From Armatimonadota bacterium (GTDB taxonomy: Bacteria; Armatimonadota; Fimbriimonadia; Fimbriimonadales; Fimbriimonadaceae): DNA of 64,000 bases. How positions within the stretch are numbered: the stretch's first letter is position 1; each line of letters begins with the position of its first letter. Shown piece by piece: positions 1 through 64,000 of this stretch. Where the stretch lies: assembly GCA_018268395.1 (NCBI GenBank), contig JAFDWQ010000009.1, positions 124,001 through 188,000 on the forward strand, in the 5' to 3' direction. Below the pieces are notes generated by a model. It did no database searches. It was not told the DNA's origin and saw nothing but the letters and a program-made list of their open reading frames with translations. Position numbers and translations under genes: made by a program.

Positions 1-94
1 CCGTTTCGAACAGCAAGGGCAGAACACGTTTCTCGTGACGGAGCCCGCAAACGGCGGCAAGGGCAAGATGGAGTGGAGCAGGGCCGGACTCTGA
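1..94 (+). CDS. C-terminal end of an unidentified protein (partial)
   Basis: An open frame enters from the left edge and ends in TGA at 92-94. It encodes about 30 residues (RFEQQGQNTFLVTEP... ending MEWSRAGL). The composition is protein-like and the stop lies 31 bp before mutM on the same strand, so it is probably the tail of the preceding gene. Too little is visible to assign a family. Confidence 0.5.
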   Translation, partial: RFEQQGQNTFLVTEPANGGKGKMEWSRAGL

Positions 95-125
95 AGACGG
101 TCGTCGTCCGTGTCACCATGGGCCC

Positions 126-983
126 GTGCCGGAACTGCCTGAAGTCGAGACCGTCCGACGGGTGATCGAGCGGGCCCTCTTAGGGAAACGGATCGCCGTT
201 GCCGACGTCGTCCCGGACGAAATCGTGCTGGAGGGTGTGCCCGCGGAAGTCGTCCAGGCCGCGGTCGTCGGTTCGACCGTCAAGCGCGTGGGTCGGCGGG
301 GGAAGTACTGGTGGCTCGAGTTCGACCGGACGCCGTGGCTTTTCGGGCACTTGGGGATGGCGGGTTGGGTCCGGGACGTCACGCCCGCCGGGCACGACCG
401 TCACCGAGTCGAGACCCGTCTGCGGGAACATGGTGCGGCACCTTTGGACGACGAATCGGGCCGACCACGGTTCCTCAAGATCCTCTTGGAATCGGAATCC
501 GGCGACCGCATCGCAATGACGGACGGGCGGCGGCTTTCGCGACTTTGGTTGGCGGATTCGGCCGACGAAGGGGTCAAAGGCCTGGGCCCGGACATGTTGG
601 ACCAACCTTGGTCGGCGGGACCGCTGGCCGACAGGCTCCGTGGACGGTCGGCTCCGATCAAAGCCCTTCTCCTTGACCAGCGGTTGTTCGCCGGCGTCGG
701 CAACTGGATCGCCGACGAAGTGCTCTATCAGGCCAAGATCGCACCCCAACGGCCAGCGGGGAGCCTGTCTCCGAAAGAGTTGAAGACCCTGATCGGGAAG
801 CTCGCCGGCATACTCGAGACTTCGGTGAACGTCGACGCCGACGCGTCCAAGTACCCCTCGGACTGGCTGTTCAACCACAGGTGGGGCGGAGCAAAAGGGG
901 TCGAACACATCCACGGGCGTCCGATCGTCCGAGAGCAAGTGGGCGGTCGCACGACCGCATGGGTCCCTTCCGTTCAGAAGTGA
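126..983 (+). CDS. mutM: Formamidopyrimidine-DNA glycosylase (MutM/Fpg), zinc-less form
   Basis: Bifunctional base-excision repair glycosylase/AP lyase for 8-oxoguanine and other oxidised purines. The protein starts (GTG) with [10 protein letters not shown], giving the catalytic Pro2 and Glu3; the conserved Lys is at about residue 60 ([10 protein letters not shown]). A helix-two-turn-helix region lies around residues 178-205 ([20 protein letters not shown]). At 285 aa it has normal length. The C-terminus keeps the beta-hairpin frame ([20 protein letters not shown], including the DNA-contacting Arg of GGRTT) but has none of the four zinc-finger cysteines of typical bacterial MutM, so it looks like a zinc-less finger. 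The last 10 bp overlap the convergent acetyltransferase gene. There is no clear Shine-Dalgarno; CACCAT lies 6 nt before the GTG. Confidence 0.93.
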
Positions 984-1588
984 ACACCGATCTCGCGCAG
1001 CAGCATTTGGCCTTGCTCGCCGCACCGCTGAACGACGCCTGCAATCCCCTCCTGAGTCTCGATCTCGTGGAAGAACACGGGCTGACCGTCTCGGCAAGCC
1101 CAACCGACCTGCCGCGCCGGGACGCCCATCATCAACGCGTTGGCCGGAACGTCTTTGGTCACCACGGCCCCGGCCGCGATCAGGCAGCGTTCCCCTAATG
1201 TCACTCCGCAGACGATCGTCGCGTTCGCCCCGATCGACGCGCCGCGCTTCACGGTGGTCGCCAGGTAGTGCTCTGACGTCGCCCGCGGATACTCGCACCT
1301 CGGGATCAAAACGTTCGTGAACACCATGCTCGGCCCACAGAACACATAGTCCTCAAGGACGACGCCCTCATAGAGCGACACGTTGTTCTGGATCTTGCAG
1401 TTGTCGCCGACCACGACGTTGTTCATGACGACGACGTTCTGTCCCAAGACACAGTCTCTTCCGATCTTGGCCTTGGGGAGCACATGGCTGAAGTGCCAGA
1501 TCTTCGTCCCTTCTCCGATCTGAGCCCCGTCGTCAACGAAAGCGGAATCGTGGACGGTGTAACCTCGGTCTTCAGCAGTCGCGCTCAT
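974..1588 (-). CDS. wbpD: Left-handed beta-helix N-acetyltransferase (WbpD/WlbB-like)
   Basis: Hexapeptide-repeat acyltransferase. WbpD/WlbB enzymes N-acetylate UDP-2-acetamido-3-amino-2,3-dideoxy-glucuronate, a late step toward UDP-2,3-diacetamido uronic acids used in surface polysaccharides. Repeats of the [IV]GxxxxI type run from about residue 18 to 150 ([45 protein letters not shown]), with the family's KIWHFSHV and PRCEYPRA segments. At 204 aa it matches the family. The start ATG has a TAGAAT box 6 nt upstream and no ribosome-binding site. The dehydrogenase expected in the same pathway lies 480 bp further on the same strand, with an unrelated gene between them. The sugar specificity is inferred. 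Confidence 0.82.
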
Positions 1589-1600
1589 AGCGCGATTCTA
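1589..1600 (-). promoter_or_regulatory. Leaderless-type -10 box of the wbpD-like gene
   Basis: On the minus strand TAGAAT (1595-1600) is followed by 6 nt and then the ATG at 1588. At this spacing transcription would begin at or next to the start codon, and there is no Shine-Dalgarno. Confidence 0.55.
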
Positions 1601-1655
1601 GCTGGACGGCGGCCGGCCCCCGCGGGCCGGTCGTCCAAGAAAACGGGAGAACGGT

Positions 1656-2075
1656 ATGGCGCATCGCCGGAAGACGTGGAAGGAAAAGATGGACAACGGT
1701 CGGGTTCCAGAGGTCGAGACCCTCAAGGCACCTTTCGCAGGCGCACCCGCCGGGGCGCTGATGCTCGTGTCCACGCCCAAAGAGGTCGATACCGCGATCC
1801 GGGCAATACCCAGGGGGACGTCGGTCACGGTCGCCGAATTGCGCCGCTCGCTCGCCCGAAGCCACGGCGCCGCAACGTCATGCCCGACGTCGACGTCGAT
1901 CTTCGTGCGGATCTGTGCCGAGTGCGCGTTGGAAGACCTCGCGTCCGGCGCACGGCTCGAAGAGGTCGCCCCGTTCTGGCGCGTCGTCGACGCGAAGAGC
2001 CCGATCGCGGGGCGCCTCTCCTGCGGGGTCGAGAAGGTCCGCGAACTCCGGACGTCCGAGGGGCTCGAACCTTAG
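1656..2075 (+). CDS. MGMT/alkyltransferase-like (ATL) family protein
   Basis: A 139-aa protein of the small MGMT family whose members begin KTWxEKM...VE and carry an MGMT-like winged-helix DNA-binding fold (PKEVDTAIRAIPRGTSVTVAELRRSLARSHGA). In O6-alkylguanine-DNA alkyltransferases the acceptor Cys sits in PCHR; the equivalent stretch here reads APFWRVVD, so the acceptor cysteine is absent, as in alkyltransferase-like proteins that bind lesions and flag them for excision. Start ATG at 1656 is preceded by GGGAG, a fair ribosome-binding site. The gene lies between two minus-strand sugar genes and overlaps the second by 4 bp tail to tail. The family assignment is good; the role is inferred. Confidence 0.72.
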   Translation: MAHRRKTWKEKMDNGRVPEVETLKAPFAGAPAGALMLVSTPKEVDTAIRAIPRGTSVTVAELRRSLARSHGAATSCPTSTSIFVRICAECALEDLASGARLEEVAPFWRVVDAKSPIAGRLSCGVEKVRELRTSEGLEP

Positions 2076-3043
2076 ACGCCGAGCGCCGACGTGTCTGCGG
2101 AAAGGGTCGCGAACTGGTCGGACGGGAACGCCCTTTCCAAGATCCGGACGACCTCCAGGCCGTTGACCCCGTCGGAAACGGGCCTCTTGCCTTCGGCGCA
2201 ACACTCGAGGAAGTGCTTCATCTCCAGCGTCAGCGGCTGACCTGCCCCTTCGAACACGACCGTCTCACCGTCGTTCCGGTTCGAAAGGTCGGGGTTGATC
2301 CCCTTGTCGTGGAGCGTCACCGTCTGGGTCGTCTCGTCGTAGACCAGCATGCCCTTCTCGCCGATGACGGTCAGACGGCGCTGCATCGTCGGCCACAGCC
2401 AAGACGAATGGATGTTGCCGACCACGCCGTCTTCGAACTGGAGGGTCAAACGGACGTCGTCTTCGATCGTCGGTTGAAGGACGCATTGGGCCGTGGCCGT
2501 CACGTTCTCCGGAGCGGCACCCGCCAGGTGGACGCAGACAGCGACGTCGTGCACCCCGAGGCTCCAGAGCACGTTTTCGACCTTGCGGGCCCGACCCAGG
2601 TTCAAACGGGAGTGGTTGAACGAATGGACTTTGCCGAGCCGGCCCGAAGAGACGTAGTCTTTGATGAACGTGACGGCCGGTTGGTACATCAAGAGGTGCC
2701 CGACCATCAGGATGCGCTCGTTCTCGTTCGCCAGTTCGACGAGCTCTTCCGACTCCCGGACGGACAAGGCGAGGGGCTTTTCGACGAACGTGTGCAGACC
2801 CTCGAGCAAGAACAGCTTGGCCAGCGGATGATGGACAGGGGCGGGCGCCGCGACGCACACCGCGTCGAGCCCGAGCTCGATCAGCTCTTCAGGATCGCCG
2901 ACGACAGGCACGCCGTACTGCTCCCGGACTTCGTGCCTCCGCTCCGCGCTGACGTCCGAAACGCCCGCCAGCGCACCCAGTTCGTGAAGGGTCTTGACGA
3001 TGTTCTTCCCCCACGCTCCTGCTCCGACGACTCCAACGTTCAC
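2072..3043 (-). CDS. Gfo/Idh/MocA-family NAD(P)-dependent sugar dehydrogenase
   Basis: Oxidoreductase with an N-terminal Rossmann fold (VGVVGAGAWGKNIVKTL) and the family's EKP motif (FVEKPLALS, near residue 90) whose Lys helps position the substrate, followed by the alpha/beta substrate domain (DVAVCVHLAG). At 323 aa it has typical length. With the WbpD-like acetyltransferase nearby, a plausible role is oxidation of a UDP-N-acetyl-hexosamine(uronate) at C3, the step before transamination and acetylation; the aminotransferase is not adjacent. Start GTG at 3043, with TAACGT 6 nt upstream and no ribosome-binding site. Confidence 0.85.
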   Translation of the reverse strand: MNVGVVGAGAWGKNIVKTLHELGALAGVSDVSAERRHEVREQYGVPVVGDPEELIELGLDAVCVAAPAPVHHPLAKLFLLEGLHTFVEKPLALSVRESEELVELANENERILMVGHLLMYQPAVTFIKDYVSSGRLGKVHSFNHSRLNLGRARKVENVLWSLGVHDVAVCVHLAGAAPENVTATAQCVLQPTIEDDVRLTLQFEDGVVGNIHSSWLWPTMQRRLTVIGEKGMLVYDETTQTVTLHDKGINPDLSNRNDGETVVFEGAGQPLTLEMKHFLECCAEGKRPVSDGVNGLEVVRILERAFPSDQFATLSADTSALGV

Positions 3044-3055
3044 ACCGTCACGTTA
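3044..3055 (-). promoter_or_regulatory. Leaderless-type -10 box of the sugar dehydrogenase
   Basis: Minus-strand TAACGT (3050-3055), then 6 nt, then GTG at 3043. It forms a divergent pair with the promoter at 3116-3126. Confidence 0.5.
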
Positions 3056-3115
3056 CCCGGTGGCGTCGTGTGGGCCGACGACGAGCCTCATGGTCAAGAC
3101 CCCGATCCTTCGGTC

Positions 3116-3126
3116 TATCATCGGCC
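3116..3126 (+). promoter_or_regulatory. Leaderless-type -10 box of the Tat aminotransferase
   Basis: TATCAT (3116-3121) followed by 5 nt and ATG at 3127. It decides the start: the in-frame ATG at 3070 would lie upstream of this promoter, while the ATG at 3127 opens directly onto a twin-arginine signal. Confidence 0.5.
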
Positions 3127-4395
3127 ATGCTCTCGCGCCGAAAGTTCCTCGCGACGGCGGCCACCGTCGCCTTCGCAGACCACGCCCTCGCCGTCGTCGA
3201 ACGGGCTTCGGAACGGACTTCGGTCGGCGCGGGTACTGCTCAGGACGAGGAGTTCTGGGCCCAGATCCAGCAGGCCTTCACGCTCGACCGCTCGATCGTA
3301 AACTTCAATAACGGCGGTGTCTGCCCGTCGCCGCGCGTCGTCCAGGACGCGATGCGCCGCCAACTGGAATACAGCAACCAGGCCCCCAGCTACACGATGT
3401 GGCGCCACCTCGAACCAGAAATCGAGCACGTCCGAAGACGGTTAGCCCGAACGTTCGGGTGCGACGCCGAAGAAGTCGCGATCACGAGGAACGCGAGCGA
3501 GGCCCTCGAAACGTGCCTCATGGGGTTCGACCTGGAGCCCGGAGACGAAGTCCTGACGACAGATCAGGACTACCCTCGGATGGTGACGACGATCCAAGCC
3601 CGTGAACGCCGCCACGGCATCAAGATGGTGCAGGTTCCTGTTCCCGCCGCGCCGAGGTCGAAGAAGGAAATCGTCGACGCCTTTACGTCCGGATTGACCC
3701 CGAAGACGAAGATGGTCCTCGTCAGCCAGGTCGTGTTCATGACGGGTCAGATCAATCCCGTCCACGACGTCGTCGAGCTGGGGCGGCGCCATGGCGTCCC
3801 GGTCATCGTCGACGGCGCCCATGCTTTTGCCCAGTATCCGTTCACCTGGAAAGAGCTGGGTTGCGACTATTACGGAACGTCGCTCCATAAGTGGCTGATG
3901 GCGCCGGTCGGAACGGGCATGCTCGCCGTCCGAAAGGACAAGATCGAGAAGCTCTGGCCCTTGATGGCAGCGGGCTCGACGCAGGACAAAGACGTCCGCA
4001 AGTTCGAAGAGATCGGGACGCACCCGGCCGCGAACCATAACGCCATCGCTGAAGCCCTGACGTTCCACGAGATGATCGGTGCCGGACGCAAGGCGGACCG
4101 GCTCCGCTATCTTCGCAGCCGATGGACCGACGTCCTCCGGGAGGAGAAGAACGTCGTCTTCCACACGAACCTCGATCCTCAGTTCTCGTGCGGCCTGACG
4201 ACCGTCCAGATCAAAGGCGTCCCGCCTGGCGACCTTGCGGCATGGCTGCTCGAAAAGAAAGGGATCTTTGTGACAGGCATCGGCCATCCCTCCTTCGAAG
4301 GCATCCGTGTGACGCCCAACGTCTACACGACTCTGGACGAGATCGACCGGTTCCGAGAAGCGATGCTCGAGGCCGCCCGCCAAGGGATCGCGTGA
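3127..4395 (+). CDS. Tat-exported class V PLP aminotransferase (isopenicillin-N-epimerase-like)
   Basis: PLP-dependent fold-type I enzyme of aminotransferase class V. The N-terminus MLSRRKFLATAATVAFADHALA is a twin-arginine signal, so the folded, cofactor-loaded enzyme should be exported by Tat; a tatC lies in this window. Catalytic features are VDGAHAFAQ (PLP Asp and His) and the Schiff-base lysine at about residue 255 in TSLHKWLMAP. The family includes isopenicillin N epimerases, cysteine desulfurases and kynureninases; the closest pattern is the epimerase-like group, but the substrate cannot be told. The protein is about 422 aa from the chosen start. Confidence 0.85.
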   Translation: MLSRRKFLATAATVAFADHALAVVERASERTSVGAGTAQDEEFWAQIQQAFTLDRSIVNFNNGGVCPSPRVVQDAMRRQLEYSNQAPSYTMWRHLEPEIEHVRRRLARTFGCDAEEVAITRNASEALETCLMGFDLEPGDEVLTTDQDYPRMVTTIQARERRHGIKMVQVPVPAAPRSKKEIVDAFTSGLTPKTKMVLVSQVVFMTGQINPVHDVVELGRRHGVPVIVDGAHAFAQYPFTWKELGCDYYGTSLHKWLMAPVGTGMLAVRKDKIEKLWPLMAAGSTQDKDVRKFEEIGTHPAANHNAIAEALTFHEMIGAGRKADRLRYLRSRWTDVLREEKNVVFHTNLDPQFSCGLTTVQIKGVPPGDLAAWLLEKKGIFVTGIGHPSFEGIRVTPNVYTTLDEIDRFREAMLEAARQGIA

Positions 4396-4501
4396 AGCCC
4401 GTCAACTAAGGCAAGGCAAGGAAGGGGAGGCGAGAGTTCCAGGGGGCTCCGCTGCCGACCGGGCCCAAGAGGACTGTCCGGAACGGGGAGCGAGGAACGG
4501 G

Positions 4502-4507
4502 TATGAT
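4502..4507 (+). promoter_or_regulatory. Probable -10 box for the arginine operon leader
   Basis: TATGAT lies 10 nt before the ATG of the leader ORF at 4518. An in-frame ATG at 4503 falls inside this box, so the ATG at 4518 is the better start. No convincing -35 is seen. Confidence 0.4.
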
Positions 4508-4517
4508 CGCGGCCTGC

Positions 4518-4619
4518 ATGACCGGCATCGGCCAGAACCCGTTCGAGGTTCAGCTTGGAAACGTCAACTTCCAGGCCGCCGCTGTCACGTCCGTCCGACG
4601 AGGCCGACGACGAATCTAG
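4518..4619 (+). CDS. Candidate arginine leader peptide of the arg operon
   Basis: A 33-codon ORF beginning MTGIGQNPFEV and ending VTSVRRGRRRI then TAG. Five of the six codons at 4596-4613 are arginine, all CGA (CGA CGA GGC CGA CGA CGA). The stop at 4617-4619 shares its last base with a 10-bp inverted repeat that precedes argF. An arginine-rich short ORF directly upstream of an arginine biosynthesis operon is the arrangement used by attenuation leaders, where ribosome stalling on the cognate codons changes folding downstream. This role is inferred from position and codon content. No U-tract follows the hairpin, so classical intrinsic termination is not evident. Confidence 0.45.
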   Translation: MTGIGQNPFEVQLGNVNFQAAAVTSVRRGRRRI

Positions 4620-4683
4620 GGGATTTGCCCTAGGACGCACCCGACCGGACGACGACGTTCCCGACAGGTACCCGCAAATCCCC
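4619..4683 (+). promoter_or_regulatory. Inverted repeat between the Arg-rich leader ORF and argF
   Basis: GGGGATTTGC (4619-4628) and GCAAATCCCC (4674-4683) form a perfect 10-bp stem enclosing about 45 nt. It begins at the leader stop codon, so a ribosome stalled on the CGA run would cover or approach the left arm. It ends 62 bp before the argF start. Without a U-tract it may act through Rho or on argF translation. Confidence 0.4.
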
Positions 4684-4745
4684 CAGAAGCGACCTACCGC
4701 TGACTTTGCCCACCGCCGGGCACCGGACGATTCCTGTCGAACACC

Positions 4746-5726
4746 ATGGTCAAACCCGACTATGCGGCGGTCACCGCCGTTCATCAAAAGCCGCTCTTCG
4801 ACGCGCCCCAGCATGCCGTCAAACCCAAACACGTCCTCTCGTCGACCGATCTGACGGCCGACGAAATCCGCCTCGTCCTGGATACCGCCAAGCTTCAAAA
4901 GGCTCTCCGCTCCAAGGGAGGCGCGACCATCGAGCCTGTCGAGAACAGGCTGCTCGCGATGATCTTCGAGAAGCAGTCGCTTCGCACAAGGGTCTCGTTC
5001 GAAACCGCCGCTTTCGAGCTCGGGGGCCACGGTGTCTATCTGACGAAGAACGACATCGAAATGGGCAAGCGTGAGTCGATCGCCGACACCGCCCGTGTCC
5101 TCTCGAACTGGTGCTCGATGATCGTCGCCCGCCTCTATAAGCAGGAAGACATCGAAGAACTGGCCGCCTGGTCGTCCGTACCCGTGATCAACGCGCTGAC
5201 CGACGCCGAGCACCCCTGCCAGGCCCTCGCCGACTTGCTGACCTTAGAAGAAGTCTTTGGAAGCCAGAAGCTCAAGCTCGTGTGGATCGGAGACGGGAAC
5301 AACGTCGCGAACAGCTTTGCCGTCACCGCTGCCCGACTCGGACACGATGTCGTGGTCTGCACTCCCGCGGGCTACGAGGCCACCGACCACGTTTACGGCT
5401 TCCCGAACGTGACGGCCAGCTACAGCCCGGCAGAAGCCGTCGTCGGAGCACACGCCGTCATCACCGACGTGTGGGTGAGCATGGGACAAGAGGAAGAGAC
5501 CGAGACCCGCATGCGGAGGTTCGCGAAGTTCCAGGTCAACGAAGAGCTCCTAGGTTTGGCGGACCCGTCCGCCGTGTTCCTCCACTGCCTTCCCGCCGTC
5601 CGCGGCCTAGAGGTCACCGACGGTGTCATCGACGGTGACCGATCGGTCGTGTTCCAGCAATCGGACAACCGCCTCCACGCCCAAAAGGCCCTCATGAGCC
5701 TTATCTTCGACGGGGTGCTCGCGTGA
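4746..5726 (+). CDS. argF: Ornithine carbamoyltransferase
   Basis: Transfers the carbamoyl group of carbamoyl phosphate to ornithine, giving citrulline. Visible motifs are the carbamoyl-phosphate loop FEKQSLRTRVSFE, HPCQALADL, the ornithine-side DVWVSMGQEEE loop and the catalytic HCLPA near the C-terminus. At 326 aa it has slightly more than typical length because of an N-terminal extension of about 28 residues before VLSSTDLT; a later start is possible, but no nearby alternative has a better signal. It is the first gene of argF-argG-argH-rocD, and the next gene starts in a GTGA overlap. Confidence 0.93.
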   Translation: MVKPDYAAVTAVHQKPLFDAPQHAVKPKHVLSSTDLTADEIRLVLDTAKLQKALRSKGGATIEPVENRLLAMIFEKQSLRTRVSFETAAFELGGHGVYLTKNDIEMGKRESIADTARVLSNWCSMIVARLYKQEDIEELAAWSSVPVINALTDAEHPCQALADLLTLEEVFGSQKLKLVWIGDGNNVANSFAVTAARLGHDVVVCTPAGYEATDHVYGFPNVTASYSPAEAVVGAHAVITDVWVSMGQEEETETRMRRFAKFQVNEELLGLADPSAVFLHCLPAVRGLEVTDGVIDGDRSVVFQQSDNRLHAQKALMSLIFDGVLA

Positions 5727-6907
5727 AGAAGGCGCTCGTCGTCTATAGTGGCGGCCTCGATACGACCGTCTGTGTCCCGGTCCTCCTGAGCGAGGGGTTC
5801 AGTGACGTCCACACCGTCACCGTCGACGTCGGCCAACCCGCCGAGGACATCGCGCAAGCCGGCGCACGTGCCGCGCAACTCGGAACGACCCACACGGTCG
5901 TCGACGTCAAGAAGGAGTTCGCCGAGGTCTACTGCATGACCGCCGTGGCCATGAACGCGGACTACTTCGGCTACCCGCTGTCGACCGCCATCGCCCGGCC
6001 CCTGATCGCGAAAAAGGCGGCCGAGACCGCGGTCGAATGCGGCCCCTTCGACGCCATCGTCCATGGCTGCACGGGCAAGGGCAACGACCAGTTCCGGATC
6101 GAATTCGGACTCCGCTTGCACGTGCCCCACATCCCGATCAAAGCGCCCGTACGCGAACGCAACTGGACCCGGTCGGAAGAGATCGAATACGCAGAGCAGG
6201 TCGGCGCTCCGATCGGTCAGTCCAAGGACAAGATCTGGAGCATCGACGAGAACCTCTGGGGGCGCTCGATCGAAGGCGGCCTGCTCGAAGACCCGGACAC
6301 GGCGCCGCCCGAGGAGATCTTCCAGTGGACGTCGTCGTTCGACGTGGCCCCCAACGAGCCTCAGACCGTCGAAATCTCCTTCCAACACGGTGTTCCCGTC
6401 GCGATCGACGGCTTGGAACTCAGCCCGCTCGAGATCGTCCAGTTCGCCAACCGGTTGGCGGGCCATCACGGCGTCGGCCGGATCGACATGATGGAAGACC
6501 GCATGATCGGCATGAAAGTCCGCGAGAACTACGAATGCCCCGGCGCCGCCCTGCTCATCCGCGCCCACAAAGAACTGGAGGGCCATATCTCGACGGGCGC
6601 CGAGCGGAAGTTCAAGGCGATGGTCGACCAGCAGTGGGCCGAGCTCGCCTATTGCGGACTTTGGGGCGACCCGTTGTTCGAGGACCTCGTCGCGTTCTCG
6701 CAGAGCGTCCAGAAGCGGGTCAGCGGCTCGGTCAAGGTCAAGCTGTTCAAAGGCGGCATGACCGTGGTCGGAAGGCAGAGCCCGTACGGGCTCTACAACG
6801 AGGCCGTCGCCAGCTTCGATGACGCGACGTTCTCCCAATCGGCCATGGAAGGGATGGTCAAGGCGCACGGACTGTCCAGCCTGATGCACGCGAGGCTCCT
6901 CACATGA
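5723..6907 (+). CDS. argG: Argininosuccinate synthase
   Basis: Joins citrulline and aspartate with ATP cleavage to AMP and PPi. The N-terminus carries the N-type ATP-pyrophosphatase P-loop YSGGLDTTV (residues 8-16), followed by the family segments GCTGKGNDQFRIEFG and PVRERNWTRSEEIEYA. At 394 aa it has full length. The GTG start overlaps the argF stop (GTGA) and the end overlaps argH by 4 bp (ATGA), so translation is very likely coupled. Confidence 0.95.
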   Translation: MKKALVVYSGGLDTTVCVPVLLSEGFSDVHTVTVDVGQPAEDIAQAGARAAQLGTTHTVVDVKKEFAEVYCMTAVAMNADYFGYPLSTAIARPLIAKKAAETAVECGPFDAIVHGCTGKGNDQFRIEFGLRLHVPHIPIKAPVRERNWTRSEEIEYAEQVGAPIGQSKDKIWSIDENLWGRSIEGGLLEDPDTAPPEEIFQWTSSFDVAPNEPQTVEISFQHGVPVAIDGLELSPLEIVQFANRLAGHHGVGRIDMMEDRMIGMKVRENYECPGAALLIRAHKELEGHISTGAERKFKAMVDQQWAELAYCGLWGDPLFEDLVAFSQSVQKRVSGSVKVKLFKGGMTVVGRQSPYGLYNEAVASFDDATFSQSAMEGMVKAHGLSSLMHARLLT

Positions 6908-8301
6908 GCCGCCCCAAGTTGTGGGGCGGAGCCTTCGACACCGCCCCAGACGACTTGGCCTGGTCGTTCGGCCAGAGCCTCGCGACCGACGTGACCTTGT
7001 TCGAGGAGGAGTTCGAGGTTTCGCTCGCCCACGCCGCCATGCTGGCCGAGTGCGGGATCGTCTCCGATGCCGAAGGGCAGACGCTCGTCGGCGGCCTCAA
7101 CACCGTGCGCGCCAGCGTCCTCTCGGGAACGATCACGCTTCCGAAAGGAGCGGAGGACCTGCACGGGGCCGTGGAAGCCCTGCTCGAAGAAGCCGTCGGT
7201 GAGACCGCTAAGCGCCTTCACGCAGGACGGAGCCGCAACGACCAGATCGTCACGATGACCAAGCTCTGGCTCCGGAAACGCTGCCACGAAACCGTCGCCT
7301 CGATCCATGAGGCACAGGGAACGCTCCTCCGCCTGGCGAAGCGCCACCGCTCGGCACTGATGCCCGGCTACACCCACCAACAGCCGGCCCAGCCCGTGAC
7401 GTTGGGATACCTTCTCCTAGCGTACTTCTGGATGCTTCAAAGGGACAAAGTGCGGTTCCTCGCCCTTCAAGACAGTCTCGGACTGTGTCCGATGGGGTCG
7501 TCGGCGCTAGCGGGCACGTCCCTTCCGATCGACCGGACCTCCGTGGCCCTTGAACTCGGTTTCGCCGGGCCCACGCCCAACGCCCTGGACTCGGTCAGCG
7601 ACCGTGACTTTGTCGGCGACGCCCTCCATGCGTGCGCGACGTTGATGCAGCACCTCTCGCGCATCTGTCAGGAGATCGTCCTGTTCTCGACCGCCGAGTT
7701 CGGGTTCTTAACGCTCGACGACGCGTTCTCGACGGGCAGCAGCATCATGCCTCAAAAGCGAAATCCGGACTTTGCGGAGTTGGTCCGGGGAAGGACGGGG
7801 CGCGTGATCGGGCACTGGACGGCGTTCATGTGCACGATGAAGGCATTGCCCTTGGGTTACAACCGGGACCAACAGGAGGACAAGCCGCCCCTCTTCGATG
7901 CGGTCAAGACGAGCCTGGACTCGTTGGAACTGACGGCGTCCATGCTCAAGACGGCGGACTTCCATACCGACCGCATGGCGGAAGCCGCGGAAAACGGCCA
8001 CCCGTCCGCCACGCTCGTGGCCGAACGGCTCGTCGCGCTAGGCGTCCCCTTCCGGGAGGCCCACGAGACGGTCGGAGGATGGGTCAAGTCGTGCCGGGCC
8101 TCCGGTCGAGCGATCACCGCCGACTCGAAAGGCGTCGATCCCCGACTGGCAGAAGCCTTGTCCGGCGTGTCCACCGTTGCGGCCGTCGATTCCCGGGACA
8201 GCCACGGAGGGACGTCTCCTCAGGCCATCGACGAACAGTTCTCCGCCGCACAAGCGGCCCTTGACCTTCACCACTTGGTGTCCGAACCGAACAGACCATG
8301 A
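6904..8301 (+). CDS. argH: Argininosuccinate lyase
   Basis: Splits argininosuccinate into arginine and fumarate; member of the fumarase/aspartase superfamily. It begins KLWGGAFDTAPDD, carries the HAGRSRNDQ substrate segment, the catalytic-His region GYTHQQPAQP and the superfamily signature GSSIMPQKRNPD (about residue 280). At 465 aa it has full length. Both ends overlap its neighbours by 4 bp (ATGA), fixing it in the operon. Confidence 0.95.
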   Translation: MSRPKLWGGAFDTAPDDLAWSFGQSLATDVTLFEEEFEVSLAHAAMLAECGIVSDAEGQTLVGGLNTVRASVLSGTITLPKGAEDLHGAVEALLEEAVGETAKRLHAGRSRNDQIVTMTKLWLRKRCHETVASIHEAQGTLLRLAKRHRSALMPGYTHQQPAQPVTLGYLLLAYFWMLQRDKVRFLALQDSLGLCPMGSSALAGTSLPIDRTSVALELGFAGPTPNALDSVSDRDFVGDALHACATLMQHLSRICQEIVLFSTAEFGFLTLDDAFSTGSSIMPQKRNPDFAELVRGRTGRVIGHWTAFMCTMKALPLGYNRDQQEDKPPLFDAVKTSLDSLELTASMLKTADFHTDRMAEAAENGHPSATLVAERLVALGVPFREAHETVGGWVKSCRASGRAITADSKGVDPRLAEALSGVSTVAAVDSRDSHGGTSPQAIDEQFSAAQAALDLHHLVSEPNRP

Positions 8302-9551
8302 ACGAGATTTTTGAAGCCATCGACGCTCTGACCTGCCAAGAGGCCATGGACTTGACCCATGACTACGGCGCGCACAACTACCATCCGCTCCCTGTGAACA
8401 TCGTCCGCGCTAAAGGCGCATTGGCTTGGGACGGGGCTGGGAACGAGTACTACGACTGCATCGGCTCTTACTCGGCGGTAGCGAACGGTCACCTCAGCGA
8501 CGCCGTCGTCGGGGCCCTGAAACGGCAACTGGACAAAGTGACCCTCACGAGCCGCGCGGTCTATACGAGCGAGATGGCGCTGTTCCTCAAGCAACTTTGC
8601 GACTTCACAGGCATGGAAGCGGCCTGTCCGATGAACACGGGCGCTGAAGCGGTCGAAACCGCGATCAAGATCGCCCGGAAATGGGCGTACACGGTCAAAG
8701 GCGTCCCAGTCGGGCAAGCGGAGATCGTCACCGCCGAAGGCAACTTCCACGGACGCACGACGACCATCGTGTCCTTCTCGACCGAACCCCAGTACAAAGA
8801 CCACTTCGGCCCGTTGACCCCCGGATTCTTGACCGTCCCGTTCGGTGACGTCGAAGCCCTCGAGGCGGCGATCACGCCGAACACCGCCGCCGTCCTGTTG
8901 GAGCCCGTCCAAGCCGAAGGCGGCATCGTGTTCCCGCCCGAGGGGTTCCTTGCCCAAGTCCGCCGAACCTGCACCGAGAACAACGTCCTCTTGATCTGGG
9001 ACGAGATCCAGACGGGCTTCTGCAGGACGGGCGAACGCTTCGCCTGGCAGCACGAAGACGCCAAACCCGACATGATGTGCCTGGGCAAAGCTCTGGGCGG
9101 AGGGTTGATGCCGGTGTCGGCCGTCGTCGGTTCCCGTGATGCGCTTGGAGTCTTCGTGCCCGGTGACCACGGCTCGACGTTCGGCGGTAATCCGCTCGCT
9201 TCGGTCGTCGCCATGGCCGCCATGAAAGAGATGACCGACCTCGGCCTGTCGGCACGGTCCGCCGCCCTCGGCGCTCGGATGGCCACGGCCCTCTCGGAGC
9301 TCGGCGCGGACGTCGTCGAAGACGTCCGGGGCCAGGGCCTCCTCGTCGGGCTCGAAGTCAAGGAAGGCGTGGACACGGAGGCCCTGACGAAAGCGTTCCT
9401 TGCGAACGGCGTCCTGACCAAGGAGACCCGTGCCCGAACGTTCCGCTTCGCCCCTCCCCTCACCTTGACCGAGGACGAGCTCGACGACATCGTCGCCCGC
9501 ATCGGCAAGGCGTTGGGGACCGTCGCAGGTACCGTGACCCTCGCGGTCTGA
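8298..9551 (+). CDS. rocD: Ornithine delta-aminotransferase
   Basis: PLP enzyme that interconverts ornithine and glutamate-5-semialdehyde. It reads like ornithine-oxo-acid aminotransferase rather than acetylornithine aminotransferase: YGAHNYHPLPV near the N-terminus, YSAVANGH, MNTGAEAVETAIKIARKW, NFHGRTTTIVSFS, WDEIQTGFCRTG and the PLP lysine in LGKALGGGLMPVSAVV. At 417 aa it has normal length. It is the last gene of the arginine operon, starting in an ATGA overlap with argH. RocD usually degrades ornithine; here it sits with the three enzymes that turn ornithine into arginine, so it may supply ornithine from the proline/glutamate side or balance the two pools. Confidence 0.88.
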   Translation: MNEIFEAIDALTCQEAMDLTHDYGAHNYHPLPVNIVRAKGALAWDGAGNEYYDCIGSYSAVANGHLSDAVVGALKRQLDKVTLTSRAVYTSEMALFLKQLCDFTGMEAACPMNTGAEAVETAIKIARKWAYTVKGVPVGQAEIVTAEGNFHGRTTTIVSFSTEPQYKDHFGPLTPGFLTVPFGDVEALEAAITPNTAAVLLEPVQAEGGIVFPPEGFLAQVRRTCTENNVLLIWDEIQTGFCRTGERFAWQHEDAKPDMMCLGKALGGGLMPVSAVVGSRDALGVFVPGDHGSTFGGNPLASVVAMAAMKEMTDLGLSARSAALGARMATALSELGADVVEDVRGQGLLVGLEVKEGVDTEALTKAFLANGVLTKETRARTFRFAPPLTLTEDELDDIVARIGKALGTVAGTVTLAV

Positions 9552-9589
9552 GCCGCACGGAGCGATGCCCGGTGATTTCAAAAAAAGAA

Positions 9590-9607
9590 CCGGGCGTCGC
9601 CGCCCGG
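9590..9607 (-). terminator. GC-rich hairpin after rocD with T-run on the minus strand
   Basis: CCGGGCG and CGCCCGG flank a 4-nt loop. On the plus strand the hairpin is preceded by an A-run (9579-9586), so the run of U would follow the hairpin only in a minus-strand transcript. It lies 39 bp past rocD. It may limit antisense transcription into the arg operon, and may also act as a processing or end structure for the operon mRNA. Confidence 0.4.
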
Positions 9608-9789
9608 CCGATGAATGCAGTCTTGTAGATGTGTGTCCCTCTTCGGGATCTGTCGGCTTGCTGCTCTAGACCTTTTCAGCATCGACATCGGCCGTGCCAG
9701 GTCGTAAGCGAAGCTTTTGGCCTTGCGGCCATTGATCAAAACTATACATCAATATCAAAATTATGTGGATTGTGCAATGGGACTACCAA

Positions 9790-9817
9790 GGTGCGATTCT
9801 GCAAAATTGCGGTGCGA
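9790..9817 (+). promoter_or_regulatory. Direct repeat upstream of the secreted fucosidase
   Basis: GGTGCGA occurs at 9790-9796 and 9811-9817, 21 bp apart, i.e. two helical turns, in a locally AT-rich stretch (about 9720-9845) that otherwise holds no gene. It lies about 45 bp upstream of the -10 box at 9858 and could be a regulator site. The rest of 9608-9857 shows nothing recognisable. Confidence 0.25.
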
Positions 9818-9857
9818 GCACCTCACGTTGGAGCAGATCAAAAGCGTCAAGCAAGGG

Positions 9858-9869
9858 TAGATTGGACCT
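9858..9869 (+). promoter_or_regulatory. Leaderless-type -10 box of the secreted fucosidase
   Basis: TAGATT (9858-9863) followed by 6 nt and GTG at 9870. This supports the GTG as the start; no Shine-Dalgarno is present. Confidence 0.5.
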
Positions 9870-11306
9870 GTGACGACGGCGATCCTCACACTGGCCATGT
9901 CCTTAACACTGTCGCAGTCCGGGCCCGCCCCGATCCCTACGAAGCGGCAGTTGGCTTGGCACCGGATGGAGGTGTACGGGTTCCTTCACTTCACCACGAA
10001 CACCTTCACCGACCGTGAATGGGGCCAAGGCGACGAGCCGGAGAGCGTGTTCGCACCGACCGACTTCAGCGCCGACCAGATCGTGGACGTCGCCAAACGC
10101 GCCGGGATGAAGGGACTCATCCTCACCGCGAAACACCACGACGGCTTCTGCCTCTGGCCTACGAAGACCACCGGCCACAACGTTTCGAAAAGCCCGTTCG
10201 GGAAGGACGTGGTCAGGCTCGTGAGCGACGCGTGCCGCAAGGCCGGGCTCAAGTTCGGCGTCTACCTCTCGCCATGGGACCGCCACGATGCCCGCTACGG
10301 CCGGCCCGAGTACGTCGAAACGTACCGCGCCCAACTCAAAGAACTGTTGACAGGCTACGGTCCGATTTTCGAAGTCTGGCACGACGGGGCTAACGGGGGC
10401 GACGGCTACTACGGCGGTGCCCGAGAAACCCGGAAGATCGACGCCTCCACGTACTACGGTTGGCCCGAGACATGGGCGATCGTGCGGCGGCTCCAACCCG
10501 ACGCCGTGATCTTCAGCGACGCCGGGCCCGACGTCCGATGGGTCGGCAACGAGAGCGGATTCGCCGGTGACCCGTGCTGGGCGACCTACACGCCGAGCGG
10601 CCCAAAAGAGGGCGTCGCGCCGGCCCCCGGCCTGACGAAGTACCAAGACGGCGAACACGGCCACGTCGACGGCCAGTACTGGATGCCAGCCGAGTGCGAC
10701 GTCTCGATCCGCCCCGGCTGGTTCTGGCATGAAAAGGAGAACGACAAGGTCAAGACGCCGCAACAGCTCAAGGACTTGTATTTCAGGTCTGTCGGACGCG
10801 GCGCGTCGTTCCTCTTGAACGTGCCCCCGGACCGAAGGGGCCGCATCCATCCCAACGACGAAAAGGCCCTGATCGGGTTCAAGAGACTGCTCGACGAGGC
10901 CTTCGCCCACGACCTTGCGAAGACGGCGAAGACGGTCAGTGCGACGAACGTGAGGGACGGGCAGCATTCGGCCGCGAAGGCGACGGACGGCGACACGGCC
11001 ACGTTTTGGGCGCTTCCTGAGCGCACGTCGAAGGGCTCGCTCGAGATGCGTTTCGCAAAGCCGGTCGCGTTCGACACCGTCAGGATCAGGGAAGCCATCG
11101 CGCTCGGTCAGCGCATCCGGCGCGTCGAAGTTTCGGCCTTGATCGGGTCGATGTGGCGGACGGTGGCCGAAGCCGAGTCGGTCGGCAACTGCCGGCTCTT
11201 CCAGATCGGACCGGTCACGACCACCAAGGTCCGCTTCACGTTCCAGGGGACTGGGGCCGCCGTCAGCGAGATCGGCCTGTTCCTCGATCCGAACAAAGCC
11301 CCCTAG
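9870..11306 (+). CDS. Secreted GH29 alpha-L-fucosidase with C-terminal discoidin-like domain
   Basis: Retaining alpha-L-fucosidase of family GH29. A short signal peptide (MTTAILTLAMSLTLSQSG) is followed by the catalytic (beta/alpha)8 domain: GFLHFTTNTFTDREWG, LTAKHHDGFCLWP and the nucleophile region FEVWHDGANGG, where the Asp is the expected nucleophile. After about residue 350 the protein continues with a beta-rich segment (SATNVRDGQHSAAKATDGDTATFWALPE) typical of F5/8-type (CBM32-like) carbohydrate-binding domains. At 478 aa it is complete. It likely trims fucose from external glycans. A second GH29 gene lacking a signal peptide is at 53046. Confidence 0.88.
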   Translation: MTTAILTLAMSLTLSQSGPAPIPTKRQLAWHRMEVYGFLHFTTNTFTDREWGQGDEPESVFAPTDFSADQIVDVAKRAGMKGLILTAKHHDGFCLWPTKTTGHNVSKSPFGKDVVRLVSDACRKAGLKFGVYLSPWDRHDARYGRPEYVETYRAQLKELLTGYGPIFEVWHDGANGGDGYYGGARETRKIDASTYYGWPETWAIVRRLQPDAVIFSDAGPDVRWVGNESGFAGDPCWATYTPSGPKEGVAPAPGLTKYQDGEHGHVDGQYWMPAECDVSIRPGWFWHEKENDKVKTPQQLKDLYFRSVGRGASFLLNVPPDRRGRIHPNDEKALIGFKRLLDEAFAHDLAKTAKTVSATNVRDGQHSAAKATDGDTATFWALPERTSKGSLEMRFAKPVAFDTVRIREAIALGQRIRRVEVSALIGSMWRTVAEAESVGNCRLFQIGPVTTTKVRFTFQGTGAAVSEIGLFLDPNKAP

Positions 11307-11348
11307 GCGCATCCGGTCGCCTTCCCGGGGCCTGCACGCCACGTCGCC

Positions 11349-11392
11349 GGCACACGCTTGGCACACGGTTGGCACACGCTCGGCACACGGAA
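11349..11392. repeat. Four tandem copies of an 11-bp unit
   Basis: Units GGCACACGCTT, GGCACACGGTT, GGCACACGCTC and GGCACACGGAA follow one another without gaps in the space between two convergent genes. The first eight bases are constant and the last three vary. An 11-bp period places each copy on about the same face of the helix. Confidence 0.8.
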
Positions 11393-11453
11393 CGGTCTGC
11401 CAAGGGAGAGGCGCGTGTGAGGCCGAAGGGTCGATGGCCCGATGAGCGTCCGG

Positions 11454-12707
11454 TCACGCAGAGACGTGTTCGACGGGCTCGTGGACGTAACCCACGAGTT
11501 CTTTCGCGCGCGACCAGTTCGCCGCCACGAACAGGCACAAGAACCCTCCCAGAGCCACGGAGAAACGGACGCCCTTCCAGTCGGCGACGGCGCCGGCCTC
11601 GAAGTCGCCCAATTGGGGCCCGGAAATGTGGAACAGGCTGCTCGTGGCGTTCATCCGGCCGCGCAATTCGTCGGGCGTCGCGAGTTGACGGATGGTCTGC
11701 CTCAGCACCGTGCTCACCATATCGGCCGCACCGACCGCGGCCAGGCTGAGACAAGCGGTCACGATATGGTTCGAAAACCCGAAGCAGACCGTAAAGAAGC
11801 CATAGCAGGCGATCATCGACACGACCCATCGCCCTTGTCGATGGACCGTGGGCAGCCACGTTAGGACCGTCGCAGCGATCAAGGCCCCCACGCCGGACGA
11901 TGCCGCCAACATGCCGTATCCGCCCGGGCCCAGGTGCAAGACCGTCGCTGCGAAGGCGGGCAGGACGGCCTCGGCGCCTGAAAAGAACGTGGCCCAAAAA
12001 TCGAGCCACATCGCTTGGCGGACGACCGGAGTCGCGTTCACGAACCGCAGTCCTTCCTTGATCAGTCCGAAAACCTCGCGTACGTTCTTCGGGTGCTCGC
12101 CTTCCGCCGGAGGCGTCGGCGGCACGAACCACACTGCCACGAGCACGGCGACGAACGACAGGACGTTGAAGGCGTAGCACAACGAGAGCCCACTTACAGG
12201 CAACTTGCCGTTCAGCATGAGGAAGCCGCCCGCAATGACGGGCCCGAGCACGTCGCTCAGCCTCCACGCGACACCGTTCATGCTCGCCGCGTTCGGAAAG
12301 TCCTTCAGTGGTACGAGGCCGACCTGAAGGGCTTGACGTGCGGGCCCGTCGAACGACCTCGCGACGGCGTTCACGGCGACGAGCAGATAGAGCGGGACGA
12401 CGGACGTGCTCCCGGTCAAGCTATGGGCCAGCAGCATCAACGACACGGCCGCCATGCAGCTCTGGGTCAGAAGGAGGACCTTGCGCCGGTCGGCACGGTC
12501 GGCGACGACCCCTCCGAACAAGGAGAACACGAGCAGAGGTACGACGCGCGCGATCGCGAGCAGGCCGACCATGGCGCTCAAGCCCGTGATGTCGAAGACG
12601 TGCCACATGAGCGCGGCGGACTGCACCATGTTGCCCACGTTGCTCACGAAACTGCCCGCAAGGTAGTTACGGAACGCCCGGTGGCGGAGGGCAGGGGGCA
12701 GCTTCAC
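11454..12707 (-). CDS. MFS transporter (EntS/MFS_3-like exporter)
   Basis: Major facilitator of the group that includes the enterobactin exporter EntS and macrolide efflux proteins. It starts ALRHRAFRNYLAGSFVSNVGNMVQSAALMWHVFDITG, the usual opening of that group, with the loop 2-3 motif GGVVADRADRRKVLL and about 12 predicted membrane helices in 417 aa. The substrate is unknown. GTG start at 12707. It is divergent from the DUF1080 gene and convergent with the fucosidase, so it appears to be monocistronic. Confidence 0.85.
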   Translation of the reverse strand: MKLPPALRHRAFRNYLAGSFVSNVGNMVQSAALMWHVFDITGLSAMVGLLAIARVVPLLVFSLFGGVVADRADRRKVLLLTQSCMAAVSLMLLAHSLTGSTSVVPLYLLVAVNAVARSFDGPARQALQVGLVPLKDFPNAASMNGVAWRLSDVLGPVIAGGFLMLNGKLPVSGLSLCYAFNVLSFVAVLVAVWFVPPTPPAEGEHPKNVREVFGLIKEGLRFVNATPVVRQAMWLDFWATFFSGAEAVLPAFAATVLHLGPGGYGMLAASSGVGALIAATVLTWLPTVHRQGRWVVSMIACYGFFTVCFGFSNHIVTACLSLAAVGAADMVSTVLRQTIRQLATPDELRGRMNATSSLFHISGPQLGDFEAGAVADWKGVRFSVALGGFLCLFVAANWSRAKELVGYVHEPVEHVSA

Positions 12708-12771
12708 TGGACACCAGTTTGCCTAAGCCGGCGCCGTCTGCGGGTCAATGGGGCCCTCCGAGCCGCTCGGC

Positions 12772-12783
12772 TATGCTACGCAC
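12772..12783 (+). promoter_or_regulatory. Leaderless-type -10 box of the DUF1080 gene
   Basis: TATGCT (12772-12777) followed by 6 nt and ATG at 12784. It rules out the in-frame start at 12748. Confidence 0.5.
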
Positions 12784-13530
12784 ATGGTCCTGACGACCGT
12801 CGCAGCGATAGCCCTGGCGCCCAAGTGGGTCAGCCTCTTTAACGGAAAGGACTTGGACGGGTGGACGCCGAAGATCAAAGGCTACGACCTCGGTGTCAAT
12901 TTCGGCGACACCTTTCGTGTGGAGCACGGAGTGATCAAAGTCGGCTATGACAAGTACGAGGGCGAGTTCCGCGAGCGGTTCGGGCACTTGTTTTATAAGA
13001 AAACCTTTAAGAATTACACATTAAGGTTGGAGTACCGGTTCACGGGCGAACAATGCCCCGGCGGACCAGGGTGGGCCTGGAGGAACAGCGGCGTGATGAT
13101 CCACGGCCAGGACCCGAAGACGATGCGGAAGGGGCAAGACTTCCCGGTCTCGATCGAGGTGCAACTGCTCGGAGGCCCGAAAGAAGGCGAGCGCCACACG
13201 GGGAACGTCTGTACGCCAGGGACGAACATCGTCTACCTCGGGGTCTTCCATACCCAGCACTGCACGGACTCCGATTCGGACACATACCCGGGCGACCGAT
13301 GGGTCAAGGCTGAGATCGAGGTGCACGGTAACGGTCTGATCGTCCACAGGATCGAGGGCAAAGAAGTCATCCGGTACGAGAAGGCCCAGCTCGACCCGAA
13401 CGATCAGGACGGGGCGGCCCTTTTGATGGGCCGTAAGGACGCGATGCTGGACTCCGGCACCATCTCGCTCCAATCGGAATCGCACCCGTGCGAGTTCCGG
13501 AAGATCGAGATCATGGAGCTGGCGGAGTAG
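12784..13530 (+). CDS. DUF1080 protein (3-keto-disaccharide hydrolase-like)
   Basis: Concanavalin-like beta-jelly-roll protein of the DUF1080 family, some of whose members hydrolyse 3-keto-glycosides. It shows the family opening WVSLFNGKDLDGWTPKIKG, the central YTLRLEYRF, the NSGVMIHG segment (about residues 90-100) and IEVQLLGG. A short hydrophobic N-terminus (MVLTTVAAIALAP) suggests export. At 248 aa it has typical single-domain length. The C-terminus overlaps the convergent padR gene by 20 bp. Confidence 0.85.
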   Translation: MVLTTVAAIALAPKWVSLFNGKDLDGWTPKIKGYDLGVNFGDTFRVEHGVIKVGYDKYEGEFRERFGHLFYKKTFKNYTLRLEYRFTGEQCPGGPGWAWRNSGVMIHGQDPKTMRKGQDFPVSIEVQLLGGPKEGERHTGNVCTPGTNIVYLGVFHTQHCTDSDSDTYPGDRWVKAEIEVHGNGLIVHRIEGKEVIRYEKAQLDPNDQDGAALLMGRKDAMLDSGTISLQSESHPCEFRKIEIMELAE

Positions 13531-14119
13531 CTTTCCCGGCCGGACCGGATCCGATCTCTTGAAGGACCAAGGACGCCCAGCCTCCCTCTCTTGGAAGCGG
13601 CGATGCGATCAGCGGCCTGACGCTTTCGAGCCACGCGGCCCGCGCGCGGGTTTCGAGGACGAGACAAGCCGTCGCCAGGACACCGAAGTAGTCTCCGATC
13701 GCTTCATTGGCGTGGACAAGCTCGACGCAGCGCTGTTCGAATTCCCGTAGGCTGGCCAGCGACGTATCGACGAAGGCCAAGCGGTCGGACTCGGGCAGGA
13801 CGCCTAAGAAGAAGCACCTCAACCTCAGCAGGTCGGCGGTGTGGGCGACGTCCATCATCGGGACCTCGGGGCCCGTCCACTCTTTCAAGACCGATTCGCC
13901 GGCTGCCGTCACCGAGACGAGACCGTCGTCCGACTTGCGCAAGAGGCCGAGTTTGAGCAGGCGGTTGACGATCGAATAGGCCGTTCCCGCACGGGAGCGG
14001 TGGAAGGTCGACTCCGAGAGCGAGAGCTCCTTCATGACGACGTACACCGAGCAAGGCCCGCGCAGCCATGTCAGCCCGAGGACGGTCATCTCGACGGTCG
14101 TGAAGGGTCTTTCGGCCAT
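13511..14119 (-). CDS. PadR-family transcriptional regulator
   Basis: Winged-helix repressor: residues 5-75 form the PadR domain (TTVEMTVLGLTWLRGPCSVYVVMKEL, GTAYSIVNRLLKLGLLRKSDDGLVSVTAAG), followed by a C-terminal helical dimerisation/effector domain to residue about 180. PadR proteins bind 16-18-bp palindromes of ATGT/ACAT type. Exactly such a palindrome lies in the 50-bp gap to the divergent PDZ-hydrolase gene, so it probably represses itself and that gene. The start ATG has CAAGAT 6 nt upstream. Confidence 0.85.
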   Translation of the reverse strand: MAERPFTTVEMTVLGLTWLRGPCSVYVVMKELSLSESTFHRSRAGTAYSIVNRLLKLGLLRKSDDGLVSVTAAGESVLKEWTGPEVPMMDVAHTADLLRLRCFFLGVLPESDRLAFVDTSLASLREFEQRCVELVHANEAIGDYFGVLATACLVLETRARAAWLESVRPLIASPLPREGGWASLVLQEIGSGPAGKATPPAP

Positions 14120-14146
14120 GTCACCATCTTGCAGGAACGCAGGAAG

Positions 14147-14163
14147 TATTACATAATGTAATA
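14147..14163. promoter_or_regulatory. PadR operator: perfect 17-bp palindrome
   Basis: TATTACATAATGTAATA is a perfect palindrome (8-bp arms around one A) in the middle of the padR/PDZ-hydrolase divergent gap, containing the ATGT/ACAT half-sites known for PadR operators. It lies 6 bp before the ATG at 14170, where bound repressor would block transcription of that gene. Confidence 0.7.
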
Positions 14164-14169
14164 GTCCTC

Positions 14170-15510
14170 ATGCCCGTCCTTTTCGCGCCCGCGCTCGTCT
14201 CGTCGTTCTTTGCACCCGACCTGCCCAGGCGGGGAGTGCTCGGCGTACCTTTTTCTCCGGCATCTGAAGAACAGGCGGCGAAATCTGGACTCGCGAAGGG
14301 CGAAGGTCTCGTCGTCGGAAAGCCGATCGCCGGGTTGACGGGTGCCAAGGCAGGACTCCAGCCGGGCGACGTTATCGTGAAGATCAATGAGAGGACGGCC
14401 AAGGCTCAAGGTCTCGGAGAGTGGGTGCGGACGCTTCCTAGTGGCGGCAAGGTGACCTTTACGGTCGAACGGGCCGGCAAGCGGCTCGAGCTCTCCTCCG
14501 CTTTGACCGAACGTCCGCGCGATCCGGGCAACGAGCGGTTCAGCGTCGAATACCGGCACGTGACCAGCCACGGGGCACGAATGCGCACGATCGTCACCAA
14601 GCCGAAGAAGGCGGGCAAGCATCCTGGCCTCTTGTTCATCCAAGGCTTCTCCCCCGTCTCCTATGACTACGTCCTCGCTGACGCGACGGGCGACGTGAGC
14701 ACGATCGACGGCCCGATCCTTTTCGACATGGCCGACTCGGGGTTCGTGACGATGCGCGTCGAGAAGCCCGGCGTCGGGGACAGCGAAGGCGGGCCTTTCG
14801 CGACCATGGACTTCATGACCGAGTACGACATCTATGTCAAGGCTGCAGAGCAGCTCATGGACTGTCCTGAGGTCGACAAAGACAACGTCTTCATCTTCGG
14901 ACACAGCATGGGCGGCTCGTTCGGGCCTATGGTGGCCTGCGACACTAAGGTGAAGGGCCTGATCGTCTACGGGACGGCGGGCCGGACTTGGTTCGAGTAC
15001 CTGATGGACACGATCCGGTACCAAGGTCTGGTCGCCGGGCAGTCCTACGAGGCCGCCGACGACGACGCTCGCAGCGGAGCCCGGTTAATGGCGTTGGCGA
15101 TGATCGAGAAGCAGTCCCCCGACGCGATCAAGAAGAGCCATCCTGACCTTGCGCCCTTGGTGGACGCCTATTTCCCGAACGGGCTGTTCAACGGCAAGAC
15201 GCTCGACTTCTGGCGACAACTCAACGACACGAACTTTGCGCGCTACTGGGCGAAGTGCGGTTCGCACGTGCTGGCCGTCCGCGGAGAATCGGACTTCGTG
15301 ACGTACGACGCCGACCATAAGTTGATCGCAGACATCGTCAACCGGGCGAATCCAGGGTACGGCACGTTCAAGATCGAACCGAAGTCCGACCACCTGTTCC
15401 ACGAGTTCGCGACCGAGCAAGAGAGCCTCAAGAACTTTCAGCGGGGAAGGTTCAACAAGTCGTTCGCAAAAACGATGAAGGACTGGATCGCGCAAGTCAT
15501 GTCCGGTTAG
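14170..15510 (+). CDS. PDZ-domain alpha/beta hydrolase
   Basis: The N-terminal part (to about residue 110) is a PDZ domain (GVLGVPFSP..., AGLQPGDVIVKINERTAKAQG), followed by an alpha/beta-hydrolase domain with nucleophile elbow GHSMGGS (about residue 258) and a late histidine in KSDHLFHEF. A hydrophobic N-terminus (MPVLFAPALVSSFFAP) may serve as a signal. At 446 aa it resembles secreted acyl-peptidase/esterase-type hydrolases with a PDZ module; the substrate is unknown. Position and operator suggest control by the divergent PadR. Confidence 0.8.
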   Translation: MPVLFAPALVSSFFAPDLPRRGVLGVPFSPASEEQAAKSGLAKGEGLVVGKPIAGLTGAKAGLQPGDVIVKINERTAKAQGLGEWVRTLPSGGKVTFTVERAGKRLELSSALTERPRDPGNERFSVEYRHVTSHGARMRTIVTKPKKAGKHPGLLFIQGFSPVSYDYVLADATGDVSTIDGPILFDMADSGFVTMRVEKPGVGDSEGGPFATMDFMTEYDIYVKAAEQLMDCPEVDKDNVFIFGHSMGGSFGPMVACDTKVKGLIVYGTAGRTWFEYLMDTIRYQGLVAGQSYEAADDDARSGARLMALAMIEKQSPDAIKKSHPDLAPLVDAYFPNGLFNGKTLDFWRQLNDTNFARYWAKCGSHVLAVRGESDFVTYDADHKLIADIVNRANPGYGTFKIEPKSDHLFHEFATEQESLKNFQRGRFNKSFAKTMKDWIAQVMSG

Positions 15511-15532
15511 ACCGACCGTTCTGCGCGGCGCC

Positions 15533-15846
15533 CTAACCCGGGCGCTGGAACGAGTGGGCCCACTTTGCGGTCAAAGCCAGGTAGGCCGACAAGAAGAGCG
15601 ACTTCTTCAGATTCGTCGCGATCAAGCGGTCGATGGCGGCAGCGTCCTGACCGTGAGAACGTTTCCTATGGAGCGGTGCACCGGCGAGGAACGTCGGGAG
15701 GAGGCTTCCGGCTCCGGAACCGGGCTCTCGACCTTAAGTGCCTCATGGCCGTCTTGCGACGCTTGGACCAGACTTGCCACACGGCCAAGCGGTGCTTCTG
15801 AAAGGACGTCCTCCCAAGTGGCGTGGCGGACGGGCTCCTTCTTAGC
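15533..15846 (-). pseudogene. Possible frameshifted small gene downstream of the cyclase
   Basis: Two overlapping minus-strand frames look protein-like but have no start codon of their own. One runs from 15846 (KKEPVRHATWEDVLSEAPLGRVASLVQAS...) to a stop at 15622; the other runs to a stop at 15533 and ends with an amphipathic tail (AAIDRLIATNLKKSLFLSAYLALTAKWAH). One frameshift in their overlap (15622-15733) would join them into about 90-100 residues. It may be a decayed gene following the cyclase. No family is recognised, and chance cannot be excluded. A GC-rich inverted repeat (GCGCCC/GGGCGC, about 15528-15545) lies at its end. Confidence 0.28.
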
Positions 15847-17107
15847 CTAGGGCCAGGTCGCGGATCCGTCGCCGTGTCAGGTGCCAGACGGCCGTCTTCC
15901 CGATCCCCTTCAACTCCAAGTCGAACGGGCCATCGAACTCGTAGGTTTCCGCGAGGGCGTCGCGGACCGCGTCCGAGACGGCGATGGTGCCGGGTAAGGC
16001 CGAGCCTTCCAAGCGCGACGCCAGGTTCACGGTCGGCCCCCAAAGGTCGTACATCAGACGTTCGGTGCCCAATACTCCGGCGATGACGGGCCCCGTGTGG
16101 AAACCGATCCGGACGTCCACCCCGACGACGTTGGCCGTTCCTCGGAGTTCCAGGGCCAGATCGGCGACTTGGGCGACGTGGTTTTCGCACGGGTCAGGGA
16201 TCCCGCCGGCCACCATGTAGCAGTCGCCGATGGTCTTGATCTTCACCACTTCGAACTGCTGGACCAAGGCGTCGAACCGGGAAAAGAGGTCGTTCAGCAG
16301 GCCGACGACGGTCTCAGGCGGCTTGCTGGCTGCAAACGGAGTAAAGCCTGTGATGTCGCAGAACAGCACGGTAGCCGCCTGGTGGTGTTCGGCGATGATG
16401 CCCGGCGCCGTGGCAAGACGGTCCGCAATGGACGGCGGAAGCACGTTCCTGACCAGTTCCTTGGACCTCTCCTTCTCCGCTACGAGCGAGCGCTCCAACA
16501 AGAAGCTTCTCCGGTCCCGCATTTCATTGAGATACGAGGCCAAGCACAGAAAGACCGCTTCCGCCACCAGGAACACGAAGAGCAAAGTGGAGGCGCCGTT
16601 CCACATGTCACGGTAACTGAACGTCCAAGCCCTCGCTGCCACCATCGACGCGCAGACGAGGAGCGCGATCCGAAACCTTGTCTGAAGCGTCGCGACGATG
16701 ATGATCAGGTACAGCAGATTGATAATGATCCCGGCGGCAGGATCCGGCGACTTTGAAGTCAGTCCGACGGCCACCTGGCTCAGGACAGCGGCGATCGCAA
16801 GCGACGGCGTGGCGAAGTGCCTCAGCCTGTGCGCGTAGGCCATCCCGAGCAGGACGAAGAAGAACGCCGTAAACGAGATGTCCACGATCGCGGTCGCAGG
16901 ATCGTTGGACGGCTTTCGTGCCACCACTCCGAGCAACCCGAAGAAGGCTAGGAACGCGAACACGATCCGGACCCGGCCGATGGTGGCCCCCGTGTGCTGC
17001 TCGGTGAACGCGGCTTCTAGCTCGGGCTCGAACCGAAGCTTCCGCACGCTACGGAGCTGGTCTGGGCTGAGCGCCTCGTCTCTCTCCTCTTTCACGATCT
17101 GGGGCAA
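15842..17107 (-). CDS. Membrane-bound class III adenylate cyclase
   Basis: About six predicted membrane helices (residues 45-190) precede a short coiled linker and a class III cyclase domain (about 235-410). Metal-binding aspartates are in VLFCDITGFTPF and KTIGDCYMVAGG; the purine-specifying pair is Lys (VKIKTIGD) and Asp (YDLWGPTVNLASRLE), which points to ATP and so cAMP, and the transition-state Asn/Arg are in VNLASRLE. At 421 aa it resembles the six-helix adenylate cyclases of cyanobacteria and myxobacteria. A TTG start at 17107 is used; GTG at 17092 is an alternative. Confidence 0.85.
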   Translation of the reverse strand: MPQIVKEERDEALSPDQLRSVRKLRFEPELEAAFTEQHTGATIGRVRIVFAFLAFFGLLGVVARKPSNDPATAIVDISFTAFFFVLLGMAYAHRLRHFATPSLAIAAVLSQVAVGLTSKSPDPAAGIIINLLYLIIIVATLQTRFRIALLVCASMVAARAWTFSYRDMWNGASTLLFVFLVAEAVFLCLASYLNEMRDRRSFLLERSLVAEKERSKELVRNVLPPSIADRLATAPGIIAEHHQAATVLFCDITGFTPFAASKPPETVVGLLNDLFSRFDALVQQFEVVKIKTIGDCYMVAGGIPDPCENHVAQVADLALELRGTANVVGVDVRIGFHTGPVIAGVLGTERLMYDLWGPTVNLASRLEGSALPGTIAVSDAVRDALAETYEFDGPFDLELKGIGKTAVWHLTRRRIRDLALG

Positions 17108-17364
17108 GGGTACCGCAGCCGTCTTTTCAGTCGGGCTTTGCCTCGAAGGCCAAAACGGGGAGAGGGGACGCTCGGTGTCGAAGACGTCGGGATCGAAGGT
17201 CCGAAACGGTCTTACCGTTCGAAGCGGTGGAGATTACAGGACGCGTTTCGAGCGGTTTTGCATTTGATGCTCCGAATCGGGGGAACGTTCGAGGACTGAA
17301 ATCGTTAATCGAGAGTCCAATCGTTCGAGTACAGATGTCGAGTCGACGTATCAAGTGCGCGTGC

Positions 17365-18006
17365 TCAAGGCTGCCCACATCCGTCAATCAGGACGTCAAT
17401 CGAGGCAGCCACTATCCGCTCTGTCTCTTCGTCCGTGAGTCTTTTTCCCAACATTGCCCACATCCGAGGCACAGACGCCACCATTTCGACAAAAACCTGG
17501 GCAACGGCGTTGACGTTTTCAATCGGCTTTAGGTCACCCTCTCGCATCCAGTGTTCAAGGTGCCGCTTAACGATAGCAGACGCGCTTTCATGGACGTCAA
17601 GAAAGAGGTCGCCGATCTCAGGCACCTTGAATGCTTCTCCAAAGATCAGTCTGTTGACTCCTGCCGTCTCTGGCGCGGCGGAAAGAGCGGCAAGGCTCGC
17701 TCCCAACCTCTTCAGATCTTCCCGCGGGCTTTGTCCGAAACTCAAGTCATCCTGATCTCCGCCCTGAAGTGCGGCATCGAACATCCGTCGCACCACGGCC
17801 CTTAACACATCCTCTTTTGAAGAGTATCGACTGTACAGCGTCTTTGTCGATGCACGGGCGCGCTTTGCGATCGCCTCCATGGTCGTGCCGGAGAATCCTC
17901 GACGGACGAACAGCCAGGACGCAGCGTCCAGTAAGCGGTTCGGAATCTGCTCGGTCTGGGTAATGGTTGGCCTGCCGTGTGGGCGGCGGCTCCGACTTTT
18001 CGTCAT
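17365..18006 (-). CDS. TetR-family transcriptional regulator
   Basis: N-terminal TetR helix-turn-helix domain at about residues 22-70 (LLDAASWLFVRRGFSGTTMEAIAKRARASTKTLYSRYSSKEDVLRAVV), then an all-helical ligand/dimer domain. At 213 aa it is typical. Divergent from the serine hydrolase, with inverted TTCCGT/ACGGAA elements between them, so it probably controls that gene and itself. Codon and base composition are AT-richer than the flanking genes. TATAGT lies 6 nt before its ATG. Confidence 0.87.
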   Translation of the reverse strand: MTKSRSRRPHGRPTITQTEQIPNRLLDAASWLFVRRGFSGTTMEAIAKRARASTKTLYSRYSSKEDVLRAVVRRMFDAALQGGDQDDLSFGQSPREDLKRLGASLAALSAAPETAGVNRLIFGEAFKVPEIGDLFLDVHESASAIVKRHLEHWMREGDLKPIENVNAVAQVFVEMVASVPRMWAMLGKRLTDEETERIVAASIDVLIDGCGQP

Positions 18007-18018
18007 ACCGGGACTATA
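18007..18018 (-). promoter_or_regulatory. Leaderless-type -10 box of the tetR gene
   Basis: Minus-strand TATAGT (18013-18018), then 6 nt, then ATG at 18006. Confidence 0.5.
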
Positions 18019-18049
18019 GCACCGGAGACAATCAAGGGAACGGTACCAT

Positions 18050-18078
18050 TTCCGTAACGGAACGATAGCATTCCGTTA
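18050..18078. promoter_or_regulatory. Candidate TetR operator (nested inverted repeats)
   Basis: Three half-sites alternate: TTCCGT (18050-18055), ACGGAA (18057-18062) and TTCCGT (18071-18076). The first two form a 13-bp palindrome; the second and third form TAACGGAA-N8-TTCCGTTA, perfect 8-bp arms. They lie between tetR and the serine hydrolase, ending 11 bp before the hydrolase ATG. Confidence 0.6.
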
Positions 18079-18089
18079 AGGAAACGAAA

Positions 18090-19295
18090 ATGAACATCAA
18101 CCCTCCAACCTCCACGGCTCCATGGCGTTACCCTCACATCGATGCTGCCCGCGTCCAAGGTGACTGTTCAAATCGGTTCGAGCCGGTCTGGAACCTACTG
18201 CGGGATCTTCTGGACTCCGGCGATGACATTGGCGCCTCAATTGCGGTGTTCATCGACGGCGAAGCGGTCGTCGACATTTGGGGCGGATACTTCGACTCTG
18301 GATACGTCCGCCCCTGGGAGAGGGACACGATCATTACTACCCACTCCGTAACGAAGACAATGTCAGCCGTTGCCGCGCTTGTCCTGGCCGACATGGGTGA
18401 ACTCGATCTCGATGCACCGGTCGCCAAGTACTGGCCAGAATTCGGCGTCAACGGCAAGAAGGACATTCTCGTCCGCAACGTCTTGGGGCACACCTCCGGT
18501 GTTGCCGGCTGGGACGCCGACATGACTTGGGAAGACGTCTATGACCTTGATCGCTCAACCAGCCTATTGGCGGGTCAAACACCATGGTGGGAGCCGGGCA
18601 CGGCCTCCGGTTACCACGGAATGAACTTCGGACACTTGATCCATGGATTTGTCAATCGTATCACGGGTATGTCGCTCGGACAGTTCTTCGACAAATACGT
18701 CGCGACGCCGCTTGGTGCGGACTATCACATCGGTACCGGCCCCGAGTGCGACCATAGGATCGCTTCGTTCATTCCTGCGACTTACCGTCGGCTCCCAATA
18801 GGAAACCCGATTGCCGAGCGGGTCGGACTAAACCCTCTCTTGACACCAATGACGTCCACGGCGACGGCATGGCGCCGCGCGGAAATCGGGGCCGCGAACG
18901 GTCACGGCAATGCGCGGTCTATTGCTACGGTCATGTCGGCGCTCGCAAGCGGCGGTGCCAATGGGAAGTCCCTGTTGTCCGAGAAAGGACGGCACCGTGC
19001 ACTGGAAGTCCAAGCGGACGGTATCGACCTGCTTCTTGGCTTGCCATGCCGCTGGGGGATGGGATTTGGGCTCGAAGGGTGCGTCTTCCCGAACCCGTTG
19101 GGCCATCGGATCGCTGCCTGGGGCGGGATGGGCGGATCCTTGTCGTTTGCCGACTTCGACGAACGGATGTCGATCGGATACGCTATGAACCGCTATCTTG
19201 ACGGCCCTAACGAGACTGTCCGGTTCAACCGGATCGTCAACACGGTGTATCAATGTTTGACCAACCGAGTGCTGGAACCTACATTGGTTCGCTAA
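18090..19295 (+). CDS. Serine beta-lactamase-like hydrolase (esterase EstB/class C type)
   Basis: Member of the beta-lactamase/D-Ala-D-Ala-peptidase fold, EstB-like subgroup. The catalytic Ser-x-x-Lys is SVTK (about residue 86-89, in ITTHSVTKTMSAVAAL) and the Tyr motif is YHG (ASGYHGMNFGHLI, about 172). In this subgroup the natural substrates are usually esters rather than beta-lactams; the actual substrate is not evident. At 401 aa it is full length. AAGGAAA lies 9 nt before the ATG, so unlike many neighbours it has a Shine-Dalgarno. Confidence 0.87.
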   Translation: MNINPPTSTAPWRYPHIDAARVQGDCSNRFEPVWNLLRDLLDSGDDIGASIAVFIDGEAVVDIWGGYFDSGYVRPWERDTIITTHSVTKTMSAVAALVLADMGELDLDAPVAKYWPEFGVNGKKDILVRNVLGHTSGVAGWDADMTWEDVYDLDRSTSLLAGQTPWWEPGTASGYHGMNFGHLIHGFVNRITGMSLGQFFDKYVATPLGADYHIGTGPECDHRIASFIPATYRRLPIGNPIAERVGLNPLLTPMTSTATAWRRAEIGAANGHGNARSIATVMSALASGGANGKSLLSEKGRHRALEVQADGIDLLLGLPCRWGMGFGLEGCVFPNPLGHRIAAWGGMGGSLSFADFDERMSIGYAMNRYLDGPNETVRFNRIVNTVYQCLTNRVLEPTLVR

Positions 19296-19303
19296 AGTGA
19301 CCG

Positions 19304-19352
19304 GAAAATTGGGTGAAGGTGGTCACAGTTCGGCTCTTTCACCCAAACTTTT
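19304..19352 (+). terminator. Hairpin after the serine hydrolase
   Basis: TTGGGTGAA (19309-19317) and TTCACCCAA (19338-19346) form a 9-bp stem followed by ACTTTTC and preceded by AAAA, giving a plausible bidirectional terminator. A competing pair GTGACC/GGTCAC overlaps the left arm. Confidence 0.45.
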
Positions 19353-19401
19353 CTGAATCGGGACGCAACATGCCCATGATTATCAACTTTGGGAAGCAAC
19401 C

Positions 19402-20139
19402 GTGGTGACCAGACTGAATAAGAATCTCCGTATTGGAATTGGCCTCGTCGCTCTCTATACCGCGCTCACAGGTATCGCCATGCTGACCGACAGCAACTAT
19501 GGTGAGGGGGGACATTATGTGTTGCCGGGTGTGATTCTCGTCCTTCTGATCGTCGAGGCCTTGCTTTGGAAGCAACCGCCCTTAGTTGCGATCAAGGAGT
19601 CTGGATTCATAGCCCCAACGCAGAAAGGCATGCTCATTGGAACAATTGTCAGTGCCTTGTTACTTGTCGGCCTCGCTGGCATAGTCATGTTAATGCCGGG
19701 CGAAAAACACATGCGTCAAAATTGGCCACTTGCTCTGATCGGCCTGCTAGCCCAGGGTGGGCTGGCAGAAGAACTTGTGTTCCGTGGTTTTCTGTTCCGC
19801 CGACTCCGTGAAGGACGCGACTTTTGGCGCGCAGCCCTTGTTTCGATGTTTCCCTTTGTCCTTGTCCACCTCTACCTGTTCGCGACCATGAGCTTTGCTG
19901 TCGCCGCAGTGGCCCTCGTGGTCGCGTTATTGACATCGTTCCCGTTCGCCAAGTTGTTCGAGATCGGAAACGGTTCGATTTGGCCGTGCGTCGCCCTGCA
20001 TTTTACGACCCACCTGATCAAGTTGGTCGTCTTTGCCGACTCTTCCTCCCAAATCGCACTTCTGGCTTGGATGGTGATGGTGCTGTCCGTGCCTTGGATG
20101 GTGTTTGCATTTGGCAGACCCAAACGACAGTATCGTTAA
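19402..20139 (+). CDS. CPBP-family intramembrane metalloprotease
   Basis: CAAX-protease/bacteriocin-processing (Abi) family membrane peptidase. Several predicted membrane helices; the catalytic motif EELVFRG (EExxxR, about residue 119) is followed by the histidine motifs FPFVLVHL and VALHFTTHL. At 245 aa it is typical. Members cleave within the membrane and are often linked to bacteriocin immunity or regulation; the target here is unknown. GTG start at 19402, same strand as the serine hydrolase but separated by a probable terminator. AT-richer than the core genes. Confidence 0.82.
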   Translation: MVTRLNKNLRIGIGLVALYTALTGIAMLTDSNYGEGGHYVLPGVILVLLIVEALLWKQPPLVAIKESGFIAPTQKGMLIGTIVSALLLVGLAGIVMLMPGEKHMRQNWPLALIGLLAQGGLAEELVFRGFLFRRLREGRDFWRAALVSMFPFVLVHLYLFATMSFAVAAVALVVALLTSFPFAKLFEIGNGSIWPCVALHFTTHLIKLVVFADSSSQIALLAWMVMVLSVPWMVFAFGRPKRQYR

Positions 20140-20266
20140 GTGAGCCTCACTCTGGGCCGTGAAAAGTCTGGTGGAGGTTCATGGATGAGGTCCGAACGAC
20201 TTTGAACCTGAGAACACGCGCGACCAAGTAGGCGTTGAACTTGGAAACCTGTTCGAACAAGTGAAT

Positions 20267-20342
20267 TGGTGGAGGTAAGGGGATTCGAACCCCTGGCCTC
20301 TTCCATGCCATGGAAGCGCTCTCCCAGCTGAGCTATACCCCC
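20267..20342 (-). tRNA. tRNA-Ala (anticodon GGC)
   Basis: Read on the minus strand: acceptor GGGGGTA paired with TACCTCC (one G-U), D-arm GCTC AGCTGGGA GAGC, anticodon stem CTTCC/GGAAG around loop ATGGCAT (anticodon GGC), T-arm AGGGG TTCGAAT CCCCT, discriminator A and an encoded CCA. It is complete at 76 nt. Its 3' end faces the AT-richer TetR/hydrolase/CPBP block. Confidence 0.97.
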
Positions 20343-20493
20343 ACACTGACGTGCGTCTGATTTCCCGGCCGGAAGAGCTCCGGCAAGGAGCGTCAGTATA
20401 GCATGTCGGGCGGTCTCACGTCAGTCTTGACGGTGCTCTGGGGCCTTGGACGGACTCCTGGCCCTACGTTTCGGCGCTGCGGCCTCATGGCCC

Positions 20494-21480
20494 TCACGTC
20501 GACTGGGACTGGAGCCTTTCGATCTCGCCTTGGGCGCAGACGTGCCTGTAGGGGCACGCTCCTTCCGACGCGGCGAGGCCGACGCTGTGGTACTTCTGAT
20601 GTCCGTCGGCGAAGACGGTGACGACGGTCGCGTGACGTTCTTTGAGCCGCTGGGCGGCCAGGAAGTTCGCCCCACTGGACACGCCGACGCACAACGAGTG
20701 CTCCGAAGCGAGACGCTTGGCCTCTTCCGTCGCTTCTTCCGTGGAGACCACCTCCACAGAGTCGATCATCGCGTTCAGGCCGCCTGAGCCGTCGGCCGCG
20801 ATGTCCGGGACGAAACCGTCCCCGATCCCGAAGATGCCATGGGGGCCGTTCTCTCCGCCCGTCATCACGGCGGCTTCGAGGGGCTCGACGGCGACGACCG
20901 TGACCTCACCCCACGCCGCGAGCAGGGCTTGCCCCACTCCGATCAACGTGCCTCCTGTCCCGACTCCGGCCACGAACGCCGCGGGTCGAGCGAAGTCGGT
21001 CGGCATCTGCCTGACGATCTCGCGCCCGGTCGTCTCCCGGTGACATTCGGTGTTCAGGGGATTGGCGAACTGGTCGGAACTATAAGCGCCTGTTTCTGCG
21101 GCGATCCGGTCCCGGATAGCGGCAGCCTCCGCGAACGAACCTTCCTTGGAACACAAGACCAGATCGGCGCCGAAGCCTCGGATCAGGTCTTTCCGCTCGT
21201 CCGTCATGTGTTCGGGCATGACGATCGTGACGGGATGTCCGAGCAACCGTCCGTAGAAGGCGAGGGCGATGCCCGTGTTGCCGCTCGTCGCCTCGACAAT
21301 GGGTTGGCCCGGTTCGAGGCGGCCTGACTCGTGCGCCTTCGTCAAGATATAAGCGGCGATCCGGTCTTTGACGCTCCCACAAGGGTTGACGCATTCCAGT
21401 TTGACGAAGACGCCCTCGAGCTCGACGAGCGGCGTGTTCCCGACACGGTCCAGGACGGCAAGGGCTTCGGTGTCCGACAA
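20494..21480 (-). CDS. cysK: Cysteine synthase (O-acetylserine sulfhydrylase family)
   Basis: Fold-type II PLP enzyme making cysteine from O-acetylserine and sulfide. Motifs are VGNTPLVEL, the PLP lysine in NPCGSVKDRIA (about residue 43), the substrate loop ATSGNTGIALAFYG and the phosphate loop GVGTGGTLIGVG. At 328 aa it has normal length. The C-terminus carries CPYRHVCAQ, a pair of cysteines not usual in CysK. TTG start, preceded by AAGAGGT about 5 nt upstream as ribosome-binding site. CysK versus CysM versus cystathionine beta-synthase-like cannot be fully separated by eye. Confidence 0.85.
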   Translation of the reverse strand: MSDTEALAVLDRVGNTPLVELEGVFVKLECVNPCGSVKDRIAAYILTKAHESGRLEPGQPIVEATSGNTGIALAFYGRLLGHPVTIVMPEHMTDERKDLIRGFGADLVLCSKEGSFAEAAAIRDRIAAETGAYSSDQFANPLNTECHRETTGREIVRQMPTDFARPAAFVAGVGTGGTLIGVGQALLAAWGEVTVVAVEPLEAAVMTGGENGPHGIFGIGDGFVPDIAADGSGGLNAMIDSVEVVSTEEATEEAKRLASEHSLCVGVSSGANFLAAQRLKERHATVVTVFADGHQKYHSVGLAASEGACPYRHVCAQGEIERLQSQST

Positions 21481-21577
21481 GGTCGACCTCTTACCGTCTT
21501 ATGTACCTCTCAGATTTCGGAACTTTGGGACAGCGTTGAACCTGGACTCCGGATCCGGCAACGGCGTGTCGTAGGAA

Positions 21578-21606
21578 TTGACGACACTGGGACGAACTCA
21601 TATTTT
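21578..21606 (+). promoter_or_regulatory. Canonical -35/-10 promoter of the multiheme cytochrome gene
   Basis: TTGACG (21578-21583), 17-nt spacer, TATTTT (21601-21606). It gives an 80-nt or so leader before the ATG at 21688 and contrasts with the leaderless-type starts elsewhere in the window. Confidence 0.55.
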
Positions 21607-21687
21607 TTTACCGTGATTGAAGGGAGCGGTCGTCTTGTAGCCTTCCCCTACGGCCCTTCGCAGATTCCGGGGGGCCGTTGGTACACC

Positions 21688-22929
21688 ATGGAACCCCAAC
21701 GTCCCTTCCGAAACAGAAGGGGAAGGTCCAGACTGGCGACAGTGGCCCTCCTGGCCGTGTCCGTCGCCGTATTGTTCTTGGGCGGAACCGGAGGCGGCCG
21801 AGAGGCCAAGGCCGAGGCTGCCCCTGTTCTCGGAGACCAGATCGTCGTCGCGTACAACGATCTCGGCATGCACTGCATGAACGAAGACTTCTCCGAACTG
21901 TGCATCCTTCCCCCTTTCAACACTCTCAGGGCCACGGTCATCGACCGGACAGACGATCCCAACATCGTCACCTCCGGCGTGACCTTGGAGTACTCGATCC
22001 CTGGAAACACCGTCAGCCACACGAAGACCAACTTCTGGGACTACACCCAGTCGCTCTTCGGCGTCACGTTGCCACCTGACATCGGCCTCACCGGAAACGG
22101 TCTGACCGGCGTCATGACGGCTTCGCCGGCGGATCACGACTGGGTCGTGACCGGCATCCCCGTGACGCCCTTGACGGACGCCCTCGTGGACGACCCGTTC
22201 CAACTGGCACAGGTCATCGTCCGGAAGAACGGCATCATCAAGGACATTACTCAGAACGTGATCCCCGTCTCCTGGGAGATCCACTGCGACAGTTGTCACG
22301 TGGCTAAGAACGGTAAGAGCCCGGCGACCGACATCTTAGAGCGGCACGACCGCAAGCACGGCACGGACCTGATCCATCAGAAGCCCGTGCTCTGCGCCCG
22401 CTGCCATGCCGACCCGGCCTTAGGGACGAGCGGCGAGCCGGGCGTCCCGAGCATGTCGGCGGCGATGCACTCGTCCCACGCCAAGCGTCCGTACGCGGCG
22501 AAACCCGCCGCGTTAGGCAACGATCCTCTGAACACCTGCTACAGTTGCCATCCCGGGACAAAGACGCAATGCATGCGCGACGTCCACCTGTCGAAGGGGA
22601 TGGACTGCGTCAGTTGCCACGGGAACATGAAAGCTGTCGGTAACCCGAACAGGCGGCCGTGGGTCGACGAGCCCCGGTGTGGCTCGTGCCACAACGTCCC
22701 AGGCCACCAGTACGAGCAGGCCGGAAAGCTCTTCCGGGACTCGTTCGGCCACAAGGGCGTGAAGTGCGTGGTGTGCCACAACAGCCCCCATGCGATCGTG
22801 CCCACCGTCACCGAACGGGACAACGTCCAGATGCAACGTCTCCAGGGACACCCGGGGACGCTGGACACGTGCTCCGTCTGTCACCGGGAGATACCGGACG
22901 AGCCGTTCTTCCACAAGGTGAACGACTAG
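21688..22929 (+). CDS. Secreted seven-heme c-type cytochrome
   Basis: Signal peptide/anchor at residues 1-45 (RLATVALLAVSVAVLFLGG) then a domain beginning IVVAYNDLGMHCMNEDFSELCILPPFNTL, known from multiheme proteins of metal-reducing and soil bacteria. The C-terminal half holds seven CXXCH heme sites: CDSCH, CARCH, CYSCH, CVSCH, CGSCH, CVVCH, CSVCH. It should act as a periplasmic or surface electron carrier; its partner is unknown. The ATG at 21688 is chosen because it opens onto the signal sequence and follows the promoter at 21578-21606. A terminator follows. Confidence 0.87.
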   Translation: MEPQRPFRNRRGRSRLATVALLAVSVAVLFLGGTGGGREAKAEAAPVLGDQIVVAYNDLGMHCMNEDFSELCILPPFNTLRATVIDRTDDPNIVTSGVTLEYSIPGNTVSHTKTNFWDYTQSLFGVTLPPDIGLTGNGLTGVMTASPADHDWVVTGIPVTPLTDALVDDPFQLAQVIVRKNGIIKDITQNVIPVSWEIHCDSCHVAKNGKSPATDILERHDRKHGTDLIHQKPVLCARCHADPALGTSGEPGVPSMSAAMHSSHAKRPYAAKPAALGNDPLNTCYSCHPGTKTQCMRDVHLSKGMDCVSCHGNMKAVGNPNRRPWVDEPRCGSCHNVPGHQYEQAGKLFRDSFGHKGVKCVVCHNSPHAIVPTVTERDNVQMQRLQGHPGTLDTCSVCHREIPDEPFFHKVND

Positions 22930-22988
22930 AGACTCCTTGTACCGGTACCGCGGGTCCTTGACAGCGGTAAGCGGATTGGAGAGGAGCT

Positions 22989-23014
22989 ACGGCCTGCCCT
23001 TCCGGGCGGGCCGT
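22989..23014 (+). terminator. Terminator after the multiheme cytochrome
   Basis: ACGGCCTGCCC and GGGCGGGCCGT pair over 11 bp (one G-U) around loop TTCC, followed by ACTTTTG. It lies between the convergent cytochrome and sigma-factor genes. Confidence 0.65.
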
Positions 23015-23029
23015 ACTTTTGAGCGAGGG

Positions 23030-23539
23030 TCAGAACGCACAGATGGACTGGTCGAGGCGGCGACGGACCCTTTCTCGCGCCCTGAGCAGGCGCGACTTGG
23101 CGGCTGCCAGACCGATGCCGAGCCTCTCGGCGGCCTCGGGGACCGTCGCGCCCTCGATCTCGCAGGCCGTGTAGACCTTGCGGTAGGGCTCCGGAAGTTC
23201 GTCTACGGCCTCCTTGACGCACCCTGAAAGGATGTGCATGTCAAAGCCGTCGGACTCGTCCCGCACGATCTTGTTCTCGATCGCAAAGTCGAACGCTTGT
23301 TCGATGGCAGGATGGTGGCGCATCCGAGAGCAGACCCGTTTTCCGATCGTGCCGAGCCAAGCGCGGAAGGCGTCGTCCGACTCGAGGCGGTCGGCCGATT
23401 TGAACGCTAGGAGAAGGGCCGACGCCAAGGCGTCCTCGGCATCTTCGCGGTGCGAACAGACCCTGACCATTTGTCGGTAGACGGCGTCCTTGTGCTTCCG
23501 CACGAGCCGTTCGAAGGACTCTGTCTTCAAGGACTTCAT
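23030..23539 (-). CDS. ECF-type RNA polymerase sigma factor
   Basis: Small sigma-70 factor (169 aa). Region 2 lies at about residues 8-75 (FERLVRKHKDAVYRQMVRVCSHREDAEDALASALLLAF) and region 4 at about 112-162 (AVDELPEPYRKVYTACEIEGATVPEAAERLGIGLAAAKSRLLRARERVRRRL), whose helix-turn-helix recognises the -35 element. No anti-sigma factor is adjacent; the neighbour across the gap is a divergent FAD oxidase, a candidate target. Confidence 0.88.
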   Translation of the reverse strand: MKSLKTESFERLVRKHKDAVYRQMVRVCSHREDAEDALASALLLAFKSADRLESDDAFRAWLGTIGKRVCSRMRHHPAIEQAFDFAIENKIVRDESDGFDMHILSGCVKEAVDELPEPYRKVYTACEIEGATVPEAAERLGIGLAAAKSRLLRARERVRRRLDQSICAF

Positions 23540-23706
23540 CTTGCCCGGTCCCTAAGGCCGCGTTTGGGCTCCCAGCCCCGCTCCGGCCGTCAGAACCGGA
23601 CGCAAAAGTCCTGATCTGTCCGGCCACACGGCCTAATCCGGAATCCGGCCGGCCCGAGTCCCCGTAAACCCGCGAGTGTCCGGTCCCAGACGGTCCGGAA
23701 CAGGGA

Positions 23707-25125
23707 GTGACCGTGAGCCTATCCATCGATTCCTCCGCCCAGGTCGGACAAGACGACCGAGCCGTCCGCCTTCGAGCCGCCGTCGGATGCACCGTCCTGA
23801 CGCCAGGCGACCCTGACTTCGAGACGGTCAAGGCACCTTGGAACCTGTCGGTCGAACAGACGCCTGACTTTGTCGTCCTGGCCCGATCGGAAGACGACGT
23901 GCGGGCCGTGGTCGCGTTCTGCAGGGACGAGCGCCTGCCGATCGGCGTCCAGACGACGGGACACGGGCAGCCGCGCGGCGTGAGCCATGGCGTCTTGCTC
24001 GACCTGAAGGCCTTGAACGCCGTCGAAATCGACCAGAAGGGTGCGACGGCGACGGTCGGTGGCGGAGCCCTATGGTCCGATGTGATCGGCAAGGCCGTCC
24101 CGCTCGGCCTCGTACCGGTCTCCGGTTCGTCACCAGGCGTCGGGGTCGTGGGTTACACCCTCGGCGGAGGCTACGGGCTTTTGTCGCGACGATACGGCCT
24201 CGCGTCCGATTCGGTCGCCTCTTTCCGTATCGTGACTTCGGACGGCGACGTCCGTTCAGCATCTCCGGAATCGGAACCGGACCTCTTCTGGTCGGTCCTG
24301 GGTGGAGGAGGCGGCTTCGGCGTGATCACGGAGATGACGTTCCGTCTGTACCCCCACCCACCGTTGTTCGCAGGCTCGGTCATGTTCGACGCCGCTCTGG
24401 CCCCGTCGGTCTACGCGGCTTACCTGGAATGGACGGGTCAGGTGCCGGAAGAGGTGGGGTCGGCGATCCTGATGATCCGGTTTCCGCCGGTGCCGTTCGT
24501 CCCCGAGCCGCTGCAGGGCAGGGCTATGGTCGTGGTCGCAGGATCGGCCTTGGCCGACGCGGGACAAGCAGAAGCCCTGTGGGCTCCGATCCGGTCCTTG
24601 CCAGGGGCCGAGTTCGACTCGTTCCGGCCGATGTCCTACGACCAGAGCCACGAGATCTTCCGCGAACCCGTCGACCCGCTGCCCGCGGTCTCGAGCGGAG
24701 TCCTTCTTGCCGATTTGGACGACGACGCCCTCACGACGCTCTTGAGCGCGACAGGCCCGATGTCGGAGTCTCCGAACATGGTCGTCCAGATCCGCCACCT
24801 CGGAGGCGCTATGGGAAGGACGGGGCCGTCACTGAACGCGACCGGCGACCGAAGGCGCGCCAAGTTCCTGCTGCACTTCCTGGGCGTCCCGATGGGGCCC
24901 GTCGTCCCGGACGCGATGGAAGAGCAGTCCGAACGGGTGTTCGCCGCCTTGTCGACCTACGTGGTCTGCAGGGGCCCGTTGAACTGGATCGGAGAAGGTC
25001 GGGTCAGGCGGGAGCGGATCGAGGGCGTCTTCCACACGGACGAAGCCGAACGTCTTTCGCAGACCAAGGCGTCGGTCGACCCTTCCAACCTGTTCCGCTA
25101 CGCCGGTTTCGGGATCGAGGACTGA
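23707..25125 (+). CDS. FAD-linked oxidase (BBE-like/6-hydroxynicotine-oxidase type)
   Basis: PCMH-type FAD-binding oxidoreductase. The FAD domain covers about residues 40-210: the expected 8-alpha-histidyl flavin attachment is in TTGHGQPRG, and the pyrophosphate region is GSSPGVGVVGYTLGGGYGLLSRRYG. The second covalent Cys of two-link enzymes is not seen, so a single histidyl link is likely. The C-terminus ends DPSNLFRYAGFGI, the berberine-bridge-like tail. At 472 aa it is complete. Substrate unknown (sugars, alkaloid-like amines or polyketides in relatives). GTG start at 23707; a second GTG at 23713 is possible. Confidence 0.85.
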   Translation: MTVSLSIDSSAQVGQDDRAVRLRAAVGCTVLTPGDPDFETVKAPWNLSVEQTPDFVVLARSEDDVRAVVAFCRDERLPIGVQTTGHGQPRGVSHGVLLDLKALNAVEIDQKGATATVGGGALWSDVIGKAVPLGLVPVSGSSPGVGVVGYTLGGGYGLLSRRYGLASDSVASFRIVTSDGDVRSASPESEPDLFWSVLGGGGGFGVITEMTFRLYPHPPLFAGSVMFDAALAPSVYAAYLEWTGQVPEEVGSAILMIRFPPVPFVPEPLQGRAMVVVAGSALADAGQAEALWAPIRSLPGAEFDSFRPMSYDQSHEIFREPVDPLPAVSSGVLLADLDDDALTTLLSATGPMSESPNMVVQIRHLGGAMGRTGPSLNATGDRRRAKFLLHFLGVPMGPVVPDAMEEQSERVFAALSTYVVCRGPLNWIGEGRVRRERIEGVFHTDEAERLSQTKASVDPSNLFRYAGFGIED

Positions 25126-25213
25126 CCCGTCGGGGCCGCTTGCCGGACTTCCGGCCCGGCAGGCGGTTGCAATGCGGAACCGTTGCGCCTCACAATCGTT
25201 CCGGACTGAGGAC

Positions 25214-26134
25214 ATGTCGAGACGCTTTGCCATTTTTGCCCTTTTCACCACGGTCGGAGCAGCGGTCGTGGCCGCATCTCAGGTCGCCCTTCCGAGCCAG
25301 CTTTCGAACCACGTCAAGGCCCTTCAAGACGCGAAAGGCGTGTCGGGCACGTTGACGTTCCAGCAGCTTCCTGGGGCGCCGGTGCCGGTGAAGTTCTCGT
25401 TCGCGAAGCCGAACTACTACAGGATCGAAACGGACGAGACCACGGTCGTCTGCGACGGGAAGGACGTCTACCGCTATCGCAAGTCCGACAATTCGTACAC
25501 CGTGAGTCCCGCGGGCGAAGCATCGGGCAAGTCCGACGCGGCCATGCCGGAGACGTGGGCTTGGACGGCGTTCTTCGACGCGAAGGCGTTACAGACCGCG
25601 GAATCCGCCAAGGTCGGGACGAAACGCAGTCTCAAGGGGAAGCCGGTCACTGGCGTCGACGTCGCCTGGAGCAAGCCCGAACCAGGCACGGCGACCGTCT
25701 ACGTCGAAGACAAGACGGGAGTCGCCTTGGGCTTCAATTTGAAAAAGGGCGACAAGGAATGGCTCGTCATCGGAAGCGAGGTGACGTTGAACGGTCAGGA
25801 CGTGGACCCGGCCCAGTTCGCCTTCGCGGTCCCGGCCGGCGCCAAGAAGGTCGAGGCGACGGTCGAAGCAGCGGCCGGATTCGCCTCGGTCCAGAAGGCC
25901 TTGTCGCGAAACTGCATGCCGTGTCATGGATCGCAAAGCCGGGCGGGCGGCGTCGACCTGAGCTCGCGCGGAGCGATCTCGGCCAACCTCGTCACACCAG
26001 GCTCGCCTGAGGAAAGCCGCCTGTACAAGGTCGTCAGCGGACCTCGACCCTCGATGCCGAAGAACCGCGCCCCGCTGTCGCAGGCCGACCAGAAGGCGAT
26101 CTACGACTGGATCAAAGACGGCGCTAAGGACTGA
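25214..26134 (+). CDS. Secreted LolA-like domain fused to a mono-heme cytochrome c domain
   Basis: After a signal peptide (MSRRFAIFALFTTVGAAVVAASQ) residues about 30-215 resemble LolA/DUF2092-type lipoprotein-carrier folds (SGTLTFQQLPGAPVPVKFSFAKPNYYRIETDETTVVCDGKDVYRY). Residues about 235-306 form a cytochrome c domain: heme site NCMPCHG, then GSPEESRLYKVV and PSMPKNRAPLSQADQKAIYDWI, where Met of SMPK is the likely axial ligand. The two parts rarely occur together in my knowledge. GAGG four nt before the ATG fixes the start; the ORF's earlier ATG at 25172 lacks support. Function unknown; lipid sensing or carriage linked to redox is only a guess. Confidence 0.7.
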   Translation: MSRRFAIFALFTTVGAAVVAASQVALPSQLSNHVKALQDAKGVSGTLTFQQLPGAPVPVKFSFAKPNYYRIETDETTVVCDGKDVYRYRKSDNSYTVSPAGEASGKSDAAMPETWAWTAFFDAKALQTAESAKVGTKRSLKGKPVTGVDVAWSKPEPGTATVYVEDKTGVALGFNLKKGDKEWLVIGSEVTLNGQDVDPAQFAFAVPAGAKKVEATVEAAAGFASVQKALSRNCMPCHGSQSRAGGVDLSSRGAISANLVTPGSPEESRLYKVVSGPRPSMPKNRAPLSQADQKAIYDWIKDGAKD

Positions 26135-26201
26135 AGCCGAGTCTCGAGCGAAGGGCGCAGGAACTCGCGACGGCTGAGGCCCTGTATACTCGGCGACGCC
26201 C

Positions 26202-28826
26202 ATGGCGAAGTCGAAGGAGCCCAGCCCTCAACCGTCCCGACGCCTGACCGAATCGGACCTGAAACGCCTTCCATGGCGCAGCATCGGGCCTGCGTCGATG
26301 GGCGGACGTGTCAGCGACCTGTGCTTTGAGCCAGGAAACCCCAAGACGTACCTTGTGGGATACGCCTCGGGAGGCGTTTGGAAGACCACGAACCGGGGCA
26401 CGACGTTTTCACCCGTCTTCGACAAAGAAGAGACGAGTTCGATCGGCAGCCTCGTCTGGTGCAAGCGTACGGGAGCGGACGGGGCGGTGGAGGACATCGT
26501 CTGGGTCGGGACAGGAGAGGGGAACGGCCGGAATTCGAGCAGTTGGGGGCACGGCGTCTACCGTTCGGTCGACGGTGGAAAGACATGGGGCCATCTAAGT
26601 CTGGAAGACTCCCACGACATCCCGCGATTGGCCGTCGACCCTCGTGACCCGGACGTTTGTTACGCCGCGTGTCTGGGCCACCTTTGGGGGCCTAACGCGA
26701 CGCGCGGGCTCTATAAGACGACGGACGGCGGAAAGACGTGGAAGGCGGTCCTGCAAGAGGACGATCGGACCGGTTGTTGCGACGTCCTGTTGGACCCGTC
26801 GTCGCCGGACACGGTCTACGCCGCCCTTTACCGGCGGCTCCGGACCCCCTGGAGCTTTCAGAGCGGCGGCGAAGGCGGCGGCCTTTTCAAGAGCACGGAC
26901 GGAGGGGCGACGTGGAAGAAACTGGGTGGCGGACTGCCGACGAAAACGGGCCGGATCGGATTGGACGTTTACGCCAAGGACCCGTCGAAACTGATCGCCG
27001 TCGTCGAGAGCACGGAGGACGGGGGCAATTCGATTCGGGACGACCGGATGAGGGGCGGCGGCGTGTTCCGGAGCGACGACCGCGGGGAGACGTGGGTCAG
27101 GCAGAGCGTGCGCTCGCCAAGGGCTTTCTACTTCAGTAAGATCAAGTTCGACCCGACAGACGACCAGAGGGTCTATATGCTGGGCTGGACCCTCGAAACG
27201 TCCGACGACGGCGGCGCGACGTTCCATCAAGGTGGCGGCAACATCCTCCACGCCGACCACCATGCGATCATCGTCGATCCGAACGATCCTGACCATTTGG
27301 TGGTGGGAACGGACGGAGGCGTCTACCAGAGCTTCGACAAGGGCAAGACGTTCGATTTTCTCGACACGATGGCGACCGGGCAGTTCTACAACATCGCCCT
27401 TGACCTCTCCGACCCCTATCGCATCCTTGGCGGCCTTCAGGACAACGGAACGTGGCTCGGGCCGAGTGCGACACAGTGCGATTCCGAAAAGATGGAAGAG
27501 GCCCAGATCCCCGAGACCGGGATCGTCAACTCCGACTGGAAAGTCGTCTTCTGGGGCGACGGCTTTCATGCCGCGTTCGATCCCGAGGACCCCGACGTCG
27601 TCTACGCGGAGTGGCAGGGCGGGAACATCACTCGGATCGACACCGCCACCGGTGACAAGAGGTATCTGGCGCCTGAAGCGAGGGAAGGCGAAGCCCGTCA
27701 CAGGTTCAACTGGAACTCTCCGTTCCTGGTCTCGGCCCACCATGAGGACACGATCTATCACGCAGGAAACCACGTGTACCGGATCCGGCCCTCGACCGGG
27801 GCTTGGGAGCGGATCAGCCCCGACCTGACGACGGCCGACATCGCCAAGGCCGAAACCGTGGGATCGAACGCCGAGACCCACTGTACGGTCGTCTCCTTGG
27901 ACGAGTCCCCGCTCGCCCCCGGCCTCTTGTGGGCCGGCTCGGACGACGGACTCATCCATGTCACGAAAGACGACGGCAAATCCTGGAAGAACGTCACGCC
28001 GAAGGTCGTTTCCGGCCGCTACGTGTCGCGGATCGTCGCGAGCAACCATGACAAGGGGCGCGCCTATGCCGGCATCGACGGCCACAGGACCGACGACTAC
28101 GACCCGTGCGTCCTCATGACGGAAGACTACGGTAAGACTTGGAACGACTTCACCGCAGACTTGCCGAAAGGCCGCTCCGTCAAGGTCGTCCGGGAAGACC
28201 TGAACAACCCTGACGTCCTATACTGTGGGACGGAGAAGGGCTTCTACGTCAGTGTCGACCGAGGGCGGTCTTGGGTCAAAGCCCACGGTAAGTCGCTTCC
28301 TACCGTACCCGTCGACGACATCCGGCAGCACCCTCGGGAACAGGACATCGTCCTCGGCACGCACGGACGCTCGATCTGGGTCTTGGACGACGCGTCACCG
28401 TTCGGTCAACTCACCGATCAGGTGTTGGCCTCGCCGCTGCACGTTTTCGACGTCCGGCCGTGTCGGCCACAGCGGCACCTCCAGATCAGCGGGCTCTGGT
28501 CTCATAAAGTGTTCCGGGCACCGAACCCACCAAAGGGTGTAAGGATCTGGTATTGGTTGGCCGAATACACGGGCGACGACGTCAAGATCAAGATCGAGGA
28601 CGCGAAGGGCCTCTTGATCAAAGAACTGACCGGGAGTAACGCGCCGGGCCTGAACCGTGTCACGTGGGACCTTGTCCCGCCGGAGCACTTACGCCTCTCG
28701 GACCAAGGTGAGGAGCCCTGGATCCAGAAGTTCTTCGTCCGGCCTGGCGAGTACAGTGTCACCGTCACGATGGGTGACCACAAAGTGACCAAACCGATGG
28801 TCGTCCGGTCGATCGACCCGGATTAA
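26202..28826 (+). CDS. BNR/sortilin-like beta-propeller protein
   Basis: An 874-aa protein built of repeated BNR/Asp-box modules (VDGGKTWGH, TDGGKTWKA, TDGGATWKK, DDRGETWVR, DDGGATFHQ, DDGKSWKN, EDYGKTWND, VDRGRSWVK), the fold of sialidase-like and VPS10/sortilin propellers, here probably two propellers. The last 110 residues form a beta-sandwich resembling C-terminal domains of these proteins (GVRIWYWLAEYTGDDVKIKIEDAKG). It starts with MAKSKEPSP and has no obvious signal peptide. Databases usually call such proteins glycosyl hydrolases, but no catalytic site can be pointed out. TATACT lies 11 nt before the ATG. A strong hairpin follows the stop. Confidence 0.8.
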   Translation: MAKSKEPSPQPSRRLTESDLKRLPWRSIGPASMGGRVSDLCFEPGNPKTYLVGYASGGVWKTTNRGTTFSPVFDKEETSSIGSLVWCKRTGADGAVEDIVWVGTGEGNGRNSSSWGHGVYRSVDGGKTWGHLSLEDSHDIPRLAVDPRDPDVCYAACLGHLWGPNATRGLYKTTDGGKTWKAVLQEDDRTGCCDVLLDPSSPDTVYAALYRRLRTPWSFQSGGEGGGLFKSTDGGATWKKLGGGLPTKTGRIGLDVYAKDPSKLIAVVESTEDGGNSIRDDRMRGGGVFRSDDRGETWVRQSVRSPRAFYFSKIKFDPTDDQRVYMLGWTLETSDDGGATFHQGGGNILHADHHAIIVDPNDPDHLVVGTDGGVYQSFDKGKTFDFLDTMATGQFYNIALDLSDPYRILGGLQDNGTWLGPSATQCDSEKMEEAQIPETGIVNSDWKVVFWGDGFHAAFDPEDPDVVYAEWQGGNITRIDTATGDKRYLAPEAREGEARHRFNWNSPFLVSAHHEDTIYHAGNHVYRIRPSTGAWERISPDLTTADIAKAETVGSNAETHCTVVSLDESPLAPGLLWAGSDDGLIHVTKDDGKSWKNVTPKVVSGRYVSRIVASNHDKGRAYAGIDGHRTDDYDPCVLMTEDYGKTWNDFTADLPKGRSVKVVREDLNNPDVLYCGTEKGFYVSVDRGRSWVKAHGKSLPTVPVDDIRQHPREQDIVLGTHGRSIWVLDDASPFGQLTDQVLASPLHVFDVRPCRPQRHLQISGLWSHKVFRAPNPPKGVRIWYWLAEYTGDDVKIKIEDAKGLLIKELTGSNAPGLNRVTWDLVPPEHLRLSDQGEEPWIQKFFVRPGEYSVTVTMGDHKVTKPMVVRSIDPD

Positions 28827-28834
28827 ACGTCCAG

Positions 28835-28865
28835 CGGGCGCCTTTCCTTTGGGGAAAGGCGCCCG
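28835..28865. terminator. Perfect 13-bp hairpin between convergent genes
   Basis: CGGGCGCCTTTCC (28835-28847) and GGAAAGGCGCCCG (28853-28865) with a 5-nt loop, between the BNR gene and the tricorn-like gene. Symmetrical placement suggests it serves both, though no clear T-run follows. Confidence 0.6.
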
Positions 28866-28893
28866 CCGTGTCTTGTCAGCGGAGGGTTACCGC

Positions 28894-31800
28894 TTACTTT
28901 TTGACCTTAGGGAACGGAGGGACGGGACGGTCGCGCTTGACCTTCTTCATCTCGGCCGTCAACCACTCGATCGCTTTGTCCAGGACGGCGTCCTTGCCCG
29001 CAGCGATCTGATCGGGTCTCGCGTCGACTTCGATGTCAGGATCGACGCCCTTGTTCTCGGCGATCCACTCGCCCTTCTCCTTGTCGTAGATGCCGAAGGC
29101 CGGAGCGGTGACGCCGCCGCCGTCCACGAGGTTCTTGGCACCTTGGATGCCGACGAGCCCGCCCCAAGTGCGGGTCCCGATGAGCGGGCCGATCTTGTTC
29201 CGCTTGAACAGCCAGGGGAACATGTCTCCGCCCGAGCCGGCGAACTCGTTGATCAACATCGCTTTCGGGCCGACAAGGGCCTGCCCAGGAAGGTCTTGGT
29301 CGACGCCGTAACGGGGTTTGAAGACCGTTTGCGGCGACCGGGTCAAGAATTCGATGAAGAACGTCGGGATCCAGCCTCCGCCGTTATAGCGCTCGTCGAT
29401 GACGAACGCCTCGGCCGATGAGTTGGAATAGTAGCCCTTTACGAACTCGATGATGCCTTGGACGTTCGTGTTCGGCACATGGATGTAACCGATTTTTCCG
29501 CCCGAGACCTTCTTGACGTATTCACGGTTGCCCTCGACCCAGCTGATGTAGCGAAGGTCGGTTTCGTCCGCGATCGGGCGCACCGTCACTTTGCGCGAAC
29601 CGGCCGTTCCGGCCTTGTCGTTGACCGTAAGCACCACGTCCTTCTCGACCTTGTCGATAAGGAGCCGGTGCAGGTTGGTCTTCGATGTGACGGGCTTGCC
29701 GTTGATCGCGATCAGGTAGTCGCCGTCGTTCACGTTGACGCCCGGGGCGCCGAGCGGCCCGCGACGCTCTGGCTCGAAGTTCAGGCCCTTGTAGACCTTT
29801 TTGAACCGGACGGCTTCGCCCGCGGTCTCAAAGTCTGCCCCGAGCATGCCCGTGGGGATCCCCGGAGCCGAGAAGCCGGACTCCCCGCCCTGGACGTAGG
29901 CGTGGCCCGTACCGAGTTCGCCGATCATCAACCCGATCAGATAGGTCAGGTCGCTGCGGTTCGAACAGTAGGGTAGCAGCGCGGCGTACTTGTCGCCGAT
30001 CGCTTTCCAGTCCAGGCCGAGCATGTCGACGTCATAGAAGTTGTCGCGCTCGTGCCGCCACGCTTCCCAGTAGATCTGCGCCCATTCCTGGCGAGGGCTC
30101 CATTCGGTCGCGATGTCGCCGAGCGGGATCCGTCCGGCATTGGGTTCAAGACCAGGGCGGACGTCGCCGATACCGACGACGCCGGCCGCAAAGTACAAGA
30201 CCTTGGTCCGCTTCCCATTGAACGACCCGCCGCCGAACCCGGCGAGGATCGGTTGCGACTGCTTGCTGTCGAAGTCGAACTTCAAGAGCGTCCCGTTCGC
30301 GATCGTCATCACGCCGTTCTCCGCACCGATCAGAGCGGGGTAGTTGCCTGGGCCCCAAGGAAGCGGGACGACGCGCTGATCGAGACCTTCGAGGTCGACT
30401 CTCATGCCTTCCGGCTTTGACTCCGGTTTGGCTTCGGTCTTACCTTCTTCCTTGACCGGCTCTTCGTCGCCCGCCGTCATGAGCGGGCTCGTCTGGTCCT
30501 TGCTCAAGATCGCGGCATAGACCCGTTGGACGTTCTGCTGGTACAGACCGATTTCGAAGGGGCTCGGGTTCGCACCGAACGTCCGGCTCGAGACGAAGTA
30601 GAGGTACTTGCCGTTCAAGTCGAACGCGACGGCCGAATCGTCATAGTAGCCTTCGGTCACCTTGGTCGAAGCCTTCGATTTGACGTTGTAGAGGTAGACC
30701 GCGGAGAACAGGTTCGGCTGAGCCTGCGAGTAAGCGATCCAGTTACCGTCGAACGAGACGTCGAAGGTATTGCCGAAGCCCGGGTTCGCATACACCCTGT
30801 CGGACGTCTTCGTGGCCGGGTCGTACACGAACAGCGTCGAATCCACGGTCGTGTACCAGAACTTCTTGCCGTCCGGGAAGTACCCGAATCGCTGGATCTT
30901 CTGGTCTTTCGGCGTGGCAACCTCCGTCCAATCGCCGCCCATCTGTGGAACGGTGTAGATCCTACGCTCGCCCGTCTTGTCGCTCAAGAACGCCACCGTT
31001 TGGCCGTCCGGGCTCCAATCCGGGTCTTCCTCGCGCGATGCGCCGGCTTCCGTCAGGTTTCGGGTCTGACCGTTCTTGGCGGGAACGCTGTAGATCTCGC
31101 CGCGGGCGACCAGGGCGGCGCGCTTCCCGCTCGGACTGATGCTTCCGTTGTCGACCGAATCGCCGAACTTGCGGTAGCGGCTCCGTGCCAGGAGAGCGTC
31201 GGTCGCGACCTTCACCTTGACCGGCTCGACCGCCGAAGTCGCGACGTCGAAGGAGTAGAGCGTCCCGTTCCGCTCGAAGACGATGTGCGAGCCGTCGTTG
31301 CTCGCGTTCTTCATGTCGCCGTCGTCGAAGTCCGTGACCTGCTTGGAAGATTTCGACTTCGTGTCGTACGACCAGAGGTTCACGTTGCCCTGAGTCTTAT
31401 CGGACAAATAGAAGACCTTGTCGCCGACCCACATCGGCCAGTAATTGTTCTCGCGCGCTCCAGGGACCTCCCAATACTTGCGTTGTGCGAAGTCGTAGAA
31501 GCACACCTTGCCTTGTGTCCCGCCCCTGTACCGTCGCCAGTTGAAGGCGTACGAATTGTTCCGGTTGTAAGCGATCTGCTTTCCGTCTGCCGAGAACGAA
31601 CCGTTCGTGAACTCTCCCAAGTCCGTCCGTTGAGGCATCCCGCCGTTCGGGCTGATCAGCCACAGTCGGCCCGTAAACGGTGAGCCGTAACTCGACGCAT
31701 ACGCGACCTTGCCGTCGGGCGTCCAGCCGACGACGTTGCACGGCTCGGATTCATACGTCAATCGGAGCGGCTCGCCGCCTTCCGCCGAAACGACGTAGAC

Positions 31801-32052
31801 CTGAGGGACAAGACTGTCGTAGTTACCGGAAAAGGCGATCCACTTTCCGTCGGGTGAGAAGCGCGGCCAGGACTCCGAGCCTGGACTCGTCGTGACCCGT
31901 CGCGCAGTGCCGCCTTTCAGGTCCGAAGTCCAGATGTCGCCGCCGTAAACAAAGGCGACCGTGTCCCCGCTGACGGCCGGCATGCGAAGGAGTTTCATCT
32001 CCGTCGTTGCCGACTGCGCCAGCGTGACGACGGCCAATGTCGTCGCGATCAT
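28894..32052 (-). CDS. Secreted tricorn-like S41 peptidase
   Basis: A 1052-aa peptidase. A signal peptide (MIATTLAVVTLAQSATTE) precedes WD40/TolB-like propeller repeats (SPDGKWIAFSG, SADGKQIAYN, SPDGQTVAFLSDK) over about residues 20-620, then the core, a PDZ domain (PLGAPGVNVNDGDYLIAINGKPV) and the C-terminal S41 catalytic domain with nucleophile Ser in NEFAGSGGDMFPWLF. This is the tricorn protease order. Tricorns cleave oligopeptides released by other proteases. Start chosen at the ATG at 32052 because AAGGAA lies 7 nt upstream and the signal peptide begins there; the open frame extends 54 codons further without support. Confidence 0.88.
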   Translation of the reverse strand: MIATTLAVVTLAQSATTEMKLLRMPAVSGDTVAFVYGGDIWTSDLKGGTARRVTTSPGSESWPRFSPDGKWIAFSGNYDSLVPQVYVVSAEGGEPLRLTYESEPCNVVGWTPDGKVAYASSYGSPFTGRLWLISPNGGMPQRTDLGEFTNGSFSADGKQIAYNRNNSYAFNWRRYRGGTQGKVCFYDFAQRKYWEVPGARENNYWPMWVGDKVFYLSDKTQGNVNLWSYDTKSKSSKQVTDFDDGDMKNASNDGSHIVFERNGTLYSFDVATSAVEPVKVKVATDALLARSRYRKFGDSVDNGSISPSGKRAALVARGEIYSVPAKNGQTRNLTEAGASREEDPDWSPDGQTVAFLSDKTGERRIYTVPQMGGDWTEVATPKDQKIQRFGYFPDGKKFWYTTVDSTLFVYDPATKTSDRVYANPGFGNTFDVSFDGNWIAYSQAQPNLFSAVYLYNVKSKASTKVTEGYYDDSAVAFDLNGKYLYFVSSRTFGANPSPFEIGLYQQNVQRVYAAILSKDQTSPLMTAGDEEPVKEEGKTEAKPESKPEGMRVDLEGLDQRVVPLPWGPGNYPALIGAENGVMTIANGTLLKFDFDSKQSQPILAGFGGGSFNGKRTKVLYFAAGVVGIGDVRPGLEPNAGRIPLGDIATEWSPRQEWAQIYWEAWRHERDNFYDVDMLGLDWKAIGDKYAALLPYCSNRSDLTYLIGLMIGELGTGHAYVQGGESGFSAPGIPTGMLGADFETAGEAVRFKKVYKGLNFEPERRGPLGAPGVNVNDGDYLIAINGKPVTSKTNLHRLLIDKVEKDVVLTVNDKAGTAGSRKVTVRPIADETDLRYISWVEGNREYVKKVSGGKIGYIHVPNTNVQGIIEFVKGYYSNSSAEAFVIDERYNGGGWIPTFFIEFLTRSPQTVFKPRYGVDQDLPGQALVGPKAMLINEFAGSGGDMFPWLFKRNKIGPLIGTRTWGGLVGIQGAKNLVDGGGVTAPAFGIYDKEKGEWIAENKGVDPDIEVDARPDQIAAGKDAVLDKAIEWLTAEMKKVKRDRPVPPFPKVKK

Positions 32053-32107
32053 AAAGGGTTCCTTACCTTTTCGCAGGATTCTTCCGTGCGGAAGGCAGGG
32101 TTGGAAC

Positions 32108-33490
32108 TTACCCCTTCGATCCGGCTTTCGGTGGGGCTTCGAGAGTGACGACGATCTTGAGCACCTTTCCGCCGACCAAGGCCTGGACGGTCGCCTTTCC
32201 CGGCTGCAACGCACGGAGCCTCCCGCTCTGGTCGATCCATGCGTCCCCGGTCGCCGTCCAAACGATCGTCGAACCCGGTACGGGTTTCCCGCGACCGTCG
32301 ACGACCTTGTAGTCCGTCGCCGAACCCACCGCTAAGCGGGCCTTGCCCTGGATCACGTACTCGCCGTCTTCTAAGGGGACCGGCTCGCCGAAGAGGAGGA
32401 CACAGTTCGCCAAAGGTCGTTCGGACCCGTCGCTCGGTCGGTTGACGATCGCGCCGCCGATCACGAGTTCGCTGCTTCCGCCACCGTCCAGATTGACGGC
32501 GTCGCGGCACCCCAAACGAGCCATGATGACCCCTGCTTCTTCGATCGTCGCACCCACGCTCAGGGTCTGACGGCCTTCGATGACCGCGATCCAAACGTCT
32601 CCGTTGGCCGTCGAACCGATCGCCGTCCGGGGATGGCGTTTCGTCGCGAACTCCGTATTGAAATCCTCGGCGTCCCATGCGATCACCGGTTTGCCTTGGA
32701 CGACGATCACCGGCCCGCCGCCGACCACGTTCTTCGCTCGGGACCAATCCAGCCCCTGAGTCTTGCTGTCCAACGTGACCTCGTCACCTTTGACCAGACT
32801 CTTCCATCGGGCCGCATCGGCCCCGGTGGCGGTCACGACCATCTGACTGCGCCCGACGGGAACACGGTCTTCGTCGGTCACGGTCGCCACGACCTTGCCC
32901 GAGAGCTTGCACGTCGGGGTCAACGGCCCTGCGATATCGAGGATCACGTGGACGTTGGCACCCTCGGCTAGGGCGTATCCGGCCCATGACGTGTTGAGCA
33001 CCGTCTTATTCTTCGAACACAGTTCGTTCAGTCCGTCCAACTCGACCGTCGCGCCTTTGAACCCGGCCTGGCCCGTCCATGTCAATCGGGACACGCCACC
33101 GAAACCCGCCGACCATGCGAACACGGACCGGCCCGGGAACGGCCGACTGACGAGTTCGCCGTCCCGTACCATCGCCCCGAGCGGGTCGCCCGTCCAAGGG
33201 AAGAAATCTCCGTTGACGCCGATGAGGGCTTCGCCCTTCTTCACCGTCTCCGTCAAGACTTCGCGACCTTTGCGATCGTCCTGTTGGCCGAAAACGGTCC
33301 CTTGGGCCAAGGTCGGTACGGCTTTGACGTTCGGGGCCGAGGAGGAGAACCTTATAGCGTGGACGACCCGAGGGACGGAGTTGTCGACCTCCATGTGGTA
33401 CACGATCCCGGGCGCGATGAGCTTTTCCCAGACCTGGGCGGGGGCGACGACCGGAACCAAAGCCGCCAAGACCAGCCACGCTAGGCGCAT
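32108..33490 (-). CDS. Secreted phosphodiester glycosidase (NAGPA) domain protein
   Basis: Signal peptide MRLAWLVLAALVPVVAPAQ, then a NAGPA domain (named after N-acetylglucosamine-1-phosphodiester alpha-N-acetylglucosaminidase) over about residues 25-370: ALIGVNGDFFPWTGDPLGAMV, PRTAIGSTANGDVWIAVIEGR, and the hallmark CRDAVNLDGGGSSELVIGG. A beta-sandwich, Ig-like tail (SATDYKVVDGRGKPVPGSTIVWTATG) ends the 460-aa protein. Bacterial members act on sugar-phosphodiesters of the envelope or spore wall. It starts inside the 3' end of the LD-carboxypeptidase gene (10-bp overlap), so the two are one unit, both directed at wall components. Confidence 0.85.
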   Translation of the reverse strand: MRLAWLVLAALVPVVAPAQVWEKLIAPGIVYHMEVDNSVPRVVHAIRFSSSAPNVKAVPTLAQGTVFGQQDDRKGREVLTETVKKGEALIGVNGDFFPWTGDPLGAMVRDGELVSRPFPGRSVFAWSAGFGGVSRLTWTGQAGFKGATVELDGLNELCSKNKTVLNTSWAGYALAEGANVHVILDIAGPLTPTCKLSGKVVATVTDEDRVPVGRSQMVVTATGADAARWKSLVKGDEVTLDSKTQGLDWSRAKNVVGGGPVIVVQGKPVIAWDAEDFNTEFATKRHPRTAIGSTANGDVWIAVIEGRQTLSVGATIEEAGVIMARLGCRDAVNLDGGGSSELVIGGAIVNRPSDGSERPLANCVLLFGEPVPLEDGEYVIQGKARLAVGSATDYKVVDGRGKPVPGSTIVWTATGDAWIDQSGRLRALQPGKATVQALVGGKVLKIVVTLEAPPKAGSKG

Positions 33491-34398
33491 GCCGCCTCCA
33501 GCAGGGTCAATCGGCCCGCGTCAGCATCGAGCCGGACCCGCAATCCGAGCGGCAGGCTCAGCATCCCCCTCATGTGTCCGAACGGAAAGTTCACAACGGT
33601 AGGGACGTCGAGAGAGCCCAAACGGTCCTCGACGATGCGCCTCCAGGGCCAAGCGCCGATCTTTGGATCGACCTTTTCGTCCGTCCCGGTCATCTCTCCG
33701 ACCACGATGCCGGCCGCCTTTTGAAGCTGCCCCGTGTTCAAGAGGTGCGTCAACATCGCATCGACCCGGTGCGGATGTTCGTCGACGTCCTCGATCAGGA
33801 CGATCCGGCCGTCGCAGTCCAGCGGGTCGGGAGTACCGATGCTGTCCGTCAGAAGGCAAAGGCAACCGCCCGTCAAGGCCCCTTCCGCGACGCCGCCCCG
33901 GATCGCTTCACCGCGAGGCGAGCCTGCGACGAACGGGTCTTCGCCTTTGAGCAGGTTTTGGAACGACTCGACGACCCAGGGTTCTCGGTCGACGGAGAAC
34001 GACAACAGCATCGGTGCGTGATAGGTGACCAGTCCACGGCGGTTCAAGGCCAAGTGCAGGGTCGTGACGTCGCTGAAGCCGACGAACGGTTTGCCCGAAC
34101 CCGCGATGCGGTCGAGGTCCAAGTAAGGCATCAGCCTTGCACACCCGTAGCCGCCCCTTGAACACAGGACCGCGTCCACCTCTGGATCGTCGAACGCAGC
34201 CTGGACGTCGCCCGCCCTCTCCGCGTCCGAGCCGGCCAGATATCCGTCCTTGGCTAGCACGTTGTCTCCGAGCGAGACCCTATAACCTTGCGATTCAAGA
34301 AGCTTGATCCCGTTTTCCATGGACTCGGACGTCGTGGGCGAAGCCGGCGAGACGATCCGCACGTGCGCCCCAGGACAGAGCGCGCGAGGTTTGAGCAT
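33481..34398 (-). CDS. ldcA: LD-carboxypeptidase (peptidase S66)
   Basis: Murein-recycling enzyme that removes the terminal D-Ala from muramoyl tetrapeptides. Family features: opening LCPGAHVRIVSPASPT, SRGGYGCARLMPYLD, nucleophile Ser in VGFSDVTTLHLAL (about residue 111), Glu in LIEDVDEHPHRVD and His in NFPFGHMRGML. At 305 aa it has normal length and no signal peptide, as in cytoplasmic LdcA. TACGCT lies 7 nt before the ATG. Its start codon is only 30 bp from that of the divergent AAG gene. Confidence 0.9.
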   Translation of the reverse strand: MLKPRALCPGAHVRIVSPASPTTSESMENGIKLLESQGYRVSLGDNVLAKDGYLAGSDAERAGDVQAAFDDPEVDAVLCSRGGYGCARLMPYLDLDRIAGSGKPFVGFSDVTTLHLALNRRGLVTYHAPMLLSFSVDREPWVVESFQNLLKGEDPFVAGSPRGEAIRGGVAEGALTGGCLCLLTDSIGTPDPLDCDGRIVLIEDVDEHPHRVDAMLTHLLNTGQLQKAAGIVVGEMTGTDEKVDPKIGAWPWRRIVEDRLGSLDVPTVVNFPFGHMRGMLSLPLGLRVRLDADAGRLTLLEAACA

Positions 34399-34428
34399 GG
34401 CGGTCAGCGTACCGGGTCAGAATGGGGC
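34399..34428. promoter_or_regulatory. Back-to-back promoters in a 30-bp divergent gap
   Basis: Minus strand: TACGCT (34406-34411), 7 nt before the ldcA ATG. Plus strand: CAGAAT (34418-34423), 5 nt before the AAG ATG. The two boxes are 6 bp apart, so each promoter's upstream region must lie in the other gene's coding sequence. Neither gene has a Shine-Dalgarno. Confidence 0.5.
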
Positions 34429-35016
34429 ATGCCCCTTCAGGAAGACCTTCGGACGATGCCTGTGGCGGAGTCCGCAAAGCGGGTCTTAGGGTGCATCCTC
34501 GTGGCTGGACCCTGTCGGGCCCGGATCGTCGAAGTCGAGGCGTACGGCGGCGAGTCGGATCCGGCAAGCCACGCCTGGAGGGGGCCGACCCCGCGGACGG
34601 CCGTGATGTACGGCGCCCCGGGAACGTCGTACGTCTACTTCACTTACGGCAACCACTGGATGCTGAACGTCGTCGCGAGGCCTGAAGGCGAAGCTTCAGC
34701 GGTCCTGATCCGCGCGGCTGAGCCGTTGGAGGGGCTCGAGACGATGTCGGCCCGAAGGCCCAAGGCCCTTCGGGACAGCGATCTCCTGTCCGGGCCCGGC
34801 AAGCTCTGTCAGGCGTTCGGCATCGATCGGTCGTTCAATGGACTCGACCTCTTCGATCCCGCTTCACCGCTCACGCTTGCCGAAGAAGGCCCGCCCACCG
34901 CCATCGCGGTCGATGTCCGTATCGGTATCGCCGTCGGCCGAGGCGAACTCGAGCCGCTTCGTTTCGTCGACGCAGGGCGCGTCTCTTGGGCTTCCAAGCC
35001 CTGGCCGAAGCTGTGA
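34429..35016 (+). CDS. 3-methyladenine DNA glycosylase (AAG/MPG type)
   Basis: Monofunctional glycosylase that removes alkylated purines such as 3-methyladenine and hypoxanthine. Characteristic stretch: RIVEVEAYGGESDPASHAWRGPTPRTAVMYG with the catalytic Glu and the following His/Arg, then PGTSYVYFTYGNHWMLNVV and LLSGPGKLCQAFGID. At 195 aa it is a typical compact bacterial AAG. The start at 34429 (MPLQEDLRTMPV) is preferred over upstream in-frame codons, which lie inside ldcA. Confidence 0.9.
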   Translation: MPLQEDLRTMPVAESAKRVLGCILVAGPCRARIVEVEAYGGESDPASHAWRGPTPRTAVMYGAPGTSYVYFTYGNHWMLNVVARPEGEASAVLIRAAEPLEGLETMSARRPKALRDSDLLSGPGKLCQAFGIDRSFNGLDLFDPASPLTLAEEGPPTAIAVDVRIGIAVGRGELEPLRFVDAGRVSWASKPWPKL

Positions 35017-35030
35017 CGATCGAAAGCCCG

Positions 35031-35573
35031 CTACTTGAGCGGATTCGTGGCATCGGCCAATTCGAGCTGGACTTGGGCCTCGTCGACCTTCTTCGCGTGG
35101 CCGTCGACGAACAGCACCATCCGTTTCGGACTCGCGGGCCAAGGCATCGAGTCATAGAACATGTACTTGCCCGCCGGGTTGACCACGGCTCGGGTCTTTT
35201 CAGCCGACAACGCCGCGACGCCTTGGAACAATGGCGACGCCGGATTGAGCGAGTCTCGTGCCGAAGGTCCAGTGACGTACTTCGAGACGAAAGGCCAGAC
35301 GGTGTTCGCTGACATCATCTCCGGCGGATAGACGTCGTCGTAATCCACGGTGTATTGAAGGACCCCTTGCCCAAGGTGTTTCAAGTTGCTCAGTGTGGCC
35401 GTCTGTCGGGCCGCGATCTTGGCCTGAGCGAACACAGGGATCAAGACCGCGGCGAAGATCGCTCCACACGGCAGGCACAGCGCGACGAGCGCGATCCCGA
35501 GCCAAAGCCACGGACTGGACTTCTTCGGCTTGTTCGGTTCCTGGGAAACGTCTGCGTACTCGCCCGGCTGCAT
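35031..35573 (-). CDS. Pseudopilin-like membrane-anchored protein
   Basis: 180 aa. A cytoplasmic head (MQPGEYADVSQEPNKPKKSSP) precedes one membrane helix (WLWLGIALVALCLPCGAIFAAVLI) that runs into PVFAQAKIAARQTATLSNLKHLGQGVLQYTVDYDDVYPP, the same helix that follows the leader in the prepilin at 51995, and it ends with the related VLFVDGHAKKV motif. The usual prepilin leader with cleavage before FTLIE is replaced by an ordinary transmembrane anchor, so it is probably not processed as a pilin. CATAAT lies 6 nt before the ATG. Confidence 0.65.
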   Translation of the reverse strand: MQPGEYADVSQEPNKPKKSSPWLWLGIALVALCLPCGAIFAAVLIPVFAQAKIAARQTATLSNLKHLGQGVLQYTVDYDDVYPPEMMSANTVWPFVSKYVTGPSARDSLNPASPLFQGVAALSAEKTRAVVNPAGKYMFYDSMPWPASPKRMVLFVDGHAKKVDEAQVQLELADATNPLK

Positions 35574-35599
35574 GGTCCGATTATGCTCGAAGCGGCTCG

Positions 35600-36121
35600 T
35601 CAGGGAGTCCGGAGCCCGTCCTTGAGAGCCTCTTGGAACACGGCTTCGGGAAGGGACCTCGCCATGCCGTCGACATTCCCGACGACCCGGACCGGATCCT
35701 TTCCGCCAGGGGGCACTGTCGGCGCGGACTCGAAGATCAACAAGGTCCGGAAGGGGTCTGGAATCCGGTCGACGACGCGACCCCCTAGACTTCCGTTGCC
35801 CAGCCACTCAGGGCTCTTCGGATTGAACGTGTCCAGCACGCCCTCGTTCCTGACATAGGACCCGACCGCCGCATAGATCGTCCGCCCGGTCGAAGTGTCC
35901 GGCGGGAGCCGACCGTCGTTGTCCGTCGCGTACATCTGGACGGCTGTGAGGATCTGCCGGACGTTCGAGACCTTGCGGTAACGGAGCGCTCGACCCTTGT
36001 GAGGCGACATGAAGACCGGTGCCAAGACGATCGCTCCCGCCACCAGTAAGCCGCCGACGATGAGCAAGGTCACCAAATTCGACGACTTCGATCCGGAGGA
36101 AGGCTCTGGAGGGTAGATCAC
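35600..36121 (-). CDS. Second pseudopilin-like membrane-anchored protein
   Basis: 173 aa from a GTG at 36121 (no better start; the frame continues upstream only inside the helicase gene). A proline/serine head (VIYPPEPSSGSKSS) is followed by a membrane helix (LVTLLIVGGLLVAGAIVLAPVF) and a domain like its neighbour: YRKVSNVRQILTAVQMYATDNDGRLPPDTS, IPDPFRTLLIFESAP and VVGNVDGMARSLPE. It is probably a paralogue of the 35031-35573 protein. It follows the helicase stop by 29 bp on the same strand. Confidence 0.55.
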   Translation of the reverse strand: MIYPPEPSSGSKSSNLVTLLIVGGLLVAGAIVLAPVFMSPHKGRALRYRKVSNVRQILTAVQMYATDNDGRLPPDTSTGRTIYAAVGSYVRNEGVLDTFNPKSPEWLGNGSLGGRVVDRIPDPFRTLLIFESAPTVPPGGKDPVRVVGNVDGMARSLPEAVFQEALKDGLRTP

Positions 36122-36150
36122 TGTGACACCGGTTGCTATGACGTCGGACG

Positions 36151-38304
36151 CTACCGTTCCAGTTCCGAAGTCAGGATGCCGAACGCGCCCGGCTTGTCCA
36201 GGGGGTCGTTTCCGCTTTCGCACTGCGAGACCAGGAGGCAGGCCGGACAACCGTCCGCGCAAGAACAAGAACGAAGGAGCGTCGATGCCTGTTCCAACCA
36301 GGCCCGTCGCTCGTGGAAAAGGCGGGCAGCCAGTCCGACGCCTCCGGGTACCGCATCGAAGACGTAAAGCGCCGGAGCCATCGTATCCGGGCACAGGACG
36401 TACCAACAGCTTCCGAGATCGTTCCGATCGCAACCCGCGATGACCGGGGCCACGGAGAGAAGGGCGTGCTCTAGGGCATGGACCACCCCGGCCTGTTCGA
36501 CCGTCAGACCTGCCAGATCCCATCTGACCCCGACCGTATCTTTCGTGCGAGGCGGAAGGTCAAGGGGCGTCTCGTCCAGAACGCCGTCCCCGTCCGACCG
36601 CTTGCGGACGTAACTCGGAACGTGCGTCGTCACCCTGACCCCGCACAGCGTCCAGTCTCCGTCGACTTCGATGGGGACCGTCGACTCGACGAGGGATTGG
36701 ACGATGGCTTGCGTGAAGTAGTCGGGCTCCTCGGCCCGTACGCGCGCGACGCGCCGTTCGAGGTCGAGGGCCTCCACGATATAAGACCGTCCACGGTGAA
36801 GGTACACGGCCCCTTCGTGCGCCTGTTGTGGCGCCCGCCATTCCTCCATTTCGGCCAAAGGGGACGCCCCTTCGAGGATCAAGACCTTTTCAGAGCCCGA
36901 TCCTCGGATGTCGGTGGACATGGCCGGACTCTCGTACGAGGCGAAGAACAGCCTTCCCGCCGACCACCGGCACGATCCGTCCGCGACCAGTGCAGCGACG
37001 GCGTCCGAAGCCCCCGGTCCGAACCGCGTCAGCTCCTCTTCGCCGATCGGTCTCTCGTGCGCCGCGCACAACAGTTGCCGCTGGAGCACGTCCGGGTTCT
37101 CTGGGTCGAGGACGGCCGATTCGACAGGCTTGTCCAGAAGCAGGTCGGGGGACCGGACCAAGAACTGTTCGAGCGGGTCGGCGTGGGCCAGCATGACGGC
37201 CAAGCTGTCACGGGCGCCTCGGCCCGCGCGGCCGACCTGTTGCCAAAACGAACTGACGGTGCCGGGATAGCCGTTGAGGACGACCGCATCGAGACCACCG
37301 ACGTCGACACCGAGTTCCATCGCGTTCGTCGTCGACAGGCCCCGGAGTCGTCCCGAAAAGAGGGCCTTCTCGATGTCCCTTCGCTCCTTAGGCGTGTAGC
37401 CTCCACGATAGCTATCGACCCAGGACGGGTCGCCACCTTGCTTCTCCAGGATCGCTCGGGCTTGCCGGACGACCAGTTCGGTCGTCGTCCGAGCACGTGA
37501 GAACGCCAGTGTCCGAAGTCCGTTGGATACGAACTCGGCCAAGAGCGAGGCCGCGTCACGGTTCGGACTGAATCCCTCTTCTGTCTCTGGCGGGGCGACG
37601 AGGACGACATGGCGCCGGCCCTTCGCCGCCGAATCGTCCCGCACGAGCACCGGCGTCCTTCCGGTCAGCTTTCCGAACAGTTCCCCGGGATTCGCGATCG
37701 TCGCGCTACAGGCCATGACCTGGGGGCGGCTGCGGTACCACTCGCACAACCGCAAGAGTCGCCGCAAGACACCCCCGACGTGCGACCCGAAGACCCCGCG
37801 GTAGACGTGTGCCTCGTCGACCACGATGTACCGCAAAGATTTCAAGACGTCCTTCCAGTTTTCGTGGTGCGGCAACACGCCGACGTGCAACATGTCCGGA
37901 TTGGTCAGCACGATATGGGCGCGTTTCCGGATCAGGGAGCGGCTCGCCTGGTTGGTGTCCCCGTCATAAGTGCCGCACGTGAGCCCTTCCGGCAAGAGCG
38001 CGGTGAGCTTCTGCGCTTGGTCTTGGGCCAAGGCTTTGGTCGGAAAGAGATAGAGGGCCCTCGCCTTCGGCTCACTGAGGCACGACTCGATGACGGGAAC
38101 GTTGTAGCAAAGGGTCTTGCCGCTGCCCGTCCCCGTGACGACCATGACGTCTTGACCGGCCGTACTTGCGGCGATCGCCTCAGCCTGATGTTCGTAGAAG
38201 CGGTCGATCCCCGTCTCGGCAAGGCGGTCGGTGAGGGCCTTGTGAAGGGTAAGGGGCGTGTCAGACCATCGGGGTACGGACGCATCGACGACGCAACACC
38301 TCAA
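36151..38304 (-). CDS. mrfA: MrfA-type DEAD/DEAH helicase with DUF1998 zinc domain
   Basis: SF2 3'-5' helicase; the Bacillus homologue MrfA (YprA) acts in repair of mitomycin-C damage. Motif I VVTGTGSGKTLCYN, motif II VVDEAHVY, motif III ACSATIANP, and late helicase motifs TTNAMELGVDVGGLD and QQVGRAGRGARDSLAV are all present. The C-terminal MZB/DUF1998 region ends with the four-cysteine cluster CSCADGCPACLLVSQCESGND. At 717 aa it is a compact member. The start is taken as TTG at 38304 because no ATG or GTG precedes FYEHQAEAI; this is uncertain. Confidence 0.88.
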   Translation of the reverse strand: MRCCVVDASVPRWSDTPLTLHKALTDRLAETGIDRFYEHQAEAIAASTAGQDVMVVTGTGSGKTLCYNVPVIESCLSEPKARALYLFPTKALAQDQAQKLTALLPEGLTCGTYDGDTNQASRSLIRKRAHIVLTNPDMLHVGVLPHHENWKDVLKSLRYIVVDEAHVYRGVFGSHVGGVLRRLLRLCEWYRSRPQVMACSATIANPGELFGKLTGRTPVLVRDDSAAKGRRHVVLVAPPETEEGFSPNRDAASLLAEFVSNGLRTLAFSRARTTTELVVRQARAILEKQGGDPSWVDSYRGGYTPKERRDIEKALFSGRLRGLSTTNAMELGVDVGGLDAVVLNGYPGTVSSFWQQVGRAGRGARDSLAVMLAHADPLEQFLVRSPDLLLDKPVESAVLDPENPDVLQRQLLCAAHERPIGEEELTRFGPGASDAVAALVADGSCRWSAGRLFFASYESPAMSTDIRGSGSEKVLILEGASPLAEMEEWRAPQQAHEGAVYLHRGRSYIVEALDLERRVARVRAEEPDYFTQAIVQSLVESTVPIEVDGDWTLCGVRVTTHVPSYVRKRSDGDGVLDETPLDLPPRTKDTVGVRWDLAGLTVEQAGVVHALEHALLSVAPVIAGCDRNDLGSCWYVLCPDTMAPALYVFDAVPGGVGLAARLFHERRAWLEQASTLLRSCSCADGCPACLLVSQCESGNDPLDKPGAFGILTSELER

Positions 38305-38359
38305 CGGCCGCGAGGTCAGAAGTCGTTCGAGGGCTTGTCCCGAAGGCCCGGAGCGCAGC

Positions 38360-39175
38360 TCAGTCGAGATTGTTGAGTTCGTGGTCAGGGTTTTCCCTGC
38401 CTTTGTCCTTGGACGTCAGCTTGACGGCCCAGACCGATCCGAAGAAGAGAACGGTCAGCGGGGCCGCCATCGCCATCATCGTGAAGGGATCGCCCGACGG
38501 TGTCAAGACCATCGACAGGATGAAGATCGCGACCGTGGCGTGACGCCAGTAGCGGAACAACGACTCGCTCGAAATGAGCCCGACCTTCGTAAGAACGAAC
38601 GTGACGATCGGAAGCTGGAACCCGATCCCGAAGGCGAACACGAGCTTGATCAAGAGGAAGACCATCGTGCCGGGCGCCTGATAGAGCGTCGAGCCTTGGA
38701 AGTCGCGGAAGAACGAGCAGAACCAAGTGACGGTCGGTGGCACCATGAGCCATCCGACCGCACATCCCAAGAGGAAGAGCAGCGCGCTGACGGGGACCAT
38801 CGCCTTGACGGGCCGCCGTTCGTTGGGTTTAAGGCCCGGTTTTACGAACTGCCAGACGTGCCACAGGGCGTAGGGGACCGTGAAGGCCAGGCCGATCACG
38901 AACGCGACCCTCATTTGGAGCATGAAGGGCTCGGTGAACGTCGGGAAGACCTCGCGGTAGTCCAGCCAGTTGGGGATCGACTTCCGGACGTCCTTCTCCA
39001 GGAACTTATAGAGCGGCACGGCGCCGAACCAACCGATCACGGACGCGACGACGAGGAACACGGCGACGCGGATCAACCGCGTGCGGAGTTCGTCGATGTG
39101 CTCGCCTAACGTAGCGCGGAACTCCTCGGGATCGTCCGAGAAGTTCCTACGCGTTCGGGTTTTGGCAAGGGCCAT
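38360..39175 (-). CDS. tatC: Sec-independent translocase subunit TatC
   Basis: Six-helix core receptor of the twin-arginine export system. Family signatures are HIDELRTRLIRVAVF at the first helix, FTEPFMLQMRVAFVIGL in the periplasmic/second-helix region, GIGFQLPIVTFVL and the closing LTPSGDPFTMMAMAAPLTVLFFG. At 271 aa it has normal length. It lies 13 bp after the gene for a secreted protein on the same strand. A Tat substrate is encoded in the window at 3127. Confidence 0.93.
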   Translation of the reverse strand: MALAKTRTRRNFSDDPEEFRATLGEHIDELRTRLIRVAVFLVVASVIGWFGAVPLYKFLEKDVRKSIPNWLDYREVFPTFTEPFMLQMRVAFVIGLAFTVPYALWHVWQFVKPGLKPNERRPVKAMVPVSALLFLLGCAVGWLMVPPTVTWFCSFFRDFQGSTLYQAPGTMVFLLIKLVFAFGIGFQLPIVTFVLTKVGLISSESLFRYWRHATVAIFILSMVLTPSGDPFTMMAMAAPLTVLFFGSVWAVKLTSKDKGRENPDHELNNLD

Positions 39176-39188
39176 GCGCCCTGACAGT

Positions 39189-40736
39189 TTACATCTCCAG
39201 TTCGGAGACGTAGGAAATCCGGATCCGCATCACCATCTTGCGATTGGCGGAGCCTCCCGTGTTGTTGCCGCGCTGGCCGAAGCGGCCTTGTCCGCCGCCG
39301 CGCGTACCCTGTTCCGAATCACCGTCGCCAGGGGCACCGGCTCCGGGACCCATCATTCCTCCGCCGCCCCGTCCGCGACCGCGTCCGAGCTGGAAGAACG
39401 TGAAATTGCCGTCATCGTCGAAGTGGGGGTCGATCCGGTAGAAGCCGCCCGAAGTCGGGTCGTTCAGTCGGTCGGCGACGCCGGCCGATCCACCGCCGGC
39501 ATTGCTGCCCTTTTGCGGGCCCATGACGTTCCCGCTCGATCCGCCCGCCGGAGCGCCCGAACCGCCGCCCGTTCCGCCGGCGGCGGCCTGGTCGACGAGG
39601 GTGTCCTGGGTCAGTTCGACTTCGGTCCGGGCCACGACTCCGCGGTCGATGGCGAACCAGGTCTTTCCGACCAGTTTGACGTTCGCGACTTCGCCCTTGA
39701 CCTGGTTCAAGTCCTTCACGTCCTTGAGCAGGGCCGGGCCGAGCTCCATCACCGTCCGGATGACCGCGCACGGCATACCCTTGAACCACACGAACTCGGC
39801 GAGTTCGCCGCGTGCGCTCAGCGGCTGCGTGAAGTGGTCTTGCTTCAAGAACGCCGAAGGATCGACTCGGCCGATAAGGTACGGGGAGTTCCAGGCGTCG
39901 CCCTTCTGGACGGCCTTCGAAGGAAGGACCGGCAAAGGAAGGAGCGGGAAGATGTCGACGGCGGGCGGCGCACCGTTCCGACCGTCCATGCCGAAATAGA
40001 TCGGGACGCTGCCGAAGACTTCACGGCCGACGTCGGAGATCCGCATGAAAAGCGGCGTGAACTGGTCTTGCGGCACGCGCTTCGGCTCCGTGTCTCCCGG
40101 AGGGACGAGGGTCGCGTAGTCCTTGCCCTTGTCGGGAAGGATCTGGATCCTCATCAAGCCGTCGTAGCCACTGGCGACTTTATAGGAATTGTCCGTCGCG
40201 TACAGGATCCGGACCTTGGTGTCGTCCGTCGCGATCGTCGGAATGCGGCTACCGATCTGGGCTTGAGCCTGACTGATCGTACCGACCTCCTGCTTGAACG
40301 TGAAATTGTAGACCCGCTCGATGCCCGGTTTGAACTTGTAGCGGAGCTTGACGCCGCCTTCCGGCACCTTGATGCTGGTGTGGTTGTCGACCGTCACGTT
40401 GACCGAGGACCGGTTGACGATCTGCTGCTTGCCGTTCGAATCGACGAACAGGACGCATTCGATCTTCGCGTTGCCGTCGGCGATCTCCCGGGCCTGCGTG
40501 TTCAACGGGTAGACGTAGTCGTCACCGTCGATTTCAGGCAGCGCAGCCTCTAAGAACTGGCCGTTGACGTAGAAACCGATGTAACCGCCGGGCGGAATGC
40601 TGTTCTTCGGGATCCGGACCTTGACCGTTTCCCGGACGGTCGAACCGTCCAACGGTCGTCGGATCGTGAAGTTGGCCTGGCCAAAGGCGCTACTGGCGAC
40701 CAAGGCTGCGAGTGCGAGGACGATAACCCTTTTCAT
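39189..40736 (-). CDS. Secreted protein with glycine-rich tail, function unknown
   Basis: 515 aa from the ATG at 40736 with a signal peptide (MKRVIVLALAALVASSAFGQ). An Ig-like stretch follows (FTIRRPLDGSTVRETVKVRIPKN), then a long domain similar in style to DUF6263-type secreted proteins (VKLRYKFKPGIERVYNFTFKQEV, WFKGMPCAVIRTVMELG, GKTWFAIDRGVVARTEVELTQ). From about residue 395 it has Gly/Ser/Asn-rich low-complexity segments (GGTGGGSGAPAGGSSG, GRGRGRGGGGMMGPG) before a final beta strand. No enzyme motif is seen. GGAAG lies 4 nt before the ATG. Probably co-transcribed with tatC. Confidence 0.65.
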   Translation of the reverse strand: MKRVIVLALAALVASSAFGQANFTIRRPLDGSTVRETVKVRIPKNSIPPGGYIGFYVNGQFLEAALPEIDGDDYVYPLNTQAREIADGNAKIECVLFVDSNGKQQIVNRSSVNVTVDNHTSIKVPEGGVKLRYKFKPGIERVYNFTFKQEVGTISQAQAQIGSRIPTIATDDTKVRILYATDNSYKVASGYDGLMRIQILPDKGKDYATLVPPGDTEPKRVPQDQFTPLFMRISDVGREVFGSVPIYFGMDGRNGAPPAVDIFPLLPLPVLPSKAVQKGDAWNSPYLIGRVDPSAFLKQDHFTQPLSARGELAEFVWFKGMPCAVIRTVMELGPALLKDVKDLNQVKGEVANVKLVGKTWFAIDRGVVARTEVELTQDTLVDQAAAGGTGGGSGAPAGGSSGNVMGPQKGSNAGGGSAGVADRLNDPTSGGFYRIDPHFDDDGNFTFFQLGRGRGRGGGGMMGPGAGAPGDGDSEQGTRGGGQGRFGQRGNNTGGSANRKMVMRIRISYVSELEM

Positions 40737-40877
40737 GCTTCCGGCTCCGGCCGTTGGGAGAACCCGCCGGCCACAAGACACAGTTGTATTGTCGTACGAA
40801 ACGACGCGGTTCGTTCGGTGGATGTTACACCACCCGGGACCCGGATTGCTCGGTTCGTCTGCCGATCACGGCCGACT

Positions 40878-41813
40878 TCAGGCGTCCAGCGTTCCGAACC
40901 GGACGACGTCCTGAAGTCCCTCAGGCGCATCGACCGCACCTCCGATCAGGCAGTGCCGGACCGGGCCCGCCGCGATGATCTCAGCTCCCGGTAGGACGAC
41001 CGAGTCTTCGATCCCTTGCGGACAGACGACCCTGGCACCCTCCCCGATGACGACGTTCTCGCCCACCGGTCCCTCGACTTGGGCCCCGTCTGCGAACAAG
41101 ACGCCTCCACCCACGACGTGCCGCGTCGTGGACAGGAAGGAGTCGAGCGTCCCCGTGTCGAACCACTCCCCTTCATAGACCCCGGCAAGGACGGTCTCAC
41201 CGTTGTCGACCAGAGTCTGGATCGCGTCCGTGATCTCGTACTCCCCTCGGGCGCTCGGGGCCAGCCCCGGGAGTACGTCCCAGATCTGGGGCCCGAAGAC
41301 GTACATGCCGGCCATCGCTAGGTTCGATTCAGGTTCGGCGGGTTTTTCGACGAGCTTGACGATCCGTTCTCCGTCGACGTTCGCAACGCCGAAACGTCTC
41401 GGGTCTTCGACGGGCTTGACGAGGTTCAAATTGGCACAACCCGATTCGCGGAACCTTCGGACGTGGGGCTCCAGCGGCCGGTCGTAGATCGCGTCTCCGA
41501 GATAAAGGACGAAGTCGTCGCCGGCGACGAAATCCTTGGCAAAGCCGACCGCATGGGCCAACCCCTTCGGCTCGACCTGCCGGGCGTAAGCCAGTTTCAG
41601 ACCGAACCGCGAGCCGTCCCCTAAGGCCTCTCGGATCTGGGGTTCGTTGTCCCCCACGACGATGCAGACCTCTTCGATGCCGCAGCCTTTGAGTTGGTCG
41701 AACGCGTACTCGAGGGTCAACCGGTTCGCGATCGGAAGGAGCGGCTTCGGTACGACCTTGGTCACAGGGTAGAGCCGGGTCCCTTTTCCGGCTGCGAGGA
41801 CGACGCCCTTCAT
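40878..41813 (-). CDS. Sugar-1-phosphate nucleotidyltransferase (RmlA-like)
   Basis: Makes NDP-sugars from NTP and a sugar-1-phosphate. The N-terminal Rossmann-like domain has the signature LAAGKGTRLYPVTKVVPKPLLPI, then LYLGDAIYD (metal Asp), VEKP and EYEITDAIQ. The C-terminal part (about residues 240-311) is a short left-handed beta-helix (VEGPVGENVVIGEGARVV), as in long-form glucose-1-phosphate thymidylyltransferases. The start ATG at 41813 is fixed by the conserved first strand MKGVVLAAG. CAACAT lies 6 nt upstream. Confidence 0.87.
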   Translation of the reverse strand: MKGVVLAAGKGTRLYPVTKVVPKPLLPIANRLTLEYAFDQLKGCGIEEVCIVVGDNEPQIREALGDGSRFGLKLAYARQVEPKGLAHAVGFAKDFVAGDDFVLYLGDAIYDRPLEPHVRRFRESGCANLNLVKPVEDPRRFGVANVDGERIVKLVEKPAEPESNLAMAGMYVFGPQIWDVLPGLAPSARGEYEITDAIQTLVDNGETVLAGVYEGEWFDTGTLDSFLSTTRHVVGGGVLFADGAQVEGPVGENVVIGEGARVVCPQGIEDSVVLPGAEIIAAGPVRHCLIGGAVDAPEGLQDVVRFGTLDA

Positions 41814-41871
41814 GGGCCCATGTTGACACGAGAGGGGCGCCGGCAAGGGCCGGGCTTGGTACCATAGAACC
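41814..41871. promoter_or_regulatory. Divergent leaderless-type promoters
   Basis: Minus strand: CAACAT (41820-41825), 6 nt before ATG 41813. Plus strand: TACCAT (41860-41865), 6 nt before GTG 41872. The minus-strand spacer GGGCCC is identical to the spacer before mutM (120-125). Confidence 0.45.
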
Positions 41872-43062
41872 GTGACACGGACGTCACTCCTCTTGATCGG
41901 TCTGACCGTGCTATCCGGATGCCGGCAATCGACGACCGCGCCGTACCCGGAATGGGCCGACGGCGGCCCTTCGCCGAGGCCGGCACCCGGCGGCACGTTC
42001 GCGGCCTATGTCGCCTTGGCCGACTCCGTCGTGAAACTCCTTCCTGAAGACTCGGCAAAGGTCACGTTTTCCGACGGGGCCCGAAAATCCGCGATGGACA
42101 GGCTCGGGCCCAGCCTTGACAGGCTCTCTAAGGCGTGCCAAGGCCGTTGCGACTACTCGTATCGTCCGGAATCCGCGTTCGACACGGAACCGTCCGCCCG
42201 AGGGTGGCGGCTTCTGGGCCGAGGGCTGGCTTGGCGGATCCGCTCCTGCTTCGAATCCGGAGACACCGGAAGGGCGGTCGAAGACCTCTTGACCGCTACG
42301 AAGTTCGGACTGGACCTGACCCAAGGCGACGCTCCGACCGCGTCCCTCGGGTTCGCCGTCTGCAACGAGGCCAGACAAGCGTTCGCGCCCCATGTCGGCG
42401 AGGTCTCCGCACAACAGTTGACCCGACTGGACGCAGGGCTCAGGAAGATCCTCTCGGACTACCCGGGGACCATGGCGGCCATCGAACACGAGAAACGACG
42501 CATGATGCTCGGAGTCCAGTTCGTCCAGGACTGCTATCGCGCGCAACGGTTCGACGACCTGACCCAGAGGCTCGGCAAAGACACTAAGCCCGCCGTCTCC
42601 TATCTCAAGGACCTGTCCGACTCTAAGCGCCCGGCCTACTTCGAGGGCTTCGCGGCGGAAGCCAAGGACTATGCGGACCACTGGGCCGGCCAGGCCGACA
42701 AGCCCGCCGTCGACCGCTCCCCATGGGAGCCGGCCGGCGCAGACCGCCCTTGGCGAAGGTTCTCCAGGGCCTTGTTCGAGACCGTGGAACCGACCCTGGC
42801 CCTCCATGACGCGTGCCTGGCCCGGACGCGGCTTTTGGCCCTCTCCGCATGGGCCACGGCCAAGGTCAAAGTCACGGGGCAGGCACCGGCAAACCTGTCG
42901 AAACTTCCGGAATCGTTGGTCACGGACCCTTACACGGGCCGGCCGTTCGTGTACCGGTCAGCGGGCGGGGATTTCAGCGTTTACAGCGTCGGCCCGGACG
43001 GCCTGGACGACGGGGGACAGGACGGTTCGAGCGACCTGGCGCTAGAGTCCGGCGACCTCTGA
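41872..43062 (+). CDS. Lipoprotein of unknown function
   Basis: A GTG-started 396-aa protein with a lipoprotein signal (MTRTSLLLIGLTVLSGC; lipobox LSGC, Cys at 17) and a mostly helical body. The C-terminus reads DPYTGRPFVYRSAGGDFSVYSVGPDGLDDGG, the tail seen in many planctomycete and armatimonad secreted proteins and pseudopilin-like proteins. No enzymatic motif is recognised. Its last 21 bp overlap the convergent cyclase gene. Confidence 0.7.
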   Translation: MTRTSLLLIGLTVLSGCRQSTTAPYPEWADGGPSPRPAPGGTFAAYVALADSVVKLLPEDSAKVTFSDGARKSAMDRLGPSLDRLSKACQGRCDYSYRPESAFDTEPSARGWRLLGRGLAWRIRSCFESGDTGRAVEDLLTATKFGLDLTQGDAPTASLGFAVCNEARQAFAPHVGEVSAQQLTRLDAGLRKILSDYPGTMAAIEHEKRRMMLGVQFVQDCYRAQRFDDLTQRLGKDTKPAVSYLKDLSDSKRPAYFEGFAAEAKDYADHWAGQADKPAVDRSPWEPAGADRPWRRFSRALFETVEPTLALHDACLARTRLLALSAWATAKVKVTGQAPANLSKLPESLVTDPYTGRPFVYRSAGGDFSVYSVGPDGLDDGGQDGSSDLALESGDL

Positions 43063-44277
43063 GGCCTTCGGAAGCGCATCGATCGCGACCCGCGGTCGCC
43101 ATTGGGCGGCTTGGAACCCGTGGACGTCGACGACCTCGGATCCGATCCCGGCAAGCCCGCCCGAAACGTACTTAGCCGTGGTCTCGCTGACGACCATCGT
43201 GCCCGGTGCCGCGGCCTTTTGCATGTGCGCGGCGACATCGATCACGTGGGCAAAATTCACGTTCGTAAGGTTCTGCCCGGGAATGTGGGCGCTGCCCGTA
43301 TGGACGCCGACACGGATCTCGATCGGTCGGACGAGGCGGTTCCTAAAGCTGTTGAATTCGAAAAGGCCGGCCAGTAAAGCCCGACCCGCGATGTACGCCA
43401 TCTGCGGGTTTTCGAACACGCACGTCGTCCCGTCGCCCGCCGTCGAATGGACCGTCCCGCCGTGTCGTTCGACGACCGCTTGGACGAATTTCTGATACTC
43501 CGTGAACGTGAACTCGACGGTCAAGGGATCGGATTCGGCTTTGAGGCCCGTGGAACCGACGATGTCCAGGCTGACGAAGGTCACGAACCGCTCGTCCGAC
43601 TTCAGCTTTTCTTGTATCTCTTGCAACTGGTGCAGCAGCTCTTGCCGCTCCGAAGCAGGATCGCGCAAGCCGAGCTTCTTCCGGTTCGCCGTGAACAGGG
43701 CATGGGCGATGCCTCCGCCGAACGCGCCGAGCACCGTCGTCAACAGCATGAACATCGAGTGCGGCCCTCGAAGCTGGACTTGCGGGAGAAGACTGAACAG
43801 GAACGTGAACAAGGCCATGACGACGAACGACACCGCGCCGAACAGTCCCCCCGACAAAAGGGCGACGCGCACGTCCTTGGCGACGGCACTGTTCCAGAGC
43901 GCGCCGATGACGGCGATGAGCGCCAGGGCGCCGAACAGGCCGGACGAATCGCGGGTCGCGCCCGCGACCGCGTTCGCGAGCCCACAACCGGCCGCAAGGA
44001 CACTGGCGATGGTGACGCGGCGGAGCGTCGGGTCGAAGGCCGTGAACGCGCCCTTCATCCGGTCGATGAAGGTCGATCTTTCCTCCACCGGAGCGGAGCG
44101 GACGGCAAGGCGCACGTAGTCCTCGGGCGCGCCCGTGGCTTCCGAAATCGCCTGAATGGCTTCGTCGTCCAGTTCGCCCAGATCCTGGCGCAACCGGGAC
44201 GCGAGCATATGGATCTCAACGACCGTATCGTCGCTCAGCGTCCTCTTACTCGGTAACAACTGGCCTTCTAAGCCCAC
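43042..44277 (-). CDS. Divergent membrane-bound class III nucleotidyl cyclase
   Basis: A helical N-terminus (about residues 1-85) is followed by four predicted membrane helices (about 85-195), a coiled linker (ASERQELLHQLQEIQEKLKSD) and a class III cyclase domain (about 225-400). The two metal aspartates are kept (VSLDIVGSTGL; STAGDGTTCVF). The purine-selecting Lys is replaced (HSTAGDG), and the Asn/Arg helix VNxAxR reads HVIDVAAHM, so the transition-state residues are altered. It may be inactive, a heterodimer partner, or use a different substrate. GTG start at 44277, TAAAAT 9 nt upstream. Confidence 0.78.
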   Translation of the reverse strand: MGLEGQLLPSKRTLSDDTVVEIHMLASRLRQDLGELDDEAIQAISEATGAPEDYVRLAVRSAPVEERSTFIDRMKGAFTAFDPTLRRVTIASVLAAGCGLANAVAGATRDSSGLFGALALIAVIGALWNSAVAKDVRVALLSGGLFGAVSFVVMALFTFLFSLLPQVQLRGPHSMFMLLTTVLGAFGGGIAHALFTANRKKLGLRDPASERQELLHQLQEIQEKLKSDERFVTFVSLDIVGSTGLKAESDPLTVEFTFTEYQKFVQAVVERHGGTVHSTAGDGTTCVFENPQMAYIAGRALLAGLFEFNSFRNRLVRPIEIRVGVHTGSAHIPGQNLTNVNFAHVIDVAAHMQKAAAPGTMVVSETTAKYVSGGLAGIGSEVVDVHGFQAAQWRPRVAIDALPKASEVAGL

Positions 44278-44325
44278 GTCAACCGGATTTTACAGCCTGA
44301 GCGGTCTTAAAGGTTGCACGTTCGG

Positions 44326-45123
44326 TCAGCCGCCGCATCCGTTAGGCGGTGGCGGTGGGCCGTCTGACTGCTGGTACACCGACAATGCGGAGGGCAACGT
44401 GTTGACCTGGCCGGCGACCAGCGTCCCCAGTTTCGCGCGGCAGTCCTGAGCGTCCATCACGTAGACCTTGCCGCCGAACAGATACGACTTGTAATACTTC
44501 GGCACGGGAATCGAGTCCGAATCGATCGAAACCGTCTTCGACGACATGGGGACGGACGCCTCAAAGACCCCGCCCGTCGTCGTCCGGGATCCTGCGACCA
44601 AAGCACCGCTCTGGTCGTAGAACAGGACGTTGACCTTCTGCATTCCGACGCCGGTGCTCTCACTTCGAACGACGCCTCGAACGTATGTGTTGTAGCGGAT
44701 CAAGCTCGATTGCTGCGCGTAGGACTTCGACTGGCCTGCGACGGTCGCGTCCGCTGAGACCGTGAAGATCGCGGACGTCGGTTTCAAGACTCGAAGGCGG
44801 CCGGTCGGACTGATGCTGACCGTGCTCGGGTCGACGCCTGAGACCTGGTAGTTCCGACCCGCGAGAACGGTGCGGTTCTGGCCGTCGTAGTTGGCGACGG
44901 TCACTTGGACGTCGTCGCCCGGCTGAAGATTGAACGGGTCGAGGTCCGTACCGGCTCTCGTGTTGCTGATGAACTCGAGATATTGGCCTGGTTCGATCCC
45001 GGCGGAGTTCCCACCGTTGCCGCCTCCGTTCCCGCCACCGCCGCCACCGCCGCCGCCGCCGCCGCCGCAACCGATGAGCAAGAGGGCGGCGACCAGCGCC
45101 GCTAGACTGAATTTGTTCACCAT
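44326..45123 (-). CDS. Lipoprotein with poly-glycine linker
   Basis: 265 aa. The lipobox LIGC (Cys at 19) is followed directly by 12 consecutive glycines and a Gly/Asn stretch, encoded by an uninterrupted GCC/GGC-type microsatellite, then beta-sandwich domains (LQPGDDVQVTVANYDGQNRTVLAG; YVRGVVRSESTGVGMQKVNVLFYDQSGALVAGSRTTTGGVFEASVP, a CarboxypepD_reg-like fold). It ends with PPPPPNGCGG. The ATG follows the cdd stop by one base (TGAGATG), so translation is coupled. Role unknown, presumably envelope. Confidence 0.7.
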   Translation of the reverse strand: MVNKFSLAALVAALLLIGCGGGGGGGGGGGGNGGGNGGNSAGIEPGQYLEFISNTRAGTDLDPFNLQPGDDVQVTVANYDGQNRTVLAGRNYQVSGVDPSTVSISPTGRLRVLKPTSAIFTVSADATVAGQSKSYAQQSSLIRYNTYVRGVVRSESTGVGMQKVNVLFYDQSGALVAGSRTTTGGVFEASVPMSSKTVSIDSDSIPVPKYYKSYLFGGKVYVMDAQDCRAKLGTLVAGQVNTLPSALSVYQQSDGPPPPPNGCGG

Positions 45124-45124
45124 C

Positions 45125-45535
45125 TCAACCTAACCTGAATCCTTGGGGCAACAACGACCGGAGCGTGTGTCCTCTGACCTGACCTTCGTCGTCCGCACAC
45201 CATATAGGGACGTCGTCCTGGCCGGCGAACTCCAAAATCGTCTGCAGGCACATGCCGCACGGCGTCCCGCCGTCCTTTGTCGACACAGCGACGGCTTTCA
45301 GCCTTCGGCACCCCGCGCCCACCATCGTGACGATCGCGGACCGTTCGGCGCAGACCGTCAAGCCGAACGAAGCGTTCTCGACGTTGCATCCCTTGTAGAC
45401 CGTGCCGTCTTCGCCGAGCACGGCAGCGCCTACTTCGTAGACGGAGTAAGGGGCATACGAGTTCGACCTTGCGAGTCTGGCGGCCTCGAGCAGTGCGGGC
45501 GTGTCCACAGGAGGCCCATGATACTCCGGGCTCAT
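45125..45535 (-). CDS. cdd: Cytidine deaminase
   Basis: Homotetrameric-type pyrimidine-salvage enzyme converting cytidine and deoxycytidine to uridine forms. The zinc/catalytic motif is CNVENASFGLTVCAERSAI (Cys-Ala-Glu) with PCGMC supplying the other two zinc cysteines. At 136 aa it has normal length. The ATG overlaps the mutS2 stop by 4 bp (ATGA), which also rules out the long upstream frame that shadows mutS2. Confidence 0.92.
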   Translation of the reverse strand: MSPEYHGPPVDTPALLEAARLARSNSYAPYSVYEVGAAVLGEDGTVYKGCNVENASFGLTVCAERSAIVTMVGAGCRRLKAVAVSTKDGGTPCGMCLQTILEFAGQDDVPIWCADDEGQVRGHTLRSLLPQGFRLG

Positions 45536-47868
45536 TTCAGCACGGCGACGGTGACGCCGGCCCCCCCTTCCTCGGGTTCGGCTTCGTGATATGACCGGAC
45601 ATCGCGGTGGCGCTTCAACAAGTCGTGCGTGACCTTGCGAAGGACACCCTCGCCCTTGCCGTGGACGATCCGGACTTTCGAGAGGCCCGCCAGGACAGCT
45701 TCGTCGAGGAATCGGGCAAGCTCTTCCCCAGCGTCCTCGGCACGCATCTGACGCAAATGGATCTCCGGGCGGGCGGTCATCGCTTTGCTCAACGAGACGG
45801 AGCCCCCGCGCGCCCGGATCGGGCCTTGGGACGTCGGCACAGGGGTCAGGTCTCCCAACTTGCACGTGAGTTTCAACGCTCCGGCTTGCACCAAGACCTT
45901 GCCGTCCTTCGGATCTTCGAGCACGGTCCCCGTCTGGGTGAATCCCGAAATCCGGACCGATGCGCCCCGCACGATGACCGACGCAGCTGGTCCGACGGGC
46001 CGCTCGGCGGGTTTCTCCTTCGATTCCCTGACGAAGTCTTGACCGACTTCCTGTAACTCTTTCAGGCGCTGACGGGCCCGGTCGAACCCCGCCTGGGTGG
46101 GGTCTTTCTTCAACGCTTCGAACACGTCCGAGGCTTCGATCCGGATCTCGCGGAGCAGCGCCTCCAACTCTTCGGTGGCCCGCTCGCGGACCGACCTCCG
46201 GGCTTCCTCGGCCTTCTTGATCTTCGACTCGGCCTCCTTCTCGACGGAACGGAGGCGTGTGGCGAGGCGTTCGGCCTCTTCCGTCGATTCGACGGCCCTC
46301 CGCTCTGCCGCTTGCAACCGCTCGATCATCTTCGCGACGTCGGCCTCTTGTTCGGAAAGTCCGCTCTGGGCCTCTTCCAGGACGCCCCTGGGTAGGCCGT
46401 ACCGTTCGGCGATCTTCAGCGCATGGCTCGAGCCGGGCACTCCGACGAGCAGTCGGTAAGACGGGCGCAACGTCGCTTCGTCGAACTCCATCGACGCGTT
46501 CACGAAGCCGGGCGCGTTCGCTGCGAGGAGCTTCAGTTCGCCGTAGTGCGTGGACGCCATGACTTTGGCTCCTTCCTTCTGGAAGGCCAAGAGCAGGGCC
46601 CTGGCAAGGCTCGATCCTTCGTCCGGGTCCGTCCCCGCACCGACTTCGTCGAGCAAGACCAGCGCTCCGGGGACCAGGCTCCGCAGCGCTTGCGCGATGT
46701 TCTTAACGTGCCCACTGAACGTGCTCAAGGACTGTTCGAGCGACTGCTCGTCCCCGATGTCCGCCCAAATCTGCTTGAAGCAGCCGAATTTGACCCCCTT
46801 GGCCAGCGGCATCATGCCGGACTGCGCCATGGCGACGATCAATCCGACCGTCTTGAGGGCGACAGTTTTTCCCCCCGTGTTCGGCCCGGTGATCAAGAGC
46901 ACGTCGGTCTCACCGCCAAGCTTGAGCGATACCGGGACGCACGTCTCCCGCGGAAGCATCGGGTGCCGACCCTCACGGACCTCGATGCGAGGGCCTTCGG
47001 TTCGTTCGGGAAGACAGCCCCCTGACTCCTGGCCGAACCTGGCCCGGGCGAGAGCGAGGTCGATGTCCGACGCCGCATCGAGTCCGTCCCGGATCACTGG
47101 TGCTTCCCGACCGACGAGTTGGCTCAGCTCTCTCAAGACGCGCTCGGTCTCGGCGCGCTCCATCGCTTCCGCCTGGCGAAGCTCGTTGCCGAGGGCGACG
47201 ATGTCCTCCGGCTCGACATAAACGGTCGATCCGCTTGCGCTCGTGTCGTGGACGATGCCCTTGACTTTGCCCTTGTGCTCGGCTTTCAGCGGGATGACGT
47301 AGCGGCCGTCACGGACCGTGTAGACGGTGTCGCTGAGAAGGTCGCGCGTTTTACCGGAAACGTACGATTGGATCCGTTCTAAGGTCTTCTGGGCCGCCGA
47401 CGCCTTCTTCTTCCGTGCCGAAGCCAGTTCGGACGAGGCTTCGTCACGGACGTATCCGTCGCCGTCCAAGCTGGCAAGGAGGCGCCCCTCCACTCGCGGC
47501 AGCTCTGGAAGCCGCTCTCCAAGCCGCCATAGGATCGGCGCGGACTCTCGATGTCGGTGGAGGACGTCTCTCGCCCGAGCCATCGTCTGAAGCGACTCGC
47601 CGACTTTGTAAAGGGAAGCCCCGTCGAGGACGGCGTCCTTCTCGGCCAGCTTCAGCGGCCCGGCCACATCGTGCAGTCCGCTCATTCGAAGCGGGTCGGC
47701 GACCAATACGGAGTCGGCTTCGCGCGTCTTTTCAAGTTCCGTCCAGACCACGGTCGGGTCGAACGACGGTGTCGACGCCCGAGCCGACGCGGCACCTTGG
47801 GGGGTGTCGCACCGCTCGGCCAGCATCTCTAAGACCGTCTCGAACTCCAGGACGCGCAACGCGTGCAC
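45532..47868 (-). CDS. mutS2: Endonuclease MutS2
   Basis: MutS-family ATPase with a C-terminal Smr nuclease domain, lacking the mismatch-recognition domains of MutS1; it counters homologous recombination or rescues collided ribosomes in studied bacteria. Walker A is TGPNTGGKTVALKTVG, Walker B VLLDEVGAGTDPDEG followed by ASTHYGELK. A long coiled-coil (about residues 500-620) leads to KOW-like and Smr segments (HLRQMRAEDAGEELARFLDEA, VRIVHGKGEGVLRK). At 778 aa it is full length. GTG start with TACAAT 6 nt upstream. First gene of mutS2-cdd-lipoprotein. Confidence 0.95.
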   Translation of the reverse strand: MHALRVLEFETVLEMLAERCDTPQGAASARASTPSFDPTVVWTELEKTREADSVLVADPLRMSGLHDVAGPLKLAEKDAVLDGASLYKVGESLQTMARARDVLHRHRESAPILWRLGERLPELPRVEGRLLASLDGDGYVRDEASSELASARKKKASAAQKTLERIQSYVSGKTRDLLSDTVYTVRDGRYVIPLKAEHKGKVKGIVHDTSASGSTVYVEPEDIVALGNELRQAEAMERAETERVLRELSQLVGREAPVIRDGLDAASDIDLALARARFGQESGGCLPERTEGPRIEVREGRHPMLPRETCVPVSLKLGGETDVLLITGPNTGGKTVALKTVGLIVAMAQSGMMPLAKGVKFGCFKQIWADIGDEQSLEQSLSTFSGHVKNIAQALRSLVPGALVLLDEVGAGTDPDEGSSLARALLLAFQKEGAKVMASTHYGELKLLAANAPGFVNASMEFDEATLRPSYRLLVGVPGSSHALKIAERYGLPRGVLEEAQSGLSEQEADVAKMIERLQAAERRAVESTEEAERLATRLRSVEKEAESKIKKAEEARRSVRERATEELEALLREIRIEASDVFEALKKDPTQAGFDRARQRLKELQEVGQDFVRESKEKPAERPVGPAASVIVRGASVRISGFTQTGTVLEDPKDGKVLVQAGALKLTCKLGDLTPVPTSQGPIRARGGSVSLSKAMTARPEIHLRQMRAEDAGEELARFLDEAVLAGLSKVRIVHGKGEGVLRKVTHDLLKRHRDVRSYHEAEPEEGGAGVTVAVLK

Positions 47869-47976
47869 GTCCCGATTGTATTCGGGCGGGGCGGACCGGC
47901 GTCAAAGGGCTCAATCCGGTCTGGGGACCCACCGACCGCCGTGACGCCGCCGCGGACGGCGCGTAGAATCCGATAC
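47869..47976. promoter_or_regulatory. Divergent leaderless-type promoters (mutS2 / DNRLRE protein)
   Basis: Minus strand: TACAAT (47875-47880), 6 nt before GTG 47868. Plus strand: TAGAAT (47964-47969), 7 nt before ATG 47977. Neither gene has a ribosome-binding site. Confidence 0.55.
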
Positions 47977-48639
47977 ATGGTCTCCGTCCTTTGCCTACTC
48001 GCTCTTGCCGGGCAAGACTCGGCCGCGCTGGAACAGAAACTGTTCCCGACCGACGACGTGTGGATCTACCAGTTCGCCCAAGACCAGACATCGGATCCCT
48101 ACCTCAGGGTCTGGGGCACGGGCGACGCCGCCCTCGGCTCCTCCTTCGAAGGTCACTTGCCGTTCAGCTTCAGCATGTTGAAATTCGAGCTTCCTGCCGC
48201 TCCCGAGGGTTCCAAACTTACCGGCGCCAAGCTCGTCCTGACCCACTCGCCGGAGCCGGGATGGACGGGACAAGACGCGGAGAAGAATCCGGTCGAAGCC
48301 CGTTCGCTGACGATCGACTGGAACGAGGCCAACTGGGAGTACGACACGGCCAAGAAGGTCCACCCGAGCAACGACGAAGCCACCGTTTACGGGACCGGCT
48401 GGTCCAAGCCGCCCGCAGGCGAAGACAAGTTCAAAGTCGAGATCGACCTGACGAAAGGTAAGGGTGGTTTCCAGGCCGCCTACGACAAAGCCCTGGCCTC
48501 GCCGTCGAAGGACCTCGCCATCGCTTTGACGTCGAAGCTCACGCCGGAAGGCGGCGGAGAGGGGATGGTCTACAAGTTCTATTCCCGTTCGAACGACGAA
48601 GCTTTGCGTCCCCAGTTGGTGTTGACGTTCAGTAAGTAA
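47977..48639 (+). CDS. Secreted DNRLRE-domain protein
   Basis: 220 aa with a short signal peptide (MVSVLCLLALAGQDSAA) and one DNRLRE-type beta-sandwich (FPTDDVWIYQFAQDQTSDPYLRVWGTG, FSMLKFELPAAPEGSKLTGAKLVLTHS, SLTIDWNEANWEYDTA). Such domains are found in carbohydrate- or surface-associated secreted proteins; here it stands alone. The ATG at 47977 is chosen over the frame's earlier codons because the promoter and signal peptide agree. Confidence 0.7.
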   Translation: MVSVLCLLALAGQDSAALEQKLFPTDDVWIYQFAQDQTSDPYLRVWGTGDAALGSSFEGHLPFSFSMLKFELPAAPEGSKLTGAKLVLTHSPEPGWTGQDAEKNPVEARSLTIDWNEANWEYDTAKKVHPSNDEATVYGTGWSKPPAGEDKFKVEIDLTKGKGGFQAAYDKALASPSKDLAIALTSKLTPEGGGEGMVYKFYSRSNDEALRPQLVLTFSK

Positions 48640-48643
48640 CGGT

Positions 48644-49225
48644 CTACACTTGACTGATCTCCGGGACCGCCAAAGCGTGCGAAAGGCGGGTGGCGACTCC
48701 TAGGGCTTCGGCGATGTCGTCCTGCGCGCTTGGGCCTGTGGCTTTCACTGACTTGAGTTCCATAACCCAACCATGGCTCTCGGACGCCAAAACGACGGAG
48801 ACCGTCCGTCGACGAAAGAGGCCCGAAGTCTCTGATTCCAGGGTGAGGACCGTAAGGTCAGCAGGAGTGGCGTCTGATTCGACTGACGACAGAAAGCAGC
48901 ACCCCGTACGTCGCCATTCATAAGTAGCGTTCGACACATCGATGATCAGCTTGTTCGTCGAAAGAATGGAGGCGACACGAGTGGAGAGTGCCAATGCGAC
49001 GACCGCAAGAACGATGGGTGCGGGGTCGGACTTTGGCAGGTGGGTCTGTGCAAGGAGAAAGCCGCCTGCACCGGCAATGAGGGCGACGAACGGTACAGAA
49101 ACGCAGCGGACGGCACGTGCGGTCGGAGACAACAGATCGACGGTCAGACGTTGTGTGAGTTCGTCGAACGACCAAATCGCATGCCGTGCCTCGCATTGAG
49201 GACCGTTCAGACCTCCAGCCTTCAC
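48644..49225 (-). CDS. Small membrane protein of unknown function
   Basis: 193 aa with two predicted membrane helices (CVSVPFVALIAGAGGFLLAQ; PIVLAVVALALSTRVASI, about residues 40-90) and a soluble beta-rich C-terminus (LSTNKLIIDVSNATYEWRRTGCCFLSSVE). It looks like PH-like or YdbT-type membrane-anchored domains but no family is certain. The GTG start abuts the hldA stop (TAGGTG), placing it last in the heptose operon. Codon use is somewhat less GC-rich than the operon. Confidence 0.55.
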   Translation of the reverse strand: MKAGGLNGPQCEARHAIWSFDELTQRLTVDLLSPTARAVRCVSVPFVALIAGAGGFLLAQTHLPKSDPAPIVLAVVALALSTRVASILSTNKLIIDVSNATYEWRRTGCCFLSSVESDATPADLTVLTLESETSGLFRRRTVSVVLASESHGWVMELKSVKATGPSAQDDIAEALGVATRLSHALAVPEISQV

Positions 49226-50194
49226 CTAGTCTTCAAAGTGCGCAAGGAGTTCGTCGCGTGTGACCGTCGCGACGCCGACCTTGCCGACGACCACCGCCGC
49301 GGCATGGACGGCGAGTTCGGCGGCTTCCCGAAGACCCGCTCCGGCCGCGACCGCCAAGGTCATGGTCGAAACCACGGTGTCTCCCGCACCGGCGACGTCG
49401 TAGACCTCCACTTGCTTTGCCGGCACGAGGACGGCCGGAGCATCGTCCGTCCAGACGGCCAGCCCCTTCGGCCCCCTCGTTACGACAAGCGCGTCGCACC
49501 CGATCGCTTCCCGAAGGGATTGCCCGGCAACCCCGATCTCGTCCGTACGGAACCGTTTGTCCCCACTCGCCGCCAAGGCCTCACCGATATTGAGGGTGAC
49601 CACCGAAGCCCCCTTCAAGAGGCCGACGTTGTCCGGTTTCGCGTTCACGAGGAAGGGGACGGACCCTGCGCGAGCACGTGCGACGGCCGGTGGCACGGTC
49701 GCCTCGTTCACGACCCCTTTGTCGTAGTCCGAAGCCAGGACGGCGTCCAAGCCGTCGATCGAACCAAGGAGCCGACGGGCCAATTCGGACGCGACGGGAC
49801 CGGCAAGATCGTGGGCGTGCTCCCTGTCGATGCGGAGGACTTGCTGGTTCTGGGCGACGACCCTTGTCTTCCGGGTCGTCGGCCGAGAGGCGTCGGTCAC
49901 GATGCCCAAGACGTCCGCTCCTCGTTCCGCAAGCTTGTCACGTAAGTCCGCTCCTGCGCCGTCGTCCCCGACCGCGCCGAACACCTTGGTCGTCGCGCCG
50001 AGGGCCATGAGGTTCGCCGCAACGTTCGCGGCCCCTCCCGGGACGGCCGTTTCACGTTGGACGTCGATCACGAGGACGGGCGATTCAGGCGAGACGCGGG
50101 AGGCGTCCCCCCAGAGGTACTCGTCCATCATGAGGTCGCCCAGGACGGCGACCTGCAACCCCTCGAAGCCGGCGACGATTTCCCGGAGGTCCAT
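49226..50194 (-). CDS. hldA: D-glycero-D-manno-heptose-7-phosphate kinase (HldA/HldE domain I)
   Basis: PfkB-fold sugar kinase giving heptose-1,7-bisphosphate. Signatures: VLGDLMMDEYLWGDASRVSPESPVLV, VPGGAANVAANLMALG, SRPTTRKTRVVAQNQQVLRID and the anion-hole motif VAGAGDTVVSTMTLA. At 322 aa it contains only the kinase; the C-terminal nucleotidyltransferase of bifunctional HldE is missing, so a separate HldC-type enzyme is expected elsewhere. ATG directly follows the glycosyltransferase stop (TAGATG). Confidence 0.87.
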   Translation of the reverse strand: MDLREIVAGFEGLQVAVLGDLMMDEYLWGDASRVSPESPVLVIDVQRETAVPGGAANVAANLMALGATTKVFGAVGDDGAGADLRDKLAERGADVLGIVTDASRPTTRKTRVVAQNQQVLRIDREHAHDLAGPVASELARRLLGSIDGLDAVLASDYDKGVVNEATVPPAVARARAGSVPFLVNAKPDNVGLLKGASVVTLNIGEALAASGDKRFRTDEIGVAGQSLREAIGCDALVVTRGPKGLAVWTDDAPAVLVPAKQVEVYDVAGAGDTVVSTMTLAVAAGAGLREAAELAVHAAAVVVGKVGVATVTRDELLAHFED

Positions 50195-51265
50195 CTAAGC
50201 CTCTTTGATCCGCCGGGTCAACGCCTCGATGACAGGGCCCGTCTGGATGCCGTTCATGCAAGGGTGTCCGGGCTCATGGCACTCGGTGACACGGCACCCT
50301 CCGCACGGCCCACGATGGTCGATCAACGTGTGACCTTCCCCCATCGGGTCCCATTCACCGGGCTGGTTGTGGTCTGAATAGAGGGCCACGATCGCCGCGC
50401 CGGCGGCCGACGCGACGTGGGTCGTGCCGGTGTTCAGCCCGACATAAAGGTCCGCGAGCTTGAGCAGGGCGGCCGATCCGTGGGCGTCGAATTCGCCCGC
50501 TGCGACCAGGCCGTCGCCCCAGGCTGCGACGAGGCCTTCCCCCGCCTCCTTTTCGGCCGGCCCTCCGACGACGACGATTTCGACTGAACCTGCATCGAGC
50601 ATCGCTTTGCCGACGGCTTCGAACCGTTCGAGCGGCCACTTCGTGCTCCCTTGGGCCGAACCAATGCCCATGGCAAGCAGTTTCCGGTCAGGGTGTCGCC
50701 GCCTCGCCGAAAGCCACTCCAAGGCCCGCTCCTGTTCGGACCGGTCAGGATGGAGCAACGGCAGTCGCAAGTCGTCCGGCTTCGTGTCGAACCCGTCCAA
50801 CGCCAAGCGATCGAGCCGCATCTTGCTTTGTGCGGGCATCGGTGGAAGCAGTCCGGCTGCGTCGCGCTTTTGGTAGGAAGCGTAGTCGGCGGCGTGGAAC
50901 CCGACCAGTCGGGCGAAGCCTGTCATGCGGAAGAAGAGCCTGTCCCTTCGGACGTCCTCCGGCGTCCTTTCGGCCGGGCCGATGTAGACGATGACGTCGG
51001 GGCGGGCTATGACCGTGGTCCACCAAGCCGACAAGCGGGTCTTCAGTCCGGACCCGTCGCGTGCCAGAGGATAGGACAGGACGCTGTCGACCAGACCCTC
51101 TCGGACAAGCAGGTCGGACGGGGAGACTCGGCCGGGCGCGAGTTGGGCTTGCAGGATCTGGACGTGGGCACCAGGCATGTTCCGTCGGATCGCCCGGTAC
51201 GCCGGGATCGAAACGATCGTGTCGCCTAAGGCACCGATTTGATAGACCAAGACTCGCTTGCTCAC
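50195..51265 (-). CDS. Glycosyltransferase family 9 (heptosyltransferase-like)
   Basis: GT-B transferase of the ADP-heptose:LPS heptosyltransferase family. N-terminal VLVYQIGALGDTIVSIPAYRAIR is the family opening; the C-terminal half shows GIGSAQGSTKWPLERFEAVG, VVGGPAEKE, the donor-binding GLNTGTTHVASAAGAAIVALYSDHNQPGEWDPMG, then GPCGGCRVTECHEPGHPCM, four cysteines that could bind metal. 356 aa from a GTG in a GTGA overlap with the gmhA stop. With gmhA and hldA it indicates a heptose-containing surface glycan. Confidence 0.87.
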   Translation of the reverse strand: MSKRVLVYQIGALGDTIVSIPAYRAIRRNMPGAHVQILQAQLAPGRVSPSDLLVREGLVDSVLSYPLARDGSGLKTRLSAWWTTVIARPDVIVYIGPAERTPEDVRRDRLFFRMTGFARLVGFHAADYASYQKRDAAGLLPPMPAQSKMRLDRLALDGFDTKPDDLRLPLLHPDRSEQERALEWLSARRRHPDRKLLAMGIGSAQGSTKWPLERFEAVGKAMLDAGSVEIVVVGGPAEKEAGEGLVAAWGDGLVAAGEFDAHGSAALLKLADLYVGLNTGTTHVASAAGAAIVALYSDHNQPGEWDPMGEGHTLIDHRGPCGGCRVTECHEPGHPCMNGIQTGPVIEALTRRIKEA

Positions 51266-51834
51266 GCGGCCAGCCTCTCTTCGACGACCTCGATCAACGT
51301 ATGGAGCGCCAGCATGTGCAGTTCTTGGATCCGATCGGACGTCTCGCCCGGAGCCATGACGACCAGGTCGCAAAGGGGTGCCACGTCTCCGCCGCCGCGA
51401 CCCAAAAAACCGACGGTCGTCAGGCCCGCGCTTCGGGCCGCCTCGGCGGCAAGCACGAGGTTGCGCGAGTTTCCGGACGTCGAAAGCAGGAAGAGCAGGT
51501 CTCCCGTCTTCCCAAAGGCCCTCACTCCCCTTTCGAACACATGGTCGAATCCGTAGTCGTTCGCCACGCAGGTGACATGGGACGGTTCGGCGAGGGCCAG
51601 CACCGGATAGGGTTCCCGGTCTTGCCGGAACCGGCCCGTCCACTCCTCCGCGAAGTGGACCGAGTCCGCAAGGCTGCCGCCGTTCCCGCAGACCAACGCC
51701 TTGTCGCCGCGCTCGAAACAAGCGACCAACGCGTCGGCGACCGTTCCGAGAACGGACAACGTCTTCGAATCCTGTCGAAAGGCCTCGAGAAGTCGCGCCG
51801 CTTCGGCGAACGAGGCGGCGAAGGAGGCCGGCAT
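51262..51834 (-). CDS. gmhA: Phosphoheptose isomerase (SIS domain)
   Basis: Converts sedoheptulose-7-phosphate to D-glycero-D-manno-heptose-7-phosphate, the first committed step of heptose synthesis. Signatures: [23 protein letters not shown], the sugar-phosphate loop [13 protein letters not shown] and C-terminal [14 protein letters not shown] with the histidine used by GmhA. At 190 aa it is typical. It begins the gmhA-GT9-hldA-membrane protein operon; the ATG at 51834 is fixed by TACACT 7 nt upstream. Confidence 0.88.
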
Positions 51835-51847
51835 CGGTAGAAGTGTA
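51835..51847 (-). promoter_or_regulatory. Leaderless-type -10 box of the heptose operon
   Basis: Minus-strand TACACT (51842-51847), 7 nt, ATG at 51834. The remaining divergent gap to the prepilin gene (51848-51994) shows GTTAAG and GTTAAC stretches but no clear site. Confidence 0.5.
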
Positions 51848-51994
51848 CTCCGTCGGACTCCCGACGGCTTTGTCAAGGCGCAGCCGCATACCTCCCGCTC
51901 GGCTTGGATGAAGGTCCGGTTAAGGCGGTCCGAGGATAACCGCGTGTTAACGCTCTGCCAGGCATCATCCGGTCGCTCCCAGAGGCACCCCCAC

Positions 51995-52957
51995 ATGAAA
52001 CGCGCCTTCACCTTGATCGAACTCCTTGTGGTCATTGCGATCATCGCGATCCTCGCCGCCATCCTCTTCCCGGTCTTCGCCCAGGCGAAGTTCGCCGCGA
52101 AGAAGTCGAGCGGGCTCAGCAACAACAAACAGATCGGGACCGCCATGCACATGTACTTGCAGGACAACGACGACGTGTACATGCCCGCCTACTACTACAA
52201 CGACCCGAACGCCGGCGGAAGCCTGGACGACACCGGGATCCAGAACTGGAGCGGCGTGGTCATGCCGTACGTGAAGAACAAGCAGATCTTCGTGTCGCCC
52301 TTCGACCCGCTCGGCGGCCAACCTCCGACCAACTTCATGGGCAACAACGAGGGGTGCGGCGTTCCGGGCGGGGCCACGGCCGGAAACCCGAACATCCAAG
52401 ACAACCAGGCGTGCCGCCTGAGCTACACGGTCAACGAGCAAGTGCTACCTCGCCCGAGAGGCGGCGTGGGCGGCGTCAAGATCGGACAGCCTCAGTCGGT
52501 CGTCAGCGCCACGGCCTTGGACAAGCCTGCCGGAACGATCGTGCTTACGGAGTTCACCGAATACGTCAACGCCGTGAGCGGCGGCGGCCCCGGCGGCGTC
52601 CGGTTCAAAGCCCACAGGCCGACCGACGCTTTGGCCCTGGACGCCAACGGAACCATCCCTTACGACACGAGCAACACGAACAACAAGCCGATCTACGCGC
52701 TGTCTTCCAAAGCTGCCGAACTCCTGTTCGACAAGCAGTCCACGATTCCGTTCGGCGATGGCTCGAACCCGCACATCGTGTACATGAACAGCGGTCGTAA
52801 ATCGAACGGAGTGACCATGTGCTTCGCCGATGGACACGCCAAGAGCCTCAAGGTCTCTCAGACCCTCCAGTGCGACAACTTCCTTTGGGGCACCGCCGCA
52901 TACAACCAGAGCGGCGAGCCGGTCCTCTGCCCCTTGACCGGCGTCCCCGTCAAGTGA
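51995..52957 (+). CDS. Type IV-pilin-like (prepilin-type leader) protein with DG motif
   Basis: Short basic leader MKRA, expected prepilin-peptidase cleavage before [20 protein letters not shown], then [44 protein letters not shown] and a long beta-rich domain ending [11 protein letters not shown]. This DUF1559/H-X9-DG architecture is abundant in planctomycetes and armatimonads, and the FPVFAQAK variant is characteristic of armatimonads. 320 aa. The true start is the ATG at 51995; the frame upstream is shadow of gmhA. A terminator follows. Confidence 0.88.
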
Positions 52958-52980
52958 CCGCAAGGTCTTGACGCTCGCTC

Positions 52981-53010
52981 GGAACCCGCCCTAGACTTCG
53001 GGCGGGTTCC
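52981..53010 (+). terminator. Terminator after the prepilin gene
   Basis: GGAACCCGCCC (52981-52991) and GGGCGGGTTCC (53000-53010), perfect 11-bp stem, 8-nt loop, followed by GCTACTTTA. Confidence 0.65.
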
Positions 53011-53026
53011 GCTACTTTATGACCTC

Positions 53027-53032
53027 TATAAT
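53027..53032 (+). promoter_or_regulatory. -10 box of the cytoplasmic fucosidase
   Basis: Consensus TATAAT, 13 nt before ATG 53046. It lies inside the ORF extension starting at 53019, so 53046 is the better start. Confidence 0.5.
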
Positions 53033-53045
53033 CGAGGCCGAACCT

Positions 53046-54290
53046 ATGACGTCCCCTCGACCCCTCGACCGGATCTCAGCCTTCGAGGACCTCGCGTTCG
53101 GCCTCTTCGTCCACTGGGGGCTTTACTCGCAACTGGCCCGAGGCGAATGGGTGCAGCACTTCGAAAAGCCAGGGAGGGCCGACTACCTGCGGTTGATGGA
53201 CTCGTTCACGGCCGAGGATTTCGATGCCGATGCCCTCGTCTTGCTGGCGAAACGGGCGGGCATGCGGTACATCACACTGACCGCACGCCACCACGAAGGA
53301 TTCAGCCTGTACGACACGGACGGCCTTTCGGACCTCGACGTGACCCGGACGCCCTGCCGTCGCGACCTCGTCAGGGAATTCGTCGAGGCGTGCCACCGTG
53401 GCGGGATCGTCCCGATGATCTATCACACGACCCTCGACTGGAACGATCCTCGTTTCGAGTCCGATTGGGACGGATATCAGCGTTACTTGCGAGCGAGCGT
53501 GGAGAGGCTTTGCACGGGTTACGGCCCGATCGGCGGGTTCTGGTTCGACGGCAATTGGAGCCGTCCGGACGCCGACTGGCAGGTCGGAGAACTCTACGAT
53601 GTGATCCGACGGCACCAACCAGAGGCCATCATCGTCAACAACACGGGCGTCGACGAACGGGGACGCGGCGGCCACGCGGAAGTCGACGCCGTCACCTTCG
53701 AGCGTGGACGTCCTGAGCCGATCGACCGAAACGGCGCCCCTAAGTACGTCGCCGCCGAGATGTGTCATACGATGAACTTCCATTGGGGCACGGCGGCCAA
53801 GGACTTCAACTTCCTTTCCCCGGCCCACGTCATCGAGGAGCTTTGCTTCGCGAGACGCGCCGGGGCGAACCTCCTCATGAACATCGGCCCCTCGGCTCAA
53901 GGCGGCCTTCCCGAATACGAGTCGGCGGCCCTCGCCAAGGTCGGCGAATGGACGGCCCTGCACGGCGGGCTGAACGGACCTCTCTATCAAGGGCGGCCGT
54001 GCGGAGTGACGGCAGAAGGCGAAGACTTCGGCCTCATTGTGGGAGACGGGCTCTACCTGTTCGTCACCCGGCAGACCCGCACGGCGGATACGGTCTACCT
54101 GGCGTCGGACGATCAAGAGCCCAGTTTCCGGACGTTCAGGGGGGTGGACTCTTCGTTCCGTCGGGCCGAATGGCTCGACGACGGCACGGCCATCGGCCTT
54201 GACGTCCACGATGGCGTCGCGAGGCTCGACGTGGGGACGTACCCCTATGGGACGAACACCGTCGTCCGGATCGCGAAACTCAGTCGCTGA
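53046..54290 (+). CDS. GH29 alpha-L-fucosidase without signal peptide
   Basis: Family GH29 retaining fucosidase, 414 aa. Signatures: FGLFVHWGLYSQLARGEWVQ, YITLTARHHEGFSLYDT, and the nucleophile region GPIGGFWFDGNWSRP; NLLMNIGPSAQGGLP closes the barrel, followed by a small beta-sandwich C-terminus. Unlike the GH29 at 9870 it has no signal peptide and no discoidin domain, so it probably acts inside the cell on imported fucosides. It is separated from the prepilin by a terminator and from pstS by a Pho-box-like region. Confidence 0.9.
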   Translation: MTSPRPLDRISAFEDLAFGLFVHWGLYSQLARGEWVQHFEKPGRADYLRLMDSFTAEDFDADALVLLAKRAGMRYITLTARHHEGFSLYDTDGLSDLDVTRTPCRRDLVREFVEACHRGGIVPMIYHTTLDWNDPRFESDWDGYQRYLRASVERLCTGYGPIGGFWFDGNWSRPDADWQVGELYDVIRRHQPEAIIVNNTGVDERGRGGHAEVDAVTFERGRPEPIDRNGAPKYVAAEMCHTMNFHWGTAAKDFNFLSPAHVIEELCFARRAGANLLMNIGPSAQGGLPEYESAALAKVGEWTALHGGLNGPLYQGRPCGVTAEGEDFGLIVGDGLYLFVTRQTRTADTVYLASDDQEPSFRTFRGVDSSFRRAEWLDDGTAIGLDVHDGVARLDVGTYPYGTNTVVRIAKLSR

Positions 54291-54310
54291 CCCCGCTTCC
54301 GTCCCTGTCC

Positions 54311-54342
54311 TTAACAATCCGTTAACGGGCCCTTGTTAACGT
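54311..54342 (+). promoter_or_regulatory. Pho-box-like TTAAC repeats and -10 box of the pst operon
   Basis: TTAACA (54311-54316), TTAACG (54322-54327) and TTAACG (54336-54341): the first two have the 11-bp period of PhoP boxes (TTAACA-N5 repeats in Bacillus; similar PyTTAA repeats in cyanobacteria). TAACGT within the third is 7 nt before ATG 54350, the leaderless-type -10 distance. Confidence 0.55.
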
Positions 54343-54349
54343 CGGGACG

Positions 54350-55402
54350 ATGCGGCGTGGAACGCGCCGGGGCCCTTGTATGAACACGAGACAGATTTTT
54401 TGGACCGCGATCGCGACCTGCGCCCTCCTCGGTGGATGCGGCCCCTCGACCTCAGGATCCGCTTCCTCGTCGGGCGGCTCGACCGGTGGCGGCGCCAAAC
54501 TCACAGGCACGGTCGACATCGACGGGAGCAGCACGGTCGGGCCGATCATGCAGGCCATGGCCGAAGAGTTCGGCAAATCGAACCCGGACGTCAAAGTCAC
54601 GGTCGGGATCTCTGGCACGGGCGGCGGTTTCAAGAAGTTCAGTTCCGGCGAGATCGATATCGCCGACGCGTCCCGCCCGATCGAAGAGAAGGAGATCGCG
54701 GCCTGCAAGGAAAAGGGCATCGAGTTCATCGAGCTACCCGTGGCGTTCGACGGCCTTTCCGTCGTGGTGAACTCTCAGAACGACTTTCTCGAAGACATCA
54801 CGGTGGCGGAACTCAAGTCCGTCTGGTCACCGGACAGCACGGTCAAGACATGGGACCAGGTCCGGGCCGGATTCCCGAAAGAACCGATCAAGCTCTACGG
54901 CGCCGGTACGGACTCCGGAACCTTCGATTACTTCACGAAGGCGATCAACGGTAAGGAGAAAGCGAGCCGAAGCGACTATCAAGCGAGCGAGGACGACAAC
55001 ACGTTGGTCCAAGGCGTCGCCGGCGACAAGTTCGCCCTCGGGTACTTCGGCTACGCCTATTACGAGCAGAACAAGGACAAGCTGAAACTCCTGAAGGTCA
55101 ACGGCGTGGCCCCGAGTCCGGAAACGATCAACGACGGCACGTACCAACCGTTGTCCCGTCCGTTGTTCATCTACGTCAACAAGAAGTCGTTGGATGAAAA
55201 ACCGCAGGTCAAGGAACTGGTGAAGCTCCTGCTGACCGGAGGTAAGGACCTCATCCGGACGGTCGGGTACGTTCCCCTGAGCGACGAAGACTACAAGTCG
55301 GTGGAAGACCACATGAACAAGGGCACGACCGGAACCGTGTTCCGCGGCGCCGAAACGGGGATCAAGATCAAAGACGTCCTGTCCGGTTCCAAGTCCAAGT
55401 AA
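54350..55402 (+). CDS. pstS: Phosphate ABC transporter substrate-binding lipoprotein PstS
   Basis: High-affinity periplasmic phosphate receptor. Lipoprotein signal with lipobox LLGGC, a Ser/Gly linker ([17 protein letters not shown]), then the PstS/PBP-like fold: [20 protein letters not shown] (phosphate-binding Ser/Thr), [27 protein letters not shown] and [18 protein letters not shown]. The ATG at 54350 is favoured by a TAACGT box 7 nt upstream, giving a longer signal n-region; an in-frame ATG at 54380 ([20 protein letters not shown]) makes a more usual signal peptide. pstC starts in a TAATG overlap. Confidence 0.92.
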
Positions 55403-56358
55403 TGGCCACCGCCCAAGCGAGCCAACAGGAAGCCCTGGCCCCGGAAACGTTCGTTTCCGGGGCCAGAGAGCACGTCAGGACCAAGAAGCGCGACGAGAAG
55501 ATCGTGCGCTGGATCACGGCCGCCTGCGCTTCGGTCTCGATCTTGACGACGGCCGGCATCATCGGCGTGCTCGCCCGCGAGACGTTCCTCTTCTTCAAAC
55601 TCGTGTCCCCGGTCGAGTTCTTAACCGGGACAAAGTGGTCTCCGACGTTCGCAGAACCCCATTTCGGCGTCCTACCGCTCGTATGCGGCACGATGCTGAT
55701 CACGGTCGGGGCTGCGATCTTCGCCGTCCCGCTCGGAATCCTTGCCGCGGTCTATCTGAGCGAATACGCCAAACCCGGACTTCGGCGCGTGCTCAAACCG
55801 ATCCTTGAAGTCCTTGCGGGGATCCCGACCGTCGTCTACGGCTTCTTCGCACTGTTCGTCGTGACGCCTTGGTTGCGTTCCTGGATTCCGGGCGTCGAAG
55901 TGTTCAACGCCTTGTCGGGCGCGATCGTGGTCGGGGTCATGATCTTGCCGCTCGTGTCTTCGCTCTGTGAAGACGCGCTGTCCGCGGTGCCTCGGTCGCT
56001 TCGTGAAGGCGGCTATGCGGTCGGCGCGACCAAGTTCGAAGTCACGCGCAAGATCACGGTCCCGGCCGCCCTGTCGGGGATCATGGCCGCGATCGTCCTC
56101 GCCATATCCCGGGCTGTCGGAGAGACGATGGCCGTCACGCTCGCCGCCGGCCAGACGCCGACGCTGACGGCCGACCCGAGGAAGAGCATCGAGACGATCA
56201 CCGCCTATATCGTCCAGATCAGCCATGGGGACACTCCAGACGGAAGCACGGCGTTCCGCACCATCTTCGCGCTCGGTGCGACGCTCTTCATCATGACGAT
56301 GGCGTTGAACTTTATCGCTCGGAAGCTCGTGTTGAGGCTCCGGCAGGTGTACGCGTGA
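55402..56358 (+). CDS. pstC: Phosphate ABC transporter permease PstC
   Basis: 318 aa with about six membrane helices. Typical features: KWSPTFAEPHFGVLPLVCGTMLITVGAAIFAVPLG, YLSEYAKP, EVLAGIPTVVYGFFAL and the ABC-permease coupling loop EGGYAVGATKFEVTRKITVPAALSGIMAAIVLAISRAVGETMAV. Starts in the TAATG overlap with pstS; overlaps pstA by 4 bp. Confidence 0.93.
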   Translation: MATAQASQQEALAPETFVSGAREHVRTKKRDEKIVRWITAACASVSILTTAGIIGVLARETFLFFKLVSPVEFLTGTKWSPTFAEPHFGVLPLVCGTMLITVGAAIFAVPLGILAAVYLSEYAKPGLRRVLKPILEVLAGIPTVVYGFFALFVVTPWLRSWIPGVEVFNALSGAIVVGVMILPLVSSLCEDALSAVPRSLREGGYAVGATKFEVTRKITVPAALSGIMAAIVLAISRAVGETMAVTLAAGQTPTLTADPRKSIETITAYIVQISHGDTPDGSTAFRTIFALGATLFIMTMALNFIARKLVLRLRQVYA

Positions 56359-57230
56359 CCCTTGCTTCGCGGCGTCCGTCCCGGAAGCTGGCCGACAGAC
56401 TTTTCACGGCCGCGTGCATCGCGGCCATCGTCGCGGTCACGTTGATCCTTATCGTCCTCCTGTTCTCGATCTTCAAACAAGGGATCGGCCGGCTCAACCC
56501 ACAGTTCTTCACGAACTTCACGTCGAGCATCCCCAAGAACGCCGGCATCAAAGCCGCGCTTGCGGGAACGGTCGCGGTCGTCGGACTGACCGCACTCTTC
56601 GCCGTGCCGATCGGAGTCGCGTCGGCCGTCTACCTCGAGGAGTTCGCGGACAAGAAGAGTCGGATCGCGAACCTGATCGAGGTCAACATTTCGAACCTGG
56701 CCGGGGTGCCGTCGATCATGTACGGACTTCTCGGACTGGCCGTCTTCGTCCGTTGGTTCGACCTCGGACGGAGCGTGATCGCGGGCGCGCTGACGATGAC
56801 CCTCCTCATCCTGCCGATGATCGTGCTCGTCACGCGCGAAGCCCTTCGCGCCGTCCCCTTCTCCCTCCGCGAGGCGTCGCTGGCGCTGGGCAGTACCCGG
56901 TGGCAGTCGATACGGCGGGTCGTGCTCCCGACGGCGATGCCGGGCATCCTGACGGGCATCATCCTCTCGATCTCCCGAGCCTTGGGCGAGACCGCACCGC
57001 TCGTCACGATCGGCGCCGTGTCTTACATCAGTTTCGTCCCGCAGTCGGTCAAGGACAAGTTCACAGTCCTGCCGATGCAGGTCTTCGAATGGTCGTCCCG
57101 GCCCCAGGTCGGGTTCCACGACGCGGCCGCGGCGGCGATCATCGTCCTGCTTTCGGTCCTGCTCGTCATGAACTCGGCCGCGATCGTGATCCGGTACAAG
57201 AGCACGACGAAACTGGGCGGAGCGCGCTGA
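56355..57230 (+). CDS. pstA: Phosphate ABC transporter permease PstA
   Basis: 291 aa, six membrane helices. Signatures: AGTVAVVGLTALFAVPIGVASAVYLEEFADK, ISNLAGVPSIMYGLLGLAVFV, and coupling loop EASLALGSTRWQSIRRVVLPTAMPGILTGIILSISRALGETAPL. GTG start in a GTGA overlap with pstC. The ATPase gene pstB, normally next, does not follow; a GH172 gene does. Confidence 0.93.
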   Translation: MTLASRRPSRKLADRLFTAACIAAIVAVTLILIVLLFSIFKQGIGRLNPQFFTNFTSSIPKNAGIKAALAGTVAVVGLTALFAVPIGVASAVYLEEFADKKSRIANLIEVNISNLAGVPSIMYGLLGLAVFVRWFDLGRSVIAGALTMTLLILPMIVLVTREALRAVPFSLREASLALGSTRWQSIRRVVLPTAMPGILTGIILSISRALGETAPLVTIGAVSYISFVPQSVKDKFTVLPMQVFEWSSRPQVGFHDAAAAAIIVLLSVLLVMNSAAIVIRYKSTTKLGGAR

Positions 57231-57246
57231 CCGCAGGCGACCCCTC

Positions 57247-58908
57247 GTGCCAGAATCGCCCCACGTGAACGGCCACCCTTTTTCGCCCGGCCCGATGGGT
57301 TCGCTCGCCGCCCCGATCTCCGGGCGCAGCATGCGCGCGACGTCGACCTTCCGTGAAGGGCCCGACGGCACTTACGATCCCACCGCGCCACCGAAGAGCG
57401 ACCTGGAAGAGAAGAGCAACCGCGACAACTTCCGCGTGCCGCCCGGCGCGACCCACGTGCTGATGGACGTCGAAGGGCCGGGCGTGATCACCCACATGTG
57501 GATCACGTTCCTCGGTCCGGAGGCGCACCCGTGGGCCAAGGACGGCTCGGCCGACCACCAGGAGATGCTCCTGAGGATCTTCTGGGACGGCGACGAGCGG
57601 CCAGGGGTCGAAGCCCCCGTCGGCGACTTCTTCGGCGGGTGCTTCGGAAAGCGGAGCGAGGTCGTCAGCACCGCCGTCATCGTCGAAGGCGGCGACAGCT
57701 ACAACTGCTTCTGGCACATGCCGTTCCACAAGTCCGCGCGCGTCGAGATCGTCAACGAGTCGGACAAGCCGATCAGCCTGCTCTACTACAACATCGATTG
57801 GATCAAGAAGGACAGCCTCCCCGAGGACACGCCGTACTTCTATGCCCAGTACACCCAGGCGTACCCCCTCGAAACGGGCCGGCCGTACACGCTCCTCGAG
57901 ACCACGGGCAAGGGCCATTACGTCGGCACCGTCTTCTCCGTCCGCACGCGCAGCCCCTACTGGTTCGGCGAAGGCGACGAGATGGTCACGATCGACGGCG
58001 AAGCGATCCCGTCGGTCTGGGGGACCGGCACCGAGGACTACTTCCTCTGCGCCTGGGGCCTCGAACGCACGCTGACGCCGTACTTCGGAGTGCCGTACTT
58101 CGACCAGTGGGGCATCGTCGGCGGACATACGAGCGCTTACCGTTGGCACGTCAACGACCCGTTCGTCTTCAACGAGTCGATCAAGGTCCAGTTCGAGACG
58201 TTCGGCTGGATCTCGCCGGACGAGAACGCCGACCACCGCGCCCACAGTTGGAACCCCCGCGAGGACGACTACGCCAGCGTGGCCTTCTGGTACCAGACCG
58301 GAAAGCCGACCTTCGCCGCCCGCGCCCCCCACGCCCGAGAACGGAAGCTCCCCTCCATCGAGCGGACGACCGTCGTCGCCGCCGACCTCGAGTTCGGACA
58401 GAAGCGCATCGACCCCGACGCCGAGCTCCCGCGGCTCGAATACTCGGGACGGCGCTCGACGGAAGCCAAGCGGCGCGAAGTCCAGCGTTATCCCGAACAC
58501 TTCGACGGGCCCGTGCTCTACCTGCCGATGGCCGAAGGCGAGGAGACGACCGTCGAGCTGCCCTTTGAAGTCGTCGTGAAGGAGCCGTTGCGCCTCTTGC
58601 TCGTCATGGGGCTCGGCCCGGACCACGGGACCTTCGAGTTCGCCCTCGACGGCGTCGTCCTCGGCTCGCCGATGGACCTCTACGCGCCCGAAGTCGGCAT
58701 GCGCGAGTTCCATTTCCTCGACTTCTGGCCCGAACCCGGCCGCTATACGGCGACGCTGCGGCTCGTCGGCAAGAACCACCTCTCCGCCGGGCAGGCGTTG
58801 ATGGTCGAGTCGCTCCGGCTCCGCGAGCGCCGCCCCCGGGTGAGGGCGTTCGGATACGACAAGGACAACGACTGGCGGACGAACCCGATCTACTACGAAG
58901 GTGTCTGA
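57247..58908 (+). CDS. GH172-family (DUF2961) glycoside hydrolase
   Basis: A 553-aa DUF2961 protein. This family was defined as GH172, with alpha-D-fructofuranosidase/difructose dianhydride and alpha-D-arabinofuranosidase members, built of paired jelly-rolls. Visible landmarks: SNRDNFRVPPGATHVLMDVEGPGVITHMWITF, FGGCFGKRSEVVSTAVIVEGGDSYNCFWHMPF, the presumed catalytic segment VWGTGTEDYFLCAWG (Glu in GTEDYF) and GGHTSAYRWHVNDPFVFNESIK. There is no signal peptide. GTG at 57247 is taken, 17 bp after pstA; GTG at 57265 is equally possible. It may be co-transcribed with pst. Confidence 0.83.
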   Translation: MPESPHVNGHPFSPGPMGSLAAPISGRSMRATSTFREGPDGTYDPTAPPKSDLEEKSNRDNFRVPPGATHVLMDVEGPGVITHMWITFLGPEAHPWAKDGSADHQEMLLRIFWDGDERPGVEAPVGDFFGGCFGKRSEVVSTAVIVEGGDSYNCFWHMPFHKSARVEIVNESDKPISLLYYNIDWIKKDSLPEDTPYFYAQYTQAYPLETGRPYTLLETTGKGHYVGTVFSVRTRSPYWFGEGDEMVTIDGEAIPSVWGTGTEDYFLCAWGLERTLTPYFGVPYFDQWGIVGGHTSAYRWHVNDPFVFNESIKVQFETFGWISPDENADHRAHSWNPREDDYASVAFWYQTGKPTFAARAPHARERKLPSIERTTVVAADLEFGQKRIDPDAELPRLEYSGRRSTEAKRREVQRYPEHFDGPVLYLPMAEGEETTVELPFEVVVKEPLRLLLVMGLGPDHGTFEFALDGVVLGSPMDLYAPEVGMREFHFLDFWPEPGRYTATLRLVGKNHLSAGQALMVESLRLRERRPRVRAFGYDKDNDWRTNPIYYEGV

Positions 58909-58930
58909 GCAGGTATCCTCGTCGGACTCC

Positions 58931-59005
58931 GGGCGGTTAGCTCAGCGGTAGAGCACTTCGTTCACACCGAAGGGGTCACAGGTTCAAATCCTGTACCGCC
59001 CACCA
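58931..59005 (+). tRNA. tRNA-Val (anticodon CAC)
   Basis: Acceptor GGGCGGT/ACCGCCC, D-arm GCTC AGCGGTA GAGC, anticodon stem CTTCG/CGAAG around TTCACAC (anticodon CAC), T-arm CAGG TTCAAAT CCTG, discriminator A and encoded CCA. 75 nt, complete. Its 3' end is 20 bp from the stop of the AT-rich accessory module. Confidence 0.97.
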
Positions 59006-59024
59006 AAAATTGATTCTGCTCAGC

Positions 59025-59540
59025 CTAAGGACGCCTAGTAATCTGGACGTGAGGATACGCCACGTTCCAACTTTGAACATTGTGCACCTCTGGTTGGGGC
59101 CAATATCGACCGTGCCTGAGTTTCGGACCAATTTTCGAAATAATTCGGCTGATCTTGTCCGTGAGCATGGATCGATCCGCATTTGTAAGACCGCTGAGAC
59201 CGATTAGGACACTGTAACGCACAGGACCAGACAGGTCTGCATCTTCAAAGACAAAGTGTGCGTAGGCTCCAAAGAGTTTGGGCAGGAGGTGTTCCTTCAA
59301 CAAAGCATCATTCTGGAGTTCAGCCCAAACCGAAGCCGTTGCGCCTGGGTGCGTTGTACCCTCCGGGTCCTTGACTTCAATGAACCAAAGGAGCTTCGGT
59401 AACCACACATAGAAGTCCATTGACTTTAGCGGGCGAGCGAGTTGGGTCATGGGCTCCGCTAGCTCATCGGGCTTGCAAGTCTGAAGCGCCGAAGAGAAGT
59501 CAAACTCAAGTTTGTTCTCAGTCCACTCGGCTCTCAACAC
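59025..59540 (-). CDS. PD-(D/E)XK-like nuclease candidate, partner of the AAA ATPase
   Basis: 171 aa, clearly AT-richer than the core genes. No known family is recognised. Residues 40-58 read like a PD-(D/E)XK core: MDFYVWLPKLLWFIEVKDP, i.e. Asp42 on a first strand and Glu55-x-Lys57 on the next, typical of restriction-like nucleases. The rest is alpha/beta (SVWAELQNDALLKEHLLPKLFGAYAHFVFE). Its start overlaps the upstream ATPase gene by 23 bp, implying co-expression. The nuclease role is an inference from a short motif; a non-catalytic partner is possible. Confidence 0.55.
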   Translation of the reverse strand: MLRAEWTENKLEFDFSSALQTCKPDELAEPMTQLARPLKSMDFYVWLPKLLWFIEVKDPEGTTHPGATASVWAELQNDALLKEHLLPKLFGAYAHFVFEDADLSGPVRYSVLIGLSGLTNADRSMLTDKISRIISKIGPKLRHGRYWPQPEVHNVQSWNVAYPHVQITRRP

Positions 59541-60603
59541 TCGCCTCCGCTAACTTTGTGATGCCCCGATCATATAATTCTCCATACTGCTGCTCGATCT
59601 TGTTTGGCGAAAGATCAAGATATCGTGACGCCTGGTGCACCTCTGATCCAGACTCCGAGGCCTTTAGAGAAAAGAACCTGAGGCTGTCAGTTTTTCTTGA
59701 CTGGACTTCCAGCTCCTTAAGAATTACGTAACTATGAGTTGCGAGGAAGACTTGAACACCAGATCGCGACAAAGCAAATATTGCGCCGACTACTTCATCC
59801 ATCAGAATAGGGTTGATATTTACTTCAGGTTCGTCCCAGAAGAGAGTTGAACCAGACTTCAAAACGCCTACTTGAACCAGGCGAATGAGAGTTGAAATCT
59901 TCCGAAAGCCCTCGGCTACTGTAGGCATAGAGAACTTGCCTTGTTTGTTCACGAGATAGAATCGCTCGCCCTCCAGTTCAATGTTCCCTCTGAGCGCTTC
60001 TTCAAGTTTGATGATTATCTTCTTCTGCGATTCATCAAGTTTCTTGTCAGTTGGAGAAAGGAGTAACACAACAATGTCTCTCAGGGTTTCGTCGAAATCG
60101 ATATCATATCGTTCCGAAGTCGAGAGATAGTTCTTGGTGTGGCCCATCATGTCAATGGCGGGCATAAAGACCGGCTCGGAGAAGTCAATGGTATCGGCGA
60201 TACGCGATCCTACCCACGGCCCTGGTTCGTCAGAGATCACCCGGCCATTCACTGACTGATGTATTTTCCGAAACCAACGCCCCCCGCCATAGACACCTTC
60301 GATTCGCGCAACTGCATTCGGATTCTCAATTCGGCGGACAAGCGCAGATTCATCCTCAACTTGAAACACACCAGCAAATTTTTCTGGTGCTCCGAACACA
60401 CCTCCTTTTCGAGCCACACTCTGGACTGCGTAAATTGCTTTAAGAAGGTGCGTCTTGCCAGTTCCATTCTCTCCGATTATTGCGTTAACCCCGGGCACGA
60501 AATTAATCTCCACCTCTCTAAAGGCGGTAAAGTCCTTCAAAATCAACTTCTCGTGAAACTGGGGTTTCTTCCCTTTCGCCTTTGCTCGGGTCGCCTTCTT
60601 CAT
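59518..60603 (-). CDS. AAA/ABC-type ATPase (OLD/SMC-like head, defence-associated class)
   Basis: 361 aa. Walker A GENGTGKT (residues 44-51) follows KLILKDFTAFREVEINFVPGVNAIIG, the opening of RecF/OLD-like ATPases (AAA_15/AAA_21). Walker B is STLFWDEPEVNINP and the switch His is VFLATHSYVIL, giving a complete ABC-type head without long coiled-coil and without a TOPRIM domain. Such ATPases pair with nucleases or other effectors in Septu, PARIS, retron and similar systems. The overlapping downstream ORF is a candidate effector. AT-rich composition and position next to tRNA-Val suggest acquisition. ATG at 60603. Confidence 0.82.
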   Translation of the reverse strand: MKKATRAKAKGKKPQFHEKLILKDFTAFREVEINFVPGVNAIIGENGTGKTHLLKAIYAVQSVARKGGVFGAPEKFAGVFQVEDESALVRRIENPNAVARIEGVYGGGRWFRKIHQSVNGRVISDEPGPWVGSRIADTIDFSEPVFMPAIDMMGHTKNYLSTSERYDIDFDETLRDIVVLLLSPTDKKLDESQKKIIIKLEEALRGNIELEGERFYLVNKQGKFSMPTVAEGFRKISTLIRLVQVGVLKSGSTLFWDEPEVNINPILMDEVVGAIFALSRSGVQVFLATHSYVILKELEVQSRKTDSLRFFSLKASESGSEVHQASRYLDLSPNKIEQQYGELYDRGITKLAEASVESRVD

Positions 60604-60975
60604 CAGATTGGCACTTAGGATACCGCCTGGTTTCCCCGCCTCTCGGAGGGACCGCTACGTTGGTCGGACCGGCGCGTGGCCGGGGTGATGTCTTTTGCAC
60701 CCCGGTCCCCTGGGGACGCGCTCAACCCCGATACCTTTCGACCGCGAACGGCCCTCGGCAGCACCCTGGTAGAACGCAGCTTATCACGCCTTCGACTGCC
60801 TCCACACCTTAGGCCCCGGCGGACGAGAGCAAACCGAAGGCGACAGGGTGGCAAGGATGAAGCGGAGGCTGTCAGACCCTTTGCGCCAACCTTCGCAAGG
60901 CTACGGCTGACGAGCCCTGGTTCCGGGAGAACGCAGCCTTGGCCGCGCCAGGTCTGATGTCGCACAATCCAGACC
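60604..60975. other. 372-bp gap without a recognised gene
   Basis: GC-rich, unlike the adjacent ATPase gene. Open frames here have skewed, non-protein-like composition. An imperfect direct repeat is visible: CCCTGGTAGAACGCAGC (about 60763-60779) against CCCTGG and AGAACGCAGC (about 60918-60940). CACAAT lies 7 nt before the hicB ATG at 60976. Otherwise nothing is seen. Confidence 0.4.
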
Positions 60976-61176
60976 ATGACCCTCAAGGTTCTCGTTCACA
61001 AGGCTGAAGAAGGCGGCTATTGGGCCGAAGTTCCGGCTTTGCCGGGTTGCTTCACCAAGGGCGAGACCCGCGAGGAGATCGAGTTCAACGTGCGGGAAGC
61101 CATCGAAGCCTATCTCGGGCTCGACGAGACCGTTGAGGGCGGCGAGGACACCGAGATCCTGGAGATCGCTGTTTGA
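60976..61176 (+). CDS. hicB: HicB-family antitoxin
   Basis: 66-aa HicB-type partial-RNase-H-fold antitoxin: VLVHKAEEGGYWAEVPALPGCFTKGETREEIEFNVREAIEAYLG is the family pattern. No DNA-binding domain is appended, so it is the short form. It normally neutralises the HicA mRNA interferase, whose gene follows in a 4-bp overlap but carries a frameshift. Confidence 0.88.
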   Translation: MTLKVLVHKAEEGGYWAEVPALPGCFTKGETREEIEFNVREAIEAYLGLDETVEGGEDTEILEIAV

Positions 61177-61378
61177 AGTCGGTTTCGGGCAAGGATTTCA
61201 TCAAAATTCTGGAGCAGAAGGGTTGGCGGTTTGTCCGGTCCAAGGGAAGTCATTTCACCTACGAAACCCGGATGGGGACCAGCGGGCCGTCGTGTCGGTC
61301 CACGGCTCGTCCAGCCTGAAGATCGGGATGCAAAAGGCCCTGATGAAGCAGACCGGAGTTCTTGAACGAGACCTTTGA
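61173..61378 (+). pseudogene. hicA: HicA toxin gene with a frameshift
   Basis: From a TTG overlapping the hicB stop (TTGA) the frame reads LKSVSGKDFIKILEQKGWRFVRSKGSHFTYE, the dsRNA-binding-like HicA fold with the catalytic His of GSH. The expected second half, NPDGDQRAVVSVHGSSSLKIGMQKALMKQTGVL, is in another frame. One missing base in the A-run at 61264-61266 explains this (GAAA for an expected GAAAA). In frame, the product ends early at a TGA after about 46 codons with a foreign tail. The toxin is therefore probably inactive unless the base is a sequencing error. Confidence 0.78.
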
Positions 61379-61440
61379 GGGGTGCGTTTCCTTCAGTCCC
61401 CAGCCATCCAGCGGGCTTCGTCCGGAAGGAGAAGGGCCGC

Positions 61441-61496
61441 ACCCTCACCCCCTGCCCCCTCTCCCTTTCGCACAAACGTCGAAAGGGCGAGGGGGA
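61441..61496. repeat. Palindromic repeat family, copy 1 (short)
   Basis: ACCCTCACCCCCTGCCCCCT followed by CTCCCTTTCG, loop CACAAACGT, CGAAAGGGCGAGGGGG. The arms CCCCTCTCCCTTTCG and CGAAAGGGCGAGGGG pair almost completely. It lacks the left box found in copies 2 and 3. Confidence 0.75.
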
Positions 61497-61587
61497 CCGA
61501 GGGCTTTCCTAACCCAGCCATCCGACGGACTCCGGAGCCCCTTCTCCTTGCCGGAGGGATCGTGCCGGGAGGGAGAAGGGGTGTGGA

Positions 61588-61678
61588 GATGAGGGTTCAC
61601 GTCCGGAAGCAAAGGGAATACACCCTCACCCCCTGCCCCCTCTCCCTTTCGCACAGGCATCGAAAAGGCGACGGGGGG
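61588..61678. repeat. Palindromic repeat family, copy 2
   Basis: Left box GATGAGGGTTCACGTCCGG followed by AAGCA (61588-61611), then the CACCCTCACCCCCTG box and the hairpin CCCTCTCCCTTTCG, loop CACAGGCAT, CGAAAAGGCGACGGGG. A separate inverted repeat (CCCCTTCTCC/GGGAGAAGGGG) lies just to the left at about 61538-61581. Together with copy 1 this accounts for most of the 357-bp gap 61379-61735. Confidence 0.8.
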
Positions 61679-61735
61679 TTCCGATGGCTCACCCTCTTGA
61701 ACGGAAACATGAAGGGGAGAGGGGGCTGAGCACTG

Positions 61736-62581
61736 CTACGGCTTCGCGTCGAGGAAGTCGTTCACCATCGGCACGATGACGGACATGCGATCCATCAGGG
61801 TCACGTGGGTGGTATCGGGCAGGACCGCCAGCCGCGAAGACGTGCGCGGGCCCATGTCGCCGTGCGTCCCACCGCCCTTGAGGCGGAACATCTCTGCGAC
61901 GTGTTCGTACCGTATGCCGTCCGCGTCGCCGAAAATGAAGAACATCGGCGCCGTGGTGGCCTTGAGCTTGTCGGCCCCGAGGTCGTAGCCTTTCGCGAAC
62001 ATGGCGACGAGCCGCTGGACGAACTTCGGAAAGTCGTCCGGATTCGGGTTCAGCTTCTTATAGTCGGTCTCCAGAGGTGTCCCCTTGAAGACGTCGGCGG
62101 TGAGGCCCGCGATCGCTTTGGACGCGCCTTCGACCATGCCGTCGGGCCGGAACGTGGACGAGACGACGACCGCCTTACGCACCTTGTTCGGATGGCGGAT
62201 CGCGCACTCCATCGCCACGGCCCCGCCCATGCTATAGCCGATCAGGTCGGCCTTCGGAACCTTGAGATGGTCGAGCAGCGCGGCGACGTCGTCGGCGAAG
62301 TTCTCATAGCTCATGTCCCGCGCGGTGTCGGCCGTCCGACCGTGGCCTTGCATCTCGACGGCGATGACCTTTCGCGACTTTGCGAGCTCGCCGATCCACC
62401 CGTCCCAGTTGTTGGTGACGGTCATGAAGGCGCCGTGGAGCAGCACGACCGGCTCGCCGCTGCCGTGGACTTCGTAGTACATCTTGAGCCCGTTGACGGG
62501 CGCGTAGCCCGTCGTCGGTTTCGGTTGAGCGGACACGACCGTCATTATGAGGGCCGTCACGAGGAGGGCTGCGATACGCAT
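61736..62581 (-). CDS. Secreted alpha/beta hydrolase
   Basis: 281 aa with signal peptide [19 protein letters not shown]. Classic alpha/beta-hydrolase order: oxyanion loop [10 protein letters not shown], nucleophile elbow [10 protein letters not shown] (about residue 117), acid in FIFGDADGI and histidine in PDTTHVTLM. It resembles epoxide-hydrolase/haloperoxidase-like esterases; substrate unknown. TACAAT lies 10 nt before the ATG. The gene is flanked on both sides by copies of the palindromic repeat. Confidence 0.87.
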
Positions 62582-62676
62582 GGTTTTTTGAATTGTAGTG
62601 TCAGGGTTTCAAGTCTTGCTATGGAAGCGATCGTCGCACTGTCATCCGATGGTGGCTTGAGGAGGAAGGGATCGGG

Positions 62677-62764
62677 GATGAGGGTTCACGTCCGGAAGCA
62701 GCAGGGACGCGCCCTCACCCCCTGCCCCCTCTCCCTTTCGCACAGGCATCGAAAAGGAGAGGGG
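62677..62764. repeat. Palindromic repeat family, copy 3
   Basis: Same left box (62677-62700) and hairpin (62711-62764) as copy 2, in the same orientation: arms CCCCTCTCCCTTTCG and CGAAAAGGAGAGGGG around CACAGGCAT. Confidence 0.8.
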
Positions 62765-62787
62765 CCCAGGGCGTCTCACCCCGCGTT

Positions 62788-63261
62788 TCAGACCAAGGTC
62801 GCGAGGAGTTCGTCGAGCTGGTCGAGCGACTCGGGCATCGCACCCGTCGAACCGTCGGCTTCCAGGGCTTCCTTCGACGGATAGTGGTTGCTCACCGTCA
62901 GCAGGGTCTTGCCGTCCGTCTCCGTAAAGGTCACCGTCGTGACGGTCTGGCCGCCGTCCTCTTCGTTGGTCCAGACGAGGCGCGAGGGCGGGTCGACTTC
63001 GAGGTAGGTGCCGAAGAACTCCATCGTCGCGCCTTCGTGGAGGAAGCCCAGGCGGTATTGCCCGCCGACGCGGACATCCATCTCGCAGGAGTGCAGGTCC
63101 ATGCCGTACGAGCGCGGCACCCACCACTTCCTGAAGAGGTCGGCCTCGGTCCAGGCTCTCCAGACAAGGCGGGCGGGCGCATCGACGGTGCGGGTGACGA
63201 CGAGTTCGCGGTCGGACGTGCGTTCGACGCGGGTGGCTTGAGTCTGTTGATCGGTCTGCAT
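62788..63261 (-). CDS. SRPBCC/AHSA1-family protein
   Basis: 157 aa of the START-like hydrophobic-pocket fold, Aha1/AHSA1-type: RTVDAPARLVWRAWTEADLFRKWWVPRSYGMDLHSCEMDVRVGGQYRLGF and TVTTVTFTETDGKTLLTVSNHYPS. Such proteins are commonly encoded with an ArsR regulator and a DinB-like protein, as here; the ligand is usually unknown. AAGGAAA 9 nt before the ATG sets the start at 63261. Confidence 0.87.
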   Translation of the reverse strand: MQTDQQTQATRVERTSDRELVVTRTVDAPARLVWRAWTEADLFRKWWVPRSYGMDLHSCEMDVRVGGQYRLGFLHEGATMEFFGTYLEVDPPSRLVWTNEEDGGQTVTTVTFTETDGKTLLTVSNHYPSKEALEADGSTGAMPESLDQLDELLATLV

Positions 63262-63320
63262 AGGGGTTTCCTTGGGTCGGTTTGCGGCCTCCGTGTCTCG
63301 TGAGGCCTTGAAGCGTGGTT

Positions 63321-63857
63321 TCAGGTCCTGGGCGACGGCCAGGCTGGCGTGCCGAAGCCGAAGAGCCGGTTCGGGTGGGGAGCGTCGTAAGGCCCGTCTC
63401 CATCGAGGCCGAGGTCGAAGTGCAGCATCGTCATCTGTCCGCTCTTGCTCACGATGTGCTGCGCCATGTGGAACAAGGCGCCCCGCACGGTCCGGCGGTA
63501 GCCGTCCGGGCTCGAGCGGCCCTCGTCCAGCTTCTGCGCGTCGAGGGTTTGGAAGAGGGCGCGCCATTCCTCCTTCTCCCGTTCGAGCAGGTCGAGCACC
63601 GCGGCGCGGTCCTGCGGGAGGTCAGGGACGGGCGCTTGCTGTGCGGGGTCGACCACCGTGATCTCCTGTCGGTCGGTCCACAGCCACATCCACGCGTGTT
63701 CGCAGATCTCGCGGGCGGTCGGGGTGCGCTCTGAAAAGCTCCAGTTCCATTTGTCCTCGGGGATCTCCCGCGCCCTGCGGAGGATGCCGCCCGTGAACCC
63801 GCAGACCAGTTCCTCGAACGCTTCGATCTCGTTCGAGGGGTGGCCCTTAGCGGCCAT
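63321..63857 (-). CDS. DinB-like family protein
   Basis: 178-aa four-helix-bundle protein of the DinB/MDMPI type (AFEELVCGFTGGILRRAREIPEDKWNWSFSERTPTAREICEHAWMWLW, ALFHMAQHIVSKSGQMTML), with histidines at the positions used for a metal in the family (EICEHAW; HMAQH). Many members are thiol-transferase-like; its activity is unknown. AAGGAGG gives a strong ribosome-binding site. It overlaps the end of the ArsR gene by 11 bp. Confidence 0.8.
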   Translation of the reverse strand: MAAKGHPSNEIEAFEELVCGFTGGILRRAREIPEDKWNWSFSERTPTAREICEHAWMWLWTDRQEITVVDPAQQAPVPDLPQDRAAVLDLLEREKEEWRALFQTLDAQKLDEGRSSPDGYRRTVRGALFHMAQHIVSKSGQMTMLHFDLGLDGDGPYDAPHPNRLFGFGTPAWPSPRT

Positions 63858-64000
63858 TGGTTTCCTCCTTGCGCTTCAGGTCCTCGATCACGGCGTCCAG
63901 CTCGTCGAACCGTGCGGCCCAGCGTCGGCGGTACGACTCGATCCACTCGGCTTCTTCGTCGAGCCCGCGCGTTCCGAGCTTGCAGGTGCGGACGCGCCCG
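63847..64000 (-). CDS. ArsR/SmtB-type regulator, C-terminal part
   Basis: The frame enters from the right edge and ends at the TAA at 63847. The visible 50 residues (GRVRTCKLGTRGLDEEAEWIESYRRRWAARFDELDAVIEDLKRKEE) match the C-terminus of ArsR regulators of the kind placed before DinB and AHSA1 genes: end of the wing (GRVRTCKL) then a WIESYRRRWAARFDELD helix. It probably controls the three-gene cluster. Confidence 0.72.
   Translation of the reverse strand, partial: GRVRTCKLGTRGLDEEAEWIESYRRRWAARFDELDAVIEDLKRKEETNGR

Follow-up and report, generated by a model that had tools for sequence, protein, structure and literature searches.

In well-studied bacteria, the synthesis of arginine is the classic example of control by the ArgR repressor. 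The attenuators with leader peptides that are known to us for biosynthetic operons concern amino acids other than arginine. In fungi, the arginine attenuator peptide, encoded upstream of an arginine biosynthetic gene, acts through arginine-induced arrest of a specific nascent peptide. Canestrari et al. are said to have described, in 2020, leaderless polycysteine sORFs of mycobacteria that serve as attenuators upstream of a biosynthetic operon; we know of no conserved covarying stem in these. By analogy, the closest architecture to that described here is the LEU element found upstream of leuA in Actinobacteria, the base stem of which is formed by a run of leucine codons paired with the leuA Shine-Dalgarno box, and in which codon mutations are cited as being without effect on regulation (PMC1262725). 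The closest arginine case, again by analogy, is Salmonella orf34-speF, in which three elements act jointly: Arg codons, a leader segment that pairs with the ribosome binding site (RBS), and a hairpin past the stop codon (PMC6386406). In Staphylococcus aureus, rbfL senses arginine limitation and represses a biofilm regulator (PMC13009471). A search of the literature outside most subscription journals returned no Arg-codon leader in front of an operon for arginine biosynthesis in bacteria and, with the same coverage, no leader peptide described in Armatimonadota. Here we describe a candidate for both.

The stretch analysed (hereafter the window) comprises 64,000 nucleotides from an Armatimonadota bacterium. 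Its forward strand carries argF (ornithine carbamoyltransferase, OTC; 4746–5726), argG (argininosuccinate synthase; 5723–6907), argH (argininosuccinate lyase; 6904–8301) and, as the last gene of the operon, rocD (ornithine aminotransferase; 8298–9551), in this order; each of the four proteins exceeds the curated threshold of its NCBIfam model (TIGR00658 for argF, TIGR01885 for rocD). The gene 5′ of argF (3127–4395) encodes a class-V aminotransferase that seems to carry an N-terminal signal sequence; it is closest to PvdN-like periplasmic enzymes, with a score below the cut-off. The argF of leader-bearing type has an N-terminal extension of ~20–27 residues ahead of the usual OTC start (4746–4826 in the window), with a QKPLF/QQPLF motif that is partly conserved in several relatives. 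In other members of the window's family (L011, L013, L017–L020, L030, L031 and others) the argF match lies inside a single open frame of 700–750 aa that starts with an aminotransferase-like part, suggesting an argD-argF fusion. The carA of the window genome (L098, G000:C2:12523-13611) is also long, an open frame of 760 aa that is about twice the usual length and may be fused to another gene.

A search with the window's argF against 60 relatives, retaining argF genes at least 58% identical, gave nine genomes with the window counted: G000, G001, G025 and G034 from the window's own family (f1), and G040, G044, G046, G048 and G050 from a second family (f5) of the same order, Fimbriimonadales. Upstream of argF in all nine genomes, which represent eight genera but only nine, mutually related, sequences, lies the same device, composed of a −10 box, a short ORF, an Arg cluster, a TAG stop codon and a stem. 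An earlier reading of the window made from sequence only had suggested that related genomes be compared for a conserved short ORF with clustered Arg codons and a compensating stem; that comparison finds the ORF and the Arg cluster in 9/9 loci together with a covarying stem, all downstream of a conserved −10 box, and so confirms the observation as real and conserved. argG follows argF in eight of the nine loci. In G034, argF is separate from argG and argH; the leader is retained upstream of argF, and no leader lies upstream of the argG located elsewhere in that genome. That arginine-biosynthetic genes follow the leader, and that it is kept upstream of argF even where this gene is on its own, both speak for an arginine leader.

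In the window, the leader ORF (MTGIGQNPFEVQLGNVNFQAAAVTSVRRGRRRI) consists of 33 codons on the forward strand (4518–4619), from an ATG at 4518 to a TAG at 4617–4619, and is preceded by a −10 box, TATGAT, at 4502–4507, with no recognisable −35 element. The sequence-only reading had reported this frame, the TATGAT box, the VTSVRRGRRRI ending of the peptide, a perfect 10-bp inverted repeat (4619–4628 with 4674–4683) and argF downstream, and each of these is where it had been placed. Frame, length, start position and stop are kept across the nine loci: the ORFs are 30–33 codons long, begin with ATG or GTG and all end with TAG, whilst the N-terminal parts of the peptides are divergent, with no visible conservation. 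A −10-like hexamer lies 7–14 nt 5′ of the start codon in every locus; a −35-like hexamer, at a 17-nt spacing, accompanies it in L005, L006 and L009. The promoter position would leave a 5′ untranslated region of ~0–8 nt, and the leader would therefore be nearly leaderless. An in-frame ATG at 4503 would lengthen the window leader to 38 codons; it falls within the −10 box, however, and could not begin a message driven by that box, which leaves 4518 as the plausible start.

The window leader ends in VRRGRRRI, encoded by GTC CGA CGA GGC CGA CGA CGA ATC TAG, within which the candidate control codons CGA CGA GGC CGA CGA CGA occupy 4596–4613 and a single Ile codon separates the Arg run from the stop. 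The other eight leaders end in FRRGRRRI (L003), VRRLRRRA (L004), RRVRRVRA (L005), TRVRRGRS (L006), RRDSRRRA (L007), TRVRRGRA (L008), RLRRRARV (L009) and ARVRRGRS (L010). All nine thus have between four and six Arg among their last eight codons, and the register is conserved: counted from the stop, codons −2 and −4 specify Arg in all nine loci, and codon −7 does so in eight. The 47 Arg codons in the last ten positions of the nine leaders comprise 32 CGA, 11 CGT, three CGC and one CGG, with no AGA or AGG; CGA and CGT together account for 43 of the 47, compared with 28% of Arg codons in the window's long ORFs, a contrast that is large, although its chi-square p-value is not to be taken literally because the loci are related. 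Arg codons in the remainder of the same leaders are mostly CGC. Attenuation leaders are known to have biased codon choice, which has been attributed to selective isoacceptor charging (PMC1183508). In L004 and L007 the cluster has CGT in place of CGA, so that it is arginine, not a CGA string, that is conserved. The earlier suggestion that a tRNA reading CGA acts as the sensor is accordingly rejected in its absolute form, although the cluster is strongly biased towards CGA and CGT.

The inverted repeat forms the arms of a conserved 10-bp stem (stem 2), which starts at the stop codon; in the window the 5′ arm GGGGATTTGC (4619–4628, forward strand) and the 3′ arm GCAAATCCCC (4674–4683, forward strand) pair perfectly. 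Among the relatives, the arms vary as GGGGATTCGC/GCGAATCCCC, GGGGATTAGC/GCTAATCCCC and GGGGTTTCGC/GCGAAACCCC, and in one case with a 2-nt bulge, as GGGGCCTCGC/GCGAG(UC)GCCCC. In the nine-locus alignment 98.9% of cells in stem 2 are paired with the bulge removed, and 96.7% with the bulge left in, compared with 17–58% in controls slid along the alignment. Double-sided compensatory changes occur at three pairs, the covariation score is reached by 0/500 shuffles, and RNAalifold, unprompted, proposes exactly this stem. The check by comparison and structure prediction proposed for the stem has thus returned a covarying stem in the homologous argF upstream regions. The inter-arm distance, the loop length and the loop sequence vary between loci, and the stem-proximal TAGGGGATTNGCC is conserved beyond the need of a plain stem.

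A second structure, absent from the earlier reading, can be drawn over the stop codon. In this hairpin 1, TAGGG (4617–4621) pairs with CCCTA (4628–4632), extending in the window to CTAGGG (4616–4621) with CCCTAG (4628–4633); it occupies 4616–4633 on the forward strand, overlaps and excludes stem 2, and is only a possible structure. It is formable in most loci, with 87% of cells paired, and is weaker than stem 2; over the nine loci its covariation is not above that of shuffles. Double use of the segment, in hairpin 1 and in stem 2, would account for the strong retention of TAGGGGATTNGCC. A third, small GC hairpin before argF is visible by eye in most loci; GC hairpins of 4–5 bp are frequent by chance in such sequence.

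The distribution of the element is narrow. A covariance model finds it once per genome in the nine and in 0/104 other genomes of the order, under strict filters that may lose weak matches. When 291 genomes of the phylum were searched, eight contained the exact pattern; the remaining leader-bearing genome differs in the stem. Across GTDB species genomes there are 28 pattern matches, six of which are in Armatimonadota, all with the Arg peptide; the 22 outside the phylum have no comparable frame-long Arg-cluster peptide, and their number fits the chance expectation. The genome of Geomesophilobacter sediminis contains two TAGGGGATTTGCC...GGCAAATCCCC inverted repeats (L052 and L055) that resemble each other and whose upstream flanks are related; they are probably a dispersed repeat unconnected with arg genes. 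More distant argF genes (family f2 and L025) have no convincing analogous Arg-rich short ORF upstream.

We interpret the conserved element as a ribosome-sensing, attenuator-like arginine leader of the argF-argG-argH(-rocD) operon, a reading to which we assign a probability of roughly 80%. The layout is that of ribosome-mediated control: a single codon separates the Arg codons from the stop, where the stem begins. The peptide is almost certainly a functional leader peptide, arginine supply is very likely the signal, and sensing is probably of the charged-tRNA starvation type. The leading ribosome would slow on the Arg cluster if charged tRNA-Arg were scarce, whereas with ample arginine it would reach the TAG and depart. 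The ribosome's position would set the pairing around the stop codon, and hence argF expression, with starvation as the ON state. Less certainly, the Arg-codon segment, or the 3′ arm of the stem, would pair with the argF RBS, no intrinsic terminator being involved: a starved ribosome held on the Arg segment would free the RBS, and under sufficiency the segment would pair with it.

For the output of the leader, translation initiation of argF stands at even odds. In the predicted minimum-energy fold of the free leader, the Arg-codon segment pairs with the argF RBS in four of the five f5 leaders, in a helix nested outside the stem 2 region. The predicted pairings are GAGUUCGAC with GUCGAACUC in L005; CCGAGUCC with GGACUCGG in L008, where the full-length fold has hairpin 1 instead of stem 2; GACUCC and an ACGACGA segment with GGAGUC and UCGUCGU in L009; and GUUCGAC with GUCGAAC in L010. 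The pairing is weak or absent in the window, L003, L004, L006 and L007. The longest complementarity summed over the nine loci is 55, compared with 39.8 ± 2.8 in shuffles, 0/2000 of which reach 55, and is driven by the four f5 loci; in the window the longest match is 6 nt (p 0.14), with no clear pairing. RNAduplex z-scores for leader against RBS are uninformative because large loops are allowed. With a ribosome masked at the first Arg codons, as against at the stop, predicted RBS accessibility goes up in eight of the nine loci, several of the changes being negligible, whereas in the window it does not rise and moves in the opposite direction. When RBS regions were swapped among loci, this test gave permutation p-values of 0.03 and 0.05 for the two contrasts tried. 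As the RBS segments were picked after the folds had been inspected, the p-values are only of this size and the window is contrary, we take sequestration of the RBS by the Arg segment as suggestive for the f5 leaders.

The same leader peptide could instead have a transcriptional output, with termination in the stretch that separates the leader from argF, either dependent on Rho or based on pausing, and this we regard as a tentative second option. An intrinsic terminator is rejected as the output: the region 4300–4800 holds no U-tract, as the sequence-only reading had noted, and no consensus terminator, and most relatives lack a U-tract after stem 2, the only one being UUUU in L004. Since it has no intrinsic terminator, we do not class the leader as a classical attenuator. 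The missing U-tract, the presence of rho in all nine leader-bearing genomes and a spacer before argF with more C than G in most loci (40% versus 24% in the window) are consistent with Rho, as is the fact that the window and L003 have no clear Shine-Dalgarno sequence available for sequestration. The excess of C over G is, however, modest and is missing in L007 and L010, and the complementarity between Arg codons and RBS in the four f5 loci favours translation.

A different logic, in which free arginine would stall the ribosome at the Arg-rich C-terminus or the stop codon and high arginine would repress argF, as in the fungal arginine attenuator peptide, TnaC or SpeFL, appears unlikely. The presence of Arg at −2 and −4 in every leader, a fixed register to the stop codon, agrees with such arrest of the nascent peptide; so does the predicted ability of the 3′ stem arm to pair with the RBS in L005, L007 and L010 when the 5′ arm is masked, by which a ribosome held at the stop would repress. 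Arrest peptides generally require specific residues further up, however, whereas here conservation is lacking both in the amino acids that separate the Arg (G, V, L, D, S, A) and in the remainder of the peptide, and the strong codon bias of the cluster is better suited to an effect on decoding speed.

Much less probable still is a stem that serves as RNA for binding a protein or metabolite, or as a DNA operator, with the ORF being incidental. The conservation of TAGGGGATTNGCC beside the stem would fit a bound RNA; against it, the frame and register of the Arg cluster are kept in 9/9 loci through synonymous changes, the expected transcript has a start codon at its 5′ end in all nine, the loop varies in length and sequence, and an Rfam scan of 4300–4900 gave no match to a T-box or any other leader family up to E = 5. 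Against a DNA operator, which we reject, stand the location of the element within the expected transcript, the covariation of its arms and their variable spacing. A chance arrangement in a GC-rich intergenic region is refuted by the comparison: the window alone is a weak case and only mildly unusual, as 7/178 comparable short frames (~4%) have four or more Arg among their final eight codons and the hairpin z-score is only −2.5, but the device stands above chance through its conservation in nine of nine orthologous loci, across eight genera, every part in register and with compensatory changes.

The regulatory and metabolic setting is consistent with the arginine leader. ArgR (PF01316) is absent from all nine leader-bearing genomes and is found in 12 of 52 other relatives, which is consistent with replacement of the repressor by the leader, although statistically not strong. 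ArgJ is likewise absent from the nine, ArgC is above the cut-off in G025 only, and three of these genomes (G001, G025 and that of the window) have rocD in the arg operon. The simplest reading of this combination is that ornithine aminotransferase may serve as the anabolic source of ornithine. Should the proposed control be correct, arginine would join the amino acids with ribosome-controlled synthesis, in genomes that lack ArgR, and this logic would reach the phylum Armatimonadota. The leader would also offer a small, nearly leaderless system for separate tests of codon choice (CGA/CGT) and of RNA pairing.

Of the systems introduced above, the fungal arginine attenuator peptide is eukaryotic and is not Arg-rich at its end in a like manner. 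The mycobacterial sORFs share a leaderless short ORF with a codon run for the regulated amino acid, which in their case is cysteine. Attenuators of the his/trp type (e.g. PMC1183508) resemble the arginine leader in having control codons for the product amino acid before the stop, stems at the stop codon and biased codons, and clustered codons for the amino acid of the following pathway are found here in 9/9 loci with argF next; the arginine leader differs in having no intrinsic terminator or U-tract, in being nearly leaderless and in its amino acid. rbfL also senses arginine limitation through Arg codons of a short upstream ORF and acts on translation initiation, but through an 8-codon ORF that overlaps the RBS and uses AGA/AGG codons, with no RNA stem and with starvation repressing (PMC13009471).

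The LEU element likewise combines a leader ORF bearing a codon run for the amino acid of the next gene with a conserved inner RNA structure and no terminator; it concerns leucine and leuA instead of arginine and argF, has an inner pseudoknot and belongs to another phylum, and its pairing of codon run with RBS has a counterpart in only 4/9 arginine leaders, not clearly including the window's. orf34-speF shares an ORF of similar size (34 codons) with arginine-sensing Arg codons, a part of the ORF that pairs with the downstream RBS, a hairpin just past the stop and a fold decided by ribosome position (PMC6386406). It differs in controlling an ornithine decarboxylase, in its 5′ UTR of ~516 nt, in the position of its key Arg codons (12–13), in that ornithine also acts and in encoding an unrelated peptide (DUF2618); the HIRRT core of SpeFL, with Arg at 12–13, is absent from the nine leader peptides, the Arg cluster of which is C-terminal, before argF. 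Set against these systems, the locus could tentatively be read as the first arginine-sensing leader peptide on a bacterial arginine biosynthetic operon, a terminator-free one that substitutes for ArgR and in at least some members of which the Arg codons themselves act as the anti-Shine-Dalgarno sequence of argF, held by the covarying stop-codon stem.
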